This document shows, piece after piece, positions 1 through 64,000 of a DNA stretch of 64,000 bases. Source of the DNA: Acidobacteriota bacterium (GTDB lineage: Bacteria > Acidobacteriota > Terriglobia > Bryobacterales > Bryobacteraceae); contig JAFKEE010000017.1 in NCBI GenBank assembly GCA_017307505.1, forward strand, positions 372,001-436,000. The letters run 5' to 3'. Each line of letters begins with the position of its first letter. Position 1 is the first letter of the stretch. Made by a program: the position numbers and the translations under genes. Under the pieces are notes generated by a model, which was given only the letters and a program-made list of their open reading frames with translations, searched no databases and was not told the origin of the DNA.

Positions 1-1020
1 GTGGTCGAGGCCGCGCTGCTCTCCAAGCAGGTGGGCCGTCCCGTCAAGGTGAGTTGGACGCGTCAGGACGACATCAAATTCGACTACTACCACGCCTGCG
101 CCTCCGTCTACATGAAGGCGGGACTGAATGCTCAAGGCCGCCCCGAAGCCTGGCTCCAGCGCGTCGCTGCGCCCTCGCTGATGAACCTCTATCAGAAGGA
201 CACCATGGTGCTCAGCCCGCTGGAACTCGGTCTTGGCTTCATCGACGTCCCCTTTGACATCGCCAACCTGCGGGTGGAGAACGGACCTGCGGCTGCGCAT
301 GTCCGCATCGGCTGGCTGCGATCAGTGAACAACATCCAGCACGCCTTCGCGATCCACTCCTTCGTCGACGAGCTGGCCCACCTGGCTGGTCGCGACACGG
401 TTGACTACGCGATGGACCTCATCGGTCCCGCGCGCCGCGTCGACTTCTCCGGGCAGGGCTTCGAGCACGCCAACTACGGCCAGAAGGAAGACAAGTTTCC
501 TCTCGACACGGGCCGCTTGCGGCGCGTCATCGAAGTGGCCGCCGAGAAGTCGGGCTGGAGCAGGAACAAATCCGCTCCGGGCCATGCCTGGGGCTTCGCG
601 GCGCATCGCAGCTTCCTCTGCTACGTCGCCACGGTAGTCGAAGTGAAGGTCGATAAGGATGGCAAACTCACCATCCCCACGGTTCACTACGCCATCGATC
701 CCGGCCAGGTCATTCACCCCGACCGCGTCATCTCCCAGTTCCAGGGCGCCGCTGTCTTTGCCACCAGTGGAGCACTCCTCGGCGAGATCACCGCCACCGG
801 CGGCAAGGTGAAGCAGGCCAACTTCAATAACTATCCCGTGGCCCGCATGAACGAGGCGCCGCAGCAGGTGCACGTGCATATCGTGCCCAGCAACGAACCG
901 CCCGGAGGCGTGGGCGAGCCCGGCGTGCCCACCATCGCGCCGGCCCTGGCCAACGCCATCTTCGCGGCAACCGGCAAGCGGATTCGCGAGTTGCCGCTGA
1001 AAAAGACCAGGCTCGTATAG
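1..1020 (+). CDS. Molybdopterin-binding hydroxylase large subunit, C-terminal part (gene cut by window edge)
   Basis: This is the last 339 codons of a xanthine dehydrogenase/aldehyde oxidase-type large subunit, closest in style to the isoquinoline 1-oxidoreductase beta subunit. Family members bind the molybdenum cofactor and hydroxylate aromatic or aldehyde substrates, usually passing electrons through a small 2Fe-2S subunit. Visible signs are the segment [18 protein letters not shown] near the beginning, typical of the Mo-binding domain, and [20 protein letters not shown] near the end. The GEPG glutamate is at the position of the catalytic base in this family. The reading frame is open at base 1, so the GTG there is not a real start; more than half of a usual ~700-aa protein is missing upstream. 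The substrate cannot be read from this fragment. Confidence 0.85.
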
Positions 1021-1043
1021 CAGCGGTTGAGCTTCTCGATTCG

Positions 1044-1073
1044 GACGGCGGCTGGAGCGATCCGGCCGCCGTC
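1044..1073 (+). terminator. GC-rich hairpin behind the hydroxylase gene
   Basis: A perfect 9-bp inverted repeat (GACGGCGGC at 1044-1052 and GCCGCCGTC at 1065-1073) with a 12-base loop starts 24 bases after the stop codon. No T-run follows, so it may be a weak or factor-assisted terminator, or an mRNA 3' end stabiliser. Confidence 0.35.
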
Positions 1074-1204
1074 AGCCGTTTCCAGGTGGGCTGGACGTTG
1101 CCCTTTCCTCGACCCGGGATGCTATCGCCGATACTGGGATCAAGGCTTACGGGTGCTGTTTTCCGGCCCACCGCACACTGGAAACGAAAGGAAATCAGAG
1201 AAGC

Positions 1205-2002
1205 ATGGACCTTCAACTCGAAGGCAAGTCCGCTGTTGTGACCGGCGGAACCGCAGGCATTGGCCAGGCCATCGCCGCCCAACTCGCACAGGAGGGCGTC
1301 CGGGTCTTCATCACTGGCCGTACGCAATCCAGCCTTGACAAGGGAATTGCTGAGATCGCACCCAAACTGAAAGGCCGTGGCAGCGTCACGGGCCTGGTGG
1401 CCGATCTGGGAACCCGCGACGGCGCCGACAGCCTGGTGCGGCAACTGCCCTCGGTCGACATCCTCGTCAATAATCTCGGGATCTACGAGGCGAAGCCGTT
1501 TGTCGACATCCCCGACGAGGATTGGCTTCGTTTGTTTGAGGTCAACGTACTGAGCGGCGTCCGCACCGCTCGCGCCTACCTGCCCGGCATGCTGGCGCGC
1601 AATACGGGCCGCATCATCTTCATCGCCAGCGAATCCGCCCTGGCCGTCCCGGCAGAGATGCTGCACTACGGTATGACAAAGACCGCCCAACTCTCCCTGT
1701 CCCGCGGCCTCGCCGAGATGACCGGCGGCACGGGCGTCACGGTGAACACCGTCATGCCGGGACCCACCATGTCGGCAGGCGTCGTCGACTTCATCAAGTC
1801 GATCTCCGACGATCCGAACGCGGACTTCGCTGAACTGGAGGCTGCCTTCTTCCGGAAGCATCGCGCCGCTTCCCTGCTCCAGCGGCTGATCCAGCCGGAG
1901 GAAATCGCCGGCCTGGTCGCCTACCTGGCCAGCCCCCTGGCGGCGGCCACCAACGGAGCAGCCGTCCGGGCCGAGGGCGGACTCGTCCACACCATCGTCT
2001 GA
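1205..2002 (+). CDS. SDR-family NAD(P)-dependent oxidoreductase
   Basis: A 265-aa classical short-chain dehydrogenase/reductase. The Rossmann motif TGGTAGIG is at residues 13-20, the NNLG motif (usual NNAG) lies near residue 90, and a serine followed by YGMTK gives the catalytic Ser-Tyr-Lys. Such enzymes oxidise alcohols or reduce ketones with NAD(P)(H) in the cytoplasm. The start is the ATG at 1205, preceded by AGGAAA about 10 bases upstream. It stands alone, 184 bp after the hydroxylase gene and convergent with rtcA. The C-terminus (AEGGLVHTIV) is the usual end of the 3-oxoacyl-ACP-reductase-like group, but the substrate cannot be inferred. Confidence 0.88.
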   Translation: MDLQLEGKSAVVTGGTAGIGQAIAAQLAQEGVRVFITGRTQSSLDKGIAEIAPKLKGRGSVTGLVADLGTRDGADSLVRQLPSVDILVNNLGIYEAKPFVDIPDEDWLRLFEVNVLSGVRTARAYLPGMLARNTGRIIFIASESALAVPAEMLHYGMTKTAQLSLSRGLAEMTGGTGVTVNTVMPGPTMSAGVVDFIKSISDDPNADFAELEAAFFRKHRAASLLQRLIQPEEIAGLVAYLASPLAAATNGAAVRAEGGLVHTIV

Positions 2003-2026
2003 GCACTCGCTGGTGCCGGCCGGAGC

Positions 2027-3049
2027 TTACTCCGGCCGCACCGCCACCATCACGCAGGTTCCTGCTTCGCTGCACTCGAAGCGTACAGGCAGGAACCGCC
2101 GGATCACCTCCATATTGGTCTGCGCGTGCCGGTTCAGCTTCACCGCCGTGAACGAACCCGCGCCTGTCAGAGCCATGGGCAACAGCAACTGATCCGCCAG
2201 ATGCTCGCCCGCTGCCGCCTTCGACCCCAGGTACTCCTGCGCCTCCTGCACCGCCACCTTGGCGACCCGCTCTGCGCTCAGCCCGACCTTTCCAAACGCC
2301 GTGAAGATCTCCGCCACCCCGCGGCTCTCCACTTCCACCATCACGACATTGCCCGGGCCCGCGGAGTCGCGCGTCGACTCGATCACCTGAGTCTCCGGAG
2401 CCCACTCGAGAAGCCGCGCCGCCGTCTTCACCTCCCGCTCGGCGATCTCTCTCGGCAGGTTCGCCACAATCGCCACCACACGCCGCCCCGTCGTCTCCGA
2501 CCGCTCTCCAAGGTGCACCGGCCTCAACCGGTCCACCGGCTGGATCTCCGCTGTGAATCGCCCGCCGCCCGCCGGGTAAAACCCCGGCCGTTCCAAACGA
2601 ACCTGGATTCGCGGCCCCATCCGCTCCACCAGCGGCAGGAACGCTCGCTCCAGGAAAGGGAAGGGCGGCGCCGCGTCGTTGTGCGTCCCGCCTTCGATCA
2701 CCAGCGTGCTCGGACCCGGCGCCAGCATCAACGCCGGCAGGATCGTCTGGAACACCAGAGTCCCGCTGCCGGCCGACCCAACCGCAAACCGGTACTCACC
2801 GGCCTTCACAGGGCCAGGCACGAAGTGGATCGAGGTCGACCCAAGCACCGCACCCTCCACCTGCGCGTGTCCGATCTCCGCCGCCGCCAGCACCGCCGTC
2901 AAATGCTGGCGCAGCAGTCCCGGCTTCTGGCGGCCCGCACGAATGTCGTCGATCTGGATAGGCCGCCCGGTCACCAGGGAAAGGCTCAGCGCCGTCCGCA
3001 GGATCTGACCTCCACCTTCCCCCAATGACCCGTCAATTTGAATCAACAC
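2027..3049 (-). CDS. rtcA: RNA 3'-terminal phosphate cyclase RtcA
   Basis: A 340-aa protein, the usual length for RtcA (338 aa in E. coli). RtcA uses ATP to convert RNA 3'-phosphate ends to 2',3'-cyclic phosphates through an adenylylated histidine. The N-terminus IDGSLGEGGGQILRTALSLS is diagnostic, and the C-terminal RHAQTNMEV carries the histidine expected to be AMP-modified. It lies 42 bases downstream of rtcB on the same strand, so the two form an rtcBA operon in RNA repair. No rtcR regulator gene is next to it. Confidence 0.95.
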   Translation of the reverse strand: MLIQIDGSLGEGGGQILRTALSLSLVTGRPIQIDDIRAGRQKPGLLRQHLTAVLAAAEIGHAQVEGAVLGSTSIHFVPGPVKAGEYRFAVGSAGSGTLVFQTILPALMLAPGPSTLVIEGGTHNDAAPPFPFLERAFLPLVERMGPRIQVRLERPGFYPAGGGRFTAEIQPVDRLRPVHLGERSETTGRRVVAIVANLPREIAEREVKTAARLLEWAPETQVIESTRDSAGPGNVVMVEVESRGVAEIFTAFGKVGLSAERVAKVAVQEAQEYLGSKAAAGEHLADQLLLPMALTGAGSFTAVKLNRHAQTNMEVIRRFLPVRFECSEAGTCVMVAVRPE

Positions 3050-3091
3050 AGAAATCCCTTCCTGAGGGGCGCGGATCCACTCCGCACCCTC

Positions 3092-4327
3092 TCAGCCCTT
3101 GACGCAGACCACCTGCCGCAAGGTATGCACGATCTCGACAAGATCCGCCTGCGCCGCCATCACCGCATCAATCGGCTTGTACGCCGCCGGCGTCTCATCG
3201 ATCACCGCCTCGTCCTTCCGGCACTCCACACCCTCGGTCATACGGATGTGGTCGTCCAGTGAAAAGCGCCGCCGCGCCTCGTTGCGCGACATTGCCCGTC
3301 CGGCCCCGTGGCTGCAGCTATGGAAGCTCTCCACGTTGCCCTTGCCGCGGACGATATACGACCGCGCGCCCATGCTGCCGGGGATAATCCCCATATCGCC
3401 TTCGCGTGCCCGTACCGCGCCCTTCCGGGTCACCAGCACGTTCTCGCCGAAATGCGACTCCCGCGCCACGTAGTTGTGATGACAGTTGATCACCTGCAAC
3501 TCCGTGGTGAACGGCGGCAGCTTGCCGGATGCCCGGACCGCGCCGAGGATCTGCTCCATCATCAGGTCGCGGTTCCGCCGCGCGTAATCCTGAGCCCACT
3601 CGACCGCCTCGACATAGTCATCGAAGTACTCGGTGTGCTCCGGGAAGTACGCCAGGTCGACATCCGGCAGATTGATGTAGAAACGCCGCATCTCCTTCCG
3701 GGCCAGCTCAATGAAGTAGCTGCCCATCCGGTTGCCGACGCCGCGCGATCCGCTGTGCAGCATAAACCAGACATGATCCGACTCATCCAGGCAGACCTCG
3801 ATGAAGTGGTTGCCGGTCCCCAGCGTGCCCAGGTGGTTCGCGTGGTTGCCGCGATCCAGCTTCGAGTGCTTCCGGAGGATATTGTCATACCGCTCCTTCA
3901 GCTCATCCCGCCAGACCTCCTGATTGCGCAGGGGAATCGAGCCCCACGCGCCGCGGTCGCCCGCTCCGCCGTGGTTGGTCCGCCCGTGGGGAACAGCCGC
4001 TTCGATCGCCGACCGGATCCCCTTCAGGTTGTCCGGCAGGTGGTTCGCATTCAGGTCGGTCTGCACCGCCATCATGCCGCAACCAATATCCACGCCGACC
4101 GCGGCCGGAATGATCGCACCCTTGGTAGGAATCACGCTGCCCACGGTCGCGCCAACGCCCCAATGGACATCCGGCATGGCCGCGATCCACTTATAGATGA
4201 AGGGCAGCTGCGCCGCGTTGATCAACTGCTGGCGCGCCTGGTCCTCCACCTGGACGCCCTTCGTCCAGGCCTTGATGGGGACCCCCTTCTCCGTCGTGAT
4301 GACGTTGTATCCGGTTAATTCAGGCAT
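3092..4327 (-). CDS. rtcB: RNA ligase RtcB
   Basis: RtcB joins RNA 2',3'-cyclic-phosphate or 3'-phosphate ends to 5'-OH ends, using GTP and Mn2+, in tRNA splicing or RNA repair. The start is set at 4327 (MPELTGYNV), giving 411 aa, close to the bacterial norm of about 408; AAGGAA lies 7 bases upstream of this ATG, and the sequence further upstream is not conserved. Visible motifs are MPDVHWGVGATVGS (52-65), VGVDIGCGM with metal ligands D80 and C83, GTGNHFIEV, the HHNYVARE segment, and SCSHGAGR around residue 340, where the histidine is the guanylylated residue of the family. First gene of the rtcBA operon; a tRNA-Gly gene lies 234 bp upstream on the same strand. Confidence 0.96.
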   Translation of the reverse strand: MPELTGYNVITTEKGVPIKAWTKGVQVEDQARQQLINAAQLPFIYKWIAAMPDVHWGVGATVGSVIPTKGAIIPAAVGVDIGCGMMAVQTDLNANHLPDNLKGIRSAIEAAVPHGRTNHGGAGDRGAWGSIPLRNQEVWRDELKERYDNILRKHSKLDRGNHANHLGTLGTGNHFIEVCLDESDHVWFMLHSGSRGVGNRMGSYFIELARKEMRRFYINLPDVDLAYFPEHTEYFDDYVEAVEWAQDYARRNRDLMMEQILGAVRASGKLPPFTTELQVINCHHNYVARESHFGENVLVTRKGAVRAREGDMGIIPGSMGARSYIVRGKGNVESFHSCSHGAGRAMSRNEARRRFSLDDHIRMTEGVECRKDEAVIDETPAAYKPIDAVMAAQADLVEIVHTLRQVVCVKG

Positions 4328-4560
4328 ATCCAATTCCTTCCCCAGCGTAGCGATTCTGTTTACCGGCTCCCATCCACCACCCGTGCCGAGCCCCTTTGCG
4401 TGAAGCACAACCGGGCCCGGCCGGCCGGCTTTTATCTCGCATGATTGCAATAGAATCACCAAATGTCCTGCTGGAACATCGCCTAATCGCACAGCGGCGC
4501 CCCAAACAGTATTTCAATCTTTCAAAAGATCCGCAGATCACTGCGGTCCTTCAAAATATA

Positions 4561-4634
4561 TGGAGCGAGCGCGGAGAATCGAACTCCGTTAGCCGGACTG
4601 GCGGTCCGGTGCCCATCCAATGGGCCACACCCGC
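4561..4634 (-). tRNA. tRNA-Gly (anticodon GCC), atypical anticodon loop
   Basis: Read on the minus strand, a full 74-base cloverleaf folds. The acceptor GCGGGTG pairs with CGCTCGC (two G-U pairs); the D arm is GCCC-ATTGGAT-GGGC; the anticodon arm is CCGGA-CCGCCAG-TCCGG; the variable loop is CTAA; the T arm is CGGAG-TTCGATT-CTCCG; discriminator T is followed by encoded CCA. The seven-base anticodon loop gives GCC (glycine), and a U discriminator is normal for bacterial tRNA-Gly. Odd points: position 33 is C instead of the near-universal U, and C32 can pair with G38. It could be a variant or a decaying copy. Confidence 0.85.
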
Positions 4635-5017
4635 TCAAAGCTCTTCCCCGGGGCCAGGCACACGTCAAACCACACTCCAGACGCACTGAGAGCGTGCAAC
4701 TGGAAGCCCGGCCCCAACCAGTCGAATCACGGAGAGAATCGTGGGCGCACGCAAAAAGGGCGGCCACTCGGTGGCCGCCCCTTCTTGAAATCCAATTATT
4801 CCAAGTCGGTTAAGTCACCTCACGGGCGTCATGATTGACGCTCGCCTGGGAGCCACGGAGGCATCCGTCGAATTGGAATATGCAGGTCATGCAGTTCAAT
4901 CCTAAATCACTATCTGCTAAAAACGCAAGATCAAATTAATAAAAAATCGACGGCCTGTGCCAGTCCGCAGCAACTTCCGGATATCGCCCCCGCCCGCTCA
5001 TCCCTTACCGTCAAACC
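4635..5017. other. Intergenic region between tRNA-Gly and the flavin reductase gene
   Basis: No convincing protein gene is seen in these 383 bases. The region holds the minus-strand terminator at 4753-4785 and an AT-rich block at about 4895-4950. On the minus strand that block has TTGATC (4934-4929) and TAGTGA (4912-4907), a weak promoter-like pair with 16-base spacing. Between them and the terminator lies a 26-codon open frame starting near 4890 that I do not believe is coding. A small RNA of about 120-150 bases is possible. Confidence 0.4.
4753..4785 (-). terminator. Rho-independent terminator, minus strand
   Basis: A perfect 10-bp GC-rich stem (4758-4767 with 4771-4780, loop TCG) is followed on the minus strand by five T residues (4757-4753). 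On the plus strand the tail is only TTCTTG. No recognised minus-strand gene precedes it, so it may end an unannotated short transcript or protect the tRNA gene from read-through. Confidence 0.7.
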
Positions 5018-5674
5018 ATGCATAGAACAGTCGACCCCACCGTGCTCTACTTCGGCACCCCCGTCGCGCTCATCAGCACCTTGAATCCCGACGGGTATCC
5101 CAACCTCGCGCCCATGTCTTCCGCCTGGTGGCTCGGCTGGACCTGCATGCTCGGCCTCGGCCAGTTAAGCCAGACCTCCGAGAACCTCATCCGCACTCGC
5201 GAATGCGTCATCAACCTTCCTTCCCAACACCAGGTCTCGGAAGTCGACCGTCTCGCCCTCACCACCGGCCGCAATCCTGTACCCGAACTGAAACTCGGCT
5301 GGGGCTATCGGCACGAGCCCGACAAATTCGAGACCGCCGGCCTCACTCCCGTCGATTCCCTCTCCGTCGCGCCGCCGCGCGTCGCCGAATGCCCCGTCCA
5401 GATGGAGGGCATCGTCCACCACCACCGGCCCTTCGGCAAGAACGTCAATGCCAACGTCTTCGAAGTCCACATCGTGAAACTGCACGTCGACGAGAGCCTT
5501 CTCATCGACAACAGCCCACGCGCCCACATCGACCCCGTCCGCTGGAGGCCCCTCATCATGAGCTTCTGCCGCTTCTTCGGGCTGGGCAGCGAAGTCCACC
5601 CCTCACGCCTCGCCGAGTCGGACTTCATGAAATTCATGCAGCAGGGCCACGGCGCCCAACCGCTGCGCCGCTGA
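5018..5674 (+). CDS. Flavin reductase-like (FMN-binding split barrel) protein
   Basis: A 218-aa protein of the flavin reductase-like/DIM6-NTAB family, which binds FMN in a split beta-barrel. The N-terminal half carries the family pattern: PVALISTLNPDGYPNLAPMSSAWW, a glycine-rich strand, then TSENLIRTRECVINLPS. Members reduce flavins for a partner oxygenase or simply bind FMN. No oxygenase gene is adjacent, so the partner is unknown. The start ATG at 5018 begins the conserved N-terminus. Its TGA (5672-5674) abuts the stop codon of the convergent gene at 5675. Confidence 0.85.
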   Translation: MHRTVDPTVLYFGTPVALISTLNPDGYPNLAPMSSAWWLGWTCMLGLGQLSQTSENLIRTRECVINLPSQHQVSEVDRLALTTGRNPVPELKLGWGYRHEPDKFETAGLTPVDSLSVAPPRVAECPVQMEGIVHHHRPFGKNVNANVFEVHIVKLHVDESLLIDNSPRAHIDPVRWRPLIMSFCRFFGLGSEVHPSRLAESDFMKFMQQGHGAQPLRR

Positions 5675-6619
5675 CTACCGCTCGCTCTTGCGATCCAGCA
5701 ACTGCGTCGAGGTAGCCGGGCCGAGCACGCTCCAGTCCCGCAACGCCCACACCACCTTCTTCTTCGCATCTACTTCGATCAACTGCACGGTCTGCGGCCA
5801 CTCCGCCTGCGGCCGGCTGCCGCACCAGTTGTTGATCAAGGTGTGGCCGTTAGCCAGCCGCGAAACCTCCTGCACGGTGAGCAGCGGGATCCCCGGCAGA
5901 TCGCCCTTCTCGATCGCCCACACCGTCTCGCCCTTCGAGTTCACTTCGCGCACATAGCCCTGCTGATTCCCGCTGATCAGCGTATGGCCGTTCTTCAACC
6001 GCACCGCGGCCCAGGCCGAAGGAGCCTCCACACTCCACACCACCTGGCCCGTGGCATCGTACTCCACCACCTTGCCGAGATCCATATGGGCCACCAGGAA
6101 GTGCCCGTCCGTCGTCATGCGGATGTGCCGGAACTGCCCGTGCACGCCATCCGGATTCTTCGTAGGCAGCACCAACTCCTTCTCCACCTGCCCTGTCGAC
6201 TTGCGCAGGATCATCGCCTTCGCCGGATGCCCGTTCTGCATCACCAGCACCCGATCCCCATCCACGGGCCACGCCGTGTGCATCTCGGTCTTCGGCGGCG
6301 CATCGTAGTTCCAGACAATCTTCTTGTCCGGAGTAATCTCACTCGCGCCAAACTGCCGCGAGAACAGAATGTTCCCGTTCGGCAGCATCGTACAATCGCC
6401 CAGCTCCCCACGCAGTGGATTCGTGTACGACCACACCACCTTCCCGCCGCGGATCACATGAATCACCTGGTCCGTCAGGCTCCGGTTCTGCCACTCTCCG
6501 CAATACAGAAACGAATGCTGCGCCAACCCCTTGCCCGGTAACCGCGGCGCGGCGGTCTGCGCACCCGCCACCAGCGGCAGCGCGGCCAGCATCAATCTGA
6601 CGGAAATCGAAACAGGCAT
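5675..6619 (-). CDS. Secreted PQQ-like beta-propeller protein
   Basis: A 314-aa exported protein with a signal peptide (MPVSISVRLMLAALPLVAGAQ). The rest consists of beta-propeller repeats built on the pattern 'G-hydrophobic-V-W-x-Y/V' (KVVWSYTNP, KIVWNYDAP, QVVWSVEAP, ETVWAIEKG, KVVWALRDW), with NGH/NGN turns (LPNGNILFS, LKNGHTLIS, LANGHTLIN). This is the PQQ-binding-like or arylsulfotransferase-like propeller shape. No catalytic site can be named, and a structural or ligand-binding role in the periplasm is as likely as an enzyme. It is monocistronic, and divergent from padR with about 115 bp between. Confidence 0.7.
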   Translation of the reverse strand: MPVSISVRLMLAALPLVAGAQTAAPRLPGKGLAQHSFLYCGEWQNRSLTDQVIHVIRGGKVVWSYTNPLRGELGDCTMLPNGNILFSRQFGASEITPDKKIVWNYDAPPKTEMHTAWPVDGDRVLVMQNGHPAKAMILRKSTGQVEKELVLPTKNPDGVHGQFRHIRMTTDGHFLVAHMDLGKVVEYDATGQVVWSVEAPSAWAAVRLKNGHTLISGNQQGYVREVNSKGETVWAIEKGDLPGIPLLTVQEVSRLANGHTLINNWCGSRPQAEWPQTVQLIEVDAKKKVVWALRDWSVLGPATSTQLLDRKSER

Positions 6620-6691
6620 GGAGACTCACCTTTCACAAGGACGCAAATCGCCGCTATTGTATAGCGTCCCGGCCCCTGTCACTTTTCCATT

Positions 6692-6718
6692 GACACAACG
6701 GCTCAGGCATATGCATAC
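6692..6718 (+). promoter_or_regulatory. Promoter-like sequence before padR
   Basis: A consensus -35 TTGACA just upstream of 6700 is followed 18 bases later by CATACT inside the partly palindromic GCATATGC region. PadR proteins usually autoregulate from such sites. The overlap with an upstream in-frame ATG at 6711 is one reason the padR start is put at 6735. Confidence 0.4.
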
Positions 6719-6734
6719 TACCCCTAACGATATT

Positions 6735-7061
6735 ATGCCTAAAAAAGAAATGCCTGCCGGCGCCCTCGTCCTCCTCATCCTCCGTGTCCTTCGCTCCGGC
6801 CCCCTCCACGGTTACGCCATCGCCCAGCGCATCCACACCCTCTCCTCCGAGGTTCTGCACGTCGAGGAAGGCGCCCTCTACCCCGCCCTCCAACGCATCC
6901 TCCTGCAGGGCTGGGTCACCTCGGACTGGGGCGTCTCGGAGACCAATCGCAAGGTCCGCTTCTACGAACTCACGCCCGCCGGACGCCAGCAACTCGAAGC
7001 CGAGATGTCCGGCTACGACCGCGTCCACGAAGCCATCCAGGCCGTCCTCCGCACCGCATAG
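6735..7061 (+). CDS. PadR-family transcriptional regulator
   Basis: A 108-aa winged-helix repressor of the PadR type. The family pattern is clear: AGALVLLILRVLRSGPLHGY near the N-terminus, then VEEGALYPALQRILLQGWV in the recognition region and YELTPAGRQQLE in the wing. The chosen start (MPKKEMPAG) gives the standard length; an in-frame ATG at 6711 would add eight residues but sits in promoter-like sequence. It ends 12 bases before the ADOP permease gene. PadR-ADOP gene pairs are a hallmark of Acidobacteriota, and the regulator very probably controls that permease. Confidence 0.93.
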   Translation: MPKKEMPAGALVLLILRVLRSGPLHGYAIAQRIHTLSSEVLHVEEGALYPALQRILLQGWVTSDWGVSETNRKVRFYELTPAGRQQLEAEMSGYDRVHEAIQAVLRTA

Positions 7062-7073
7062 GAACCCGACTCA

Positions 7074-9623
7074 ATGGACAAGCTCCTTCGCCGACTCCGC
7101 TATCTGCTGAACCGCCGCCGCTTCGACGACGAGCTCGCCAACGACCTCGAGTTCCATCGCGAAATGGCCGCGCTGGCGGGAGGCTTGCCTGTCGGCGATC
7201 CGCTCCGGCTGCGCGAAGAGGCCCGCGAAGCCTGGGGCTGGACCTGGCTCGACCGTCTCGGTCAGGACCTCCGCTACGCCACACGCCTTCTCCGCAAGTC
7301 GCCCGGCTTCACTCTCGCCGCCATCCTCATCCTGGCGGTCGGCATTGGGGCCAACGTGGCGGCCTTCGGCTTCTTCAACCTGATGGTGCTTCGTCCTCTA
7401 CCCGTCCGCGACCCGGCTTCCCTGCTCCACTTCCAGCGCCAGGCGCCCGCCGGCTACGCCTCAGTCCTGCCTTACCCGGAGTTCGACTTCTTCCGCCGCC
7501 ATACCACGACGCTGTCCGGCCTCATCGCACGCAGCCGCGGCTCCCTCCAGATGGAAGGCGACGAGAAGCCTCTCAAGGTGCACTTCGTCTCCGCCAACTT
7601 CTTTACGGAACTCGGAACCGCCGCCACCCTGGGCCGTCTTCTCGACCCCACCCGTGACGAAACGCCCGGAGCGGATCCGGTGGTCGTGCTCAGCCGGGGC
7701 TTCTGGCAGCGGCGCTTCGGAGCCGACCCTTCCCTGCCCGGCCGCATCATCCACCTCAATGGCAAACCGGTCACCGTCGTCGGTGTAGCCTCGGACGAGA
7801 CCAGCAGCCTTGCCCTCGAAACCCCGGACCTGTGGATCCCGGCCACCCAGCATCCAAACCTGGTCCCGGGCAGCAAACTCCTGACGGACTACTCCGTCGA
7901 ATCCTCCGGCGAGGAGGTCTGGGGCCGTCTGAAACCCGGTCTCACCCCGAAAGCCGCCGAGGAGGAATTGCGATCCCTCGCAGCCACCCTCCGCACCGAG
8001 CACCCCGAAGGGATCTGGGAAAACGAGACCCTCCCCAGCGAACCCGGCGGCTATGTCACCAGCCTCCTCGGCCGTGCCCACCACGGCACCGGAGCCAAGG
8101 ACCCCAGCGAGATCCTCCCCGTCGCCAGCCTCCTCCTGGCGCTGGTTCTGCTCATCCTGGCCGTTGCCTGCGGCAATCTCGGTGGCCTGCTGCTCGCCCG
8201 CGGAGTCGCCCGCGAACGCGAGATCTCCATCCGCGTCTCGGTCGGCGCCGGCAGCGCGCGCCTCATCCGCCAGCTGCTCACCGAGAGCGCTCTGCTCGGC
8301 CTGCTCGGCTCCGCCGCCGGCCTCGGTGTCGGCTACCTCGTCATGCGCGGACTCATGTCCGCCACCAGCACCCCGCTCTGGCTCGACCCGGCTCCCGACT
8401 GGCGCGTCCTGCTCTTCTGCGCCTCCATGGGCCTCTTCTCCGCTCTCCTGTTCGGCGTAACGCCGGCCTTCCAGGTCGTGCGCCAGCGCCACCGCGCGAC
8501 CCGCACCCGCCAGATCCTCATTTCAGCCCAGGTCGCAGCCAGTTGCGTCCTCCTCATCGTGGCCGGACTCCTCGTCCGAGCCCTCTCCCATGCCTCAGCG
8601 GATCCCGGCTTCGAATACCGGCAGGTCGTCACCATCAATCCGGAACTCGGCAATCACAATTACTCGCCGGCCCAGGCCCGCACCTACCTGGAAACCTTCC
8701 AGAGCCGGCTTCGCAGTCTGCCCGGAATCGACGCCATTTCTGCGTCCTCGGCACCTCCGTTCGGCAATAAGACTGTCACCATGGGCGCCGAGTTCGAGGG
8801 GCGGATCCTCAGAGTCCGCACCAGCAGCGTCGACCCTTCTTTTTTTGGGACCCTCCGCATCCCGCTCCAGCGCGGCCGTGACTTCACGGCCGGCGAGAAG
8901 AATGCCCTCGTCATCAGCCAGTCGCTCGGCGACCTCGCCTGGCCAGGACAGGATCCCCTGGGCAAGCCGATTAACCTGGGGGGCCACGATTGCACAGTGA
9001 TCGGCATCGTAGCCAACGCGCATGTCACTTCCCAGCAAGACAAGTCCGCCGCGGAGGCCTACTTCCCGGCCGCCGACGCGGACCTGCCCTCCATGATCCT
9101 GCTCGTCAGGACCACAACCAGCCCCGAGTCCCTCGCGCCCACGCTTTCTTCTCTAGCCAAGGACGTCGACCCCAAGGTCATGCCCGATGTCCAACTCATG
9201 AAGAACTCCTTCCAGCGCCGCCTCCAGGACGCACAGTACGGCGTCCTTTCGATCAGCATTCTGGCCGCCATCGCCTTGTTCCTCGCCTGCCTGGGCATCG
9301 CCGGCCTTGTCGCTTACGCCGTATCGCAACGCACCAAGGAGATCGGCATCCGCATGGCCCTGGGCGCTAAACCGGCCGACGTCGTACTCATTGTGATGCG
9401 TCAGTTCGCCCGGCCCCTGGGCATCGGACTCCTCCTTGGAGCCGGGGCCGCCGCCGCTCTCTCCCAGGTTCTGCGGAAGATCCTCTTCGGGCTCGGCTCG
9501 CTCGACCCCGTCGCCTACTTCAGCGCCATCGCACTCTTCACCCTCACCGTGGCCCTCGCCTCTATCGTCCCGGCCCGCAAGGCCCTGCGGGTCGACCCCA
9601 TGCAGGCCCTCCGCAACGATTAG
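7074..9623 (+). CDS. ADOP-family (MacB/FtsX-like) ABC transporter permease
   Basis: An 849-aa permease of the acidobacterial duplicated orphan permease family. Residues 1-70 are a soluble head (LRYLLNRRRFDDELANDLEF); the first membrane helix is at about 82-105 (PGFTLAAILILAVGIGANVA). A MacB-like periplasmic domain follows to about residue 330, then an FtsX membrane block (about 345-460), a second periplasmic domain and a second FtsX block ending in VPARKALRVDPMQALR. No ATPase gene is adjacent, as is usual for ADOP. Related MacB proteins move or export peptides and antibiotics mechanically; the substrate here is unknown. Controlled presumably by the PadR gene just upstream. Confidence 0.93.
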   Translation: MDKLLRRLRYLLNRRRFDDELANDLEFHREMAALAGGLPVGDPLRLREEAREAWGWTWLDRLGQDLRYATRLLRKSPGFTLAAILILAVGIGANVAAFGFFNLMVLRPLPVRDPASLLHFQRQAPAGYASVLPYPEFDFFRRHTTTLSGLIARSRGSLQMEGDEKPLKVHFVSANFFTELGTAATLGRLLDPTRDETPGADPVVVLSRGFWQRRFGADPSLPGRIIHLNGKPVTVVGVASDETSSLALETPDLWIPATQHPNLVPGSKLLTDYSVESSGEEVWGRLKPGLTPKAAEEELRSLAATLRTEHPEGIWENETLPSEPGGYVTSLLGRAHHGTGAKDPSEILPVASLLLALVLLILAVACGNLGGLLLARGVAREREISIRVSVGAGSARLIRQLLTESALLGLLGSAAGLGVGYLVMRGLMSATSTPLWLDPAPDWRVLLFCASMGLFSALLFGVTPAFQVVRQRHRATRTRQILISAQVAASCVLLIVAGLLVRALSHASADPGFEYRQVVTINPELGNHNYSPAQARTYLETFQSRLRSLPGIDAISASSAPPFGNKTVTMGAEFEGRILRVRTSSVDPSFFGTLRIPLQRGRDFTAGEKNALVISQSLGDLAWPGQDPLGKPINLGGHDCTVIGIVANAHVTSQQDKSAAEAYFPAADADLPSMILLVRTTTSPESLAPTLSSLAKDVDPKVMPDVQLMKNSFQRRLQDAQYGVLSISILAAIALFLACLGIAGLVAYAVSQRTKEIGIRMALGAKPADVVLIVMRQFARPLGIGLLLGAGAAAALSQVLRKILFGLGSLDPVAYFSAIALFTLTVALASIVPARKALRVDPMQALRND

Positions 9624-9694
9624 ACCGATCCGTTACACATTTGCCTGTGGAGAACGGCCGGGCCTAACTGCGCGTTGTGCGATCATCGAGTCTG

Positions 9695-10330
9695 ATGCGT
9701 CGAGTCGTCACCATGGAGGATATCCCCCGAGAGGGTGTGCTCCACGTCCCGCCCGGCGCCATCTTCACCCCTTCCGCCCGCGATCTCGCCGCCGAACGCG
9801 GCGTACAGATCGTCGAACTCGCTTCTGAAGAGATCGCCCGGCTGGTCCAACCTGACAAAAAGATCGCCATTGGCTCCGATCACGGCGGCTTTCAGATGAA
9901 GGAGCGCCTGAAACCGGTCCTCGACGAACTGGGCTGGACCCTCATTGACGTCGGCGTTTTTGAGGAAAAGGCGGCCGACTACCCCGACATTGCCCATGCC
10001 GTGGCCAAACTCGTAGCGGAAGGAAAAGCGGCCCTCGGCATCCTTGTCGACGGAGCCGGAATCGGCAGCTCCATGGCCGCCAACAAGGTGCCCGGAATCC
10101 GCGCAGCCCTATGTTATGATAGGGCTTCCGCTCGGAACAGCCGCGAGCACAACCACGCCAACGTGCTCACCTTAGGAGGGCGAATGCTCACCGAAAGCCA
10201 AGCCGAGGACGTGCTCCGTACCTGGCTCGCCACACCCTTCGGCGGCGGCCGCCATCAGGGCCGAATCGACAAGATCACTGAAATCGAACGGGCGTATTCA
10301 ACGTGGAACGCGCAGAACTCGAAAACATAG
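9695..10330 (+). CDS. rpiB: RpiB/LacAB-family sugar-phosphate isomerase with EutT-like N-terminal extension
   Basis: A 211-aa protein. Residues 56-200 are RpiB-like ([47 protein letters not shown]); RpiB interconverts ribose 5-phosphate and ribulose 5-phosphate. About 50 residues precede it: [20 protein letters not shown] followed by [13 protein letters not shown], which resembles the N-terminus of the microcompartment protein EutT (TPSAREL motif), as I recall it. The usual catalytic Cys-Gly-Thr-Gly is D119-G-A121-G here, so the base cysteine and neighbouring threonine are replaced; H152 is kept. The start could also be GTG at 9677. The 3' end overlaps deoC by 28 bases, indicating coupling. 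Confidence 0.85.
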
Positions 10331-11223
10331 CGGCGGCCATCGCCGAACAGATCCTCGCCGGTGCCGGCGGCACCCCGGCCGCGGCGGCGTTGCCCTCGTT
10401 GAAGCCTGGCAACCCGGTAAAGGGCCGCGAGGGCCTGAACGAGTCGGAAGAAGTCTGCCCCGGCTGCGTCCAGCGCTGCGCACAGATGTGCGCGTTGAAA
10501 ACAAAGAACATCATCTCCGCCGGAGCCGACCGCGTCTCCTCCAGCGAGAAGCTCACCAAGATCGATCCGAAGATCGCCGCCCTCATCGACCACACCATCC
10601 TGAAGCCCGAGGCCACCCGCGCCGAAGTCCTCAAAGTCTGCCAGGAAGCCAAACAGTACAACTTCGCCAGCGTCTGCGTGAACCCCCACTGGGTCCCGCT
10701 GGTCGCCGCCGAACTCAAAGGTTCGTCCGTTAAGGTCTGCACTGTCATTGGTTTCCCGCTCGGTGCCACCTCCACCGCCTCCAAAGTGGCCGAAACCGAG
10801 ATCGCCGTCCGCACCGGAGCCCAGGAGATCGACATGGTCCTCAATGTCGGTGCCCTGAAGAGCGGCGACCACGTCACTGTGAAGACCGACGTCCAACTCG
10901 TGGCCGAAGCTTGCCACCGCCATGGCGCCATCCTCAAGGTGATTCTGGAAACCGCCCTGCTCACCGACGAGGAGAAGGCCATCGCCTGCGCCCTGTGCAA
11001 AGTCGCCGGAGCCGACTTCGTCAAGACCTCCACCGGCTTCTCCAAACACGGCGCCACCGCCAACGACGTCGCCCTCATGCGGAAGGTGGTCGGTCCCGAA
11101 ATGGGTGTCAAAGCCTCTGGCGGCATCCGCACCCTGGAAGATCTCGAAACCATGTACACCGCCGGCGCCAGCCGGATCGGTGCCAGCGCCAGCGTCAAAA
11201 TCGTAGAGGCCACGGCTCGCTAG
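10303..11223 (+). CDS. deoC: Deoxyribose-phosphate aldolase (DeoC/DERA) with helix and Cys4 N-terminal extension
   Basis: A 306-aa protein. Residues 86-306 are DERA ([50 protein letters not shown] with the Schiff-base lysine, [14 protein letters not shown]). DERA splits 2-deoxyribose 5-phosphate into acetaldehyde and glyceraldehyde 3-phosphate. The first 85 residues are extra: an amphipathic helix (residues 5-19, [15 protein letters not shown]), a Gly/Pro/Ala linker and a C-x2-C-x3-C-x3-C cluster (C52, C55, C59, C63). The helix-plus-linker layout is that of microcompartment encapsulation peptides, and the cysteines could bind metal or an Fe-S cluster. The GTG start at 10303 is chosen because it includes the helix. 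The next gene starts 4 bases downstream. Confidence 0.92.
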
Positions 11224-11227
11224 CCCC

Positions 11228-12979
11228 ATGGCCGTCACACGCAAAACCCGGGTCCGGTTCCGGGAGCGGGCGGAATTGCTCGACTTCCTGCTGGAGGTGT
11301 CCGCCGCCACCGGCGAGACCCTCGACCTCGAACGGCTCATGGAGAACGTCTCCAATATCGTTCGCCAGGTCATCCCGCACGACCTCTTCGCCATCCTGCT
11401 TTACAGCGAACGCCGCCGCGGCCTCCGCATCCGCTACTCCCTCGGCCACCGCCACGAAGTCGCCCACAACCTGCTCATTCCTTTGGGCGAAGGCCTCACA
11501 GGCACTGCTGCCGCCACACGCCAGCCGGTCATGACCGGCAATGTGATGGAGGAGAGCAACTACCTCAGCGCCCTCGACGCCGTCCGCAGCGAGCTCGCCG
11601 TCCCCATGCTCGCCCGGCACAAGCTCGTCGGCGTCATCGACCTCGAATCCACCACGCCCGACGCTTTCTCCGCGCAGGACCGCGCCCTGCTCCAGCTCAT
11701 CGCGTCCCGCGTCGGCGCCGCCATCGACAACGCCCGGCTCTACCGCCGGGTCGAACGCCAGAACAAGACCCAGCGCGCCCTCGGCCACATGGCCCACGAG
11801 TTCTCGTCCATCCTCAAGCTGGACCAACTCCTGGTGAAGATTGCCAAGAGCGTCCGGACCCTCATCAACTTCGACGCCTTCATCGTCCTGCAGGTCGACG
11901 AGGACCGCAAAGAGCTCGTCAGCCTCTTCAGCCAGCGCTACGACAAGCGCGTCCAGATGGAGAGCCTGCCCCTCGGCAAGGGCATCACTGGCGCGGCGGC
12001 CGAATCCCGCCAGCCCGTCCTGTCCCGCGACACATCCACCGATCCGCGCTACATCGACTCCCATGTCGGCATCCGCAGTGAAGTCGCCGTGCCGCTCATC
12101 GTGAAAGACCGTGTCATCGGCGTCATGGACCTCGAAAGTGAGCGTGTCGGCTACTTCAACGAGGACCACGTCCGGACTCTATCCCTCATCGCGCCTTCCG
12201 TCGCCAGCGCCATCGAGAATGCCCGCCTCTACGAGGAACTGGAACGGCGCGAAAAGGCCATCCAGGAGGACCTCGAGGCCGCCCACGAAGTCCAGTCGAT
12301 CATGATGCCCCAGGCCGCTCCGGACCTGCCGGGCCTCCAGGTCGGCGTCCGCATGAAGCCCGCCCGCCTCATCAGCGGCGACGTCTTCGACTTTTTCGAG
12401 TACACCGACGACCACACCATGCTCGCCTTCGGCGACTCCAGCGGCAAAGGCGCCGCCGCGGCCCTTTACGGAGCGCTCTTCAGCGGCATGCTCCGCGGCG
12501 CCGCACCTCGCCGCCGCAGTCCGGCCCAGCTCCTGAAGTCGCTCAACGACACGCTGATGGAGCGCCAGGTGCCCGCCCGCTACGTGACCCTGCTGGTCAT
12601 GCTCTGGCGCGCCGCCGAAAAAAAGTTCATCATGGCCAACGCCGGCTCCACCACCCCGCTGGTCTGCCGCGGAGGCCAGATCCTCCAGCCTCACGCCGCC
12701 GGCGTGCCCGTCGGCCTGCTGGAGAACATCGAATACGAAGAGACCGAATTCCAGGCCAAAAGCGGCGACGTCTTCGTCCTGTTCAGTGACGGCGTCCAGG
12801 ACCAGGGCAACCCGACCGGCGAGGAGTACGGCCGCCGCCGCCTGCGGCGCTTCCTCGAAGCCCGTTGCTGCGACCCGGCCCAGGAGATCGCCGACGGCCT
12901 CCTGGCGGACATCGAGGAGTACCGGGAAACAACCCCGGTCCACGATGATCAGACGGTCATCGTCCTCAAAGTAATCTGA
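11228..12979 (+). CDS. GAF-GAF-SpoIIE (PP2C) serine phosphatase
   Basis: A 583-aa soluble signalling phosphatase. GAF domain 1 spans about 12-165 and GAF domain 2 about 195-345 (each ending in SAIDNARLY-like helices, AAIDNARLY and SAIENARLYEEL). A short coiled linker leads to a SpoIIE/RsbU-type PP2C domain (about 360-583) with EVQSIMMPQ, SGDVFDFFE, GDSSGKGAAAALYGALF and DDQTVIVLKV. The aspartates for two Mn/Mg ions are present. RsbU-like enzymes dephosphorylate anti-anti-sigma factors; no such partner is nearby. It starts 4 bases after deoC and ends 23 bases before lysA, so it is probably co-transcribed with sugar-phosphate and lysine genes. Confidence 0.9.
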   Translation: MAVTRKTRVRFRERAELLDFLLEVSAATGETLDLERLMENVSNIVRQVIPHDLFAILLYSERRRGLRIRYSLGHRHEVAHNLLIPLGEGLTGTAAATRQPVMTGNVMEESNYLSALDAVRSELAVPMLARHKLVGVIDLESTTPDAFSAQDRALLQLIASRVGAAIDNARLYRRVERQNKTQRALGHMAHEFSSILKLDQLLVKIAKSVRTLINFDAFIVLQVDEDRKELVSLFSQRYDKRVQMESLPLGKGITGAAAESRQPVLSRDTSTDPRYIDSHVGIRSEVAVPLIVKDRVIGVMDLESERVGYFNEDHVRTLSLIAPSVASAIENARLYEELERREKAIQEDLEAAHEVQSIMMPQAAPDLPGLQVGVRMKPARLISGDVFDFFEYTDDHTMLAFGDSSGKGAAAALYGALFSGMLRGAAPRRRSPAQLLKSLNDTLMERQVPARYVTLLVMLWRAAEKKFIMANAGSTTPLVCRGGQILQPHAAGVPVGLLENIEYEETEFQAKSGDVFVLFSDGVQDQGNPTGEEYGRRRLRRFLEARCCDPAQEIADGLLADIEEYRETTPVHDDQTVIVLKVI

Positions 12980-13002
12980 CGGCAGAGGGGCTCAAACCAG
13001 TT

Positions 13003-14250
13003 ATGTTTCAACCGTTCGAATATCGCGAAGGCGTCCTCTTTTGCGAGGGCGTGGAGCTGTCGAAGATTGCCGACCACGCCGGCACGCCCTGCTACGTCTA
13101 CTCCGCGCGCGCCATTCTCGACCGCTTCCGTTCCTACGACCATGGGCTCTTCGGCATCCCGCACCGCGTTTGCTATGCCGTCAAGGCCAACAGCAACCTC
13201 AGCCTGCTGAATCTCCTCGCCCAGGCCGGCGCGGGCTTCGACATCGTTTCCGGTGGTGAACTGCACCGCGTCCTCAAGGCCGGCGGCGATCCCGCCAAAG
13301 TCGTCTTCTCCGGTGTCGGCAAGACCCGCGAAGAGATCGACTCCGCCCTTCATCTGGGCATCCACAGCTTCAACTGCGAGAGCGAGGCGGAAATCGCTCT
13401 CATCAGCTCCCTCGCCACCCGGCTTGGCAAGACGGCCTCCGTCGCCCTGCGCGTCAATCCCGATGTCGACGCCTCCACTCACCCCTACATCTCCACCGGC
13501 CTGAAAGAGCACAAGTTCGGCATCGACATCGCCGAGGTCGAGGGCGTCTACCAGCGCGCCGCCGCTCTGCCGGGCATCTCGCTCGACGGCGTGAGCTGCC
13601 ACATCGGCTCTCAGTTGCTCGACCCGGCTCCGCTGCTCGAAGCCGCCACCAAGATGCTCGCCCTGGTGGGCCGGCTGCGCGCCAAAGGCATTGAGATCAA
13701 GGAGTTGGATCTGGGTGGAGGCCTGGGTGTGCCCTACCGTGCCGGCGATCCGCGCCCCGACGTCGACACCTTCCTGCGCAAGATCCGCCATCTGGTCGAC
13801 GGCCACAACCTGTTCCTCATGTTCGAGCCCGGCCGCTCCGTCGTGGCCGAAGCCGGAGCCCTCGTGTCCCGTGTCCTCTACCGCAAGAAGAACGGCGCGA
13901 AGGAGTTCGTGATCATCGACGCCTCCATGACGGAACTCATCCGGCCCGCTCTGTACGAGGCCCATCACGAAATCCTGCCCCTGCGGCAGTCCAAATTCGG
14001 CACCGTGGTCGCCAACATCGTCGGCCCGGTCTGCGAAAGCGGCGACTTCCTCGCCGAGAACCGCGAAGTGGCCAATGTCCTGCCCGGCGACCTCATCGCC
14101 GTCATGACCGCGGGAGCCTACGGCTTCGCCATGGCGTCGAACTACAACTCACGCGTCCGGCCGTGCGAGGTTCTGGTGGAGGGCGATACCTGGCGAGTCA
14201 TCCGCCACCGCGAGACGCTGGATGATCTCATTCGCGGGGAAGAACTTTAA
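13003..14250 (+). CDS. lysA: Diaminopimelate decarboxylase
   Basis: A 415-aa PLP enzyme of the alanine racemase fold that decarboxylates meso-diaminopimelate to L-lysine, the last step of the DAP pathway. Visible motifs are CYAVKANSNLSLL (PLP lysine), SGGELHRVLKAG, SCHIGSQLLD, ELDLGGGLGVPY, FEPGRSVVAEAGALV, GPVCESGDFLAE (active-site Cys) and GAYGFAMASNYNSRVRP near the C-terminus. Length is normal. It is the last gene of the rpiB-deoC-phosphatase-lysA run, and its stop overlaps the convergent thioredoxin gene by 4 bases. Confidence 0.96.
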   Translation: MFQPFEYREGVLFCEGVELSKIADHAGTPCYVYSARAILDRFRSYDHGLFGIPHRVCYAVKANSNLSLLNLLAQAGAGFDIVSGGELHRVLKAGGDPAKVVFSGVGKTREEIDSALHLGIHSFNCESEAEIALISSLATRLGKTASVALRVNPDVDASTHPYISTGLKEHKFGIDIAEVEGVYQRAAALPGISLDGVSCHIGSQLLDPAPLLEAATKMLALVGRLRAKGIEIKELDLGGGLGVPYRAGDPRPDVDTFLRKIRHLVDGHNLFLMFEPGRSVVAEAGALVSRVLYRKKNGAKEFVIIDASMTELIRPALYEAHHEILPLRQSKFGTVVANIVGPVCESGDFLAENREVANVLPGDLIAVMTAGAYGFAMASNYNSRVRPCEVLVEGDTWRVIRHRETLDDLIRGEEL

Positions 14251-14720
14251 AGCAGCTTCTTGATCGCCGCTTCCAGTTCGGGGAGGTTCACCTCGCCAAA
14301 GAACGACCGGACCTTCTTCCCGGTCTTGTCGTACAGGAACGAAGCCGGCAGGGCGCCCGTCCACTTGGGGTCGAGGAAGGCGGCGAACTTGTCGTCGTCC
14401 TTGGCCCGGCGGATATAGACGGGAGCCGGCACTTTGGTCTTATCCAGATAAGCGGCGGCGTCTTTCGCCTGCTCCGGTTCGTCGGCCGAGATCGTGGCCA
14501 ACTGGAACCCCTGCGCCTTCAACCGGGCTTCCATGGCCACTAGTTGCGGCATTTCCTTCCGGCAGGGCACACAGTAGGTCGCCCAGAAGTTCACCAGCAG
14601 CACTTTACCCTTGGCCGGCGCCACCACCTTGGCGGTGTAGGTCGCCTCGTCCACAGGTTTCAGGTCGGCCGCCAGCACCGGAACGGCAGCCAGCAGCAGG
14701 GTCAGCAGGATGCGTTGCAT
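14247..14720 (-). CDS. Exported TlpA/ResA-like thioredoxin
   Basis: A 157-aa protein with a signal peptide (MQRILLTLLLAAVPVLA) and one thioredoxin-like domain carrying WATYCVPCRKEMPQ, that is a C-V-P-C redox pair. Such proteins reduce disulphides or thioether precursors in the periplasm, for example in cytochrome c maturation. It lies 10 bases downstream of the next gene on the minus strand, with which it may share a transcript. Confidence 0.85.
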   Translation of the reverse strand: MQRILLTLLLAAVPVLAADLKPVDEATYTAKVVAPAKGKVLLVNFWATYCVPCRKEMPQLVAMEARLKAQGFQLATISADEPEQAKDAAAYLDKTKVPAPVYIRRAKDDDKFAAFLDPKWTGALPASFLYDKTGKKVRSFFGEVNLPELEAAIKKLL

Positions 14721-14730
14721 GGCGCCGTCC

Positions 14731-15111
14731 TCACTTCTTCGCGTCGGACTTCTTCGGCTCGAGCTTGAGGTTCACCACCGCGTCCAGCCGGGTGTCGAAG
14801 ATCGTCAGGGACCGCGTCGGGCTGGCAAACTCCTTGTAGTCCGCCTTCAGCTCGTAGTCGGTGTGCGTCGACAGGTTTTGGAACTGATACTTGCCGCCAT
14901 CCTGCGTGATGAAGGACTTCACCTGCAGGCTCTTGAGGTTCTTCAACTGCACTACGGCGCCCACCGCCGGAGCCCCATCCTCAAGAGAAACAATACCTTC
15001 CACGTTTCTCACGTTCGGGTCGCGCGGCTTTGACTTCTTCTGGTTGGTGAACTGGAAGGCAAACAGCGACGCGGCCAGCAGCGGCATCAGGACAAATAAG
15101 CGGCGATTCAT
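14731..15111 (-). CDS. Secreted carboxypeptidase-regulatory-like domain protein
   Basis: A 126-aa exported protein: signal peptide (MNRRLFVLMPLLAASLFAF), then a single beta-sandwich with the pattern VEGIVSLEDGAPAVGAVVQL and DGGKYQFQNLSTHTDYELKA. This is the carboxypeptidase D regulatory-like fold, very common in acidobacterial surface proteins, where it probably serves binding or assembly. The C-terminus is lysine-rich (LEPKKSDAKK). It belongs to the 14247-15745 minus-strand run and has no catalytic residues. Confidence 0.7.
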   Translation of the reverse strand: MNRRLFVLMPLLAASLFAFQFTNQKKSKPRDPNVRNVEGIVSLEDGAPAVGAVVQLKNLKSLQVKSFITQDGGKYQFQNLSTHTDYELKADYKEFASPTRSLTIFDTRLDAVVNLKLEPKKSDAKK

Positions 15112-15120
15112 GGTGGACTC

Positions 15121-15555
15121 CTATTTCGACTCCGGCCCAGCCCCGGCTTTCAGCTGGAAATACACATCCAACCGGTCCGGACTGTCGTTTACATCGACAA
15201 CCTTCTCTTGTTGGACGTAGCCACGGGCCTTGGCGGTGACAAGATACTGAGCCTTCCGGGGCGGGACGTAGAAGGCGAACTCGCCCCGCGCATCGGAGAC
15301 CAGCTTCTTGGGCTTAGGCGCCTTCATCCCTTCAGGCTTGGTTTTCACCGTAAGGGTTACTTCGGCGCCGGGCAGGGCAAAACCGGGCTCCCGGAACACG
15401 GTTCCAGCAACCACGGCCGATTCAGAGGGCTTGTCTCCGGCTCCGAGCAGGCCGGAAGGCAGTATCGGCGAGAGAACCAGCAGCAGGACAACGGCAATCA
15501 GCCTAGCGCCAATCGTCGTCTTCCTCCTCCTCTTCCTCTTCCTCGTCTTCCTCAT
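15121..15555 (-). CDS. Secreted carboxypeptidase-regulatory-like protein with unusually basic N-terminus
   Basis: A 144-aa protein. After a membrane segment (LIAVVLLLVLSPILPSGLL) comes a single regulatory-like beta-sandwich (VVAGTVFREPGFALPGAEVTL, DARGEFAFYVPPRKAQYLVTA). The first 13 residues (MRKTRKRKRRRKT) are almost wholly basic because they are read from the DNA that encodes the acidic tail of the upstream gene in another frame, over 53 bases. The ATG at 15555 is the only canonical start ahead of the membrane segment. If a rarer codon is used instead (CTG near 15499), the basic stretch would not be made. Its paralogue lies 9 bases downstream. Confidence 0.6.
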   Translation of the reverse strand: MRKTRKRKRRRKTTIGARLIAVVLLLVLSPILPSGLLGAGDKPSESAVVAGTVFREPGFALPGAEVTLTVKTKPEGMKAPKPKKLVSDARGEFAFYVPPRKAQYLVTAKARGYVQQEKVVDVNDSPDRLDVYFQLKAGAGPESK

Positions 15556-15745
15556 CGTCTTCCTCGTCGAACTCCTCGTCGAACTCTTCGTCGTCGAAGC
15601 CTTCGCCGTCAGTTTCCAGTTCGAGGGGATCGACGGACGAGACTACGAAGTTCTTCCCGCATTCTTCACAAAGGACGGATTCGCCTTCGTCCAACTCGTC
15701 CTCTTCAACGTCGATGGCAGCGCCACATTCTGGGCAGTCGATCAT
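15503..15745 (-). CDS. LysW-like zinc-ribbon protein with Asp/Glu tail
   Basis: An 80-aa protein. A CPEC...CEEC zinc ribbon (C4, C7, C26, C29) is followed by NFVVSSVDPLELE, which resembles the amino-group carrier protein LysW (CPECGAEL...VVxLDPLxLE), as I recall it. LysW ends in EDWGE, whose last Glu carries the substrate. Here the tail is about 33 residues almost entirely D and E, ending DDDWR, so the Trp position is echoed but the terminal Gly-Glu is not. The ATG at 15745 has GAGGAG 8 bases upstream. No LysX, LysZ or LysY genes are near, and lysA of the DAP pathway is about 1.3 kb away, so a carrier role is uncertain. Confidence 0.7.
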   Translation of the reverse strand: MIDCPECGAAIDVEEDELDEGESVLCEECGKNFVVSSVDPLELETDGEGFDDEEFDEEFDEEDDEEDEEEEEEEEDDDWR

Positions 15746-15830
15746 GGCTGATTCTCCTCAAGGGAAGGCAAGCGCTTCAAGCGTCAGAGTGAATTGTCGC
15801 CAAAGTGCTTGTCCTAATGCAACGGGGAAC

Positions 15831-16220
15831 TTAGTGGGCGTACTGGAGCCGTTCGCGCTCTTTGTTCTCCGCCTCCTCAATGCTCTTACTATGCGCATCG
15901 AGGTCGGCGGGTGTCACGGTCGCGATCGAGGTCTCCATGTCCTCCCAGGTCGAAATCATGTGCTGAAGGTGGAGGCTCGCCAGACGCCCGCACCAGGCGT
16001 CGGTCAGCGGTCTGCCTCTGCGTGCCGACACGGCCAGAAGGTCAGTGTGCATCAGGGCTACCACCACCTCACGCTTCTCCTCGCCGTCGGTGATGTAGTA
16101 CTTGCAGTCCACGGCATCACAATGGCGGATGGAGATGGCATTCTGCTGCCACCGGAACTCGGCCTGCCACGCGCGGCCAAACGGATCGGTCACTTCAAAT
16201 CGGCGGAAGTTCTCTGGCAT
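15831..16220 (-). CDS. Conserved-looking hypothetical protein
   Basis: A 129-aa soluble protein that I do not recognise. It has no signal peptide or membrane helix. The first half looks like beta-strands (FEVTDPFGRAWQAEFRWQQN, CKYYITDGEEKREVVVALMH), the second half is helical and charged, ending in KSIEEAENKERERLQYAH. Three cysteines lie at scattered places. Codon use and GC match the neighbours. It stands between folE and the LysW-like gene on the same strand, with gaps of 90 and 85 bp. Confidence 0.55.
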   Translation of the reverse strand: MPENFRRFEVTDPFGRAWQAEFRWQQNAISIRHCDAVDCKYYITDGEEKREVVVALMHTDLLAVSARRGRPLTDAWCGRLASLHLQHMISTWEDMETSIATVTPADLDAHSKSIEEAENKERERLQYAH

Positions 16221-16242
16221 TCAGTTTTTATCCTAACGCAAA

Positions 16243-16273
16243 GGCCGCCAACGGCAAGAGTGCCATGGCGGCC
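16243..16273 (-). terminator. Hairpin downstream of folE
   Basis: Inverted repeat GGCCGCC (16243-16249) / GGCGGCC (16267-16273) with a 17-base loop; read on the minus strand it is followed by TTTGCG. It lies 38 bases past the folE stop and could end the pterin operon, but the T-run is short. Confidence 0.35.
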
Positions 16274-16310
16274 AGGGCAAAACTTTAAATAACTAACGTA
16301 GCGGCTGGGG

Positions 16311-16937
16311 TCAGACCAGGGAGTTGTGCCGGACGTGCGACAGGAACTCGTCCCGCGAGTCCTTCCGCTGGCGGAAGGCGCCGCGCATGGCCGACGAGGT
16401 CGTCGACGAGTGCTGCTTCTCCACGCCACGCATCATCATGCAGAAATGGCGCGCTTCGGTGATCACCGCCACGCCCACCGGGTCCAGCACTTCCTGCAGG
16501 CACTCGGCGATCTGCTGCGTCAGCCGCTCCTGCACCTGCAGGCGCCGCGCAAACACATCCACCAGGCGCGGGATCTTACTGAGCCCAATGATCTTGTTTT
16601 TGGGGATATAGGCGACGTGCGCCTTGCCGTAGAAGGGCAGCATGTGGTGCTCGCACATCGAGAAGAACTCGATGTCCTTCACCACCACCATCTCGTCGCA
16701 CTTCTCCGTGAAGATCGCGCCGTTGACGATCTTCTCGATATCCGCCGTATAGCCGCTCGTCAGGAACTTCAGCGCCTTCTCGGCCCGCATCGGCGTCGAC
16801 AGGAGCCCTTCCCGCTGCGGGTCTTCCCCTAGCGCGCGCAAGACTTCCTTCATGTTGGCCGCAATGGCCCCCTCGTTACCCGCGGCCTCGAGCCGCTTCG
16901 GTTCAAGAACCTTGACTACAGCTTTCGATGATTTCAT
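16311..16937 (-). CDS. folE: GTP cyclohydrolase I
   Basis: A 208-aa FolE. The enzyme opens GTP to form 7,8-dihydroneopterin triphosphate, the start of folate, queuosine and tetrahydropterin synthesis. Motifs are [40 protein letters not shown] (Zn-binding Cys and His), [20 protein letters not shown], and [11 protein letters not shown] with the second Zn cysteine. The start is put at 16937 ([10 protein letters not shown]), with AGGAAA about 8 bases upstream. It overlaps the end of the upstream PTPS/QueD gene by 35 bases, so translation is probably coupled. The overlapping pterin genes point to one pathway. Confidence 0.95.
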
Positions 16938-17400
16938 CGCGATGACTTTCCTGAGGCGCCGGGACCGGCGCGACCACTTCAAAGATGTTGCGTTTGGTTT
17001 CCCAGATTCTAAGCTTTTCGAACCGGGCCGGATGCCCCGCAAAGGCAATCGGCCAGGCGGCCGCCAGACGCCGTGCCAGCACTTCGGCCAGCACTTCTGT
17101 CGTCGGCACCAGCGTCGCAAACTCCGCCACTTCCAGGTTCAGGTTGCGCCGGTCGAACTGCTTCAGGACCACCGACTCGACAAACTGATCCAGCGCGTCG
17201 ACCGAAACTACACGTCCTCGTGCAGGATCAACCTCCTCGCGCACACAGACGTCCAGGGTGTAATCGTGACCGTGGCCGTAGGGGTTGTTGCATTTCCCGT
17301 AGACTTCCCGGTTCTCCGCTTCGCTCAGCAGGGGAGTGTGCAGGCGGTGCGCGGCCGAGAATCGATAGCGGCGGACCAGACGTACGTCAGGCATGGGCAA
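16903..17400 (-). CDS. PTPS/QueD-family protein A (keeps Cys, lacks the Asp-His histidine)
   Basis: A 165-aa member of the 6-pyruvoyl-tetrahydropterin synthase/6-carboxytetrahydropterin synthase family, which acts on the product of FolE. Zn ligands are visible (His in SAAHRLH and the two in YGHGHDY). The catalytic cysteine is present in [12 protein letters not shown]. The conserved Asp-His of the family (LDHKNL in mammals) is replaced by FDRRNLN, so the His is Arg. The glutamate of the C-terminal WETKRN motif is present. It follows the second paralogue by 8 bases and overlaps folE downstream. Either a divergent QueD or one half of a heteromeric enzyme. Confidence 0.85.
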
Positions 17401-17408
17401 CGCTTAGC

Positions 17409-17819
17409 TTAACGCCCCTCATACTCAACGAAAAGATCGTCGGTCTCATACAGCCGGATAGCGTGCAGCCGTCCGGGTCCCGCCGCAAAGTGCGGCTCCA
17501 GCCGCCGCCAGATCTCCACCGCCAGGTTCTCGGTCGTCGGCACCACGGAATCGAAAGGAGGAACCTCGTGATTGAGGTGGCGGTGATCCATCGGATCCAC
17601 CACTTCCCGCTCCAGAATCTGCTTAACTGCCTTTAGATCCACCACCATACCGGTAACCGGGTCAGGCGCGCCTTCCAGCGTCACTTCCAGCGAATAGTTG
17701 TGGCCATGGCCATGCGGATTCGCGTCGGCGCCATAGAGCGCCGCGTTTTCGGCCTCGGATAAGCCCTGGTTGTAACAGGAATGGGAGGCGGAGAATTCGA
17801 CCTTGCGGGTGATCCACAT
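17409..17819 (-). CDS. PTPS/QueD-family protein B (keeps Asp-His, lacks Cys)
   Basis: A 136-aa paralogue of the preceding protein, closer in length and pattern to animal PTPS (TGMVVDLKAVKQ, PMDHRHLNHEVPPF, VPTTENLAVEIWRRLE, YETDDLFVEYEG). The Zn-binding histidines are present (SASHSC and HGHGHNY). The catalytic cysteine position reads YGADANPHGHGH, so the Cys is Ala. The Asp-His pair is intact (MDHRHLN). It is the first gene of the PTPS-PTPS-folE run, divergent from the TlpA gene with 99 bp between. Confidence 0.85.
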   Translation of the reverse strand: MWITRKVEFSASHSCYNQGLSEAENAALYGADANPHGHGHNYSLEVTLEGAPDPVTGMVVDLKAVKQILEREVVDPMDHRHLNHEVPPFDSVVPTTENLAVEIWRRLEPHFAAGPGRLHAIRLYETDDLFVEYEGR

Positions 17820-17918
17820 GACAAAAATGCTGCCTGTAGAACAGATGCGCGGGCCGCACCTGACGATACAATTATAGGTGTAGGGATCTGGATACCCAGG
17901 TCCAGAAAGTCGGGCGCT

Positions 17919-18440
17919 ATGGACAAGAACAAGTTGGCATTCAGGATTCAGATGGTGGCCGTTGTGCTGCTGGCCGGTCTGGCTCTCGTCATGGGCAATT
18001 CACTGCGCGAGCGCGTGGTGGCTGTGGGCGACAAGGCCCCCAAGTTTACGGTGCGCACGGATCGCGGCCGCGACCTCTCTACCGCCGACTTCGGCGGCAA
18101 GGTGCTGGTCGTCAACTTCTGGGCCACCTGGTGCCCGCCCTGCGTCGAGGAGATGCCCTCCCTGCAGGCCATGGCCCAGCAACTCGGACCCAAGGGCGTC
18201 GTCGTCCTGGGCGTCAGCGTCGACAAGAACGATGTCAGCTACAAGCGGTTTCTGCAGCAGGCCCGCGTGACCTTCGAAACCTCCCGCGATCCCGAAGCCA
18301 ACATCAGCGCCGACTACGGAACCTTCAAGTACCCTGAGACCTACATCATCGACCGCGAAGGCAAGGTCCGTCAGAAGATCATCGGACCTCAGGACTGGAC
18401 CGCGCCCGAAGTCATCCGCAGCATCGAGTCCCTCCTGTAG
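17919..18440 (+). CDS. Membrane-anchored TlpA/ResA family disulphide reductase
   Basis: A 173-aa protein. Residues 7-28 form a signal-anchor helix (AFRIQMVAVVLLAGLALVMG); the rest is a periplasmic AhpC/TSA-type thioredoxin fold with NFWATWCPPCVEEMPSLQ (C-P-P-C) and the cis-proline region GTFKYPETYIIDREG. ResA/CcmG-like proteins keep apocytochrome c or other thiols reduced. The start is the ATG at 17919, at the anchor. It is followed 23 bases later by the GlcD-like oxidase gene. Confidence 0.9.
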   Translation: MDKNKLAFRIQMVAVVLLAGLALVMGNSLRERVVAVGDKAPKFTVRTDRGRDLSTADFGGKVLVVNFWATWCPPCVEEMPSLQAMAQQLGPKGVVVLGVSVDKNDVSYKRFLQQARVTFETSRDPEANISADYGTFKYPETYIIDREGKVRQKIIGPQDWTAPEVIRSIESLL

Positions 18441-18463
18441 TTGTAGTAGAGTGAGGGGCAACC

Positions 18464-19891
18464 ATGGGCGCTTGGAAGGACGAACTGATCCGCATCGTTG
18501 GTCCGCGAGGGTACCTGAACCGCCCCGAGGATCTTCGGCTCTATGAGTACGATGGCGGTGTCGACAAGGCCCGCCCGGAGATCGTCGTCTTCCCGCGTTC
18601 TACCGAAGAAGTCAGTGCCATAGTCCGCGTGGCCCACCGCAATGGTGTGCCCATTGTCGGCCGCGGCGCCGGCACCGGCCTCAGTGGAGGCGCGATTCCT
18701 GAAAAGGGCGGCATCATGGTCGGCTTCTCCCGGATGAACCGCATCCTTGAGATCGACCTGGCCAACGAACGCGCTGTCGTCCAACCCGGCGTCGTCAATC
18801 TCGACATCAGCCTCGCCGTCGACGCCGACGGCTACTTCTATGCGCCGGACCCGTCCAGCCAGCGCGCCTGCACCATCGGCGGCAACGTCGCCGAGAATGC
18901 CGGCGGACCGCACACCCTCGCCTACGGCGTGACAACGAACCATGTCCTCGGTCTCGAAGTCGTGCTGCCCGACGGCACGGTCGTCCAGACCGGAGCCTGG
19001 TGGCCCGACACGCCCGGCTACGACCTCACCGGCCTGCTCACCGGCAGCGAGGGCACCATGGGCCTGGTCACGAAGATCGTCATCCGCCTCATGAAGAAAC
19101 CCGAGTGCGTGAAGACGGTGCTGGCCATCTTCGACTCCGCCGACGATTGCGCCCTCACCGTCAGCGAGATCACCGCCCGCGCCATCACGCCCGCCGCTGT
19201 CGAGATGCTGGACGGCTGCATGCTCAAAATGGTGGAAGCGGCCGTGCATGCCGGCTATCCGCTCGACGCCGATGGCGTCCTCCTGATTGAACTGGAAGGA
19301 GTGAGGGAAGCCGTGGAGGAGCAGGCCGAGCAGGTCCGCCAGGCCTGTGAATACTGCCGCGCCCGTGAGTTCCGCGTGGCTCGCAGCGAGGCCGAACGTC
19401 AACTGCTCTGGAAGGGCCGCAAGAACGCCTTCGGCGCCATCGGCCGCGTCAGTCCGTTCTACTACGTCCACGACGGCGTTGTCCCGCGCACTCAGATCGC
19501 GCCCACGTTGCGCCGCATCGGTGAGATCTCCAACCACTACGGCCTCACCATCGGGAACATCTTCCATGCCGGCGACGGCAACATGCATCCCATCATCCTG
19601 TTCGATGCGCGCAAGCCGGGCGATCTCGACCGGGCGCAGGGCGCCGGCTTCGACATCCTGGAATACTGCATCCAGGTGGGCGGGTCCATCACAGGGGAAC
19701 ACGGCATCGGGATGGAGAAGGTGCACCTGATGGACAAGCAGTTCTCGGCTGAATCCCTGGACATGATGCGCCGGATCCGGGAACTCTTCGACCCGGCCCG
19801 GCTGTTCAATCCCGGCAAGCTGCTGCCCGGCGTCCGGGGTTGCGCCGAGATCCGCCAGCCGCCGCTCATCGCCGGCAATCCGGTCTACTGA
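18464..19891 (+). CDS. FAD-linked oxidase, GlcD-like
   Basis: A 475-aa flavoprotein of the vanillyl-alcohol oxidase/PCMH superfamily, most like the glycolate oxidase subunit GlcD or D-lactate dehydrogenase. The FAD-binding part has PIVGRGAGTGLSGGAIPEKG and GGNVAENAGGPHTLAYG; the C-terminal cap has IFHAGDGNMHPIILFD and GSITGEHGIGMEKVHLM. Members oxidise 2-hydroxy acids. No glcE or glcF genes follow; the next genes encode a URO-D-like protein and a methyltransferase, with a gap of only 21 bases, so all three may share a transcript. Confidence 0.9.
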   Translation: MGAWKDELIRIVGPRGYLNRPEDLRLYEYDGGVDKARPEIVVFPRSTEEVSAIVRVAHRNGVPIVGRGAGTGLSGGAIPEKGGIMVGFSRMNRILEIDLANERAVVQPGVVNLDISLAVDADGYFYAPDPSSQRACTIGGNVAENAGGPHTLAYGVTTNHVLGLEVVLPDGTVVQTGAWWPDTPGYDLTGLLTGSEGTMGLVTKIVIRLMKKPECVKTVLAIFDSADDCALTVSEITARAITPAAVEMLDGCMLKMVEAAVHAGYPLDADGVLLIELEGVREAVEEQAEQVRQACEYCRAREFRVARSEAERQLLWKGRKNAFGAIGRVSPFYYVHDGVVPRTQIAPTLRRIGEISNHYGLTIGNIFHAGDGNMHPIILFDARKPGDLDRAQGAGFDILEYCIQVGGSITGEHGIGMEKVHLMDKQFSAESLDMMRRIRELFDPARLFNPGKLLPGVRGCAEIRQPPLIAGNPVY

Positions 19892-19912
19892 TCCCTTGGG
19901 AGGTACACGGTC

Positions 19913-20872
19913 ATGATCAACCGACGAGAGTTCTCGCTGGGCGCGATGGCCTTCTTCGCACCGGCGCAGAAGGAAAAGATGACCCCGACGGAGCGGGTCA
20001 CCGCGGTGCTCAAGGGCCGTATGCCCGACCGTCCTCCGTTCTCCTTCTGGCATCACTTCCACGACGAGGCGCAGCCGCCGGAGAAGCACGCCGCCTTTAC
20101 GATGGACTATCAGCGCCGCTACCATCTGGACTTTGTGAAGGTGATGAGCGACTACCCCTACCCGAAACCGGCCCGGGGTGAGTGGTATGAGCTGAAGCCG
20201 CTGGACTCACCCTTCCCGCAGCAACTGCGGGCGCTGGAACTGATCCGCGACGGACTATCCGGCCAGAAGTACTTCCTGGAGACCCAGTTCAATCCCTGGA
20301 ACGTGGCCGAGAAGTTGTCGTCGAAAGAGGCGGTCCTGCGGCTGATGCACGACAAACCGCAGGCGTTGCTGGACGCGCTGGAAGCCATCGCGAAGTCGGA
20401 GGCAAATCACGTCAAGGCCGCCATGGAAGCCGGCGCATCCGGCGTCTTTCTCTCCATCGCCAATGCGCAACAGGGCGTAATGACCCTGGCCGAATACCGG
20501 AAATTCAGCGAGCCCTTCGACCGCATGGTGCTGGCTGCCGCGCAGGGCGCGCCCATGAACACGCTGCACCTGCATGGCGACCGCGTCATCCTCGACTACT
20601 TCTGGAGAGGCTGGAACGTACCCATCATTCAATACTCGGTCGCCGGCACGAAGTTCCCAATGTCGGAGGCGCGCCGGCGCTTCAACGGCGTACTGATGGG
20701 CGGGCTGGATGAGAACAAATCAGTCACCTCCAGCGCCGCCGACATTGCGGCCCTGGTCCAGAAAGCGCGGGTCGCCGCGCCGAAGTGGATCTGCGCGCCG
20801 GGCTGTTCCATCCCGGACGACGCCAGCGACGCCAACCAACTCAAGCTCAGCCGAACCCTGCACGGTCAATGA
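19913..20872 (+). CDS. Uroporphyrinogen decarboxylase (URO-D)-family protein with Tat-like leader
   Basis: A 319-aa protein with a URO-D-like (beta/alpha)8 fold: MTPTERVTAVLKGRMPDRPP at its beginning, ETQFNPWNVAEKL, GASGVFLSIANAQQG, TLHLHGDRVILDYF and MGGLDENKSV later. The family includes uroporphyrinogen decarboxylase and zinc-dependent methyltransferases of MtaA type; this one lacks the strict heme-pathway N-terminus, so a heme role is unlikely. Oddly it begins MINRREFSLGAMAFFAPAQ, a twin-arginine-like leader, although the family is cytoplasmic. Its stop overlaps the next start (ATGATG at 20869). Confidence 0.78.
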   Translation: MINRREFSLGAMAFFAPAQKEKMTPTERVTAVLKGRMPDRPPFSFWHHFHDEAQPPEKHAAFTMDYQRRYHLDFVKVMSDYPYPKPARGEWYELKPLDSPFPQQLRALELIRDGLSGQKYFLETQFNPWNVAEKLSSKEAVLRLMHDKPQALLDALEAIAKSEANHVKAAMEAGASGVFLSIANAQQGVMTLAEYRKFSEPFDRMVLAAAQGAPMNTLHLHGDRVILDYFWRGWNVPIIQYSVAGTKFPMSEARRRFNGVLMGGLDENKSVTSSAADIAALVQKARVAAPKWICAPGCSIPDDASDANQLKLSRTLHGQ

Positions 20873-21459
20873 TGAACTGGAAAACGCGCCGCTGGGACCT
20901 GTACGCCCCCTACTACGACAAGCTGATCGGCTTTGAGCACCTGCGCCGCCGGTCTCTGGACCTGGCGAAGCTGCAGCCCGGGGAACGCCTGCTGGTCGAC
21001 GGCTGCGGCACGGGCCTCGACCTGCCGCTGATCCCAGCAGGAGTCGAGGTGGATGCGGTGGACCTCAGCCCAGGCATGGTGGAGCAGTCCCGCCACAAAG
21101 GCACAGCCGCCCGGATTCAAGTCATGAACGCCCAGCAACTGGGCTTTCCCGATGAGACCTTCGACTGCGTCCTCCTGCACCTGATCGTGGCGATCGTGCC
21201 GGAACCACTGCGCTGCCTGCGGGAAGCATCGCGCGTCCTCAAGCCGGGCGGCCGTGTGATGTTGTTCGACAAGTACTTTCACGGCCCCGGCCGGCCGCGC
21301 CTGATCCGCCGGCTGCTGAACCCGATGATGAAGTTCCTGGTGACCGACCTGAACCTGCGCACGCTCGAACTCGCCGCCGAGGCGGGCTTTCGGGTAGTTC
21401 ACGAGGAACCGGCGATGCTCAACGGCATGTTTCGCATCGCCCGCCTGGAGAGGCGCTAA
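20869..21459 (+). CDS. Class I SAM-dependent methyltransferase
   Basis: A 196-aa methyltransferase of the UbiE/phosphatidylethanolamine-methyltransferase style. Motif I is LLVDGCGTGLDLPLIPAG, the acidic SAM-ribose strand is VDAVDLSPGMVEQSR, and motif IV region is FPDETFDCVLLHLIVAIVPE. The N-terminus WDLYAPYYDKLIGFEHLRR and the C-terminal ARLERR are typical of small lipid or quinone methylases. The ATG at 20869 overlaps the stop of the URO-D-like gene (ATGA), so the two are coupled. The stop overlaps the convergent gene by 4 bases. Substrate unknown. Confidence 0.85.
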   Translation: MMNWKTRRWDLYAPYYDKLIGFEHLRRRSLDLAKLQPGERLLVDGCGTGLDLPLIPAGVEVDAVDLSPGMVEQSRHKGTAARIQVMNAQQLGFPDETFDCVLLHLIVAIVPEPLRCLREASRVLKPGGRVMLFDKYFHGPGRPRLIRRLLNPMMKFLVTDLNLRTLELAAEAGFRVVHEEPAMLNGMFRIARLERR

Positions 21460-23108
21460 AGCGTCTCGAACTCAAGGGTCTTCTTCAGCGGCGTCAGGCC
21501 GCAGAGGTAGACGCTGGACCCGGGCAACTTCGTCTCCGCGCCACGCACCTGGGTGTAGGTGTGCTGCGAGAAGCCGGGTCCGAAACGGATGGCGTCGTTG
21601 CCGGCGCGCGCCACGGCATAACCGTCCTTCAGCAGGAAGCCGCCAGGGACCTTGGGGGCCGCACCTACGCCTTCCACCACGGCGTTCTCCCTGAGGTTGA
21701 CCTCGATGGCCAGAGGCACTCCGGCCGTGCCCTGCGCTTCGATGTCGATCACAAAGCCCTTGGCCTTTTCGCGCACGGCGACGGTGTAGCGCAGGCGCTC
21801 GATGTTGCTTTGCTTCCTCTGCGAGCGCAGAGCCGACCACTCGGACGCCTCGACGTGGCGCGGCGGGTCGAAGGGCTGGTAGTATGGGCCCTCCAACTCC
21901 TGCGTCATCCGGTAGCCGTCCCTGGTCTTTTCATAGGACGAGGCGCGGAACTGGCCTTTGCCGAAGAACGCTGACGCGAAGCGGACGGCCTCCACCACGC
22001 ACCCGCCGTTGCGCATCGTGAAGAACCGGCTGTTGCCGTTCAGCAGGATGCTTGCACTCATGGCGCCGCGGCGGAACCTGGCGATCTTCACGGCGGGCAT
22101 GAGCTTTTCGAAGTCGTCCGGCAGGGGCTTCGAGGCCGGCAGCGGCTTCTGCAACTCCGGATAGCGCAGGTAGAACGACAACGACCCGGCCCGCTGCTCA
22201 ATGCTTCGGACGACCGTGGCGAATTGGCCGTTGTTGTCCCGGATGGCAAAGTAGCGCAGGGGGAACCAGTAGCGATCCATCCCGGCGCGGTCGTATTGGT
22301 CCTGCCGGGTGGAGATCTCGGTCACCACCTCGCCGCCTGGATGGATGAGGTAGAGCATCGCCTGGAGGTTGCGGCGCACGGGGTCCAGCAGTTCGGGCCG
22401 GCCGGTCTTAAGACCCGTGACCAGCAGGGCCTTGTCGCTGACCGTGTTGTAAACCGTAGTGGAACGCTCGTCGAACTGGCCGTCGGAGTCGATATCGATC
22501 CCCTCGGCCAGCCACTGTGCAATGCGGCGCGGATAGCTGGGATCGGGCAACAGTTCGTGGATCTGGGAGAGCGCTTCGCAAACGACCCAGCGATGATTGG
22601 GCGTATGGACGCCGCCGGTCGCCAGGGCTTTGCCGGCCTTGCGGAGGAACGGCTCCAGCGCGGCAAACATCGCCGGTTCGTTGAACTGCTTCGCGATCGA
22701 GGCCGCGCCCGCGGCGCTGTGCGTCACGAAGCCGAGGTCCGGAGTGGAGTGGAAGTTGGTGATGAGCAGATCGATAGTGCCATCGCCGTTCTGCATGCGG
22801 GTCAGGTAGCCCGCCGCCAGATGGAAGCGTTTGGCCACCTCGGCCGACTTGTGGTGCCGCGAGCCGGGATAGACATAGGCGGCGATCAGAGTGTCGCACA
22901 GGCCCGCGCCGGTGCCGGCGCTGAAGAGGCCGAACTCGTCGGCGTAGCCGCCGCGATGCGGGTCTGCCGGCTCTGTGATCTGCCGGCTGAGAATCTGGTC
23001 GACGGAGGCGTCGTGGCGGCGCACCAGGTCAGGATCGATGGATGATGTGGGCTGGGCGGCGGCCGTGGCGGCCAGCGCGGCGGTGAAGTGTCGGCGGCTG
23101 ATGGGCAT
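21456..23108 (-). CDS. Exported protein of unknown function (Tat leader, probable alpha/alpha-toroid)
   Basis: A 550-aa protein that starts MPISRRHFTAALAATAAAQ, a twin-arginine leader. The remainder up to about residue 330 is helix-rich with the spacing of an (alpha/alpha)6 barrel (YLTRMQNGDGTIDLLITNFH, TPNHRWVVCEALSQIHELL, DQYDRAGMDRYWFPLRYFAI); the last 200 residues look beta-rich. This layout recalls heparinase-type lyases or glycosidases, but I cannot name a family or catalytic residues. It is divergent from the serine hydrolase gene, with only 43 bp between the starts. Confidence 0.6.
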   Translation of the reverse strand: MPISRRHFTAALAATAAAQPTSSIDPDLVRRHDASVDQILSRQITEPADPHRGGYADEFGLFSAGTGAGLCDTLIAAYVYPGSRHHKSAEVAKRFHLAAGYLTRMQNGDGTIDLLITNFHSTPDLGFVTHSAAGAASIAKQFNEPAMFAALEPFLRKAGKALATGGVHTPNHRWVVCEALSQIHELLPDPSYPRRIAQWLAEGIDIDSDGQFDERSTTVYNTVSDKALLVTGLKTGRPELLDPVRRNLQAMLYLIHPGGEVVTEISTRQDQYDRAGMDRYWFPLRYFAIRDNNGQFATVVRSIEQRAGSLSFYLRYPELQKPLPASKPLPDDFEKLMPAVKIARFRRGAMSASILLNGNSRFFTMRNGGCVVEAVRFASAFFGKGQFRASSYEKTRDGYRMTQELEGPYYQPFDPPRHVEASEWSALRSQRKQSNIERLRYTVAVREKAKGFVIDIEAQGTAGVPLAIEVNLRENAVVEGVGAAPKVPGGFLLKDGYAVARAGNDAIRFGPGFSQHTYTQVRGAETKLPGSSVYLCGLTPLKKTLEFETL

Positions 23109-23151
23109 GGGCAGGTTCCCTGCGATTATAATGCCCGGGGAGTTTCTAACA

Positions 23152-24387
23152 ATGTTGCTAAGATGTTCCGCCGCCCTGCTGCTGTTTTCCAGCCTGATCT
23201 TTGCAGCTCCGCCTGTGCCGGATGCGGGCAAAGCGGGCCTCGACACCGCGCAGATGCAGAAGATCGCGCCGCGCATGAAGGCGATGGCCGACGCCCGGAT
23301 GGTGGCCGGCACGGTGACGCTTGTTCAGCACAACGGCGTGCTGGCTCACCTGGAGGCAACCGGTTGGGCGGACATTGAGGCGAAGAAGCCGATGCGCACC
23401 GACTCGATCTTTCAGATCATGTCGATGACCAAGCAGTTCACCGGAGCCGCCATCATGATGCTGGTGGAAGAGGGCAAGGTACGGCTGAACGATCCGGTGG
23501 AGAAGCACCTGCCGGAGTTCCGCGGCCTCTGGGTGATTGCCTCCGAAGTGGATGGCGTGCGGACCCTGCGGCGGCCGTCGCGGCCGATCACTGTGCGCGA
23601 CCTGATGTCGCACACTTCCGGCATGGGGCAGGCGGCCCCCGGCATCGGCGACATCATGGTGAAAATGGATCGCACGCTGGCTGAGGCGTGCCTGATCTAC
23701 TCCCAGCAACCGCTCGACTTCGAGCCCGGCACCAAATGGCAATATTCCAACGCCGGACTGGCCACGCTGGGCCGCATCGTTGAGGTGCAGAGCGGTATGA
23801 GCTATGAGAAGTTCCTGGAAACCAGGATCTTCCAGCCGCTGGGGATGGTGGATACCTACGTTTTCCTACCCGCCGAAAAGCACGCCCGCCTGGCGGCGCT
23901 CTATCAGAGGAAAGACGGCAACCTGGAGAAAGCAGGGGCCAACGTTCTGGGCGGAGATGCGCTGCAATTCCGGAAGGGTGCGAAGTACTCCGGCCCCGAG
24001 CATAGCCTGTATTCCACCGCCCTGGACCTGGCGCAGTGGTATCAGATGATGCTGAATAAAGGCACGCTGAACGGCAAGCGGCTGCTTTCGCCTTCGTCCG
24101 TGGAGGTCATGACAAGAGTCCATACCGGTGACTTGAAGGCCGGGCACGATCCGGGCGTCGGCTTCGGCCTCACCTGGGCAGTCGTGAAGGACCCGATTGG
24201 AACGCTCACCGGGCACAGCATCGGCACGTTTGATCATGGCGGAGCATTCGGGACCTACGGCTGGGTGGATCCGAAGAAGGAACTGGTGGGCGTGTTCCTG
24301 GTCCAGGAAGAGGACGATGCGAAGACGGTGCGCGACGCATTTATTAACATGACCAACGCCGCGGTACTCGAGTCTTCGAAACCATAG
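23152..24387 (+). CDS. Secreted class C beta-lactamase-related serine hydrolase
   Basis: A 411-aa exported hydrolase of the beta-lactamase class C/DD-peptidase/esterase group. After a signal peptide (MLLRCSAALLLFSSLIFA) come S91-M-T-K94, the YSN motif at 198-200, and the DHGGAFGTYG motif near the C-terminus in place of KTG. Such proteins more often cleave esters or D-peptides than beta-lactams. The ATG at 23152 is chosen because GGGGAG lies 8 bases upstream; another in-frame ATG is at 23131. TATAAT at 23127-23132 may be its -10 box. Confidence 0.88.
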   Translation: MLLRCSAALLLFSSLIFAAPPVPDAGKAGLDTAQMQKIAPRMKAMADARMVAGTVTLVQHNGVLAHLEATGWADIEAKKPMRTDSIFQIMSMTKQFTGAAIMMLVEEGKVRLNDPVEKHLPEFRGLWVIASEVDGVRTLRRPSRPITVRDLMSHTSGMGQAAPGIGDIMVKMDRTLAEACLIYSQQPLDFEPGTKWQYSNAGLATLGRIVEVQSGMSYEKFLETRIFQPLGMVDTYVFLPAEKHARLAALYQRKDGNLEKAGANVLGGDALQFRKGAKYSGPEHSLYSTALDLAQWYQMMLNKGTLNGKRLLSPSSVEVMTRVHTGDLKAGHDPGVGFGLTWAVVKDPIGTLTGHSIGTFDHGGAFGTYGWVDPKKELVGVFLVQEEDDAKTVRDAFINMTNAAVLESSKP

Positions 24388-24542
24388 TGTTGTAAATCGC
24401 TGAAAATCGGGCCCGAAGCGAGGTAACTGGCGCCCCGGCCACGCGCAACTTGCATCCCGGACGCCTCGGGAAGCTTCTAAGATATAGGAATCCATTTGCT
24501 GCCCTCGGCACGGATTATTCCTCGACTGGGGTCTCTTCGAAA

Positions 24543-25475
24543 ATGCATGGGGTTTGGGAATTCGTTCTGCACCACGGCTACGGGCTGATGTTTGCCGCCG
24601 TGTTTGTGGAACAACTGGGCGCGCCGGTGCCGGCCGTGCCGGTGCTGCTGGCGATGGGCGCCATGGCCGGGCTCGGATACTACTCGGTGGCGCTGAGCCT
24701 GTTGCTGGCGGTGATCGCGGCGCTGGCTCCGGACATCCTCTGGTACTACCTGGGACGCCGGCGGGGCGATTCCATTCTGGCGCTGCTGTGTAAGCTGTCG
24801 CTGGAACCCGACACCTGCGTCCGAACGACCACAGACGCTTTTGACCGCTGGGGGCCCGCCACTTTGCTGGTAGCGAAGTTCGTGCCTGGCTTGAGCACGG
24901 TGGCGCCGCCCCTGGCCGGCTCGGCGCGATTGCCTGTCGCCCGTTTCCTGGCCTTTGACGCCGGCGGATCCTTCCTGTGGGCCGGTTCCGCCCTGGCGGT
25001 GGGCTTCCTGCTGCGGCGCCGGGTGGAGCATTTCGCCGAAGCACTTTCGAATCTCGGGATGGGGCTGCTGGTGGTGGTTGGGTCGCCGCTGGCCGCCTGG
25101 ATTTTCTGGAAGCTCTGGCAGCGGGAACGGGCGATGCGGCTCTACCGGATCGCCCGGCTGCAGCCTACTGATTTAAAGGCTCTGCTGGACTCCGGGGAGC
25201 CTACCTACATCATCGACCTGCGGGGCCCCAAGGCGATCCAACGGTCGGGCTCGAAACTGCCGGGCGCGATGATGCTGCCGCAGGACGAGATCGATGTGCA
25301 CCTGCGCAAGCTTCCCGCCGGGGCGCACCTGGTTTTCTATTGCAGTTGACCAAACGAAGCATCCAGCGCCGGTCTGGCGCTACGACTCCAAAAGATGGGT
25401 TTCGCGAACGTCCGGCCGCTGCAAGGCGGCTATGATGAGTGGGTCGCTCAAGGCTATCCTGTTGATAGCCTTTGA
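24543..25475 (+). CDS. DedA-rhodanese fusion, candidate selenoprotein (in-frame TGA at 25347-25349)
   Basis: Reading through one TGA gives 310 aa. Residues 1-200 are a DedA-type membrane protein (AAVFVEQLGAPVPAVPVLLA, KFVPGLSTVAPPLAGSARLP, four or more membrane helices). From about 215 a rhodanese domain follows (PTYIIDLRGPKAI, LPAGAHLVFYCS). The TGA is codon 269, directly after YCS; the sequence resumes PNEASSAGLALRLQKMGFA and then VRPLQGGYDEWVAQGYPV, a normal rhodanese end. Homologues I recall read YCSCPNEA here, so TGA replaces a cysteine. A hairpin at 25365-25381 has loop GGTCT, as in the fdhF SECIS. The alternative is a TGC-to-TGA nonsense mutation or sequencing error. The next gene starts 9 bases after the final stop. 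Confidence 0.8.
25365..25381 (+). promoter_or_regulatory. Candidate bacterial SECIS hairpin
   Basis: AGCGCC (25365-25370) and GGCGCT (25376-25381) form a perfect 6-bp stem around the loop GGTCT (25371-25375). The loop begins at base 25 counted from the U of the in-frame TGA; in E. coli fdhF the equivalent GGUCU loop begins at base 22, as I recall. SelB reads the G-U in that loop. The hairpin lies in coding sequence, as bacterial SECIS elements do. Confidence 0.65.
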
Positions 25476-25484
25476 GGGGCTTTC

Positions 25485-27539
25485 ATGCGGACCCTTGCCC
25501 TGGTTCTAATCTTTTCCAACTTTGTTTTCGCCGGCGGTGTGACTGTTGCCTTTAATCCAACGGATCCGGCCGTCGGACCCTTTCCGTCGGACTTCATGAC
25601 AGCGCCGGACGACACGCAGAAGACAGGGCGGCGCGTGAACCTGCCGCTGCCGGACTGCGATCAGCGCTCGGGCGATTGCCAGGAGTTGACCCTCATCAAT
25701 CAACTGGACGGCTTCAATGTCCAGGCGCGCGTGATGGTGCGGTTCAATGGCGCCATCGATCCGGCGACGCTGCGCAGCGGTGTGGTGCTGGCGTGGCTGG
25801 ACGGTTCCAACCGGGTGACGGGCATCAACCGGGTGAGCTGGGATCCGGCAACGAACACCATGCTGGCCAAGCCCGATGGGCCGCTGCGGCAGGGACTGCG
25901 CTACGCGATTCTCGTGACGGACGCGGTGAAGGATCCGGACGGGGCACCGGTGATCCGCGACGAAGGCTTTCAGGCGTGTATCGACCAGCTTATTGGCGGT
26001 GTGTACTGTACGGATATCAGCCAGGCGGTTGCACTCGCCGGACAGGTGCTGCCCGGGGTGACGGTAACGGGTGGATCTGTGTTCACGACGATGACCGGCA
26101 CGACGCTGCTGGAAGCTGCACGGCAGATGATCGATCTGAGCGCTCCGGCATTTGAGCCGGTGGCGACGGTCCCGGTGCGCGAGATTCGAAGCCTGACGGT
26201 GCATGCACAGGTCCGCACCGATGGGGAGAAGTTTCAGGATGTGCCGTTCCCTGCCCCACCCGCCATTCTGGCGGTGCTGGGGGTCGACCGGATTGCCTTT
26301 GGCACTTTATCGTCGCCGCGCATGATGAGCGATCAGCAGGTGATCCCGAATACTCCGACACTGGACCCCCTGCCGAAGGAGATCCCACAGCAAAAGATCG
26401 CGTTCCATGTCCTGCTGCCGAACACGCCGATGCCGGCGGGCGGCTATCCGGTGCTGCTGGCGGCGCACGGTCTGGGAGACAACCGGTTGGCCGGCCCGTC
26501 CGTGATGGCACAGTCGTTTGCGCCGAAGGGCTTTGCCATTGTGGCGCTGAATGCCGTGGGGCACGGCTATGGTCCGGAATCGACGATCCTGATCGGCAAG
26601 GATTCCGGGGTGCAGGAAGTGCCGGCGGCCGGCCGCGGCGTCGACCTGGACGGTGATGGCGCGATCGGGCCGACGGAAGGCTGTGTCGTGCTGGTGCCCG
26701 GCGCGCCGGTTGCGATCCGCGACTGCGTGCGGCAAACGGCAATCGACTGGCTGGCGATGGCGCGGGCGATCAAGCTGGGCCTGGATGTGGATGGCGATGG
26801 ACGGCCGGACCTGGACGGGTCGAAGATGGCGTTCTGGGGGCAGTCGCTGGGCGCCTTCGTCGGGACCCTGGTGACGGCCACAAGTCCGGACATTCCCGCG
26901 GCGGTGCTGAATGTGGGCGGGGCGAGCGGCGTGGAGACGGCCCGCGTGAGTCTCTCACTGCGACCCCTGGTGCAGAGTTACCTGGGCCTGCGGGCGCCGG
27001 CGCTGCTGAACGCATTTCCCGATTATGACGAGCAGTATGTCGGCCGCGATGAACCGGTGAAGATCCTCAGCGTACCGGGCGCGGCCGATCTGAAGGACGT
27101 CTTCGAACGGTTGGAGTGGATCGAGGCGGCGGGCGCGCCTTCGACCTATGCACCGCACCTGATGACGGCCCCGCTGGACGGAGTTCCGGCCAAGCGGGTC
27201 CTGTTCCAGTTCGCGATCGGGGACCAGACCGTGCCGAATCCCTCGAACTCCCTGCTGGTGCGCTGCGCGGACGGGCAGGCAATGACCTCCATCTACCGGC
27301 ACGATCTGGCGCGCGCGCTGCGTCCTGAACTGCCGGCCAATCCGCATGCGTACTTCGCTTTCCTTTTGGACGTGAACGGGGCGCCCATCTCGCTGGCGGT
27401 GCTGGGGCAGGCCGCGAACTTCGTACAATCGGGCGAAAACGCGATTCCGGATGCCAACTACATGGTGAAGCCGTTCTTCGGCCTCGAACTGTTCGAGACT
27501 CCGGCGGTCCTGCCGGAGACCACCGGATTCCTGCAATAG
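25485..27539 (+). CDS. Exported lipase-like alpha/beta hydrolase with calcium loops
   Basis: A 684-aa exported protein (signal peptide MRTLALVLIFSNFVFA). The N-terminal third has an Ig-like fold as in bacterial virulence-factor lipases (FNPTDPAVGPFPSDFM, VMVRFNGAIDPATLRSGVVL). The alpha/beta hydrolase domain starts near 315 (GYPVLLAAHGLGDNRLAGPS), has its nucleophile in FWGQSLGA (serine about 454), and carries two DxDGDG loops (DLDGDGAIG, DVDGDGRPDLDGS) that probably bind Ca2+. It starts 9 bases after the selenoprotein candidate, with GAGGGG just upstream, so the two are likely co-transcribed. The substrate is probably an ester or lipid. Confidence 0.75.
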   Translation: MRTLALVLIFSNFVFAGGVTVAFNPTDPAVGPFPSDFMTAPDDTQKTGRRVNLPLPDCDQRSGDCQELTLINQLDGFNVQARVMVRFNGAIDPATLRSGVVLAWLDGSNRVTGINRVSWDPATNTMLAKPDGPLRQGLRYAILVTDAVKDPDGAPVIRDEGFQACIDQLIGGVYCTDISQAVALAGQVLPGVTVTGGSVFTTMTGTTLLEAARQMIDLSAPAFEPVATVPVREIRSLTVHAQVRTDGEKFQDVPFPAPPAILAVLGVDRIAFGTLSSPRMMSDQQVIPNTPTLDPLPKEIPQQKIAFHVLLPNTPMPAGGYPVLLAAHGLGDNRLAGPSVMAQSFAPKGFAIVALNAVGHGYGPESTILIGKDSGVQEVPAAGRGVDLDGDGAIGPTEGCVVLVPGAPVAIRDCVRQTAIDWLAMARAIKLGLDVDGDGRPDLDGSKMAFWGQSLGAFVGTLVTATSPDIPAAVLNVGGASGVETARVSLSLRPLVQSYLGLRAPALLNAFPDYDEQYVGRDEPVKILSVPGAADLKDVFERLEWIEAAGAPSTYAPHLMTAPLDGVPAKRVLFQFAIGDQTVPNPSNSLLVRCADGQAMTSIYRHDLARALRPELPANPHAYFAFLLDVNGAPISLAVLGQAANFVQSGENAIPDANYMVKPFFGLELFETPAVLPETTGFLQ

Positions 27540-27629
27540 GACCGTTCATCAGCCCCTGGCGACCGTTCGACGGAATGGACGTGCCTGGAAGGGGAAGCAC
27601 AGCCTACCATCACCTTGGGAGAAGTTCCA

Positions 27630-28001
27630 ATGACGAGCCGATGGTGGATGCTCTTCTTGAAATGGATGGCGCGCGTGGCGGGTGTTCTGGTGGCGGGCGG
27701 CTTTCTCTTCCTGGTGAGTGCCGAGTTCTTTTCGCCCCATTCGGGCCCTCCGACACAGTGGCGGGAGTGGGTCGGCATTGCCCTGATCACCATCGCCTGT
27801 CTATCGCCCCTGCTGGCCTGGAAGTGGGAGATGGAGGCAGCCGTGCTTTCCCTGGCCGCGCTGGCGGCGTGGGTTTCGATTGTGCAGTTCCGCCTGGATC
27901 GCGGCGGCAAGGTGGTGGCCGTGATGGCGGTGCCGGCGTGCCTGTTTCTGCTGGACTGGGCCGTGAAGAAGACCCTGCAAAAGCCCATGCAAACCAACTG
28001 A
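27630..28001 (+). CDS. Small integral membrane protein
   Basis: A 123-aa protein with four hydrophobic segments (about 8-30, 45-64, 70-90 and 97-115) and no recognisable domain. The start is the ATG at 27630, with GGGAGAAG ending 5 bases upstream; a TTG further up is unlikely. It lies between the lipase-like gene and the aminopeptidase gene on the same strand. Function unknown. Confidence 0.65.
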   Translation: MTSRWWMLFLKWMARVAGVLVAGGFLFLVSAEFFSPHSGPPTQWREWVGIALITIACLSPLLAWKWEMEAAVLSLAALAAWVSIVQFRLDRGGKVVAVMAVPACLFLLDWAVKKTLQKPMQTN

Positions 28002-28011
28002 GCGCGGTGCG

Positions 28012-28056
28012 CTACCCTGGAAAACATTCCCAGCTGACAGAGGGGATCCAGGGTAG
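28012..28056 (+). promoter_or_regulatory. Inverted repeat covering the ribosome-binding region of the M1 aminopeptidase gene
   Basis: CTACCCTGGA (28012-28021) and TCCAGGGTAG (28047-28056) form a perfect 10-bp inverted repeat with a 25-base spacer. The second arm contains the only AGGG before the ATG at 28059. It could be a protein operator or an RNA hairpin that hides the ribosome-binding site. Confidence 0.5.
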
Positions 28057-28058
28057 AG

Positions 28059-29837
28059 ATGAAGACGCTGCGACTGATTGCCTGCCTGCTGGTGGCCGCC
28101 GGAGTGTCGGCCGCCCAACCCTTGCGCTATGCACTGGACCTGACGGTGGTGCCGGAACGGACGGAGTTCACCGGCACTGTGCGCATCGCCATCCGGCTGA
28201 ATGAGGCCACCCATCAGATTACGCTGAACGCCAGGGATCTCGCCGCTACCAGCGCGTTGGTGCGTGCGGCGGGCCAAACGTTCCCGGCACAAGCGTCAGT
28301 CCTGAATCCAGAGGAGATGCGGGTGGCTTGGGCCGAACCGGTGGGCCCTGGCGAGGTGGACTTGGAGATCCACTATCAGGGGCGCATCGATGACAAGGCC
28401 ATGGAAGGACCCTACCGGCGGCAGGTGGAAGGAGAATGGTATGTCTTCACGACCTTCACGGCCATTGAGGCACGCCGGGCGATGCCCTGCTTCGATGAGC
28501 CGCGCTTCAAGACGCCGTGGCGGGTGACGCTGCATGTGCGGCGGGCGCACCGGGCGTTTAGCAACGCTCCGCTGGAATCCGAGACGGATGAACCGGAAGG
28601 GATGAAGTCGGTACGGTTCGCCGAGACGGCGCCGCTGCCGAGTGAGGTAGTCGCCTTCGCCGTGGGTCCCTTCGATACGGTGAATGGCCCGGATGCGGGC
28701 CTGCAGAAGGTGCCGGTGCGGGTGGTGACGCCAAAGGGCCTCGGCGAGCAGGGGCGCTATGCGGCGGATGTCACGAACCGCGTGATGGAAGGGCTGGAGC
28801 GCTATACCGGGATCCCTTATCCGTTTCGCAAACTGGACCATCTGGCACGGGCGGAAGGCGCCTTTGGCGCAGTGGAGAATCCGGGGCTGATCAATTACCA
28901 GCAGAGCACGCTGCTGGCGGAGCCGGGCAAGGATTCGGACCAGTGGCGTGAGAAGCTGCGGCAGATCATGACGCATGAACTGGCACACCAGTGGTTCGGC
29001 AATCTGGTGACGCAAGCCGGCTGGGAAGACGTCTGGCTGAGCGAGGGGTTCGCCACGTGGCTGGCCGGCGTGATGATGGATGCCGAGCATCCGGCCGCGG
29101 AGAAGAACCTGGCGGCGGTGGCAGCCCGGGAGCGGATGCTGGCGGCGGATCGGGGTCCGAAGGCCCGGCCAGTCCGCGTGGCCATGCGCAGCCGGGAAGA
29201 ACTGAAAGACGTCTACAGCCGGACGGTGTATCAGAAGGGCGCGGCGATTCTGCTGATGCTGGAGGGCTGGCATGGGGCGGAACGGTTCCAGAGTGAGATC
29301 CGGAAGTATCTGAAGCAGAGGCCATTTGGGACAGCCACAACGGACGATCTGGCGGACGCGCTCGATGCGGGGCAGACGCTGCATACGTTTCTGGATCAAC
29401 CGGGGGCTCCAGCCGTTCAGGTGACGCGGAAGTGCGAGAACGGGCGGGGTGCGCTGATGGTGGCACAGACGGCGGGGGACGCCAGATGGGCCGTGCCGGT
29501 GTGCTGGAAGACGAACTCCGGCCGGGACTGCGTGTTGCTGACCGAGGCGTCGCGGGAGGTTCCGCTGGAGGCGTGTCCGGCGTGGGTCTTCGCCAATGCG
29601 GGCGGGACCGGCTACTACCGGACCGTGTGGACCGAGGCGGAATTGGAGGCCGTGGCGCAGGGTGGTCTGGCGGAACTGAGCCCGGCGGAGCGGCTGACGC
29701 TGGTGTACGACCTGAAGGCGGGCGGGCAGGGACGGGCCGTGCTGGGCCTGCTGGCTCGCGATGCTCAGCCACGCGTGGCCCAGGCGGCGGCTGAGGCATT
29801 GAAACTCGTGAAGGAAGCCAGGCAGGAGAGGCCTTGA
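28059..29837 (+). CDS. Exported M1-family zinc aminopeptidase
   Basis: A 592-aa metallopeptidase with a signal peptide (MKTLRLIACLLVAAGVSAAQ). The exopeptidase motif GAVENPGLINY (GxMEN type) is followed by HELAHQW with H306-E-x-x-H310 and the third zinc ligand E329 in WLSEGFATW, the exact M1 spacing. The N-terminal domain AMPCFDEPRFKTPWRVTL is typical. The protein is shorter than aminopeptidase N (about 870 aa), lacking most of the C-terminal ERAP1-like domain. It removes N-terminal residues from peptides in the periplasm. Its stop overlaps the next start (TTGA at 29834), so peptide cleavage and amino-acid uptake appear coupled. Confidence 0.92.
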   Translation: MKTLRLIACLLVAAGVSAAQPLRYALDLTVVPERTEFTGTVRIAIRLNEATHQITLNARDLAATSALVRAAGQTFPAQASVLNPEEMRVAWAEPVGPGEVDLEIHYQGRIDDKAMEGPYRRQVEGEWYVFTTFTAIEARRAMPCFDEPRFKTPWRVTLHVRRAHRAFSNAPLESETDEPEGMKSVRFAETAPLPSEVVAFAVGPFDTVNGPDAGLQKVPVRVVTPKGLGEQGRYAADVTNRVMEGLERYTGIPYPFRKLDHLARAEGAFGAVENPGLINYQQSTLLAEPGKDSDQWREKLRQIMTHELAHQWFGNLVTQAGWEDVWLSEGFATWLAGVMMDAEHPAAEKNLAAVAARERMLAADRGPKARPVRVAMRSREELKDVYSRTVYQKGAAILLMLEGWHGAERFQSEIRKYLKQRPFGTATTDDLADALDAGQTLHTFLDQPGAPAVQVTRKCENGRGALMVAQTAGDARWAVPVCWKTNSGRDCVLLTEASREVPLEACPAWVFANAGGTGYYRTVWTEAELEAVAQGGLAELSPAERLTLVYDLKAGGQGRAVLGLLARDAQPRVAQAAAEALKLVKEARQERP

Positions 29838-31141
29838 CGCCGGATCGAGTTCCGGGGCAGAGCCTGCTGCGGTCCCTGCGGACGCGCGATCTGACGGCGG
29901 TGGTCCTGAACGGCGTGATCGGCGCGGGTATCTTCGGCCTGCCATCGCGGGTGTTCGCCCTGAGCGGCGACTACAGCCTGTTCGCGTTCCTGGCATGCGC
30001 TGTGTGCGTGGCGATTATCGTCCTGTCCTTCGCTGAGGTGGCGAGCCGGTTCTCGGAGACGGGCGGGCCTTACCTCTACGCGCGAGAGGCGTTCGGGCCG
30101 AGTGCGGCTTTTGCCGTGGGGTGGCTGTTGTGGGTGGCGCGGGTGTCGGCGTTTGCGGCCAACTGCTCGCTGCTGGCCGAGTATCTGGCTTTGTTTGTGC
30201 CCGCGTTGTCGGGCGGGCCGGCGCGGGCTGCGCTGCTGGCTCTGGTGGTAGCGGCGTTGACGTGGTTGAATATCCGGGGCATCCGGCCGGTGGCGCTGGC
30301 GAGCAATGTGCTGGCGGTGGGGAAACTGATCCCTCTGGCGGGCTTCGCCGTTGTGGGCCTGTTCTTCCTGCAGCCGGTCCAGTTCAGTTTCCAGCAGCCA
30401 CCCAGCTACCGGTCGTTCTCGCTTTCGGTGCTGCTGCTGGTGTTTGCGTTCACCGGGTTTGAGATGGGCATGGTGCCGGCGGGGGAGTCGAAGAATCCGA
30501 AGAAGGATCTGCCGCGGGCCTTGTTTTCGGGCATGACGGTGGTGATCGCGCTGTACCTGCTGATCCAGGTGGTGTGCATTGGGACGCTGCCCGGGCTGGC
30601 GGGTTCGAAGCGGCCGCTGGCGGACGCGGCGGCTGCATTCAGCGGCCCGGCGGGTGCGGCGGTGATGGCCGCCGGACTGGTGGTCTCGCTGGCCGGGAAC
30701 CTGAATGTACTGGTGCTGTCGGCGTCGCGGATCCTGTTTGCGATGGGGGCCCAGGGCGATCTGCCGGCTCCGCTGGCGCGGCTCCATCCGCAGTTCCGGA
30801 CACCGGTGGCGGCGGTGCTTTGGACGGCGGCGGCGATGCTGGCGCTGACGCTGTCGGGCACTTATGTGTATCTGGTGACGGTGAGCACGTTGTCGAGGCT
30901 GGTGGCGTACCTGGCGACGTGCGCGTCGGTGCCCCGGCTGCGGCGGCAGGCGGGGGCTCCGGTGGCTTTGTTTGCCACGCCTGGCGGAGTGCCGATGGCG
31001 CTGTTGGGGGTAGTGGTCTGTCTCTGGCTGTTTTCGAGCAGTACGTGGCAGGAGGCGAGAGACACGATGCTGGCTACGGCGATTGGGTTCGTTTTGTTTG
31101 GGGTGACGAGGTGGCGGGCGGTACGGGGGGCTTCGGGTTAG
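29834..31141 (+). CDS. APC-family amino acid permease
   Basis: A 435-aa transporter with about 12 membrane helices of the amino acid-polyamine-organocation family. The first helix has the broken glycine motif VVLNGVIGAGIFGLPSRVF (usual GxGIFG), and helix 6 has FAFTGFEMGMVPAGESKNPK. The TTG start at 29834 has AGGAG six bases upstream and overlaps the aminopeptidase stop. Together with the upstream aminopeptidase this makes a peptide-salvage pair: free amino acids released in the periplasm are imported. Confidence 0.92.
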   Translation: MTPDRVPGQSLLRSLRTRDLTAVVLNGVIGAGIFGLPSRVFALSGDYSLFAFLACAVCVAIIVLSFAEVASRFSETGGPYLYAREAFGPSAAFAVGWLLWVARVSAFAANCSLLAEYLALFVPALSGGPARAALLALVVAALTWLNIRGIRPVALASNVLAVGKLIPLAGFAVVGLFFLQPVQFSFQQPPSYRSFSLSVLLLVFAFTGFEMGMVPAGESKNPKKDLPRALFSGMTVVIALYLLIQVVCIGTLPGLAGSKRPLADAAAAFSGPAGAAVMAAGLVVSLAGNLNVLVLSASRILFAMGAQGDLPAPLARLHPQFRTPVAAVLWTAAAMLALTLSGTYVYLVTVSTLSRLVAYLATCASVPRLRRQAGAPVALFATPGGVPMALLGVVVCLWLFSSSTWQEARDTMLATAIGFVLFGVTRWRAVRGASG

Positions 31142-31251
31142 CCCGTCGGTTGCGCGCCGGAGGCCGGGACAGGCGGTTCGCCGGGCTTGCCTTGGAGCCG
31201 CCTCCAGACGCGACGCGCGGCTACCGCGCCTGGAAGCTCTCCGACGATCGG

Positions 31252-31920
31252 GGAGGGTTCGATTTTCAAAGAACAGTCCGGCCACACAGGGGTCGTGCTC
31301 CGGGGATGGCGAAGGAGCTTGGGTTCGTTTTGGGTGAGGTCGCGCAGTGGCGCGTCCGAGTTAGCCTGTCGCTAGCGCTCCTGGCCTGGGTGTACGGTCG
31401 GAGATATAGGACCGCTTCCAGAAATGGGTTTGATCCCTCAAGGAGGAGGGAAAGTGCGCCGCCGACCCAACAGTGGAAGACGTTGACGGGGCCGGGTGGG
31501 TGGCGGAGCAATGGGTTTGTTCAGCCATAGCGGAAGAATTCTCGAGCCGTGGAGAGGCGGAACGGGGTTCCGAGCGGAGTCGCCGAAGCGGCAGTGCTGG
31601 GCCGGTGGGGGATGGCGCAGTTGAACCTGACGTGTTTTGCCTGGGTCCCCAATGGCTTTGTTCCCTCACAGAGAATGGAAACCGGGCTGCGGGTTGAGTA
31701 GGGAATGAAGTCGTTGCGGCGGGCCGGGCTCCCGGTTGGTGGCTTCGTTTCGTCAAAACCCGGCGTGGGTGTGAGGGGGGCGTGGCCGGGTGCGGTTGTT
31801 GCTGGATCCGGCGGGGCTGCCATTCGAGATGAGTTGCGGTTGGAGCGGTCGCGCAGAGATAGGGCTGCGGGACGCCAGGATGGGTTTGTTCCGTCAGGGA
31901 TGGGGGAAACTGGCCTGTAG
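31252..31920 (+). repeat. Degenerate in-frame repeat array (xGFVPS...ETGL units)
   Basis: Copies of a motif reading AAT GGG TTT GTT CCC TCA start at 31423, 31510, 31651, 31738 and 31879, with spacings 87, 141, 87, 141, that is a 228-bp higher-order unit. Weaker copies are at 31252 and 31318. All spacings are multiples of three. In this plus-strand frame copies read NGFDPS, NGFVQP, NGFVPS, GGFVSS and DGFVPS. The 31651 and 31879 copies both continue to ETGL, with differences mainly at third codon positions. TAG stops follow at 31528, 31699 and 31918. The minus strand is also open over the array, so a minus-strand gene is not excluded. Confidence 0.65.
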
Positions 31921-32290
31921 CCATGGGCGGAATGGGCGCGAGGGCGGGTTGCCTGCTCCTGTCGAGGCCGCTGAGCGCCAGCGCATCCGAGTTTTCACGC
32001 TTGTTCATCTTTTGCTTCTTCTCCGGATGCAAGACTACAGGGCCGGCAATCGGGTTGCCCCTGGACTGATGGGTAACTTATTGACGGCATTGAATCAGGA
32101 ATATTTTGAACTGGCGGCACCGATTCGACGGGCCGGGTAAAAAGCCATTGATACTTTTGTGAAGATTACGGGATGGAGAGGGTGGGCTGTGACGGGTGGA
32201 CGATGGGGCCCTCCAGTTCTGAGGGGCATTCTGGGCTGCTGGGTTGCTCGCCGATGGATGTCCGGGTTTGTGATGGCGACGCGCCTGAAC

Positions 32291-32326
32291 GGGTGCCCGC
32301 TTACTGACGCGCACGGTTCGCGGCGA
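32291..32326 (+). repeat. PLTDVRGS-type dispersed repeat, copy 1
   Basis: GGGTGCCCGCTTACTGACGC followed by GCACGGTTCGCGGCGA. It differs from copy 2 at three positions out of 36. Translated, the core reads C-P-L-T-D-A-R-G-S, a string I associate with intergenic repeats of Acidobacteriota. Confidence 0.7.
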
Positions 32327-32454
32327 GTCCTTGTCTTTTAGGGCCGGGGGAGTTGCGGCTTTTTCGCCGGTGTTGGGGTTTGGGGCGTCCTTTGATGACC
32401 GTCTTTGTGTCCGTGGCCCGCTCCTTTCCAGTCGCGGTTCGCAGCGCGGGAAAC

Positions 32455-32490
32455 GGGTGCCCGCTTACTGACGTGCGCGGTTCGCAGCGA
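32455..32490 (+). repeat. PLTDVRGS-type dispersed repeat, copy 2
   Basis: Same 36-base element as copy 1, here with GTG in place of GCG in the core (PLTDVRGS). A fragment of the same element (CGGTTCGCAGCG) lies about 20 bases upstream, and a decayed one (GTCGCTGACGCTCCG) 25 bases downstream. Confidence 0.7.
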
Positions 32491-33003
32491 CCTGGCGAAG
32501 ACGTGGTGGTGACCCGTCGCTGACGCTCCGAGACAGGGAAAATGGCACTGTCGACGGCGCCGGAAACCTTGCACTTCCCCGCATTTAGGATAACAGGCCA
32601 CCCATTGTGAAATCGAACTCGTTGATAACAAACAGGATAAAGTCTTCCATTCCACCCATAAAAGAGTCGACTTCCCGGGTCCAGTTCGAATAACCTGAGT
32701 TCGTACCAACGGCACAGGCGATTTGGACACCCCTGCGCCTCCACCAAGCGGCCGGATTCCCTCAGTAATACCAGCGTTCCGTCTACCGGCCCGGAACTCG
32801 ATGCGATTGGAACTCAACGAAGAAGAGGAGAGTCGTGTGCCTGCACTCACTACCAGACTTAACGTGTCGATTCGCGCATTGAAAACGGCTCAGAGCGGTG
32901 GTTCTGGAGCCGATCGCAGACTCACCCTCGCAGGTTTGCAGCAGACCTGTGCGGCGACTGGGACAGGGGACGGTTCGGTCCCGAACTCGACAGGGGTGGC
33001 GCA

Positions 33004-34503
33004 ATGACGAAGCATGCCGTGGTGATTGCCGGAGGCGGTCCGACCGGGTTGATGCTTGCAGGCGAACTGGCTTTGGCGGGGATCGACGCCGCGATTGTCG
33101 AGCGGCGCACCAGCCAGGAACTCACCGGCGCTCGCGCGGGCGGCCTCCATTCGCGGACTATCGAGATCTTCGATCAACGGGGCATTGCGGAACGGTTCCT
33201 GAAGGAGGGACAGGTGGCGCAGGTCGCGGGATTCGCGGGCGTCCGGCTGGACCTTAGCGGGTTTCCCACGCGGCACCCTTATGGACTCGGGTTGTGGCAG
33301 AACCACATTGAGCGGATCCTGGCCGGCTGGGTGGAGGAATTGGCGGTGCCGATCTACCGCGGATGCGAGGTGACGGGTTTCACGCAACACGAGACGGGCG
33401 TCGAGGTGCAACTTTCCGACGGCCGGCTGCTGCGGGCGGAGTATCTCGCCGGATGCGATGGAGGCCGAAGCCTGGTGAGGAAGGCGGCGGGCATCGAGTT
33501 TCCGGGCTGGGCTCCAACCACGAGTTGCCTGACCGCGGAGGTGGAACTGGCCGAGATGCCGGAACTGGGCGTCCGCCACGACGCCATCGGCGTGCATGGC
33601 TTCGGGCGCCGGGAGTATGAGATCCGCGACGGCAAGGTGGTCTTCAAGGACAGCGGGCCCATCCGGGTCATGGTGACTGAGCGGCAGATCGGTCCCGCGA
33701 CCGAACCGACGCTAAGGGAGCTCAGCGAGGCGCTGATCGCCGTGTATGGGACAGACTATGGAGTCCACAGTCCCACTTACATCTCCCGGTTCACCGATAC
33801 GACGCGGCAGGCCGCAACATATCGCGACCGGCGGGTCCTGCTGGCCGGCGATGCGGCACACGTGCATGCTCCGGATGGGGGACATGGACTCAATACGGGC
33901 GTGCAGGATGCGGCAAACCTGGGATGGAAGCTGGCTCAGGTGGTGAAGGGGCTTTCGCCGGAAAGCCTGCTGGACACGTACCACGCCGAGCGCCATCCAG
34001 TGGCGGCACGCTTATTGCGTTACACAATGGCGGCGGTTCTGTTGCGCCGGGCGGACGAACGCACGAAGGCGGTGCAGGACACCGTGGCCGAGCTTCTCGG
34101 GATGGAGGAGCCTCGCAAACGCTTCGCGGCGGAGATGTCCGGGCTGGGCATCCGGTATGACCTGGGGGAGGGGCATCCGCTGCTGGGACGAAGGATGCCG
34201 GATCTGGAAGTGATTGCGGCCCAGGGTCCGGTTCGCGTCTTCACACTGCTGCACAAGGCGCGCCCGGTGCTGCTGAATTTCGACGAGCGTGGACGGTTCG
34301 ACATCGCGCCGTGGGCGGATCGAATCCAACTGGTGGAGGCCAGCTACGCCGGAGCGTGGGAGCTTCCGGCAATCGGGCCGGTCCCAGCGCCCGCGGCGGT
34401 ATTGGTCCGGCCGGATGGGTATGTGGCGTGGGTGGGTGATGCGGCTGGGCAGGATCCCGGCGAAGCGATCACCAAGTGGTTTGGAGCTGTGCGTGCATCA
34501 TAG
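33004..34503 (+). CDS. FAD-dependent monooxygenase, rifampicin-monooxygenase/aromatic hydroxylase type
   Basis: A 499-aa class A flavoprotein monooxygenase. The dinucleotide motif is VVIAGGGPTGLMLAGELALA; the DG motif is YLAGCDGGRSLVRKAAGI; the GD motif is RVLLAGDAAHVHAPDGGHGL followed by NTGVQDAANLGWKL. The C-terminal thioredoxin-like tail (PAPAAVLVRPDGYVAWVG) is the pattern of the PgaE/MhpA/Rox group, which hydroxylates phenols, polyketides or rifamycins using NAD(P)H and O2. A single gene with no pathway neighbours, next to the decayed region; its role (catabolism or antibiotic inactivation) cannot be decided. Confidence 0.85.
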   Translation: MTKHAVVIAGGGPTGLMLAGELALAGIDAAIVERRTSQELTGARAGGLHSRTIEIFDQRGIAERFLKEGQVAQVAGFAGVRLDLSGFPTRHPYGLGLWQNHIERILAGWVEELAVPIYRGCEVTGFTQHETGVEVQLSDGRLLRAEYLAGCDGGRSLVRKAAGIEFPGWAPTTSCLTAEVELAEMPELGVRHDAIGVHGFGRREYEIRDGKVVFKDSGPIRVMVTERQIGPATEPTLRELSEALIAVYGTDYGVHSPTYISRFTDTTRQAATYRDRRVLLAGDAAHVHAPDGGHGLNTGVQDAANLGWKLAQVVKGLSPESLLDTYHAERHPVAARLLRYTMAAVLLRRADERTKAVQDTVAELLGMEEPRKRFAAEMSGLGIRYDLGEGHPLLGRRMPDLEVIAAQGPVRVFTLLHKARPVLLNFDERGRFDIAPWADRIQLVEASYAGAWELPAIGPVPAPAAVLVRPDGYVAWVGDAAGQDPGEAITKWFGAVRAS

Positions 34504-34552
34504 CGCCGAGGCGTGTGCAATCCGAAGCGGAGCGAGCGGGTCCTCGTGGGGC

Positions 34553-37117
34553 TCACTCCGCCCGGAGCGCCGACATGGGTTCGACGCAGGCTGCCCGCCA
34601 GGCCGGGATGACAGCGGCCAGCATCGCGGCCAGGCCGAGCAGGAGGGCGGCCATCAGCAGCATGGCCGGATCTCCTGGTTGCACACCGAACAGATGAACG
34701 GTCATCAGTTTGCCGGCCCCGACGGCCAAAGGAATTCCGATGGCGAGTCCGGCGGCCACCTGCCTGCAGGCGCCGGCCATTACCATGGCCACCACGCGGC
34801 CGCGATCCGCCCCCAAGGCCATGCGCAGGCCGATTTCGCCGGTGCGCCGCTCCACCATGTAGGCCAGGACGCCGAAGAGACCCACGACCGCGAGTACGAG
34901 TCCAAGTACGCCGAAGAGAGTCGTCAGCGTCGCAATCAGCCTCTGCTGCTGGAAATCCGCGCTGACGATCCTGCTGTAGGGGTCCACCCCATAAAGGACG
35001 AGATTCGGGTCGACTCCGGCCAGGGCATTGCGCACCTGTTTCTCCATCTCCGGAAGATTCCCCGGCGCCCAAATCACGATGTTGTAGAGATAGTGGGACC
35101 AGATCTCGCCGCTTTGGTAGGCGGGATCGTCGAACTTGACAGTTTGGGCTTCAGGCAACCAGTACATGGGCCGGACGGGCTTCTTGTAGTCGTAAGTCAT
35201 GTACCGCACATCGTTGATGACACCGACAATCTCGTAAGTTCCCGCGTATTTGAGCTTGCCGGATCCGAAGTGCTGCCCAATCGGATTCTGGTCCTTGAAG
35301 AACCGCTTCACAAAGGCCTGATTGACCACAGCCACAGGACGTGTCGTGCCTGAATCACTCTCCGTGATGGAGCGGCCCAACACGGTTTTCGCCCCGATGG
35401 CTTCGAAGAAGCCGGGCATGACACGAACAAAACCGGCACCCGTGTCTTCCTTGGCGCCGGGTTCCGGTTGCCCCGCCACGCGAATCGAGTTGTTCCAACT
35501 GTCACCCGTCATGGGGGCATAGAGCGCAGGCGCCACCATGCGCACACCAGGGATCTGGAGCAGACGTTCGTTGATCTGGCGGAACATCGGCTCGAGTTGT
35601 TCCGATTTGTAATTGCCCAGCATCGGGTTGATCGAGGCGATGTAACGGTCTTTCGTTTCGAAACCGAAGTCCTGGTGTTCGAGGTTACGGAGGCTCTTAC
35701 CCAACAAGGCGGCGACCGACAACAACACCACCGAGACCGCGATCTGTGCAATCACCAGTCCCTTCTGGGTCCAGGCACGACCGGCCCCGACCGAACGCCC
35801 CAGGCCGCGCAGTGCATCGGCGGGATCGGCATGCGAAGTGATCCACGCCGGTGCGATGCCGAACAGGATGCCCGTCAGCATGGACACCCCCAGGGCGAAC
35901 AGCAGGATGGGCCAGGACGGAGCCGACTGCAGAGGGACATAATTGGCCTGGCTGCCGCTCTGAAAGGCGAGAGTGACCATCCCCTTCGTCCCGGCGTAGG
36001 CTACGGCGATGCCCAAAGCTCCGCCAACGACGGCAAGCAGGATGGATTCGACCAGGACGGCGCGCATCAGGCGCGCTCGCGAAGCGCCCAGTGCGACCCG
36101 GATGGAAGTCTGTACCCGATCCTTCAGCCCACGCGTGAGCATGAGATTGGCGAGATTCGCGCAGGCAACCGTCAGCACGCAACCGGCGGCAATCAGGAGG
36201 AGGTTGAGACCGTCCTCGTACTGATCCCGCATGACTTCGATGCCCGAACCGCCGGGCACCAGGCGCACGGTCTGCTGGGTCCAGGTCTGCTTCTCGCCGG
36301 GTTCCATATCCGGCACGTGGCCGGCCAGCCAGTCGTGGAATTCCACTTTCAGCTTTGCATCGAGAGTCTTTGGATTCACTCCGGGGCGTACTCTACCAAT
36401 CAGATCGAGGAAGTTTGCGTTCGACCGTTTTAGGCGGGCGGTGTCACCGTCGATCAGGATTTCCGTCGTCAGGGGTAGCCAGAAATCGGGCATGCCCCAG
36501 CCGGCGAGCTTTGCGCCATAGAAGGCCGGGGCAGCGACACCGACAATGGTGAAGGAGTGGCCATTGATCTGGTAGGCCGATCCGACCACTGAAGGATCCG
36601 CGCCGTACTTTTCGTTCCAGATCCGGAAGCTCATGACCGCGACGGGCGGTGCGCCTTCGACGTCATCCTCATCGGTCATCAGCCGGCCGATCCAGGGCTG
36701 CACACCGAAGGTCCGGAAGAAGTTGCCGGAGACGAATTCCCCATTGCGGGTTTCGGCCGGTGAAGCTGAGCCGGACCTGCGAACGCCGAGGGGCGCATTG
36801 CCCGCCTGGAGCGCCGCAAGATCAACGAACTCGGGCGTCTGGGTGCGGAAGTGCCGGTAGGCTTCCCAGGAAAAGAGGGAGAAATCGCCATCGTCGCCCT
36901 GGGTATATCCGCCCCAATTGCAGCAACGGACCTTGTCACCGATCTTCCAGAGTTCTTCCGGTCTTGTCACAGGGAGCGATTTCAGCATCACCTGGTGGAC
37001 GAGCGTGAAGATGGAGGTGGTCGCTCCTATGCCCAGCGTAAGGGTGATCACCGCTGTTGCGGTGACTCCCGGAGCCTTTTTCAGTTGCCGCACGGCATCG
37101 CGCAAATCGGCCAGCAC
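34553..37117 (-). CDS. ADOP/MacB-like ABC transporter permease
   Basis: An 854-aa permease with duplicated MacB-FtsX modules. It starts LADLRDAVRQLKKAPGVTA, directly before the first membrane helix, so it lacks the soluble head of the other ADOP in this window. The periplasmic core contains ETRNGEFVSGNFFRTFGVQP and DPSVVGSAYQINGHSFTIVG; the C-terminal FtsX block has ERRTGEIGLRMALGADRGRV and ends VEPMSALRAE. The start is the GTG at 37117 with GGAGGG 4 bases upstream; upstream codons in frame are not conserved. No PadR or ATPase gene is adjacent. Substrate unknown. Confidence 0.88.
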   Translation of the reverse strand: MLADLRDAVRQLKKAPGVTATAVITLTLGIGATTSIFTLVHQVMLKSLPVTRPEELWKIGDKVRCCNWGGYTQGDDGDFSLFSWEAYRHFRTQTPEFVDLAALQAGNAPLGVRRSGSASPAETRNGEFVSGNFFRTFGVQPWIGRLMTDEDDVEGAPPVAVMSFRIWNEKYGADPSVVGSAYQINGHSFTIVGVAAPAFYGAKLAGWGMPDFWLPLTTEILIDGDTARLKRSNANFLDLIGRVRPGVNPKTLDAKLKVEFHDWLAGHVPDMEPGEKQTWTQQTVRLVPGGSGIEVMRDQYEDGLNLLLIAAGCVLTVACANLANLMLTRGLKDRVQTSIRVALGASRARLMRAVLVESILLAVVGGALGIAVAYAGTKGMVTLAFQSGSQANYVPLQSAPSWPILLFALGVSMLTGILFGIAPAWITSHADPADALRGLGRSVGAGRAWTQKGLVIAQIAVSVVLLSVAALLGKSLRNLEHQDFGFETKDRYIASINPMLGNYKSEQLEPMFRQINERLLQIPGVRMVAPALYAPMTGDSWNNSIRVAGQPEPGAKEDTGAGFVRVMPGFFEAIGAKTVLGRSITESDSGTTRPVAVVNQAFVKRFFKDQNPIGQHFGSGKLKYAGTYEIVGVINDVRYMTYDYKKPVRPMYWLPEAQTVKFDDPAYQSGEIWSHYLYNIVIWAPGNLPEMEKQVRNALAGVDPNLVLYGVDPYSRIVSADFQQQRLIATLTTLFGVLGLVLAVVGLFGVLAYMVERRTGEIGLRMALGADRGRVVAMVMAGACRQVAAGLAIGIPLAVGAGKLMTVHLFGVQPGDPAMLLMAALLLGLAAMLAAVIPAWRAACVEPMSALRAE

Positions 37118-37339
37118 TGGTCCCTCCGGCACAAGAATCGACAGTTTACTCTTTCGAACCTTCCCTATATACGGTCGAGGCGGACCGTTGTGTGGCGGTT
37201 CCGGCGAAATAATCTTGAACTGGCGGTCTGGACCAACGGCGGCGCCGAGATGCCGGGGCTGCCGTTCCTCCCAAACGGCTGTCCAGGAGTTGAGGCGCGG
37301 CTTCCTGGTGGGCCTGGAATGGGTGATGCTGGAGAAGCG

Positions 37340-38104
37340 ATGATCACCCGTATAACCGAGCGCGCCGCGATCCGGCGGTTGCTGGACCGAGACCGCATCT
37401 GGGCGCTGTACGCACTTGCCGATCTGGACGATGGCCTGTTCGAAGACTGCCAATGGTGGGTCTGCGGCGAGGCGCTGGCGCTGGTTTTCGAAGGGATTTC
37501 GATCCGGCCCATTTTCGTGATGGGGGAAGGAGCGGAACTGCGCGAGCTGCTGGGTAGGATGCCGGCGGACTGGGGCTATCTGAACCTGCGAACCGAGCAA
37601 TTGGCCGAGGCGCCGGGGCTGTGGAGCTACCAGGAACAGCATGTCATGCACCGCATGGTGATTGAAGACTGGAGACCGCGGACGGGGGATTGCGTGGTGC
37701 TGGGTCCCGAGCATGAGAGCGAAATCCGGCAACTGTACGAGACAGGGGACGGAGGCGGTGTGGCCTTTGCGCCGTATCAGCTGGCGACCGGATTCTTTCG
37801 AGGAGTGCGGCGCGATGGAGCGCTGGTGGCGGTGGGCGGGGTGCATGTGGTGTCGCGCGCGGAGAGTGTGGGCGGGGTGGGCAATATCTTCACGAGGCCG
37901 GACTGCCGCGGGCAGGGTCTGGCGCAAGTGGCGGCATCGGCCGTGGTGGAGGCGTTACGGGCAGAGGGGATCCGGACGATCGGGTTGAATGTGGAATCGA
38001 CCAACGCGCCGGCCATTGCGGCGTATGAGCGGCTGGGGTTCCAGGCGCGATTCACGTATGTCGAGGGGCCGGCGCGGCGGATTACAGGGAGAGCGATTTC
38101 CTGA
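37340..38104 (+). CDS. GNAT-family N-acetyltransferase
   Basis: A 254-aa protein whose C-terminal half is a GNAT domain of the FR47-like type: GVGNIFTRPDCRGQGLAQVA (acetyl-CoA loop with RGQGLA) and RTIGLNVESTNAPAIAAYER with LGFQAR. The N-terminal half (WALYALADLDDGLFEDCQWW) is the usual non-catalytic partner of this subgroup. The ATG at 37340 has GGAGAAG 2 bases upstream. It is divergent from the ADOP permease gene. Substrate unknown. Confidence 0.85.
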   Translation: MITRITERAAIRRLLDRDRIWALYALADLDDGLFEDCQWWVCGEALALVFEGISIRPIFVMGEGAELRELLGRMPADWGYLNLRTEQLAEAPGLWSYQEQHVMHRMVIEDWRPRTGDCVVLGPEHESEIRQLYETGDGGGVAFAPYQLATGFFRGVRRDGALVAVGGVHVVSRAESVGGVGNIFTRPDCRGQGLAQVAASAVVEALRAEGIRTIGLNVESTNAPAIAAYERLGFQARFTYVEGPARRITGRAIS

Positions 38105-38143
38105 TTGACTGCCGAGCCCGCCTCGGACCCGCAGTGAATATCC

Positions 38144-38179
38144 TTGTGCCCAGGTGTAACATGTGACATAGTACACCTG
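38144..38179 (+). promoter_or_regulatory. Promoter with YtrA-type operator
   Basis: A -35 TTGTGC (38144-38149) and -10 CATAGT (38167-38172) are spaced 17 bases. Overlapping them is a perfect 8-bp inverted repeat CAGGTGTA-N13-TACACCTG (38151-38158 and 38172-38179). This closely matches the AGTGTA-N13-TACACT site bound by YtrA of Bacillus subtilis, as I recall it, and lies just before a YtrA-type gntR gene. Autoregulation is the obvious reading. Confidence 0.75.
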
Positions 38180-38207
38180 TGATTGGGACCAGTGCTGGAG
38201 ACGCAGT

Positions 38208-38606
38208 ATGATTCCATTCCGGGTTACCTTGCAGTCGGGGATACCGGTCCACGAACAAGTCGCCTTTGAGGCCAAGAAGGCCATAATCTCGGGGCGGCTG
38301 CGGCCAGGCGATCCATTTCCATCCGTACGGGCTCTGAGCAAGGCGATGAAGATCCATCCCAACACTGCGCAGAAGGTGGTGGCCCAGCTGACGGCCGAAG
38401 GATTGCTGGAGGTGCGGCCGGGTATCGGTACGGTGGTGCTGGCGCCGCCGATGGGCACGCGCTCGGAACGCCGCCAACTACTGGGCCGCGAGGTGGAACA
38501 ACTGACCGTGGAGGCCAGGAAACTGGGGCTGTCGCGGCAGGAACTCCACGATGCGATTGATGAACACTGGTTCCTGCTGGAGCCGGCCTTGAAGGAGAGG
38601 TCATGA
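38208..38606 (+). CDS. GntR-family regulator, YtrA subfamily
   Basis: A 132-aa regulator: an N-terminal winged helix (PVHEQVAFEAKKAIISGRLR, then PGDPFPSVRALSKAMKIHPN) and a short C-terminal helical pair, the compact YtrA layout without a large ligand domain. YtrA proteins repress their own operon of ABC transporter genes. Its stop overlaps the ATG of the ABC ATPase gene (ATGA at 38603), and the operator at 38151-38179 lies just upstream. Confidence 0.92.
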   Translation: MIPFRVTLQSGIPVHEQVAFEAKKAIISGRLRPGDPFPSVRALSKAMKIHPNTAQKVVAQLTAEGLLEVRPGIGTVVLAPPMGTRSERRQLLGREVEQLTVEARKLGLSRQELHDAIDEHWFLLEPALKERS

Positions 38607-39526
38607 GTAGTCCGTTGCGCACGGAGGAGCTAACCAAGCGGTTCCGAGCAGTCGAGGCTCTGAGCCAGGTGACGCTAGAAGTCCCCGAAGGTGCGGTCTT
38701 TGCGCTGGTGGGTTCGAATGGGGCAGGTAAGACGACTCTGCTGAAAACATTGCTCAACATCGAGCAGCCGACGTCCGGACGGGCTGAAGTGCTGGGGGTG
38801 GATTCCCGAGCGATGGGGGCCGGCCAACTGGCGCAGATAGGCTACATCTCAGAGAACCAGCGCTGGCCAGGATGGATGAAGACCGGCTACTTCCTCTCCT
38901 ATTGCCGGGACTTCTATCCTACGTGGCGGGACGAAGAACTGGCCGAACTGGTGCGCCTCTACCAACTTCCGCTGGACCGCAAGCTGAGCGAGTTGTCGCG
39001 AGGGATGAGACTGAAGGCCGTGCTGGCGTCCGCGCTCGCCCACCGGCCCAGGTTGATTGTGCTGGACGAACCCTTCAGCGGTTTGGATGTGCTGGTACGC
39101 GAGCAGCTTATTGAGAGCATTCTGGAGCGCACTCCGGAATCCACCGTATTGCTGGCTTCTCACGACCTGCCGGAGATTGAGAGTTTCGCCAGTCATGTCG
39201 CATACCTGAATGAAGGCCGGCTGGAGTTCGCCGAGGAGATGGGCAGCCTGACGGAGAGATTCCGTGAGGTCGAGGTGACGCTGGAGGAGCCGGCGGTGCT
39301 ACCCGGAGATCTGCCGCGAAGTTGGCTGAATCCCGAGCAGTCCGCTGTGGTTGTGCGATTCACGGATTGCCGCTTCGATGGCCAGCAGACAATGCTCGAG
39401 GTCCAGCGGCGGTTGCGCGGTGTGCGCGATGTGACTGCACGCGCCATGAGCTTGCGTGCGATTGGGGTGGCGTTGGCAAAGTCGGCGGAGGCCAGCGGAG
39501 GGGGCGAAGTGACGTCATGCCGATAA
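38603..39526 (+). CDS. ABC transporter ATP-binding protein
   Basis: A 307-aa ATPase of the CcmA/YtrB type. Walker A is GSNGAGKTT, the signature is ELSRGMRLKAVLA, Walker B is RLIVLDEPFSGLD, and the H-loop is ASHDLPE. The extra C-terminal 90 residues (EEMGSLTERFREVEVTLEEP) are usual for drug-efflux-type ATPases. It is coupled to the gntR gene upstream and overlaps the membrane-protein gene downstream by 10 bases. Confidence 0.94.
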   Translation: MSSPLRTEELTKRFRAVEALSQVTLEVPEGAVFALVGSNGAGKTTLLKTLLNIEQPTSGRAEVLGVDSRAMGAGQLAQIGYISENQRWPGWMKTGYFLSYCRDFYPTWRDEELAELVRLYQLPLDRKLSELSRGMRLKAVLASALAHRPRLIVLDEPFSGLDVLVREQLIESILERTPESTVLLASHDLPEIESFASHVAYLNEGRLEFAEEMGSLTERFREVEVTLEEPAVLPGDLPRSWLNPEQSAVVVRFTDCRFDGQQTMLEVQRRLRGVRDVTARAMSLRAIGVALAKSAEASGGGEVTSCR

Positions 39527-41070
39527 TGCTTCATATCTTCTTGAAGGACGCCCGGCGGCTGTGGTGGGTGATTCTTGCGACATGGGTTCCGCTCACGGCT
39601 CTGGCGTGGCTGGATCGCTGGCGTACGGACTGGCTGATCAGCGCTCCGGAGGGCTGGCTGAACCTGTTGGTCCCCCTGGCGTGGGCGTGCCTGATCGCGA
39701 TGGTTGTCCAGGAAGAACCGCTGGCCGACAAGGAACATTTCTGGATCACCTGGCCCTACCGCTGGCCGGTGCTGCTGGGGTCGAAGGTGCTGTTCGTGAC
39801 CGCGTTCATCCATGTACCGGCGCTGGTGGCGGATGCGGTGGTGGTGACAGCGCATGGATTCCCGCTGTGGGGTTCGATGCCGGCGCTGCTAGGGAAACAG
39901 GCCGTGCAGGCGGCGGTGGTGACGGGTCCGGCGGTGGCGCTGGCTGCGGTCTGCCACCGGATCCCGCACTTCCTGGTCGCGGCGATCCTTCTGTTTGGCG
40001 GGGCGGCTTATGTGGCGGCGTTCTCCGGACCGGTGCCACCGTGGTTTGCGCCGGACGCGCTGCGCCGGGAACTGCCGGCTTTCGTCGTGGCCTCGGCCGC
40101 GGGAGTGGTGATCCTGATGCAATACAGCCGGCGGTGCACGACTTCCTCGCGGGTGGTGGGCGGTGTTTCGGTGGTGACGGCGGCGGCGCTTTTCGGCAGC
40201 CTGACCCCCTCGCTGACGGCGCGGCTGCGGGTCGCGCTGAGTCCGGGCCAGGGTGAGTTGTCGCTGCGGTTGCCGGTCCCGCGGCCGGAGGTACCGCGCG
40301 CGCTGCGAGTGGGCCGGTTCCAAGCGGAGTTCGATTCCCTCGCACTGCCTGTGACGATTTCCCCGGCGCCTGGCGGAGCCGAGTACCTGATCGACCGGCC
40401 ACAGATTGAGATTGTGGGATCGAACGGCCAGCGGCTGCGAAGCGTCATTCCGGCCCCGGGCTTGCATACCGGACCATATGACATGCTTGCCTATTTCGTC
40501 CTGAACCAACAGGGGCAGCACTGGCTGGGCCTGCGGATCCCGCGCCGGGCGATGGACCAATTCCGGGGTAGCCAAGTTGCGATTCTGGGGCGATCGACGG
40601 TGACCTTCGTGGAACGAGGTGAGACGGCTTGGATGCCGGCCGGGGGCAGCGTGGCGGTGCCAAGGTTGGGACGGTGCCGCACCGAGGAACCGGTAGACCA
40701 ACTCCCCTACCGTGACGGCATGCTGAAGGTGGTGTGCGAATCCGTGGCACCGATCTCCTCGCTGACCGAGGTTCGGCTGTGGAATCCGGCGTCCGGACAA
40801 TCATGGCGTCATCACTTGGGTGATAGCGCAGCAGCGGCGTACGGTCCAAGGGAGGCGTGGCTTTCGCCACTACACCGGCTGCAGACTTACTTCCAACTGG
40901 CCGCAGGGTCGAGGGCGACAATGCCTGGCAATCGCTGGCTGGTTCCCCTGGAGGAGCTGAATGGGGCTCGCGTGGCGATCACGCCGGGATGGATCACAAG
41001 GTCGGCGACGTTGACGATTGAGCTGCAGGCTTTGGACTTACAGGCGTTTGTGGTGGCTGCCGAGAAGTGA
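39517..41070 (+). CDS. ABC transporter membrane partner with C-terminal soluble domain
   Basis: A 517-aa protein. The first 230 residues have six or so membrane helices (LKDARRLWWVILATWVPLTA, LNLLVPLAWACLIAMVVQEE, then more); the remaining 290 are soluble, probably periplasmic (RPQIEIVGSNGQRLRSVIPA, LWNPASGQSWRHHLGDSAAA, PREAWLSPLHRLQTYFQLAA). I do not recognise the soluble part as a named family. The overlap with the ATPase gene identifies it as the permease of this YtrA-like module. A shortened copy of its C-terminal half occurs at 42569-43240. Confidence 0.8.
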   Translation: MPIMLHIFLKDARRLWWVILATWVPLTALAWLDRWRTDWLISAPEGWLNLLVPLAWACLIAMVVQEEPLADKEHFWITWPYRWPVLLGSKVLFVTAFIHVPALVADAVVVTAHGFPLWGSMPALLGKQAVQAAVVTGPAVALAAVCHRIPHFLVAAILLFGGAAYVAAFSGPVPPWFAPDALRRELPAFVVASAAGVVILMQYSRRCTTSSRVVGGVSVVTAAALFGSLTPSLTARLRVALSPGQGELSLRLPVPRPEVPRALRVGRFQAEFDSLALPVTISPAPGGAEYLIDRPQIEIVGSNGQRLRSVIPAPGLHTGPYDMLAYFVLNQQGQHWLGLRIPRRAMDQFRGSQVAILGRSTVTFVERGETAWMPAGGSVAVPRLGRCRTEEPVDQLPYRDGMLKVVCESVAPISSLTEVRLWNPASGQSWRHHLGDSAAAAYGPREAWLSPLHRLQTYFQLAAGSRATMPGNRWLVPLEELNGARVAITPGWITRSATLTIELQALDLQAFVVAAEK

Positions 41071-41426
41071 CGGCGGCCAATACGGCGCGACAGCGCTGCT
41101 AGGGACTTGGGAGTATGCGGATGGGAGGATTGCGGGGGCCATCCGCTCATTCACATTCGCGGCTCTATGTTCACGCAGCTCCTTCGCCTGGGATGTTTCG
41201 TGCTGGCTGGCGCGAGACGGCCACACTCGGACGTATACCCTACTTTCTAGTGTGATAAGCTGACCGCAAAACTGGGCTCCGTCGAAAACCTGGTCCTTGC
41301 TCGGTTTTGAAGTTGCACATCCACAAAAGAGCCCAGATCTACCGCGCGGCTCTCCGGTAATTTCAGCCGGCTGGAGGCGGCGGGTGAACCCTTTGTCCGA
41401 GCTTTATTCCTCAGGAGGATTGCCCG
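41071..41426. other. Intergenic region before the unknown 41427 gene
   Basis: No gene is seen in these 356 bases. The stretch just after 41235 (TACTTTCTAGTGTGATAAGC) is AT-rich and may hold the promoter of the next gene. The composition is a little lower in GC than the flanking genes. I see no insertion-sequence ends. Confidence 0.4.
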
Positions 41427-42497
41427 ATGCCGCCCCCTACGCAAGAGCTGTTGGACGCAAGAATTGCGATCAGAGAAACGATCGCAGAAAACAGGATCAT
41501 GACGGACGAGGCCAGTCAGCGAATCGCTCACTGGCACCAGCAGATCAAGGTCTGGCAGGACACGGACAGCCTGTCGGATGCGTTTGCGGATGGCCGGCTG
41601 ACGTTCCGGCAGATGAGCCACCCCGAGAAGAAGTACAACTACGCGAAGGAGAATCCGACCAAGGACCCGACGCGCGAAAAGATCCTGGGCATTATCAACA
41701 ATGACAGCCACCAGAAAGAGGTCACGAATACGGCCGTCAAGAATGACGATGATGTCTGGGTGCTGGGGGGAGCAAAACGGGGACGAATCCTCCTCGACGC
41801 CGGGGGCGCGGGCATTGTGCGGCGCATGAATCCGCAGAACTTCCTGCGGACCGCGGAGGCGCCTCAATCCAGCAAATTCCGTTTAGGCCTGCATGCCCTC
41901 AGCGCGTCGCTGCTCGACCCGGCCGGGTATGTGCTCAAGCGGTATGAGGAATCGGTCCTGATCGTCCTGATGCCGCTGCCGTTCCCGGAGGATGTACGGC
42001 TGTTCTATCAACTTCGGGAACTGTCCAAGACCGGAGGCTGCGCCAGCTTCCAGAACGCGGTTGTGGTGATGGCCAGCGAATTCACGAGACCGCAGTTCGC
42101 TTCCAGTCTGGACATGGGCGCCCAATACGTGGTGGTGAAGTCAGAACGGACGGGCAAGGACAGCGTGAAGTATGTCCGCGGGACGAAGAACAAGGACGTG
42201 GACGGGCAGACGCCGACGGAATGCAGAAACCACGCGAGGAATAACTACAAAGCGATCCTAGGCAACCAGACGGCCAACGAGATCACGATTGCCTACCGGC
42301 GTTGCGGCAATCTCGCCCGGTTTCCCGTCTTCGCGGTGAGCACACCCAAGGTGACCGACTATACCGAGGTCAGCATTACCCTCCCAGGGCCGCCACGGGT
42401 GCAAAGGTACGGGACTCCGCCGCCGGTGGGCAATCCGAACTACGCCCCAACTGGATTCATCATCAGCGGCAACGATTTTTCGAAGCGGCCCGGTTAG
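41427..42497 (+). CDS. Unknown 356-aa protein
   Basis: I do not recognise this protein. It starts MPPPTQELLDARIAIRETIA with an excellent AGGAGG 7 bases upstream of the ATG. The first 110 residues are helical and charged; the middle (LLDPAGYVLKRYEESVLIVL, VRLFYQLRELSKTGGCASFQ) looks like an alpha/beta domain; the C-terminus is Pro/Gly-rich (PPRVQRYGTPPPVGNPNYAP). There are no signal peptide or membrane helices. Base composition is less GC-rich than the neighbours. It sits between the ABC membrane gene and a truncated copy of it, which suggests insertion by recombination. Confidence 0.6.
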   Translation: MPPPTQELLDARIAIRETIAENRIMTDEASQRIAHWHQQIKVWQDTDSLSDAFADGRLTFRQMSHPEKKYNYAKENPTKDPTREKILGIINNDSHQKEVTNTAVKNDDDVWVLGGAKRGRILLDAGGAGIVRRMNPQNFLRTAEAPQSSKFRLGLHALSASLLDPAGYVLKRYEESVLIVLMPLPFPEDVRLFYQLRELSKTGGCASFQNAVVVMASEFTRPQFASSLDMGAQYVVVKSERTGKDSVKYVRGTKNKDVDGQTPTECRNHARNNYKAILGNQTANEITIAYRRCGNLARFPVFAVSTPKVTDYTEVSITLPGPPRVQRYGTPPPVGNPNYAPTGFIISGNDFSKRPG

Positions 42498-42568
42498 ACT
42501 CCGGCCTTACTCACAATGCGCCGTGAGGCGCCGGGCACCCAGGGCGATGGCGGCGGCATATCGTGAAG

Positions 42569-43240
42569 CCGAGTTCCTCATCGGCAGAGCGCAGGTGGAA
42601 CTTGTCGGCGCGCAGGGCCAACGGCTGAGGAGCGCAGTGCCGGCAACGGGCTACCGCCGAGGGCCCTCTGACGCTCTCGCCTTTTTCGTTCTGAGCGAGG
42701 CAGGCCAGAGCTGGCTGGGCCTGCGAGTCCCACGCCGGGCCATGGACCAGTTCCAGGGCGGTCCTGTGACGGTCCTGGGCCAGGCGACTGTGAGCTTCGT
42801 AGGCCGCGGCGAGACGACATGGATCCCAGTGGGCGGCAATGCGGCGGTGCCCGGCCTGGGACGGTGCCTGACGGAGGAGGTGGCACGACCGGTCGGCTAC
42901 GGCGAAGGCATGTTGAAGATCCTGTGCGAATCGGTCGAGCCGGTCGCGTCACTGACCGCAGCCCGATTGTGGAATCCGGCGTCGGGTCAGTCGTGGAATC
43001 ATCACCTCGGGGATAGCGCTCCGGTGCTTTCCGGACCACGAGAGGCGTGGCTGTCGCCTTTGCACCGGTTGCAGACTTACTTCCAACTGGCCGCAGGGGC
43101 GCGGACGCCAATGCCCGGCAATAGCTGGCTGGTTCCGCCCGAGGCGTTGGAAGGTGCGCGGGTGGCGATCACACCCAGGTTGATTCGCGGGTCGGCGGCG
43201 CTGGTGTTTGAGCTGCGGGATGTCGAGTTGGGGGAGTCTG
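42569..43240 (+). pseudogene. Truncated duplicate of the ABC membrane partner (C-terminal soluble domain only)
   Basis: About 225 codons align without gaps of note with residues 290-510 of the gene at 39517: AEFLIGRAQVELVGAQGQRL against AEYLIDRPQIEIVGSNGQRL, LGLRVPRRAMDQFQGGPVTV, LWNPASGQSWNHHLGDSAPV, PREAWLSPLHRLQTYFQLAA. Identity is roughly 60 percent by eye. All membrane helices are missing, and no good start codon or ribosome-binding site precedes it. Downstream the frame runs on, without a stop until 43776, antisense into the sigma-54 activator gene. It is the relic of a tandem duplication; expression of a soluble fragment is possible but not supported. Confidence 0.8.
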
Positions 43241-43278
43241 TCGCACCATCAGTGCCAGGAAGCGGAGTGGCGAAACGC

Positions 43279-44418
43279 TCAGGAGACCTCGTGGGCGGCG
43301 CGCCGGATGCAAAGACGCTTCATCAGACTGTGCAGCGTGTTGGGATTCATGCGGAGAATGGCCGCGGCGCCGCGGGGGCCGCTGATGACGCCTCCGGTCC
43401 TGGCCAGTACGCGCAGGATGTGCCGCCGCTGCACTTCCTCCAGCGAGTCGGGCGAATGGGCGGCGGGCATTTCGAAGACTTCCGCCGGCGGGTCGGGTCC
43501 TTCCGCGGGCAGGAGGTCCGGGCCCAGCCGGAGGACAGACCCCTTGGAGAGTACGAGCCCGCGCTCGATGACGTTCTGGAGTTCCCGGATGTTGCCGGGC
43601 CAGGGGTAGTCCATCAGGAGCTGCATCGTTCTGGAAGAGGCTGTGCGCACCGGCAGGTTCATGCGCCGCGAGTATTCCTCCAGGAAGAATTCGACAATGC
43701 GCGGAATATCGGAACGGCGGTTCCGCAGTGCCGGCACGTTGAGCGGAATCACGTTCAGGCGGTAGTAGAGATCTGAACGGAACGTGCCGGATTCGACTGC
43801 TTTCGCCAGGTCGCGATTGGTAGCAGCAACGATGCGCACATCGACCTTGATGGTTTTGCTGCTGCCGACGGGTTCAAACTCCTGCTCCTGCAGAACCCGG
43901 AGCAGTTTCACCTGGGTTTCCAGCGGCAGTTCGCCTACCTCGTCGAGAAAGAGCGTGCCCCGATCGGCCAGTTCGAAGCGTCCTACCCGGCGTTCGGAGG
44001 CGCTGGTAAACGCACCCTTCACGTGGCCGAAGAGTTCGCTTTCGACCAGTCCGGCGGGGATGGCGCCGCAGTTCACCTTTACCAATGGTCTGTCGCCGCG
44101 GGCGCTGCGGGTGTGGAGAGCCCGGGCGATGAGTTCCTTCCCGCTGCCTGTTTCGCCGACGATCAACACGTTGGCGCTTGTCGGGGCCGCGGATTCCACG
44201 CGACGCAGGAGCCTGATCAGTTCGGGGCTGTTGCCAACGATCTCCGGAAAGCCATGGGGGCAGTGGCTGTCTTCCAGGAGAGGGTCCACCTGCCCGCGGT
44301 TGCGCGCGCTGAGGTCTGCTGCCGGGTGAGCCGGCTGAGGGTCGAACTCCAGAACGGTGTTGCGGGCCCAAGCCTGTCCGGCTTTGATCGGGTTCAGTTC
44401 CGTTCTCGCCGGGGTCAT
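43279..44418 (-). CDS. Sigma-54-dependent activator (AAA+ plus Fis-type HTH) without sensor domain
   Basis: A 379-aa enhancer-binding protein. After 58 unstructured residues comes the AAA+ domain: EIVGNSPELIRLLRRVESAA, Walker A GETGSGKE (88-95), the sigma-54 contact loop GAFTSA (135-140, normally GAFTGA), Walker B GTLFLDEVGELP, LRVLQEQEFEPVGSSKTIKV and YPWPGNIRELQNVIERG. The C-terminal Fis-like HTH is GVISGPRGAAAILRMNPNTL, of the FhlA/NorR kind. Relatives carry GAF or receiver domains at the N-terminus; here none is present, so activity would be constitutive or controlled by abundance. The Gly-to-Ser change in the loop may affect sigma-54 contact. Confidence 0.88.
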   Translation of the reverse strand: MTPARTELNPIKAGQAWARNTVLEFDPQPAHPAADLSARNRGQVDPLLEDSHCPHGFPEIVGNSPELIRLLRRVESAAPTSANVLIVGETGSGKELIARALHTRSARGDRPLVKVNCGAIPAGLVESELFGHVKGAFTSASERRVGRFELADRGTLFLDEVGELPLETQVKLLRVLQEQEFEPVGSSKTIKVDVRIVAATNRDLAKAVESGTFRSDLYYRLNVIPLNVPALRNRRSDIPRIVEFFLEEYSRRMNLPVRTASSRTMQLLMDYPWPGNIRELQNVIERGLVLSKGSVLRLGPDLLPAEGPDPPAEVFEMPAAHSPDSLEEVQRRHILRVLARTGGVISGPRGAAAILRMNPNTLHSLMKRLCIRRAAHEVS

Positions 44419-44809
44419 CTTCGCCTCTTCAACAAGGAGAGTGATCTGTTTCCGCCGATGCCATCTGACGTTTCATTCCTGGGCATTTGATAAGCGCCTC
44501 TGAAACAAACATACCGATGGGGCGCACGTCCTTCATCGCCCGATCGAATGAACTCGCGATACGCCTTTCGCTACGATCGGGTCATTCGAATGAGGTATGG
44601 CCGGCACACCCCGGCGTGCGGAGAGAGGAGAGTGCCGGCAATGGCAGTTCAGGCCAGGCTCCTGTGCGCCGCCGATGTCCGGAGCAGGCGGCTGAAGGGG
44701 CGAAAAAGCTGCAAAACGAAGCATGCCCCATGCTCCCGAGCGGAGGGGCGGGCGCCAGTTTGTGCTTTTGGGCAGTTCACTGGCGGCCGAATCGGTGCGG
44801 CGTGGAGTG
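44419..44809. other. Intergenic region between sigma-54 activator and MFS gene
   Basis: A 391-base stretch without a believable gene. It has a 7-bp inverted repeat CGAATGA (44545-44551) / TCATTCG (44582-44588) separated by 30 bases, within 130-170 bases upstream of the activator start on the minus strand. This could be an upstream regulatory site for that gene. No terminator for the MFS gene is evident. Confidence 0.35.
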
Positions 44810-46324
44810 CTACCTTGCCGGGCAATGCGGTGAGTCGCCACACGGGGCGTGTCGGGTGGGATCCCCGGCAGCAGCGGGACGTGCCAGGAGGGCGATGGCC
44901 AAGGCGCCGGCCACCAGCGCCGCGGCTACGCCAAAAGTGAATCGCATGCCGACGGCTAGGGCTTGCGGGTTCGCCACCGCGATGGCCGTTGTCGAAGACG
45001 CCCCTGCGAAGATCGCGCCCATTACGGACGCCCCCGTGATGAGACCGAGATTGCGGGACAGGCTGAGCAGCCCGGAGGTGAGGCCGCGCTGAGCGGGCAG
45101 TGTGCCCGTGACGACGGCCGTATTGTTGGCTGCCTGGAAGAGAGCGTAGCTCGCAGTGACGCAGACGATGGGTGCGAGGTATCCGGCGATGCCGAGGGTG
45201 GAGGGCAGCATCGACAGCAGGAGGCAACCCGCCGCGATCCCGGAGAGCCCGGCCAGGGTCGTGCGGCGCGGGCCCAGCAGGTCGACGATGCGGCCGGCCG
45301 GTACTCCGGCGAGGGCGGCGACGAGGGGTCCGATGGACAGGACAACCCCGACCAGCGCAGCGTTGAGGCCGAGCGCGCGGGCGAGGTAGAACGGACCGAC
45401 CACGAGGGTCGACATCAGCACGGTAGAGACGATCGCGCTCATGGCCAGACCGGCGCTCAGGAGGGGATTGCGGAACAGTTCCAGCCGGATGAGCGGAGAG
45501 GCGGCCCTGGCCTCGACGCGAACAAACAGGGCGGTTCCGGCTGTGGCCGCACCGAGCAGCGCCAGATTGAGAGAGCCGAAATGGCCGTGGCCGAGGGTCA
45601 TGGAGAGCGCGTAGGCGGCGAGGGTCAGCGCCAGCAGGAGCGTGCCCCTGGTGTCGAAGGTAGACCAGCCCGGTTTCGCCTCGCGGCGGGCGTCCAGGGA
45701 GCAGGCCGAACGCGATGAACCGGCGGGCAGGTGGCGCTGCGCGAGGTAAAGGTTCGCCAGTCCCAGAGGCAGATTGATGAGGAAGATCCAGCGCCAGCCG
45801 GGTCCGGCGATGAACAGGCCTCCGAGTGAGGGGCCGAGGGTCGTGCCGATGGCGGACATGGTGCCCAGCAGACCCATGGTGCTGCCCGTCTTATCTTTGG
45901 GGACAGTCTCGCCAACGGAGGCGAGGGTGAGGGCGAGCATGATGGCGGCTCCGAGACCTTGCAAAGCACGGGCGGCGATCAGGAACCACAGGGTTGGCGC
46001 GGCTCCGCAGAGTACAGAGGCGGCAGTGAAGAGGGAGATGCCGGCCATGAGGACACGGCGCCGGCCGAGGATGTCGCCGAAGCGCCCGGCGCTGACGATG
46101 AGGGTCGTGATGGCGAGCAGGTAAGCGAGGACGATCCACTGCACCGCCTGGAAGGACGCGCCGAACGCCTGAGCCAGGGCCGGCAAGCCTGCATTCGCGA
46201 TGCTGGTGTCGAGCGACGGCATCAGCATCGACAGGGAGAGACTGGCCTGGACCCACGGGAGGGAGGGATTGCGGAGCGTGGTTCCGGCCGCTCTGGACTG
46301 TTGTTCCGTGGTGATGGGCATCAT
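44810..46324 (-). CDS. MFS drug transporter, DHA2 (EmrB/QacA) type
   Basis: A 504-aa transporter with 14 predicted membrane helices. The family motif A region reads GRFGDILGRRRVLMAG; motif C-like ALTLASVGETVPKDKTGSTM and GLLGTMSAIGTTLGPSLGGL follow. DHA2 proteins expel drugs by proton antiport. The start is set at 46324 (MPITTEQQSRA, after a doubled ATG) because the other in-frame ATG at 46390 lies inside the inverted repeat that probably acts as operator. The divergent LysR gene is the likely regulator. Confidence 0.9.
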   Translation of the reverse strand: MMPITTEQQSRAAGTTLRNPSLPWVQASLSLSMLMPSLDTSIANAGLPALAQAFGASFQAVQWIVLAYLLAITTLIVSAGRFGDILGRRRVLMAGISLFTAASVLCGAAPTLWFLIAARALQGLGAAIMLALTLASVGETVPKDKTGSTMGLLGTMSAIGTTLGPSLGGLFIAGPGWRWIFLINLPLGLANLYLAQRHLPAGSSRSACSLDARREAKPGWSTFDTRGTLLLALTLAAYALSMTLGHGHFGSLNLALLGAATAGTALFVRVEARAASPLIRLELFRNPLLSAGLAMSAIVSTVLMSTLVVGPFYLARALGLNAALVGVVLSIGPLVAALAGVPAGRIVDLLGPRRTTLAGLSGIAAGCLLLSMLPSTLGIAGYLAPIVCVTASYALFQAANNTAVVTGTLPAQRGLTSGLLSLSRNLGLITGASVMGAIFAGASSTTAIAVANPQALAVGMRFTFGVAAALVAGALAIALLARPAAAGDPTRHAPCGDSPHCPAR

Positions 46325-46385
46325 GGGGTTTTCCGCCTTTTGTCTGTTCTTTTCGTTGATCTGTCCCAACCTTACCTTTCTGTGT

Positions 46386-46439
46386 GACATGGCGGAAGAC
46401 GCACAGTTTGCACTGTATTCGTGCGCCGGACGCCATGTC
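46386..46439. promoter_or_regulatory. 54-bp dyad-symmetric operator candidate between MFS and LysR genes
   Basis: GACATGGCG (46386-46394) and CGCCATGTC (46431-46439) form a perfect 9-bp inverted repeat. CGCAC (46400-46404) and GTGCG (46421-46425) form a second one with the same centre (46412.5). A third palindrome, ACAGT-TTGC-ACTGT (46403-46416), lies inside, three bases off centre. Such nested symmetry suits a LysR tetramer bound across a divergent promoter. Confidence 0.65.
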
Positions 46440-46466
46440 AGGATTTGATTGCGTTAAGATCAAGGC

Positions 46467-47372
46467 ACGTCTACTCCGGATTTCAACCTGCTGCTTACCC
46501 TCGACGCGGTGCTCGCGGAGGGCAGCGTTGCGCGCGCGGCGCGACGGCTCCGCCTGAGCCCTTCGGCTATGAGCCGGGCGCTGGCGCGGCTGCGGGAGAC
46601 CACCGGCGATCCGCTGCTGGTGAGAGCAGGGCGCGGGCTGGTGCCGACCCCGCGGGCGCTGGAACTGCGGGAACGGGTCGGTCAGTTGGTGCAGGAAGTA
46701 GAAGCGGTGCTGCGGCCGGCGGAGCAGCTTGACCTCAAGCGGCTGGTGAGGACCTTTACGCTTCGAGCGCGCGAGGGTTTCGTGGAGAACTTCGGAGCGA
46801 AGCTGGTGGCCCGCGCGGGCCGAGAGGCTCCGGGGGTGCGGCTGTGCTTCGTGCAGAAACCGGACAAGGAGAGTACGGGACTGCGGGAGGGGAGCGTGGA
46901 TCTGGAGACCGGCGTGGTGGGGACGGTGACGGGTCCGGAGATCCGGGTACAGGCGCTATTCCGGGACTCGTTTGTGGGTGTGGTGCGGAAGGGGCACGCC
47001 CTGAGCAAGGGGAAGGTGACAGCCGCGCGGTATGCGGCGGGCCGTCATGTTGGCGTGTCGAGACGAGGCCGGGAGCAGGGTCCGATCGATGAGGCGCTGC
47101 AGGCGATCGGACAGGAGCGGAAGACCGCGGCGATTGTCGGGGAGTTTGCGAGCGCCCTGGCGCTGGCGCGGGCGTCCGATCTGATTGCCAGTGTGCCGGA
47201 GAGGCAGACCGGGGTGCTGCGTTCCGGATTGTTTACTTTCCCGCTGCCGTTTGAAGCACCGGAGGTGACGATCTCGCTGATGTGGCATCCGCGAATGGAT
47301 GCGGACGCGGGGCACCGGTGGATGCGTGGGGTTGTGCTGGATGTGTGCGGAGGGAAGGCGGGGCGACCCTGA
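46467..47372 (+). CDS. LysR-family regulator, apparently starting at ACG
   Basis: About 301 aa. The N-terminal winged helix is complete only if translation starts at ACG 46467: (M)STPDFNLLLTLDAVLAEGSV then ARAARRLRLSPSAMSRALAR. The first canonical start in frame is GTG 46509, which removes 14 residues and the first DNA-binding helix; a TAA at 46455 closes the frame upstream. The effector domain (FTLRAREGFVENFGAKLVAR, EIRVQALFRDSFVGVVRKGH) is intact to the end. So either a rare ACG start or a start-codon mutation (ATG to ACG). Likely regulator of the divergent MFS gene. Confidence 0.8.
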   Translation, partial: TSTPDFNLLLTLDAVLAEGSVARAARRLRLSPSAMSRALARLRETTGDPLLVRAGRGLVPTPRALELRERVGQLVQEVEAVLRPAEQLDLKRLVRTFTLRAREGFVENFGAKLVARAGREAPGVRLCFVQKPDKESTGLREGSVDLETGVVGTVTGPEIRVQALFRDSFVGVVRKGHALSKGKVTAARYAAGRHVGVSRRGREQGPIDEALQAIGQERKTAAIVGEFASALALARASDLIASVPERQTGVLRSGLFTFPLPFEAPEVTISLMWHPRMDADAGHRWMRGVVLDVCGGKAGRP

Positions 47373-47438
47373 TAGCAACCCCCTCACGCTGCCTGGAGGC
47401 AAGTGCTCCGGGTCTCGAGTTGAGGCAGGCTGGAGGGT

Positions 47439-48260
47439 TCACTGTCCCATGAACCAGCCGGCGTGATCGTGCACGTACGCTCCGAAGCGCCGCAGATAGG
47501 CCATCTCGTCTTCCGGCAGCGGGCCGCGCTCCACTTCGCGAAGGTTCTCCAAGAGTTGACGTTCATTGCTGGGCGCGGTGAGGGCCACGTCGACGTTGGG
47601 GTTTGAGAGCACGAACCGGTAGCACTGACCGGCGGTGGCGATGGGCTCGTTGGCGGGCCAACCCCGCGGCCTGGCCAATAAGCGGCGCCAGCGGGTGGCC
47701 GTGTAACTGATGACTCCGGTTTTGTGCGCCGCGATGTGGGGGAACACATCCGTCTCGGCGCCGGGATGCGCGGCGTTGTAGCGGACCATGAGGGCGTCCA
47801 CGACGCCCCGGGCAGCAAGCTCTCCGGCGAACTTCCGATGATGGCAGGAGATCGCAATGGCTCGCACCTTGCCGTCCTCGCGGAGGGCGGCCAGTTCTTC
47901 CTGGATGCGGGGTGGAAACTGCTCCGGCTTCAGAACACCCAGGAAGTGGAATACGTCGATGTAGTCGGTCCTGTACCGCCTCAAGGCGTTTTCGAGGGAC
48001 TTCCGGAGTGAGGTGTGGCCGATGATCCAGTTGTAGCTGCCGGTTGCCAGGAGGACCTTTTCGCGCTGGTCCGCGTTCATTTCGCGGACCACGCGGGTCA
48101 TGTTGCTGTCGATGGCGTAGGCGAACAGGTAGTTCACGCCGTGGTCGAGCGCGCAGCGGACCGTGCGCTCTCCGGGGCGGTAGGAGGCCGACAGGCCGAG
48201 GCGGAAGACAGGCCAGTTCCCGGCACCGAAGGAGTGGCGGAGAAAAGCGGATTCTGGCAT
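47439..48260 (-). CDS. Aldo/keto reductase-like protein with degenerate active site
   Basis: A 273-aa TIM-barrel protein of the aldo/keto reductase superfamily: FRLGLSASYRPGERTVRCAL, SLRKSLENALRRYRTDYIDV, KVRAIAISCHHRKFAGELAA and PIATAGQCYRFVLSNPNVDV match family segments. The catalytic Asp-Tyr-Lys-His is not kept: the usual FDTAxxYG reads LFAYAIDSN, the Lys in ATK reads ATG, and the DLYLxH histidine is displaced (DVFHFLG). It may be a non-reductase or may use other residues. Convergent with the LysR gene. Confidence 0.75.
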   Translation of the reverse strand: MPESAFLRHSFGAGNWPVFRLGLSASYRPGERTVRCALDHGVNYLFAYAIDSNMTRVVREMNADQREKVLLATGSYNWIIGHTSLRKSLENALRRYRTDYIDVFHFLGVLKPEQFPPRIQEELAALREDGKVRAIAISCHHRKFAGELAARGVVDALMVRYNAAHPGAETDVFPHIAAHKTGVISYTATRWRRLLARPRGWPANEPIATAGQCYRFVLSNPNVDVALTAPSNERQLLENLREVERGPLPEDEMAYLRRFGAYVHDHAGWFMGQ

Positions 48261-48683
48261 CTGGAATGTTCTCCGAGTGTAGGGTAGCGCGGATCTTTGG
48301 GGGAGTATACGCGTCGAGGATGGGACTGGCGGAGACGTGGGCGTCGCTCGCCGTTTACGGTGCGGGCGTTGGGGGAAGGGCTTGGGCCAGGTTGGTGACG
48401 TGGAGGGCCAGGGGGGCTGGCTTGAGGTGAAACCCGATTGGAGGCGCGCTCCGTTGAAGACGCAACGGGGATGGAGGCCCGCTTACTGACGTGCGCGGTT
48501 CGCAGTTGGGGTTGGGGACCCCTCCCTGACGGTCGGGGTTCGTAGCGGCTTCCTCCGCTTCTGCGGCCCGGCGGGCCATGGGGACTCCCTTGACAGTCAG
48601 GCCTGTGGGGCAACGATGCGGCCCCGCCGTGCCCTATGGTCGGGTGCTGGAGTAAGCCGGTGGCGTTCAGGGGCAAAAGGCCG
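48261..48683. other. Intergenic region with PLTDVRGS-type repeats
   Basis: No gene is seen in these 423 bases. A clear copy of the repeat found near 32291 and 32455 lies at 48474-48504, and a decayed copy at 48519-48547. TTGACA at about 48590 has no matching -10 that I trust. Confidence 0.5.
48474..48504 (+). repeat. PLTDVRGS-type dispersed repeat, copy 3
   Basis: The core CCCGCTTACTGACGTGCGCG and GTTCGCAG is identical to copy 2 at 32455-32490 over 28 bases; only the first few bases differ. A more decayed copy (CCTCCCTGACGG then TCGGGGTTCGTAGCGG) follows at 48519-48547. Confidence 0.7.
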
Positions 48684-49223
48684 CTACTGCTTTTCCATCT
48701 CGCCGAGTTTGCGTACGCGGCGGCGGAACTCTTCGCTGGTGCTGAACTTCGCATTGAGATAGGCGCTGAGCACCTCCTCGGCGACCTTGGGTCCGATGAT
48801 CCAGGCGCCCATGCAGAGGAGGTTCACGTCGTCGTGCTCGACGCATTGATGAGCAGAGTAGGTGTCGTGGCAGAGGGCGGCCCGGATGCCTCGCACCTTG
48901 TTGCCGGCGATGCAGGCTCCGACGCCCGTGCCGCAGACGAGGATGCCGCGCTGGGCCCGTCCGGCGAGGACTTCGTCGCAGACCTTCTTTGCGATGTCGG
49001 GGAAGTCGACGGGATCCTCGCTGAAAGTGCCGCAGTCCTTCACCGTGTGTCCCCAGGACTTGAGGAGGGCGATCACCGGCCCTTTCAATGGGAAGCCGGC
49101 GTGGTCGCAGCCGATGGCCAGGGGCATCTTTGTTTCCGCGGGCCGCTGCTGGGCGGCGGCAGCCAGGGGAGCGGCGGCGGCTCCTCCCAGGAACTTGCGG
49201 CGGCGCATTGCTTCATCGGGCAT
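48684..49223 (-). CDS. RpiB/LacAB-family sugar-phosphate isomerase with a Tat leader
   Basis: A 179-aa protein. Residues 33-170 are RpiB with all usual active-site elements: AIGCDHAGFPLK, ILVCGTGVGACIAGNKVRGI (base Cys and Thr present) and HQCVEHDDVNLLCMG (His). In front stands MPDEAMRRRKFLGGAAAAPL AAAAQ, a textbook twin-arginine leader (RRRKFLGG). GGAGGAGG 8 bases upstream of the ATG at 49223 supports this start, so the leader is probably translated. RpiB substrates are cytoplasmic sugar phosphates, so an exported RpiB is unexpected; it may act on another sugar. The other RpiB homologue of the window is at 9695. Confidence 0.88.
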   Translation of the reverse strand: MPDEAMRRRKFLGGAAAAPLAAAAQQRPAETKMPLAIGCDHAGFPLKGPVIALLKSWGHTVKDCGTFSEDPVDFPDIAKKVCDEVLAGRAQRGILVCGTGVGACIAGNKVRGIRAALCHDTYSAHQCVEHDDVNLLCMGAWIIGPKVAEEVLSAYLNAKFSTSEEFRRRVRKLGEMEKQ

Positions 49224-49346
49224 CGGCTGGTCCTCCTCCGCGCGGTTGGTCCGCGCGATGTGAGACTTCGAATCGCCCGCCGGCGGGTAGAGGACGGCGG
49301 GCCTGATGACAGCATACCCGCGTAAGGGCCAACTGCGAAGGCCTGA

Positions 49347-51038
49347 TTAGTCGAAGCGGAGCAGGCGCACCTTCAACATGCCGATCTTCGGACCGGGCAG
49401 TGCGGGGTTGTAGATCTCGTCGCCGTTGATACGGCGGCCCGGTACCCACTTACCCTTCTCGTAGCGGCCTTCGTCCTTGGCGGACATGCCGACCCGGGCG
49501 GGTCCGGGCGAATCGACCGTAAAACTGGGATCGCCGTTGGCTCCGATAAAGAGGAACTCGTCGGGGGCGGTGTTGACGACGATGGCGAAGGGCCGGGTGT
49601 CGTTCGACATGGCTCGTGAAGAAGAAGAGACTGCCCCGGGCAGCTCGCCCGCGGGCGTTCCGGCACCGGCTGCCGCGCGCCCTCCGCCCCGCAGCGTGAT
49701 TTTGTAGCCGCCGAGGGAAACCGGCTCCGGCTTTTCCCCCTCGGACACCAGGATGGCCTTCACTTTGCCCGCGGCCTGCCAGGCGGCGAGTTGGGGCAGC
49801 ATTTCGGAGAGCAGCTTGTAGGCCTGCGCGGCCTGCCCTTCGGGCTTCAGATCTTCGACACCGAACGGCGCCCACCCCCAGGCAGCATGGTGGCCCAGCG
49901 CCCAGAAGAGGTTGCCCACCTGATCGCGGGCTTCCGGAATGAAGAGCGGGTTGCCGGATCTGGCGTAGAGTTCGCAGGTGCCTTTGAAGTCGGGCACGTA
50001 AATGTCGGGCGCGAGGAGGTCGAGCGATGGGGCGGCGGCCCGATAGACGTCCATGACGCGGGCTACGGGTCCGCCGCTCGGGTATTTGCCGGGAAGATCC
50101 TGATTGGGTTGCGGGCCCAGCCAGGCGTTGGCATACATGGGAAGGTTCAACTCCGCCTTGCCGGCTTTGGCGACTTCGCCGATGTAGCGGCCGACGTGAT
50201 AGGCCATGAAGATTTCGTCCGCCCATTCGTCGGTACCGAAGACCTCGGCCCACGTACCGCTTGTCCTGTAGCCGTTGCGCTTCCAGACGTCCTGCATTTC
50301 GGGCAGCAGGGTTGCCTTGTTCTTTGTGAAGTAGCTCATCAGGGCCGCAGGCACAGGCTGAGCCCAGGCGGCTTCGGCGAGGGGTGAGCGGTCGCGGCTG
50401 TCACCGAGGGAGCCGGCTTCATTTTCGACCTGCATCATGATGACGGTGTGCTGCGGGTCGACCTCGCGAATATGACGCATCAGGGCGCGGAAGGCTTTAG
50501 CGTCCGCCTTGAGGGTCTCTTCTCCCAGCGGGCTGAGCGGCCCTGTGCCCTTCTGCTCCATGTCAGAAGCGAGGAACGAGGCCAGGCCGGAGTTCGGGCG
50601 GATGTTCAGCACCATCTGGGGGAATCGCTTGCGATCGGCCTTGACCCAGTGCGGCACATAGCTGGAGCCCGCATTCTTCCAGGTGGCGAACCAGATGAGG
50701 ACCAACCGCATGTTGCGCTGGCGGGCCTCTTTGATCTGGGCATCGACGAGGGCGAAGTCGAACTGCCCCTCAACGGGCTCGACCAGTTCCCAACTCGCAG
50801 TGCCGATCACTGTGTTGAGGTGCATGGCGGCCAGTTTGTCCCAGATGGGCTTCATGTACTCAGCGCTGGACGCGCTGGAGTTGTGGAGTTCGCCCGCGAG
50901 CATGATGTAGGGCTTGTTGTCGACGAAAAACTGGCGGACGGCTCCGTTCTGGCGGATCTGCGGCAGCGGCGCCGTCTGCGCTGCGCAGTTCGCCGCCGTG
51001 AGGAGGAGCAGAGGGAGGAAGATGCTGGAGTACTTCAT
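49347..51038 (-). CDS. Exported beta-galactosidase-like glycoside hydrolase (GH35 type)
   Basis: A 563-aa exported enzyme: signal peptide (MKYSSIFLPLLLLTAANCAA), then a TIM barrel. Motifs are YIMLAGELHNSSASSAEYMK, WELVEPVEGQFDFALVDAQI, the acid/base glutamate in IMMQVENEAGS, and the nucleophile candidate in LFIPEARDQVGN. The C-terminal domain (APFGVEDLKPEG onward) resembles the DUF5597 region found behind GH35 barrels in Bacteroidetes and Caulobacter. It probably removes terminal beta-galactose from plant polysaccharides. An in-frame ATG at 51062 is an alternative start. The TetR gene lies 67 bp upstream on the same strand. Confidence 0.85.
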   Translation of the reverse strand: MKYSSIFLPLLLLTAANCAAQTAPLPQIRQNGAVRQFFVDNKPYIMLAGELHNSSASSAEYMKPIWDKLAAMHLNTVIGTASWELVEPVEGQFDFALVDAQIKEARQRNMRLVLIWFATWKNAGSSYVPHWVKADRKRFPQMVLNIRPNSGLASFLASDMEQKGTGPLSPLGEETLKADAKAFRALMRHIREVDPQHTVIMMQVENEAGSLGDSRDRSPLAEAAWAQPVPAALMSYFTKNKATLLPEMQDVWKRNGYRTSGTWAEVFGTDEWADEIFMAYHVGRYIGEVAKAGKAELNLPMYANAWLGPQPNQDLPGKYPSGGPVARVMDVYRAAAPSLDLLAPDIYVPDFKGTCELYARSGNPLFIPEARDQVGNLFWALGHHAAWGWAPFGVEDLKPEGQAAQAYKLLSEMLPQLAAWQAAGKVKAILVSEGEKPEPVSLGGYKITLRGGGRAAAGAGTPAGELPGAVSSSSRAMSNDTRPFAIVVNTAPDEFLFIGANGDPSFTVDSPGPARVGMSAKDEGRYEKGKWVPGRRINGDEIYNPALPGPKIGMLKVRLLRFD

Positions 51039-51105
51039 GGGAGTGAGGGACGAACGGGGCATGAGCGGCCGGCATCGTGTTGGAGAGCGGCCTGCATCCT
51101 GAGTT

Positions 51106-51795
51106 TCATTTCCTGGGGCGTGGGGCTGCGGTGGAGGCCGGACTGCGCCGGGTTCCGGGGATTTGGTCCGCACAGAGCAGATGGCCGAGCTTGGCCAAGA
51201 CGTCATCGACGGTTCGCGAGATATCGCTCCGGCCGTGCTCGAACCACCAGCGAACAGCGACACCGGCCACCTGCAAGGTGAGGCCGGCGAGGAGATGCGC
51301 AGCCAGCTCGTCTTCGCCGCACATGCGGCAGCGGCGGCTGAAAGCATCGGCTACCTGATTTTGTACTTCAGGCAACCGCGACATCTCGGCGGCCTGGGCT
51401 CCGGGATGCTCCGCCAGGATCGCCATGATCTTGGGCGTGCGAGGATGCGCCGCGGACACCTGGACCACCTGCAGGACGGTAGACCGCAGGATTTCACGGA
51501 GCGTATGGTCCGGAGGGCAGGAATCGATGGCCGACGTGAGGATGGTGCCGTAGCTCAGCATGGCATGGGCCATCAGGTCGTTCTTTGAGGCGAAGTAGCG
51601 AAAGAAGGAGCGGCGGGAGACGCCGGCCGCCCTGGCAATGTCGTCGACCGTGGTCTCGTCGAAGCCTTTTTCCGCAAACAGGTCGATGGCGGCATCCCAG
51701 ATCGCATCGCGCACGAACTGCTGCTTGCGGGCCTGCAAAGTGAGAAGAGCGTCGGACGCCTGCGTGGACACCTCTTGCGAATTCCGGGAGTTCAT
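51106..51795 (-). CDS. TetR/AcrR-family regulator
   Basis: A 229-aa repressor. The HTH is clear: AIWDAAIDLFAEKGFDETTV followed by DDIARAAGVSRRSFFRYFAS. The rest is the helical ligand domain (MftR/TetR_C-like), with LLAGLTLQVAGVAVRWWFEH near the C-terminus. It lies upstream of the GH35-type gene on the same strand and has its own palindrome at 51820-51837, so it probably represses itself and perhaps the hydrolase. Confidence 0.92.
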   Translation of the reverse strand: MNSRNSQEVSTQASDALLTLQARKQQFVRDAIWDAAIDLFAEKGFDETTVDDIARAAGVSRRSFFRYFASKNDLMAHAMLSYGTILTSAIDSCPPDHTLREILRSTVLQVVQVSAAHPRTPKIMAILAEHPGAQAAEMSRLPEVQNQVADAFSRRCRMCGEDELAAHLLAGLTLQVAGVAVRWWFEHGRSDISRTVDDVLAKLGHLLCADQIPGTRRSPASTAAPRPRK

Positions 51796-51807
51796 GGAGC
51801 TACTGCG

Positions 51808-51837
51808 AAGCTATCACGACTTGCCCTCTGTGGCAAG
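51808..51837 (-). promoter_or_regulatory. TetR-gene promoter with palindromic operator
   Basis: On the minus strand, -35 TTGCCA (51836-51831) and -10 TAGCTT (51813-51808) are 17 bases apart. CTTGCC (51820-51825) and GGCAAG (51832-51837) form a perfect 6-bp inverted repeat with a 6-base spacer that overlaps the -35 and spacer. This is the expected place for a TetR autoregulatory site. Confidence 0.6.
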
Positions 51838-51967
51838 ACGGGCATGCTATGCAGTTCCTGGCATTTAGTGCCGAATACGGATTTGACTGGGTCTCGCGGA
51901 GAGAATCGCCTGTTACCGGGCGTGCTTCAGGGCTCGAATGAACCGAGGGGGTAACCGTCGCGCGCTG

Positions 51968-53902
51968 CTACCTGGCCGGATACCAGCCGCGATCCCAGGG
52001 GAACGCGAACGTGGGCCGGTTGGCATAGCGCGTCATCTGGAATTCGAGGCGGGCTCCGGAGCCGGGCTCGAGACGCACGGTGACCACCGGACCTTGAAAC
52101 GCCGTCTTCCTGCCTGCCACGGTGACGGCCTCAAAGCGGTGCTCGCCATAACCGCCGGCCTGCACGACGACTTCGCGCGGTTCGATGGGATTTGTGTTGA
52201 CCAGGGTGACCGTGGCTGAATCAGCGCCGAGCTTCTCAACCAGTGCGCCCACGTCTTCCGGTAGTCCGGCGCGGCGCCGCACCGGATCGAAGTAGCGGAA
52301 GCGGCTGTGGAGCACCCAGATGCGGCCGCTGGAGAAGTAACCGCCCAGGGTGAGGTTGGTCAGGGCATTGGTGGTCGCCGGATTGAAGTCGAGCAGGTAA
52401 TCGGCCAGGCGGGCATCGGCGGTGGTGCGGTCATTGTGGATCATGTCGACGCGCTGACGGACCCGGGCCAGATCGCTCTGCAGGGCCTTCTCCGGGAAGT
52501 CGGGGATCTTTCCTTCCAGGAAGCCGAGCCAGGCGGAGGTGCGGTCCGACTCGCCATAGCCGCCTCGGCCGGCGCGCACCTCAAACGAGGAGGCGATCGG
52601 GATTCGCTCCAGATCCTTGCGGTTCATCGACCAGAAGTAGATTTCGGCCAGGCGGTCCGTATAGAGCTTGTTGGTGTAGTGATACCACTGCGGCGGCCCG
52701 TCGTATTTGTAGCCGCGCGGATCGCCATACATCTGCGGCAGCAGCGTTTCGCCCTTCTCGACCCGCTGCTGCGCGTAGAGGTTGTCCATCTGCCGGCGCA
52801 GCGTGTCGACGAAGCTCTGGTCTCCGCTGAGCAGGAGTGCCGTGCCGAAGCCGGGCCATGAACCATCGGTGAAGTAGTTGCGGTGCGCGATCTGCTCCAG
52901 TTCGCCGTCGAAGATGGTGAAGTTCCACCCGTAAGTCCCCTTCCACCACTGGCCTTTGTACTCTCCGCCGAGTTTACCGTCGAGCCCGATGTTACTGGGA
53001 ATATTGCCGCCTGCTTCGATGGCGCGCTGCTTCCAGGCGCCGACGTAGTCGAGCACCCACTGGCGGTACTTTTCGTCGCCGGTGAGGGCATAGGCATTCA
53101 GGCCCAGAATGGTGGAGGCGAGATTGAGGGAATTGTCGCCGGCGCTATCGAGGTACTCGGCGCAGTGCGCCAGCATCTTCTGGTAGTGCGACTCGAGGTC
53201 GAGCATCCGGGCGCGGCCTGCCGGGTTGTGCAGGAGATGGAACGTGCCGGGGACGGGGTCGCCGACCCAGTCGTATGTAGTGGCTTTGCGCAGCATGGGT
53301 CCCTTGCTGCCCGTCCAGATGCTCTTGAGGATCTTCTTCTCTTTGTCGTAGTTGGGCGCCTCGGGATCCTCGCCGTCGTACATGGCGGCGAAGCGCTTGA
53401 TGCGTTCCCGGTAGAGAGCATTGTTGGGGTCGGAGAGGCCCAGCAGCAGAAAGGCGCGCATCCCTTCTCCGGTGTGAAACCAGTCTGACTGGGTGATGAA
53501 CTCCTTTGAGTAAGCCCCGTTCGCGGCCAGGGGAGTGAGCTTGGTTCGCAGCTCGTTGTACTGCCGCCAATGCCCCTCCTGGCCTTTCTTGTAGAGCTCG
53601 AGGACCGCGTCGGAACCGCCCAGCGCGTGCAGCAGAGTCCAGTTCCAGTAGGTCTCGATGGCGTCATCCGGCCCGTCGAGGGTGCCCCAGCGCGGCGTGT
53701 GGAGCAGGTAGCCGCGGTCGTCGATGAACCTGGCGGCGAACTCCTGGACGGCCATCGAATTGTACTTAAGAAGGTCTCGTTCCAATAGAGCCCAGGCTGG
53801 CGGAACCATGGGTGTGTCGATGTGCAGGGTCAACTCGGCGCGAGGCTGTTGCCCTTGTAGGAGAGTCGCCGTGAGCAGGAGAAACAGCAGTTTGGAGCGC
53901 AT
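51968..53902 (-). CDS. Exported protein of unknown function, helical toroid-like
   Basis: A 644-aa exported protein (signal peptide MRSKLLFLLLTATLLQGQ). The body is rich in Trp and Tyr and has helical-repeat character (YWNWTLLHALGGSDAVLELY, SLNLASTILGLNAYALTGDE, TYGWNFTIFDGELEQIAHRN), followed by a beta-rich C-terminal 120 residues (ADSATVTLVNTNPIEPREVV). This is the shape of (alpha/alpha)6 glycan-active enzymes, but I can name no family or catalytic residues. The ATG at 53902 has GAGG 9 bases upstream. It lies near the GH35-type hydrolase gene on the same strand, which fits a glycan role. Confidence 0.6.
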   Translation of the reverse strand: MRSKLLFLLLTATLLQGQQPRAELTLHIDTPMVPPAWALLERDLLKYNSMAVQEFAARFIDDRGYLLHTPRWGTLDGPDDAIETYWNWTLLHALGGSDAVLELYKKGQEGHWRQYNELRTKLTPLAANGAYSKEFITQSDWFHTGEGMRAFLLLGLSDPNNALYRERIKRFAAMYDGEDPEAPNYDKEKKILKSIWTGSKGPMLRKATTYDWVGDPVPGTFHLLHNPAGRARMLDLESHYQKMLAHCAEYLDSAGDNSLNLASTILGLNAYALTGDEKYRQWVLDYVGAWKQRAIEAGGNIPSNIGLDGKLGGEYKGQWWKGTYGWNFTIFDGELEQIAHRNYFTDGSWPGFGTALLLSGDQSFVDTLRRQMDNLYAQQRVEKGETLLPQMYGDPRGYKYDGPPQWYHYTNKLYTDRLAEIYFWSMNRKDLERIPIASSFEVRAGRGGYGESDRTSAWLGFLEGKIPDFPEKALQSDLARVRQRVDMIHNDRTTADARLADYLLDFNPATTNALTNLTLGGYFSSGRIWVLHSRFRYFDPVRRRAGLPEDVGALVEKLGADSATVTLVNTNPIEPREVVVQAGGYGEHRFEAVTVAGRKTAFQGPVVTVRLEPGSGARLEFQMTRYANRPTFAFPWDRGWYPAR

Positions 53903-53960
53903 CGGGATGGACCTCACGATATCAGCTCCCGGGCGTAATTGCGACGGGATCGGGTGACGG

Positions 53961-56900
53961 TCAGGATCCGGCGACAGTGTTTTTCGGACCTTCAGGAGAC
54001 AGGACCGCCCTGACCATTTTCAGGAGTGTTTCCGGCGTGTATGGTTTGGGCAGGAAATGCGCGCCGGAAGCGATGAGTTCGTCTTTGCAGATCAATTCTC
54101 CTACGTAGCCGGAAACGTACATCACCTTCAGTTCCGGACTGGCCAACTGGAGCTGGTGCACGAGTTCGGAACCGCTCATGCCCGGCATCATCAGATCGCT
54201 GATGACGAGTTCAATCCGCCCCGGGAAGCGATCCCATAGGGCGAGCGCCTCACCGCCGTTTGCCGCTTCCAGGACGTGGTAGCCGTAGTGCTTGAGGATC
54301 CCGACGGCAATGCCGCGGACGCTTTCCTCATCCTCCACCACCAGGACGGTCTCGTGACCAGATAGTTCCAAGGTGGAACTCGACTCCTGGCCTTCTGTGC
54401 CGATCGAATCCTGAATCGATGGCAGAAAGACATGGAAGGAGGTGCCTACCCCTGGCTCACTTTCCACTTCGATAAATCCGTTGCTCCGTTCGACGATTCT
54501 GTACACGGTGGCGAGCCCAAGCCCGGTGCCATGGGCGCGATCCTTCGTCGTAAAGAACGGTTCAAAGATGTGTTGCCGCACCTCCGGCGTCATACCCGAG
54601 CCGTTGTCCACCACGGACAACCGCACATAGGGACCTGCGACTCCGGGCCGGGCATCGTTTTCCGGGAGCACCACCTGGGCTGTCTGAATCGTGACATGAC
54701 CGCAACCGTCGACGGCATCGCGCGCGTTGATCGTGAGGTTCATGAGAATCTGCTCCAGGTGGCTCGTGTCGGCCATCACGTAGCCCACCTGCGGATCCAG
54801 TTGTAACTGCAGCATCACGTTCTCGCCCATGAGGCGACCGATCATCTTCTCAAGCCCGATAATCACGCTATTGGGGTCGAGGGCTTCGCGATGCTCAATC
54901 TCCTTGCGGCTGAGGGCCAGCAACTGGCGGGTGAGTGCCGCGGCGCGCTGGCCCGCCTCGTTAATCTGTCCAAGCGATTCGGACAGTACGCCGCCAGGCT
55001 CCACCTGCTGCTGCAGGAGGCTGGCATAGCCGTTGATCACCGTCAGATGGTTGTTGAAGTCGTGCGCCACACTGCCGGCCAGCCGGCCGACGGACTCCAG
55101 CTTCTGTGACTGCAGCACCTGCTGCTCGAGAGACTTGCGATGAGTGAGATCGATGCGGGAGCCGACGATCCGCCGGGGCTGTCCAGCCTTGTCCCACTCC
55201 ACGACCTTGGCTGAACTGAGAACCCAGATATAGTGACCGTCCTTATGGAGAGACCGGAACTCAACCGCCGCGCTGTCCAGTTTTCCGGCCCTCATGGACT
55301 CCTGTGCGTGTACGACTCTGGCTGTGTCCTCGGGATGAATCCTCTCGCGGGAAGCAGTGAAATCGGAGGGAAGTTCGCCTGGCTGGTAGCCGAGCATGGT
55401 GCAGAACCTCGGACTCAGATAAAGGTGGCCGTGTTCGATGTCCCAGTCCCAGTACCCCTCATTGGCGGCATCCAAGGCGAACTCAAGCCGTTCCTGAGCC
55501 CGGAACCGTTCTCGCTCAGCGGTCTCCCTATCCCGTTCCAGATCGATGCGAGCCAGCGCGAACGACAGACTCTCGCCCACCTCCTCGGCCAACTCGATCT
55601 CCTCAGCACAAAAGAAGCCGGGCTCCGATGAGTAAAGGCCGAAGACATAGTCCGTAGCGCCGCGCCGTGAGACGGGCAGACAGATACTCGAACGCAGGTT
55701 GTGCTTCGCGGCTGCTTCCTGCCACGGGCCCATACTTGCTTCCGCCGCTATGTCGACGGACACGATGGCGCGGCGCTCCCTCAGGCAGGTCCCCGTTGGC
55801 CCGTCTGCATAAGCGCCCTCGCCCGCATCGATTCTGACTTCGGACAGATAGCCCGCCTCGGGCCCTGCCGTGGCGAGGGGCAGCACCTGCGATGTGACCG
55901 GATCCACATGACCTACCCAGCTCACTGGAAAACCACCGGTCTCAACGGCGATGCGGCACACTTCCGAGAAGAGCGATTCTTCAGCGCCGGCGCGGGCGGC
56001 CGCCGCATGACAACGGCTCAGAACGGCGTACACATGGTTGAGTCTCTGGATCTGGCGCTCAGCCTGCTTCCGCTCGGAGATATCCCTCAAAATGCTCTGA
56101 TACAAACGGTGCTGGTCTATGACGATCTCCGACGAACTGACTTCCGTGGGGAAGCAATACCCGTCCTTGCGGCGGTTTGCCGTTTCGAACACGCTGCTCT
56201 TCTTTTCCTCAACCATCTTCATGATGCGATCGAATTCGTCCTGCTGCTCTTCGGGCTTCAGCTGCCGGATGCGCATTGTCAGCATCTCTTCCCGGGTGTA
56301 GCCGAACATCTCGACGGCCCGGTCGTTGACTTCGACGATCCTGCCGTCGTGTTCAAAGACCAGAATGGCGTCGTTGGCGTGCCGAGTCAGTGAGTTGTAT
56401 AGACTGAGCAGCCGGTTGCGTTCCACCTCACCTCTGTATTTCTCCGCATCAAAACGCTCGTGCTGGCGGCGCAGCAGCAGCCACACGAGGGCCCCGCCCA
56501 GCAGCATCAGCGTGGCCAGTTGAAGAGAAAAGCGAATAGTGGATTGACGGTCAGGGGCCAAGGCCTCGCGCCGGTCCATCTTCGCGACGACGTGCCAGTC
56601 CGAGTGGGGCACAGGACGGGAGGCCGCCACAACAGGCTCGCCCCGGTAGTCGATCCCGTCGAGGGGCCCAGTCGCTCCCAATATTGCCCGGACGCAGGTC
56701 AACGTTGTTCCAGAGACCGGCTGCCGGATGCTCAGTGCGGGATCGGGGCGAAGGCGGGTCCTGTTCAGAAAGAGCACCTCATCGCCCTCACGGCGGATCA
56801 GCAGCAGCTCTCCGGTCTCTCCGGCGCCCAACCAGTCTCTCAGCGTAGGAAAAAGGTACTGCTCCGGATCGATGCCCAACAAAAGATAACCAAGGTGCTC

Positions 56901-57434
56901 TCCCTGCACCGACCTGAGAGCGATACTGACGCTCAGCAGAGGCGCAGTCCTGGAAGCAGGCGTGGCTGGGTCGCGGAAGGCGAGGGTCGCCGCATTCGTC
57001 GTCCCGGCAATCCATAGTTGCATTTGTCGGGCATCTTCAAGAGTGTCCCCAACCAGAAGCAGGGCCTCGCCCCGAGGGCCGGCAACACTCACGTTGGCAT
57101 AGTGATACCGTGCACGCATCAACTCGAGCCACTCGCGCGCCTCCTGAAAATCCTTGGCGCTGGCCTTGCCACGCAGGATGCTCAGCACAACGGGAGAATG
57201 CCGGATGCTCGCGGCCAGCACTTCCACGTCGGCGAGTCGCTCATCACGCCATGCGGCCACCTCCGCCGCTTTCATACTGGCGATGGTATCCACCCTCAGA
57301 TGCACTTCGGCTTCAAACTCACGGTGCCTTCGCAGCAGGTACAACATGCCCGCTACGGCGATACCTGTCATGAGCACTACCAACAGTGGCACGGGAGATT
57401 TCCGCAGTGCCGACTCCGAGCCTGCGCCCTGCAT
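53961..57434 (-). CDS. Hybrid sensor histidine kinase (Cache-PAS-GAF-PAS-HisKA-HATPase-REC)
   Basis: An 1157-aa membrane kinase. Helix 1 is at about 14-34; an extracytoplasmic Cache-like sensor spans 40-295; helix 2 is at 303-322. Then PAS (about 345-465: AILVFEHDGRIVEVNDRAVE), GAF (480-640), PAS (665-785: ALDAANEGYWDWDIEHGHLY), HisKA with the phospho-acceptor in SVAHDFNNHLTVINGYA, the ATPase (NLTINARDAVDG, VVDNGSGM, GTGLGLATVYRIV) and a receiver at the C-terminus (LVVEDEESVRG, VISDLMMPGMSG with the phospho-Asp, lysine in FLPKPYTPE). No response-regulator gene is adjacent, so the output partner is elsewhere. Confidence 0.93.
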   Translation of the reverse strand: MQGAGSESALRKSPVPLLVVLMTGIAVAGMLYLLRRHREFEAEVHLRVDTIASMKAAEVAAWRDERLADVEVLAASIRHSPVVLSILRGKASAKDFQEAREWLELMRARYHYANVSVAGPRGEALLLVGDTLEDARQMQLWIAGTTNAATLAFRDPATPASRTAPLLSVSIALRSVQGEHLGYLLLGIDPEQYLFPTLRDWLGAGETGELLLIRREGDEVLFLNRTRLRPDPALSIRQPVSGTTLTCVRAILGATGPLDGIDYRGEPVVAASRPVPHSDWHVVAKMDRREALAPDRQSTIRFSLQLATLMLLGGALVWLLLRRQHERFDAEKYRGEVERNRLLSLYNSLTRHANDAILVFEHDGRIVEVNDRAVEMFGYTREEMLTMRIRQLKPEEQQDEFDRIMKMVEEKKSSVFETANRRKDGYCFPTEVSSSEIVIDQHRLYQSILRDISERKQAERQIQRLNHVYAVLSRCHAAAARAGAEESLFSEVCRIAVETGGFPVSWVGHVDPVTSQVLPLATAGPEAGYLSEVRIDAGEGAYADGPTGTCLRERRAIVSVDIAAEASMGPWQEAAAKHNLRSSICLPVSRRGATDYVFGLYSSEPGFFCAEEIELAEEVGESLSFALARIDLERDRETAERERFRAQERLEFALDAANEGYWDWDIEHGHLYLSPRFCTMLGYQPGELPSDFTASRERIHPEDTARVVHAQESMRAGKLDSAAVEFRSLHKDGHYIWVLSSAKVVEWDKAGQPRRIVGSRIDLTHRKSLEQQVLQSQKLESVGRLAGSVAHDFNNHLTVINGYASLLQQQVEPGGVLSESLGQINEAGQRAAALTRQLLALSRKEIEHREALDPNSVIIGLEKMIGRLMGENVMLQLQLDPQVGYVMADTSHLEQILMNLTINARDAVDGCGHVTIQTAQVVLPENDARPGVAGPYVRLSVVDNGSGMTPEVRQHIFEPFFTTKDRAHGTGLGLATVYRIVERSNGFIEVESEPGVGTSFHVFLPSIQDSIGTEGQESSSTLELSGHETVLVVEDEESVRGIAVGILKHYGYHVLEAANGGEALALWDRFPGRIELVISDLMMPGMSGSELVHQLQLASPELKVMYVSGYVGELICKDELIASGAHFLPKPYTPETLLKMVRAVLSPEGPKNTVAGS

Positions 57435-57602
57435 GTCGACCTCAGTCTATGCCTGTTGATTTCGGATTGAAAGGTTTTCAATTACCCACCATCGAGATTT
57501 GAAGTGGAACCCGGCTCGCCGCTACCACGAGAGCCTCGGCCGCCCGCAACTCGCGACGCCCCCGCGCGCCAGGTTGATGCCCGGGGCCAGCCGTGCTTTC
57601 CT

Positions 57603-58322
57603 ATGGAGATGCCTCAACGCCGTGAGTTTCTGGGCGCCCTGTCTTCTCTCGGCCTCGGCGCACCCATGGAATCAGCCGACAAGAGCACGATTTACATCCC
57701 GGACCGCCAACGCGAATCGGACCGCGGAGTCATCCTCGAATTCCTGGAAGAGTATTCCTTCGCCATGCTGGTCACGGCGGCGGGCGGAGTCCACATTACG
57801 AATGTCCCGACGTTGTTCGATCGCTCCACCGAAGGCTGGGGCAAAGTGTGGTGGCATCTCGCCAAAAGTAACGGGCAGAACCAGGTATTCGACGGAAACA
57901 CGGAGTGCACCGTGGTCTTTCACGGGCCGCACGGCTACATCTCGCCGAACTGGTACACCACAAAGAATGCGGTGCCGACCTGGAATTTCGCCGTAGTTCA
58001 TGCAACGGGCAAACCCAGACGGGTGGACGACGATGCCGCCTTCGCGAAGTCGCTGGAACGCCTGGTGGCGCGGAATGAAGGCGCCTATGGTGGCGGGGAC
58101 AACTGGGATTTTGCGAAGTTGCCGGAGTCGTACCTGAAGGGGATGCGGCAAGGCATCGTGGCCTACGAGATGGTAATCGACCAGGTGGAAGCGAAGTTCA
58201 AGCTAGGGCAGGAGCGTTCGGCCGCCGACCGGGCCGGAATCCTGAAGGGCCTGGAGAGCGGCCGCAAAGAGCGCAACCTGATCGAACTCATGAAGGCGCA
58301 CTACGGGCGAATCAAGGAATAG
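57603..58322 (+). CDS. PaiB-like FMN-binding protein with Tat-like leader
   Basis: A 239-aa protein. From residue 29 on it matches PaiB (FMN-binding negative regulator family): IYIPDRQRESDRGVILEFLE, FAMLVTAAGGVHITNVPTLF, WHLAKSNGQNQVF, VVFHGPHGYISPNWYTTKNA, VPTWNFAVVHATGKPR and a C-terminal helix bundle. In front stands MEMPQRREFLGALSSLGLGA, a twin-arginine-like leader. If the ATG at 57666 (MESADKSTIY) is used instead, the leader is lost and the protein has ordinary PaiB length. PaiB proteins bind flavin or heme and are cytoplasmic. Divergent from the kinase gene. Confidence 0.8.
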   Translation: MEMPQRREFLGALSSLGLGAPMESADKSTIYIPDRQRESDRGVILEFLEEYSFAMLVTAAGGVHITNVPTLFDRSTEGWGKVWWHLAKSNGQNQVFDGNTECTVVFHGPHGYISPNWYTTKNAVPTWNFAVVHATGKPRRVDDDAAFAKSLERLVARNEGAYGGGDNWDFAKLPESYLKGMRQGIVAYEMVIDQVEAKFKLGQERSAADRAGILKGLESGRKERNLIELMKAHYGRIKE

Positions 58323-58465
58323 CTCAACAGCAATCCACGTACGCAACGCTCCGAACGACGGCAGAATCCGCGCCGCCACCTTCTTCGGCAATTCACGCAG
58401 GCACCCATGCCGCCTGCCTGAGCCAATCCTCCGGATAGAGATATCCACTTGCCTGCAGCCAGGTA

Positions 58466-58513
58466 TTGACATGTGCCGCGTCTTTTTGCATAATCAAACG
58501 GTTATATAACACA
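58466..58513 (+). promoter_or_regulatory. Strong promoter and operator of the arsR-SRPBCC module
   Basis: -35 TTGACA (58466-58471) and -10 CATAAT (58489-58494) are exactly 17 bases apart, the best sigma-70-like promoter in the window. The -10 overlaps an imperfect palindrome ATAA-TCAAACGG-TTAT (58490-58505), a likely site for the ArsR-type repressor encoded next. Confidence 0.75.
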
Positions 58514-58519
58514 TCAGCA

Positions 58520-58891
58520 ATGAACCAATCACAACGTCTGGATGCCACGTTTGCGGCCCTGGCCGATCCGACGAGGCGGGCGATCCTGGCCCGGCTCGCG
58601 GCCGGCGAGGCGTCAGTGATGGAACTGGCCGAACCGTTCGCAATCTCTCAACCGGCAATTTCCAAACACCTGCAGGTGCTGGAGCGGGCCGGCCTGATTT
58701 CGCGAGGACGCGACGCGCAACGCCGGCCGCGCCGCCTGGAGGCAAAGCCCCTGGCCGATATCGCGGGCTGGCTCGAAGACTACCGCAGGTTCTGGGAGGG
58801 CAGCTTCGAACGCCTGGACGAATTGCTGGACGAGATGAAAGCCGACGAGAGGAAAGCCAAAGACAGGAAGCAGAAGCGCAAGAAGAAATGA
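58520..58891 (+). CDS. ArsR-family winged-helix regulator
   Basis: A 123-aa regulator: MNQSQRLDATFAALADPTRR, then ILARLAAGEASVMELAEPFA and ISQPAISKHLQVLERAGLIS form the winged helix. It lacks the cysteine metal site of true ArsR and belongs to the group that is always paired with AHSA1/SRPBCC genes. The C-terminus is strongly basic (KAKDRKQKRKKK). The start at 58520 gives the conserved N-terminus. The SRPBCC gene begins 12 bases after its stop. Confidence 0.93.
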   Translation: MNQSQRLDATFAALADPTRRAILARLAAGEASVMELAEPFAISQPAISKHLQVLERAGLISRGRDAQRRPRRLEAKPLADIAGWLEDYRRFWEGSFERLDELLDEMKADERKAKDRKQKRKKK

Positions 58892-58903
58892 AAGGGGCCG
58901 ACG

Positions 58904-59413
58904 ATGAAGAACACTGGAACGCTCAAAGTCACCACACCCACCGATCGCGAGATTGTCCTGACCCGGGTTTTCGACGCACCGCGCCGGATGGTTTTCGACG
59001 CATTCACAAAACCGGAACTACTGAGGCGCTGGTTCGGCCCGCGCGGCTGGGAACTGGTGGTTTGCGAGATTGACCTGCGCGTGGGCGGCACCTTCCGCTT
59101 CGTGCTGCGCGGACCGGACGGCCGCGACATGGGGATGCGCGGAGTCTACCGGGAGATCACCCCGCCGGAGCGCTCGGTCCACATGGAATCGTTCGACGAC
59201 TACCCCGGCGAGTCGCAGGTGACCACCGTCCTGGTGGAGCAGGGCGGCCGCACCACGATGACCGCCACCGTGCTCTATCCTTCGCGCGAGGTCCGCGACA
59301 TCGTGATCAGCACCGGCATGGAGCATGGAGCCGCCGAAAGCTACGACAAACTGGCCGAACTGCTGGCGTCCGCGGAGCCGGCCCCTTCCGGCACGGAGGC
59401 CGCGGGCGCGTGA
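58904..59413 (+). CDS. SRPBCC (AHSA1-like) domain protein
   Basis: A 169-aa START-like protein: EIVLTRVFDAPRRMVFDAFT at the N-terminus, LLRRWFGPRGWELVVCEIDL, RVGGTFRFVLRGPDGRDMGM, and the C-terminal helix GMEHGAAESYDKLAELLA. Members form a hydrophobic pocket for small lipids or act with the paired ArsR regulator. It is co-transcribed with that regulator, and its stop overlaps the hydrolase start (GTGA at 59410). Confidence 0.93.
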   Translation: MKNTGTLKVTTPTDREIVLTRVFDAPRRMVFDAFTKPELLRRWFGPRGWELVVCEIDLRVGGTFRFVLRGPDGRDMGMRGVYREITPPERSVHMESFDDYPGESQVTTVLVEQGGRTTMTATVLYPSREVRDIVISTGMEHGAAESYDKLAELLASAEPAPSGTEAAGA

Positions 59414-60366
59414 CCGAACGACGCCGCCCCCGCCGCCTGCTTCGCTGGACCATCTGGATCCTGGGGATGGTTGTCACCCTTCTCGCCGGCCTGTGGATTG
59501 CCGCCGCCATGGCGATGAACACAGACCGTGTGCCGGCAGGCGCCGTGGAGAAACACGTGATTTCCAGGGACGGCACGGCCATCGCCTACGAGCAGGCAGG
59601 CAGCGGTCCTCCGATCGTCCTCGTGGCGGCTGCCCTCTCTGATCGAGGCGCAGCCCGGCGGCTGGCGGAACAGTTGGCGGGCCGCTTCACAGTCCTGAAC
59701 TACGACCGCCGGGGCAGGGGCAGGAGCACGGATACACAGCCCTACTCGCCTCAACGGGAAATTGAAGATGTCGAAGCTCTGATCGATGCCGCCGGAGCAC
59801 CCGTCTTCCTATTCGGCAGCTCATCCGGAGCCGTGCTCGCCCTCGACGCGGCAAACCATCTGGGCTCAAAGATCCGGCGCCTGTTCCTCTATGAGCCGCC
59901 GTTCATCGTGGACAACAGCTGGCCTCCGTTGCAGGAAGGGCTCACCCGGGAAGCAGCGGATCTTGCCGCGGCAGGCCGCCGCAATGAAGCTGTCCACCTA
60001 TTCTTCGCACAGGGCATGGGCATACCTGGACCAGCTGTCACCGCCATGCGCTACTTCATGCCAGGGTGGTCGAAGATGACGGGCATGGCACAAACGATCC
60101 CTTACGATCTGAGCATCGTGGCGGGCACGCAGACGGGAAAACCGCTGCCACGGGACCGCTGGACCGGCAGGATTTCGCCGACCCTGGTTGTCGTGGGAAG
60201 CAAGAGTGAACTGTTCTTCCACAACGGTGCCCGGGCGCTGGCCGGACTGCTGCCAAACGTCCGGTACGGTTCGCTGGAAGGCGAGGACCATTCCGCCGTC
60301 CTGTTCGCGCCAAAGCAACTGGCGGCCAAGGTTGAACAGTTTTTCGTGGCGGCAGAGCAGCCATAG
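59410..60366 (+). CDS. Membrane-anchored alpha/beta hydrolase
   Basis: A 318-aa protein. Residues 13-36 are an N-terminal membrane anchor (TIWILGMVVTLLAGLWIAAA); the rest is an alpha/beta hydrolase with oxyanion region PIVLVAAALSDRGAARRLAE, YDRRGRGRST, the nucleophile in LFGSSSGAVLALDA, an acid in VVVGSKSEL, and the histidine in LEGEDHSAVLFAP. The GTG start at 59410 overlaps the SRPBCC stop, so translation is coupled. Its partners suggest action on a hydrophobic ester, but the substrate is unknown. Confidence 0.88.
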   Translation: MTERRRPRRLLRWTIWILGMVVTLLAGLWIAAAMAMNTDRVPAGAVEKHVISRDGTAIAYEQAGSGPPIVLVAAALSDRGAARRLAEQLAGRFTVLNYDRRGRGRSTDTQPYSPQREIEDVEALIDAAGAPVFLFGSSSGAVLALDAANHLGSKIRRLFLYEPPFIVDNSWPPLQEGLTREAADLAAAGRRNEAVHLFFAQGMGIPGPAVTAMRYFMPGWSKMTGMAQTIPYDLSIVAGTQTGKPLPRDRWTGRISPTLVVVGSKSELFFHNGARALAGLLPNVRYGSLEGEDHSAVLFAPKQLAAKVEQFFVAAEQP

Positions 60367-60395
60367 TTGCGGCCGCGGATAGCCGCCTCGCTACC

Positions 60396-61121
60396 ATGGT
60401 GGGCATGGACAATGGGTGGCAGGAGTCCGCGGAAGCCTGGGTTGCGGACATGGGGGAAGCCGGCGATTTCGGTCGGCGTTATGTGCTCGACCCGGTCATG
60501 CTGCCCCGCGCGCTGGCGCGCGCCCCGAAGACGGCGTTGGATGTCGGTTGCGGAGAGGGCCGTTTCTGCCGGATGCTCAAGCGCCATGGCGTCGAGGCAA
60601 CGGGCATCGATCCCACCCCGGCTCTGCTGGCTGCCGCCCGCAAACGCGATGCAGGCGGCGTCTACCTGGAAGCAACAGCGGAATGCCTGCCCTTTGAGGA
60701 TGCGTCGTTCGACCTTGTCGTCAGCTACCTGACATTGATCGATATTCCAGACATCCAGGCGGCCATTCCGGAGATGGCGCGCGTGCTGAAGCCGGGAGGT
60801 TCCCTCTTGATCGCCAACCTGACCAGCTTCAACACGGCCTGCGCCGGTGACGGCTGGATCAAGAGCGGCAGCGGCCGCCGCCTGCATTTCCCGATCGACG
60901 ACTACCTGAAGGAACGTTCGGTCTGGATCGACTACCGGGGCATCCGCGTCGTGAACCATCACCGCCCCTTGAGCACCTACATGAAGTTGCTGCTGGACGC
61001 GGGCCTGCAGCTGACCCACTTCGACGAACCGGCGCCCATCGCCGCCACTCCGCCGGCCAAGGCCACCAGCTATCGGAGGGTTCCCTGGTTCCTGGTCATG
61101 GAGTGGGCGAAGCCGGTTTAG
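60396..61121 (+). CDS. Class I SAM-dependent methyltransferase
   Basis: A 241-aa methyltransferase. Motif I is ALDVGCGEGRFCRMLKRHGV, the acidic strand is ATGIDPTPALLAAARKRD, motif II is PFEDASFDLVVSYLTLIDIP and motif III is RVLKPGGSLLIANLTSF. The segment YRGIRVVNHHRPLSTYMKLL is common in UbiE/BioC-like proteins. An in-frame ATG at 60405 (MDNGW) is an equally good start. It lies 29 bases after the hydrolase gene, so it may belong to the same transcript. Confidence 0.87.
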   Translation: MVGMDNGWQESAEAWVADMGEAGDFGRRYVLDPVMLPRALARAPKTALDVGCGEGRFCRMLKRHGVEATGIDPTPALLAAARKRDAGGVYLEATAECLPFEDASFDLVVSYLTLIDIPDIQAAIPEMARVLKPGGSLLIANLTSFNTACAGDGWIKSGSGRRLHFPIDDYLKERSVWIDYRGIRVVNHHRPLSTYMKLLLDAGLQLTHFDEPAPIAATPPAKATSYRRVPWFLVMEWAKPV

Positions 61122-61140
61122 CTCGGACACCCTGAGCTGA

Positions 61141-61278
61141 CTATTCGCGCCGCTTCTCCCTGCTGCTTTTGTCTCGTCCCCGCCGGTAGGCGGAGTACAT
61201 TTCCGCCGCAGTCCAAAGGATCCCAATCACCAAAACGCCAACGTGCAAGGAGTCCCACGACCACAAAGAGGCAGTCAC
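61141..61278 (-). CDS. 45-aa single-helix membrane protein
   Basis: A short gene that begins with GTG overlapping the stop of the upstream gene (GTGA at 61278-61275). The product has one hydrophobic stretch (SLHVGVLVIGILWTAAEMYS) and a basic end (YRRGRDKSSREKRRE). AAAGG lies about 10 bases upstream of the GTG. Function unknown; it is the last gene of the 61141-63869 run. Confidence 0.55.
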   Translation of the reverse strand: MTASLWSWDSLHVGVLVIGILWTAAEMYSAYRRGRDKSSREKRRE

Positions 61279-61721
61279 GATTTGCCGCCTTTCCAGGGTG
61301 GCCAACCTTCTATCCTGCCGATAATCAGCGGCAACTGCGCTACCAAATAGGTCAGGAAACATCCCCTGAGACTGCTCTCCCGGAGTATCAGCGCTGCCTC
61401 CAGCCCGGCCGCTAGCACGCCGATCCCCAGGTAGAGGTACCGAGCGCCCCATCCGAGGTCGAGCAGGCGGCTGCGCGAGATTGTCACGGCAAGCGCCACC
61501 AGGATGGCGATACACAGCCACAGGAACGCAAACCGCGCGAGCGGTGGACTGCCTCCCTGCAAACTTACCTGCAGCATCGGCCTCAGGTCGCCAGTTGCCG
61601 TTTCGGACAGCACAAGGAAGCTAGCGCATGCCGCGAAATAGCTGAATGGTCCGCGATCGCCAGAGAACCATCGCCAGGCCTGTGCCCATCGAATGACGCG
61701 GGAGGAGGCGGGAGACATCAT
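61275..61721 (-). CDS. Small membrane protein
   Basis: A 148-aa protein starting MMSPASSRVIRWAQAWRWFS, with four hydrophobic segments (about 24-40, 60-85, 92-115 and 120-140). RSRLLDLGWGARYLYLGIGV resembles the 'RL-D-G-W' element of DUF805-like proteins. The start is the doubled ATG at 61721, with GGAG 5-6 bases upstream; an upstream extension in frame looks non-coding. It follows the next gene upstream by 2 bases and overlaps the 45-aa gene downstream. Confidence 0.6.
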   Translation of the reverse strand: MMSPASSRVIRWAQAWRWFSGDRGPFSYFAACASFLVLSETATGDLRPMLQVSLQGGSPPLARFAFLWLCIAILVALAVTISRSRLLDLGWGARYLYLGIGVLAAGLEAALILRESSLRGCFLTYLVAQLPLIIGRIEGWPPWKGGKS

Positions 61722-61723
61722 GG

Positions 61724-62449
61724 CTACTCCGTTGCGGGCTCCTGCATCGTACAAAGCGCAACAACGAGGGCAACTGCGAGCGACACGACGATCTGTCCTC
61801 CAGACAGAAAGTAGGCCACAGTTCCACCGGCGACCAGTGAGCATGAACCTGCCGCCATCAGATGCGTCAGGTTGAGCGGGCGTGGAAAGAGGAAGCCGCA
61901 CAACAGGGCTCCGGCGATCACAACGATGGGGATGCCCAGAGCAGCTCCCATTGCTCCGGAACTACAGGCTAGTTCGGGAGATTCATGTGCCTCTAAGCAC
62001 ATCAAGATGAATCCTCCGCCAAGACCGCTGGCTACCGCAAGAAGCAGGAAGGAGACCGCGTTCCCTACTCGAAGCAGAAGAGAGTATTGCCCCAGCTTCG
62101 GGAGAAATCCCGTCACGACATATTCCGCAGTTGCACCCAGTAGGGCGCCGCCGCCCGTCGCAAGGCTGAGAGACCAAACCTGCAGCGGATTCACGAAAGC
62201 GGTGACCAAGCCGGTGCCCAGCGCGCTGCCGGCGGTGACGAAAGTGAGATTCCGCAGTTTGAGTGCTCGGCCCCTGGTTGCGAACAGCAGTGCAGTCACC
62301 GCCAGAAACGCGGAGGCACCGACAAACGGCGTGCAGATGCCTGAACAGAGTGGCGGCCTTCTCAGGTCATCCGCGATACACGCAACCCCGGTTCCTAAGG
62401 TCCACAGGGTGATCAGCCGCAGGAGGAACAGCCGCGTTCTATAGAGCAC
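61724..62449 (-). CDS. Polytopic membrane protein
   Basis: A 241-aa protein with about seven hydrophobic segments and many Gly/Ala residues (FLAVTALLFATRGRALKLRN, ATGGGALLGATAEYVVTGFL, VSFLLLAVASGLGGGFILMC, IPIVVIAGALLCGFLF). The start is a GTG at 62449 with CAGGG just upstream. No family recognised. It lies 2 bases upstream of the next membrane gene. Confidence 0.6.
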   Translation of the reverse strand: MLYRTRLFLLRLITLWTLGTGVACIADDLRRPPLCSGICTPFVGASAFLAVTALLFATRGRALKLRNLTFVTAGSALGTGLVTAFVNPLQVWSLSLATGGGALLGATAEYVVTGFLPKLGQYSLLLRVGNAVSFLLLAVASGLGGGFILMCLEAHESPELACSSGAMGAALGIPIVVIAGALLCGFLFPRPLNLTHLMAAGSCSLVAGGTVAYFLSGGQIVVSLAVALVVALCTMQEPATE

Positions 62450-62511
62450 GATGCCCTGCTTTCATTGACTGGTGGAGTTCCATTCATTTCTCCGCTGGAG
62501 CGCTGGCAGGC

Positions 62512-63039
62512 TCAGGAGCTCCTCTGGGATTCTGCTTCAGACCACAGCAGCACGAATAGCACCATGTAGGCAAAGTAACCTCCGAGCGCACCCCACCAAA
62601 GCAACCGTACCCCCAACGAAGTATCAAAAAATGGGGCAGTTGACAGTAGAATCGTGGCGGCGGGCACCACCCAACTGAGCGCGCAGAAGAACCCGAGTGC
62701 TACCCAGGCAGGCTTCCAGCCAAATGCCCTCAATGCACCGATCGTGGCCGTAATGGACAACCCGGTCGCATAGCATGCCGCAGTGCAGGCAAGCAGGAAC
62801 ACCGACCATTCGACCAGGCCTGATGGCGGCCGCCCGGTCTTCGACACTCGCGAAATGAGTACACGGAGCGCCAAAATGTATAGCCAGAAGCTCAGTGCCT
62901 GCTTCGATCCGAACAAGTCACTTACCAAGCGCGCCGGAAGAATCTCAGGCTTCAACACGCGAAAGAGGCGCGGGCGTTCAAAATGAGTCAGATCGGTCAC
63001 TCTCCTATTCGCCCTCGCGTGACTGCGGCTGCCCCTCAT
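62512..63039 (-). CDS. Membrane protein with soluble N-terminus
   Basis: A 175-aa protein: about 60 soluble residues (THFERPRLFRVLKPEILPAR) and then four hydrophobic segments (YILALRVLISRV, VFLLACTAACYATGLSITAT, WVALGFFCALSWVVPAATIL, GALGGYFAYMVLFVLLW). The start is the ATG at 63039, which overlaps the stop of the upstream gene (ATGA). A GTG at 63000 is the alternative. No family recognised. Confidence 0.55.
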   Translation of the reverse strand: MRGSRSHARANRRVTDLTHFERPRLFRVLKPEILPARLVSDLFGSKQALSFWLYILALRVLISRVSKTGRPPSGLVEWSVFLLACTAACYATGLSITATIGALRAFGWKPAWVALGFFCALSWVVPAATILLSTAPFFDTSLGVRLLWWGALGGYFAYMVLFVLLWSEAESQRSS

Positions 63040-63431
63040 CGGGCAGGCCGGGCTTCTTCTTCTGGGCCGCCTCCTCGGTGCGGGGGTGCGGATGCGCCGA
63101 ACATCAGAAGGAGATCTAGAAGGATCGCTGGAATCCCGCACAGCAGGACACCGGCGACCATCGTTGTTGGGCTCGGGCGCGTGCGGATTGACCACGCGAA
63201 AAGCAGCAGGGGCGACGAGACCAGGGCCGCCCACCAACGCGAGGCGCCGAGATCCACAAGCCGCGCACTCGACAAGACGGTCATCATCACGCAGCCGAGA
63301 ACAAACACGGCCAATGGATGATCAGGGAACTTCAGCTCATACCTCGACTCCACCCCAAGCGCAGCCAGGCTCGCCGGAATATATCGCTCCCGGTCGATGG
63401 GCCCCACAATGTACTTGGCGAATGCGTTCAT
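63036..63431 (-). CDS. Small DUF805-like membrane protein
   Basis: A 131-aa protein with three hydrophobic segments. The element MTVLSSARLVDLGASRWWAA matches the core of DUF805-like proteins (RR-L-D-x-G-x-S-x-W-W). The C-terminus is charged and Gly/Pro-rich (PPHRGGGPEEEARPAR). Its stop overlaps the next start (ATGA at 63039-63036). It lies 15 bases after the gene at 63447. Confidence 0.6.
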   Translation of the reverse strand: MNAFAKYIVGPIDRERYIPASLAALGVESRYELKFPDHPLAVFVLGCVMMTVLSSARLVDLGASRWWAALVSSPLLLFAWSIRTRPSPTTMVAGVLLCGIPAILLDLLLMFGASAPPHRGGGPEEEARPAR

Positions 63432-63446
63432 TTGAACCAGACCACC

Positions 63447-63869
63447 TCACCCGGCCCCGTTAGCGTTTGCGCGATTCGGCCGCAACAAGAGCAGTACCAC
63501 CATCGAAACGTAGGCGGCCAATGAGGCCACGGTAAGGACGGATAGGGGGAACGCCCATTCTAGACTCGGGTGAAGCCGGACACGCGCGGGGCTCTCAAGG
63601 AGCAGTTGGATCGCAGGCGGCCCCAGCGCCAGCACACACCACCCTCGGTGCGAGCCGACACGCCCTAGTCGCTGCACGGTCGCCAGGCCCAGGAATGCCC
63701 AGGTCAGGATCACGCCACAGGTCCAACACCAGGAATCAAACGGGCTCAATGCCCTTTTGGGAACCAGTAAGTCAGCGAAAGTGATTCCGATAAGCTGAGC
63801 GACCAGATACTGCCCCTTGCCGATCGGATTCCTGGGGCTCAGCCAGTGCATAGGACTTGAAGGTATCAC
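63447..63869 (-). CDS. Small DUF805-like membrane protein
   Basis: About 134-140 aa with four hydrophobic segments. The N-terminus MHWLSPRNPIGKGQYLVAQL recalls DUF805 proteins, as does CGVILTWAFLGLATVQRLGR. The start is either the GTG at 63869 or the ATG at 63851 (MHWLSP). Further upstream on the minus strand AAGGAGGACTT precedes a GTG that opens an 11-codon frame (MNWLLFVGRLV, about 63911-63876), perhaps a leader or the displaced true beginning of the gene. First gene of the six-gene minus run. Confidence 0.55.
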   Translation of the reverse strand: MIPSSPMHWLSPRNPIGKGQYLVAQLIGITFADLLVPKRALSPFDSWCWTCGVILTWAFLGLATVQRLGRVGSHRGWCVLALGPPAIQLLLESPARVRLHPSLEWAFPLSVLTVASLAAYVSMVVLLLLRPNRANANGAG

Positions 63870-64000
63870 TAATTCTCACACCAATCGGCCTACAAACAGG
63901 AGCCAATTCACAAGTCCTCCTTGCTGAATTAACCCTATTTCATAGGATAGACCTTACTTAAATCCAAAAAGCCAGTGAGGGCAATGACGAGGCGAATTCC
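63870..64000. other. AT-rich upstream region at window edge
   Basis: AT-richer than the rest of the window. On the minus strand it holds the AAGGAGG element and an 11-codon open frame before the first membrane gene. No other gene or clear promoter is seen. Confidence 0.35.

Follow-up and report, generated by a model that had tools for sequence, protein, structure and literature searches.

A LysW-like zinc ribbon protein with a long acidic tail in Acidobacteriota: a probable non-carrier and candidate docking protein

Introduction

The closest described relative of the protein reported here is LysW, in which the substrate is attached to the gamma-carboxyl group of the last Glu of a terminal EDWGE motif; this terminus is recognised by a GSWGR motif of LysX and ArgX (PMC10433800). 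Where substrates are carrier-bound, their enzymes set basic residues against the acidic carrier (PMC9303977). A further system that bears on the present locus is LarE, which activates carboxylates and makes thiocarboxylates; the TtuA-TtuB pair provides an earlier example in which a [4Fe-4S] PP-loop enzyme is supplied by a small protein (PMC9283937). Among PMC titles and abstract openings, we found no report of an acid-tailed relative of LysW or of a link between LysW and LarE.

Here we describe P0001, an acid-tailed LysW-like zinc ribbon protein of 80 aa encoded in an acidobacterial genome, and compare it with these systems.

Results and Discussion

A LysW-type zinc ribbon with an acidic tail

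P0001 is encoded on the minus strand at 15503..15745 of the window (the whole stretch of DNA that was analysed, 64,000 nucleotides), by an ORF with an ATG start and 80 codons, the coordinates including the stop. Its globular zinc-ribbon part, approximately residues 1-45 (15611..15745, minus strand), carries the motifs CPEC at residues 4-7 and CEEC at residues 26-29, then VVSSVDPLELE. All four cysteines are invariant in an alignment of 60 members, as are a glycine and a proline (C4, C7, G21, C26, C29 and P40), and over codons 2-44 the dN/dS is 0.043 (28 pairs from 8 same-genus genes); the ribbon is under strong purifying selection. A hyperacidic tail follows (15506..15610, minus strand), ending in DDDWR, with Asp or Glu at 29 of the 37 residues counted. 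The ribbon, the VVSSVDPLELE stretch and the acidic tail with its DDDWR end had been read from the DNA in the initial annotation and are all present in this 80-residue ORF. The tail had been described there as about 33 almost purely acidic residues; counted here, it has 29 acidic residues in about 37.

The relation to LysW proposed earlier is supported at the level of both sequence and predicted fold. P0001 scores 36.8 bits against the Pfam family Zn_ribbon_LysW (PF21344, cut-off 27), a profile that matches all 60 aligned members at E <= 0.01, and the NCBI equivalog lysW (TIGR01206) matches all 62 members of alignment A2 at E <= 0.001. Among PDB sequences, Thermus thermophilus LysW ranks first (E 1.6e-7). 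In a Foldseek search with the predicted model, matches 1-6 are all LysW chains (probability 0.97-1.00, rmsd 1.0-1.4 A) and match 7 is the ZitP zinc finger (probability 0.60); none reaches an E-value of 0.001 or lower, so that for a fold of 45 residues the matches are weak but consistent. With T. thermophilus LysW (3wwl), P0001 shares the four-Cys ribbon (rmsd of the predicted fold 1.0-1.3 A), the pattern VxxxDPLxLE after it, an acidic end and a Trp near the terminus, as in EDWGE. It differs in lacking the terminal Glu, in its much longer acidic tail, and in staying below the TIGR01206 equivalog cut-off (38.6 bits, or 39.2 bits in the genome search, against 53.2). The domain is likewise shared with archaeal ArgW/LysW (NF041070), where P0001 reaches 29.5 bits, below the cut-off of 75.

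Other zinc ribbons are more distant. The CxxC-CxxC arrangement is common to FmdB and MJ0042 ribbons, and the TIGR02098 score of 22.1 bits lies just above its cut-off of 20.9, but for FmdB itself (TIGR02605) P0001 scores only 10.3 bits against a cut-off of 31.3, and LysW chains top the fold search. The clustering with FmdB-type ribbons that had been named beforehand as evidence against LysW ancestry was thus not found, and the scores of transcription-type zinc ribbons lie far under that of LysW. In a tree built from only 43 columns, from which the larE-linked sequences L241 and L242 were left out owing to a mismatch in domain pattern, the LysX-linked LysW sequences group together (93/90), with three larE-linked sequences and one further LysW (L101) inside the group; most forks are open.

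Homologues were found in 74 of 101 relative genomes, with at most one match per genome for the single-protein query, and this distribution together with the dN/dS of the ribbon indicates that the ORF is not a chance one. In family f1, presumably Bryobacteraceae, the gene is present as a single copy in 58 of 61 genomes. It is missing in G013, G049 and G056, the first and last of which are only 84% complete. A query with the single protein, rather than a profile, returned no LysW-like gene from the 17 genomes listed for the sister family f3. Any function is therefore not universal. In three f49 genomes, a second, nearly tail-less LysW-like gene occupies a different conserved place (L228, L230 and L232).

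Among f1 members the length of the tail ranges from 18 to 45 residues (median 35) and its acidic content from 62 to 85%. Where two same-genus sequences have equal length, Asp and Glu replace each other in 46 changes, against 15 of any other kind. A Trp occupies one of the last two positions in 56 of the 58 f1 members (exceptions L028 and L066); 46 proteins end in Trp followed by Lys, Arg or His, and 8 end in Trp. The tail is thus selected as protein, with its charge and Trp retained, whereas the terminal residue itself varies (K, R, H, S, Q, W, Y or E). Outside the family the Trp is less constant: it lies near the end in only two of the ten acid-tailed genes from other Terriglobia families (L060 and L077), and was not kept in 8 of 17 larE-linked genes, as counted by eye. 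At the nucleotide level, the Shine-Dalgarno-like GGAGG occurs 63 times in the tails, compared with 91.6 (SD 9.1) in synonymous shuffles, and this avoidance argues against the tail being a ribosome-loading device. The AlphaFold2 model, computed from 62 sequences, gives mean pLDDT values of 86-90 for blocks within residues 1-40 and of 55-59 for residues 51-80, the low values pointing to a tail that is probably disordered.

Loss of the carrier terminus

The seven LysW genes found beside lysX (L100, L102, L103, L224, L226, L234 and L236) all encode the EDWGE end. In contrast, none of the 58 f1 members ends in WGE. LysX exceeded its cut-off in 10 of the 70 genomes searched in all and in none of the 25 f1 genomes among them, and the best hit of the LysX/ArgX search in the genome of P0001 reached 43.4 bits against a cut-off of 275.6. 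Loss of the carrier terminus, as suggested by the initial annotation, is hence confirmed. Four genomes (G139, G350, G161 and G229) hold both a LysX-linked LysW ending in EDWGE and, separately, an acid-tailed copy, an indication that neither form can stand in for the other.

Lysine and arginine can also be accounted for otherwise in the genome of P0001. With 488.8 bits, the lysA gene of the window (13003-14250, plus strand) clears its cut-off of 297.9, and DapF, encoded elsewhere in the genome, scores 189.2 bits against 114.65; together they support the DAP route that had been deduced earlier from lysA. An argJ gene is also present, and no ArgX-type ligase exceeds its cut-off, a further difference from the archaeal ArgW/LysW systems. 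P0001 is not a working lysine or arginine carrier.

Conservation across f1 combined with loss of the carrier end indicates that the protein has probably taken on a new job. We consider the chances about even that P0001 is an orphan LysW paralogue turned non-carrier docking protein, with the tail as tether and the Trp as anchor. The zinc ribbon would supply a docking surface of the LysW type, and the long run of Asp and Glu a flexible tether conserved in charge. In Bryobacteraceae the Trp adjacent to the C-terminus could serve as an anchor, read by a basic pocket of a partner protein, much as the EDWGE terminus of LysW is recognised by LysX. P0001 would then act non-covalently in the cytosol by docking or recruiting. 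The acidic tip of the bacterial single-strand-binding protein offers a comparison. Docking is the presumed function, and the tail may have a basic partner, as the initial annotation had also proposed.

Possible partners and functions

Outside Terriglobia, larE lies next to or close by the acid-tailed gene in 17 of 25 fetched loci (40 loci minus 4 LysX-linked LysW, 3 second copies and 8 from Terriglobia). In a larger sample of 66 genomes, 25 have larE no more than 150 nt downstream in the same orientation, another 7 have it at up to 2.5 kb, and in 34 it lies elsewhere; the 66 are what remains of 99 typed genomes after 33 with no listed larE place were left out. Acid-tailed genes directly before larE were seen in several families (L227, L229, L231, L237-L242, L252-L255 and L261). 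LarE occurs in 160 of 177 genomes with a LysW-like gene versus 123 of 219 without, figures that are not corrected for kinship. These counts, the three-Cys LarE in the genome of P0001, and the TtuA-TtuB precedent together with the carboxylate activation by LarE (PMC9283937) would fit a role of P0001 as a scaffold, sulfur relay or substrate presenter for LarE, with the pair unlinked in Terriglobia. The likeness to TtuB, a small protein that works for a [4Fe-4S] enzyme of the PP-loop type (PMC9283937), is an analogy for the larE-linked relatives, and larE is not directly downstream in the genome of P0001 (contig C65, with the LysW-like gene on C32). Moreover, 17 of the 177 genomes hold the LysW-like gene and no LarE, and all 17 f3 genomes contain LarE but showed no LysW-like gene, so that P0001 is not an obligate LarE partner in Terriglobia. 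LarC is found in 41 of 45 genomes, and LarE therefore probably serves the nickel-pincer cofactor already. We consider this role for P0001 rather unlikely. Outside Terriglobia, LarE is the best candidate partner.

A broader version would make the acid-tailed LysW-like proteins a phylum-wide class of accessories for ATP-dependent enzymes besides LysX, LarE above all; in the derived form of Bryobacteraceae, the C-terminal Trp would take the place of the loaded Glu as the end that is recognised. The old carrier fold would here have found a second use in sulfur insertion, as a partner that is non-covalent or bears a thiocarboxylate. We regard this generalisation as unlikely.

P0001 could also carry another molecule on its C-terminal carboxylate, as the initial annotation had allowed. 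LysW ancestry would favour such a function, as would two ATP-grasp proteins of the same genome, the RimK-like L007 (TIGR00768, 51.1 bits, below the cut-off of 143.4) and the MvdC/MvdD-like L008. However, their genes lie on contigs C34 and C30, unlinked to the LysW-like gene on C32, the last residue of the tail is not fixed, and no LysX-type ligase was found over the cut-off, so that this proposal finds no support here and has a low probability. The LysX search in this genome matched eight loci, four of which were scanned by profile; among the scanned loci one cyanophycin synthetase exceeded its cut-off and a second fell below. L003, L004, L006 and L009 are of biotin-carboxylase and carbamoyl-phosphate-synthase types, as read by eye. 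Independently of P0001, L008 (G000:C30:83850-84383), which resembles an ATP-grasp peptide maturase and scores 266.5 bits with TIGR04187, below the cut-off of 350, may mark a graspetide cluster, and L002 and L005 (G000:C56) are adjoining cyanophycin-synthetase-like genes.

In Terriglobia the surroundings of the gene are of another kind: after the LysW-like gene come fam3 and fam0, and often a CPISN-type redoxin and TlpA. In the window, all on the minus strand, these are fam3 (15121..15555; PF13620, 38.3 bits over 32.3) and fam0 (14731..15111; PF13620, 42.2 bits over 32.3), both of CarboxypepD_reg type with a signal-like start, and a TlpA-type thioredoxin that ends the same gene row (14247..14720; AhpC-TSA, 49.5 bits over 26). 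From their N-termini, fam3 and fam0 are predicted to be secreted. The fam3 ORF begins within the codons of the acid tail (window 15506-15555) in the +1 frame, in which the acidic codons read Arg and Lys. The most constant Terriglobia neighbour is fam0, which 71 of the 76 named loci contain; among the other five, three (L136, L164 and L180) end less than about 80 bases from the gene and two (L163 and L175) do not. A tlpA profile matches in 25 of the 76. Elsewhere in the window (16311-17819), FolE has two consecutive 6-pyruvoyltetrahydropterin-synthase/QueD-type paralogues as neighbours.

This arrangement raises the possibility that P0001 helps the secreted pair by holding basic preproteins before export. 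Of 154 Terriglobia loci (some genomes counted twice), 148 match both the LysW-like and the fam0 profile, and the net charge of mature fam0 is positive in 141 of the 148; the linked secreted proteins are mildly basic. Against this, the charges of fam0 and the tail do not covary (rho 0.01), and the proteins would be expected in different compartments. All 10 f3 loci read contain the fam3-fam0 pair with no LysW-like match there, so P0001 is not an obligate partner of the pair; fam0-type genes also occur without a LysW-like gene in G338, G378, G049 and G082. We hold such a helper function to be improbable. Since f3 keeps both fam3-fam0 and LarE without the LysW-like gene, neither neighbour is obligate, and the absent covariation with fam0, together with a net charge near neutral in ten LarE sequences, makes neither a convincing electrostatic partner.

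The same neighbourhood contains traces of how a carrier might lose its ligase. Both f9 genomes concerned (G086 and G094) have the order lysW-lysX-argC-fam3-fam0. In f10, G087 carries lysW (EDWGE)-lysX-argC-fam3-fam0 and a DUF421-like gene, the last named by eye, and in G095 a LysW ending in EEEWEG immediately precedes fam3-fam0, again followed by the DUF421-like gene, with no LysX detected in that genome at E <= 1e-30. The G095 LysW (L101) joins that of G087 (L100) in the tree (97/81). In f10, then, a LysW seems to have persisted after its ligase was lost, although this direction of change is inferred.

Zinc ribbons with an acidic tail are a layout met in DNA-mimic and RNA-polymerase-type factors. 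A corresponding role of P0001 on nucleic-acid machinery, as a DNA mimic or a partner of RNA polymerase, would be in keeping with this layout; it is doubtful given the far lower scores of transcription-type ribbons and the lack of such a neighbour among the conserved clusters. That the tail is a by-product, be it a decaying relic, a stretch for ribosome loading or the other frame of the basic start of the following gene, is very improbable and can largely be excluded: fam3 does start within the tail, and 48 of 58 f1 loci have no stop in the +1 frame along it, but loci in which no fam3 was found have an acidic tail as well (e.g. L040, L043, L051 and L071), GGAGG is rarer than in shuffles, and the ribbon dN/dS of 0.043 argues against a relic.

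Conclusions

Proteins of this kind can be misnamed as the LysW of lysine biosynthesis, which would imply a pathway that the organism lacks. If the reading of P0001 as a docking protein is true, a carrier fold would have been reused for docking alone across the phylum, and the pair G087 and G095, of the same family and with the same neighbours but with and without lysX-argC, would let a carrier that outlives its ligase be studied. The recurrent larE link in other classes offers a direct biochemical test.

Follow-up and report, generated by a model that had tools for sequence, protein, structure and literature searches.

The 64,000-nucleotide stretch of DNA from a soil acidobacterium analysed here (the window) contains a gene for a DedA membrane protein fused to a rhodanese domain, in which an in-frame UGA at codon 269 is almost certainly decoded as selenocysteine (Sec), judging from comparison with homologous genes. 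Taken as a whole, the data are very likely best explained by a predicted selenoprotein, with a proposed persulfide/thiol redox role at the membrane. Such proteins would enlarge the set of prokaryotic selenoproteins by a common membrane protein that has been overlooked, as more than 100 genes of this kind occur in our sample, mostly in Acidobacteriota, and the standard code ends them early, at the TGA.

The gene, its reading frame and its domains

The features of the gene, with their positions in the window, are the following:

24543..25475, + strand: predicted selenoprotein gene of the DedA-rhodanese type, encoding 310 aa including Sec269 and ending at the true stop, TGA 25473-25475
24627..25001, + strand: VTT/DedA membrane domain, residues 29-153 (PF09335, 38.7 bits, cut-off 33.9)
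24789..24791, + strand: Cys83 codon (TGT), conserved in 163/163 loci covering the position
24816..24818, + strand: Cys92 codon (TGC), conserved in 160/163 loci
24876..24896, + strand: K112-F-V-P-G-L-S118, tip of the second re-entrant helix, replacing the usual R-x5-R
25164..25448, + strand: rhodanese domain, residues 208-302 (PF00581, 51.2 bits)
25341..25343, + strand: codon of the catalytic Cys267 of the rhodanese loop, equivalent by alignment to the active-site Cys in 6mxv and 3tp9
25347..25349, + strand: TGA codon 269, predicted to be read as Sec; 105 TGA, 58 Cys and 6 other at this column
25365..25381, + strand: predicted SECIS hairpin, 6-bp stem and loop GGTCT, selected for in Sec loci

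Translation of 24543-25475 places the TGA at codon 269 directly after HLVFYCS, and 41 more sense codons follow in the same frame before the stop, as a preliminary description of this DNA had claimed. The read-through product passes the gathering cut-off of the DedA/VTT family, and its rhodanese match is complete (profile positions 2-101 of 102); therefore the part beyond the TGA is the end of a rhodanese fold, in agreement with the earlier reading of these codons. An AlphaFold2 model of the protein (mean pLDDT 85.8, pTM 0.75) contains the expected helices, with a helical DedA part, and a fold search with this model gave PDB matches from the rhodanese half only, for example to 3tp9 (Z 14.7, rmsd 2.1, 105 aligned residues). 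Codon 269 lies two residues past the catalytic Cys267, which is present in all Sec and all Cys loci aligned, and the active-site loop would read Cys267-Ser-Sec269 (C-x-U). The earlier assignment of Sec269 to the second position of a C-x-U pair is borne out by the alignment, in which Cys267 falls on the catalytic Cys of rhodaneses with solved structures. In the membrane domain, K112 is found in 163/163 loci, and position 118 is mainly S, N, G or A. The gene is flanked by genes for a beta-lactamase-fold serine hydrolase (22975-24387) and a large alpha/beta-hydrolase-like protein (25485-27539), neither of which is kept beside it in relatives.

Conservation of the TGA and of the hairpin behind it

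A search of 151 related genomes revealed full-length homologues in many genera. We extracted 90 loci and took a further 80, for which organism names were given, from a second collection, the organisms of the two sets partly overlapping. Codon 269 is covered by 169 loci, where it is TGA in 105, a Cys codon (TGC or TGT) in 58, and Ser or Gly in 6. The Cys forms carry the motif YC[ST]CPNE, matching the statement in the preliminary description that homologues have Cys at this position. All nine genomes searched of the window's genus, its own and eight relatives, have the TGA; the preliminary description had proposed sister genomes as a place to look for it. Within the aligned region, no Sec gene contains an in-frame TGA other than this one. 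Over the 39 codons that follow it, comparison with the two closest relatives gave 5 synonymous and 0 nonsynonymous changed codons in one case and 14 and 1 in the other. Synonymous changes far outnumber nonsynonymous ones, and the stretch is therefore translated.

By record title, the Sec forms belong to Acidobacteriota, Rokubacteria, Methylomirabilota/NC10 and Myxococcota/Deltaproteobacteria, and Cys occurs in rows titled Nitrospirota, Betaproteobacteria and Verrucomicrobiota. On a quick tree of 149 proteins, at least 16 changes between Sec and non-Sec are needed, of which well-supported branches force 8; because the tree is unrooted, these cannot be divided into gains and losses of Sec. The natural Sec/Cys pairs, with their many switches on the tree, lend themselves to direct tests of what selenium contributes. 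Two of the titles look wrong, or their contigs misplaced: the locus titled ‘Nevskia soli’ (L166) clusters with a genome of Bryobacterales type, and that titled ‘Nitrosospira’ (L141) hardly differs from a Nitrospira sequence. A genome of the window's genus has a second, Cys-type DedA-rhodanese beside the Sec one (L069, G006:C1:2917720-2918637). A paralogue clade of DedA-rhodanese proteins (L101, L103 and L106) has Ser at 269, within CSS or SSS, and is probably degenerate or altered in function. The start of a DedA relative, with 38% identity over residues 1-218, was also seen at the end of an IMG/VR contig (L205), which, though from a viral collection, is probably host DNA.

The hairpin consists of AGCGCC (25365-25370), the loop GGTCT (25371-25375) and GGCGCT (25376-25381), and its position, 6-bp stem and loop are as originally described. 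The folding energy of this single hairpin is not unusual (z -0.12). A comparable hairpin follows 42 of the 1644 TGAs of the window (~2.6%), so that its occurrence in one sequence is weak evidence. Across homologues, none of the 92 distinct Sec sequences lacks any of the three inner pairs, and 99% of them have the fourth pair as well. In the loop, G occupies the second position in 92/92 of these Sec sequences compared with 32/56 Cys sequences, and the third position is always U or G in the Sec set. The innermost pair forms in 54% of the 56 Cys sequences. This conserved loop G in the Sec loci, together with decay of the hairpin in the Cys loci, supports the earlier proposal that the hairpin is a SECIS element. 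A search of the region against Rfam returned nothing relevant; a single model cannot capture bacterial SECIS elements, which vary too much.

Because the hairpin stretch also encodes protein, we compared synonymous codons for the same residue between Sec and Cys genes. Ala+7 is encoded by GCC in 89/89 Sec but 22/50 Cys genes (p=5e-16, Fisher), and Ala+10 by GCG in 84/89 Sec but 28/52 Cys genes (p=2e-8, Fisher), p-values that ignore relatedness among loci and are hence too small. Arg+8 is CGC in 0/81 Sec and 12/32 Cys genes. In the remainder of these genes, GCC and GCG occur at similar frequency (1368 versus 1269), and four control codons outside the stem (Pro+1, Ala+4, Thr+5 and Leu+13) showed no difference between Sec and Cys genes. 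Exchanges within the stem were also seen. In three related loci, L096, L097 and L100, it reads AGCACC..GGTGCA, a compensatory change that keeps the base pair at the price of A to T and A to V replacements, and in L127 it reads AGTGCC..GGCACT, where C-G has become T-A by synonymous changes only.

Selenocysteine machinery and relation to known families

The assembly (9.39 Mb, 99.93% complete) encodes a tRNA-Sec with anticodon tca (70.9 bits), and profile searches of the genome detected SelA (494 bits), SelB (357 bits) and SelD (349 bits). Only matches over curated cut-offs were counted as machinery, because weak matches to these models are common in control genomes. Judged by this gene content, the organism makes selenocysteine. 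The preliminary description had named missing sel genes, or close relatives with TGC and no hairpin, as grounds against its reading; all four components are present, and no such relatives were encountered. The SelD gene (L020, G000:C3:161903-162808) contains one in-frame TGA followed by a GGU-loop hairpin at about the same distance as in the DedA-rhodanese gene, so SelD itself is a predicted selenoprotein. In some TGA-bearing draft genomes, such as G004, G007 and G026, SelB was not found over the cut-off, a gap that we take to reflect missing contigs.

The strong comparative evidence suggests that SelB carrying Sec-tRNA(Sec) would bind the hairpin at 25365-25381 and decode the UGA at 25347-25349 as Sec, and that the TGA at 25473 would end the protein. 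The alternative, in which TGA 269 is an ordinary stop and the gene either yields a truncated DedA protein with a partial rhodanese or reflects a pseudogene or a sequencing error, can appeal to the use of TGA as a stop elsewhere in the genome, the end of this very gene included. Yet the TGA stands at one column common to 105 loci from several phyla, the frame beyond it is under purifying selection, the hairpin is conserved only together with the TGA, and the genome has the full Sec machinery; an ordinary stop is accordingly a most improbable reading. We rejected a pseudogene, a sequencing error and a general reassignment of TGA on the strength of the 105 loci, the single in-frame TGA in each of them and the normal TGA stop at the gene end.

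Rhodaneses of the C-x-U type have been described before, as ‘rhodanese form 3’, CxU (PMC13188914). The NCBIfam model NF041203 (rhodanese_LYCAU, rhodanese-related (seleno)protein), which places Sec two residues after the rhodanese Cys, is the NCBIfam model that each of the 27 family members scanned matches best, and its C-x-U/C-x-C motif is present here. However, NF041203 is a stand-alone model of 126 positions, whereas the rhodanese studied here sits behind a DedA membrane domain and does not reach the cut-off of 115, scoring 84 bits (79.5 in the genome search). Two open rhodanese frames of 146-148 aa in two relatives, with a YCTUP active site and no DedA part matched (L109:501-833 and L111:501-812), score 107 and 101 bits against the same model, and are likely further predicted C-x-U selenoproteins just under the cut-off.

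Other known systems share parts of the architecture. The proteobacterial ‘DedA family protein/thiosulfate sulfurtransferase GlpE’ has the same architecture over its full length, at 34-40% identity, but is a Cys form, with Cys at 269 and without the conserved hairpin, and is annotated as an ordinary protein. TsoB (NF045694), a rhodanese/DsbD fusion-like selenoprotein, likewise joins a rhodanese to a membrane redox domain with Sec; it differs in having two Sec residues, as UxxxxU, and a DsbD-like membrane part (PMC13188914), and its model was matched weakly by only 4 of the 27 family members. The undecaprenyl-phosphate flippases of COG0586 have the VTT fold and the re-entrant helix motif in common with our protein, and rhodanese fusions are recorded among them, but the protein described here is without equivalents of their Arg136 and Asp51 and has two extra conserved cysteines and the predicted Sec. 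DedA-rhodanese fusions have been mentioned in the literature, where the reason for the link is called unclear (PMC10127716).

An inventory from 2026 that covers 119 families of prokaryotic selenoproteins, including families taken from PMC12013261, has no DedA/VTT entry (PMC13188914), consistent with the earlier statement that no description of a DedA selenoprotein was known, and no paper in the literature searched joins DedA, rhodanese and selenoprotein. The novelty lies in the DedA fusion of a known C-x-U rhodanese type, and involves no new principle. The preliminary description is thereby refined in two respects: C-x-U rhodaneses were already known (NF041203), and the conserved Cys pair of the DedA domain had gone unmentioned. 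The family offers a handle on two questions: the reason for the fusion of DedA proteins to rhodaneses, and the function of C-x-U rhodaneses.

Proposed mechanism and possible roles of the DedA domain

In the mechanism that we propose as the simplest, Cys267 would take up sulfane sulfur as a persulfide, or be otherwise oxidised (e.g. to a sulfenate), and Sec269 would resolve it by forming a Cys-S-Se-Sec bond. A dithiol would then restore the reduced form; the candidate is the pair Cys83/Cys92 in the DedA domain, with thioredoxin as the other option. On this view the protein would be a persulfide/thiol redox enzyme bound to the membrane, with a DedA domain lacking a key flippase residue. We consider persulfide/redox chemistry at the C-x-U site of the predicted selenoprotein reasonably probable. 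Participation of the Cys83/Cys92 pair in the same relay is a tentative suggestion, and so is the wider proposal of a widespread class of membrane selenoenzymes in which this pair may exchange electrons or sulfur with the rhodanese C-x-U site. If true, DedA would be the redox partner of the rhodanese and no plain lipid flippase. In the surroundings of the gene, each recurring family is confined to at most 8 of 80 loci, and the recurrences are lineage-specific, so gene context yields no functional partner; the neighbouring genes neither support nor contradict the mechanism.

The DedA domain could have other roles. It might import selenite, thiosulfate or a similar anion, with the Sec-rhodanese as the cytoplasmic acceptor of the entering sulfur or selenium, a model that differs in role only and leaves Sec insertion unchanged. 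The YeeE/YedE thiosulfate transporter family has a listed selenoprotein form (PMC13188914), and the residues at the DedA tip depart from the flippase pattern; yet the neighbourhood of the gene holds no conserved gene suggestive of sulfur or selenium uptake, and the organisms that have Cys versions differ widely in life style. We regard an importer as unlikely. Less likely still is a lipid-carrier flippase whose rhodanese serves as a redox sensor, the C-x-U bond acting as an on/off switch. The DedA proteins of COG0586 are undecaprenyl-phosphate flippases with recorded rhodanese fusions (PMC10127716), Glu23 is retained in most loci and K112 in all, but Asp51 and Arg136 (YghB numbering) at the tips of the re-entrant helices, described as essential, correspond to Val32 and Ser118 here, an assignment made by aligning the protein with a paralogue that the genome also encodes.

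Several observations bear on the Cys83/Cys92 relay of the proposed redox mechanism. From the helix count and the positive loops, we infer that the rhodanese and the Cys83/Cys92 loop are both cytoplasmic. Cys83 and Cys92 are not found in the aligned region of the genome's two other alignable DedA proteins. Finally, Cys92 is missing in 2 of the 5 loci that have also lost residue 269, compared with 1 of the 158 loci that keep it; this joint loss is a hint drawn from a very small number of related sequences.
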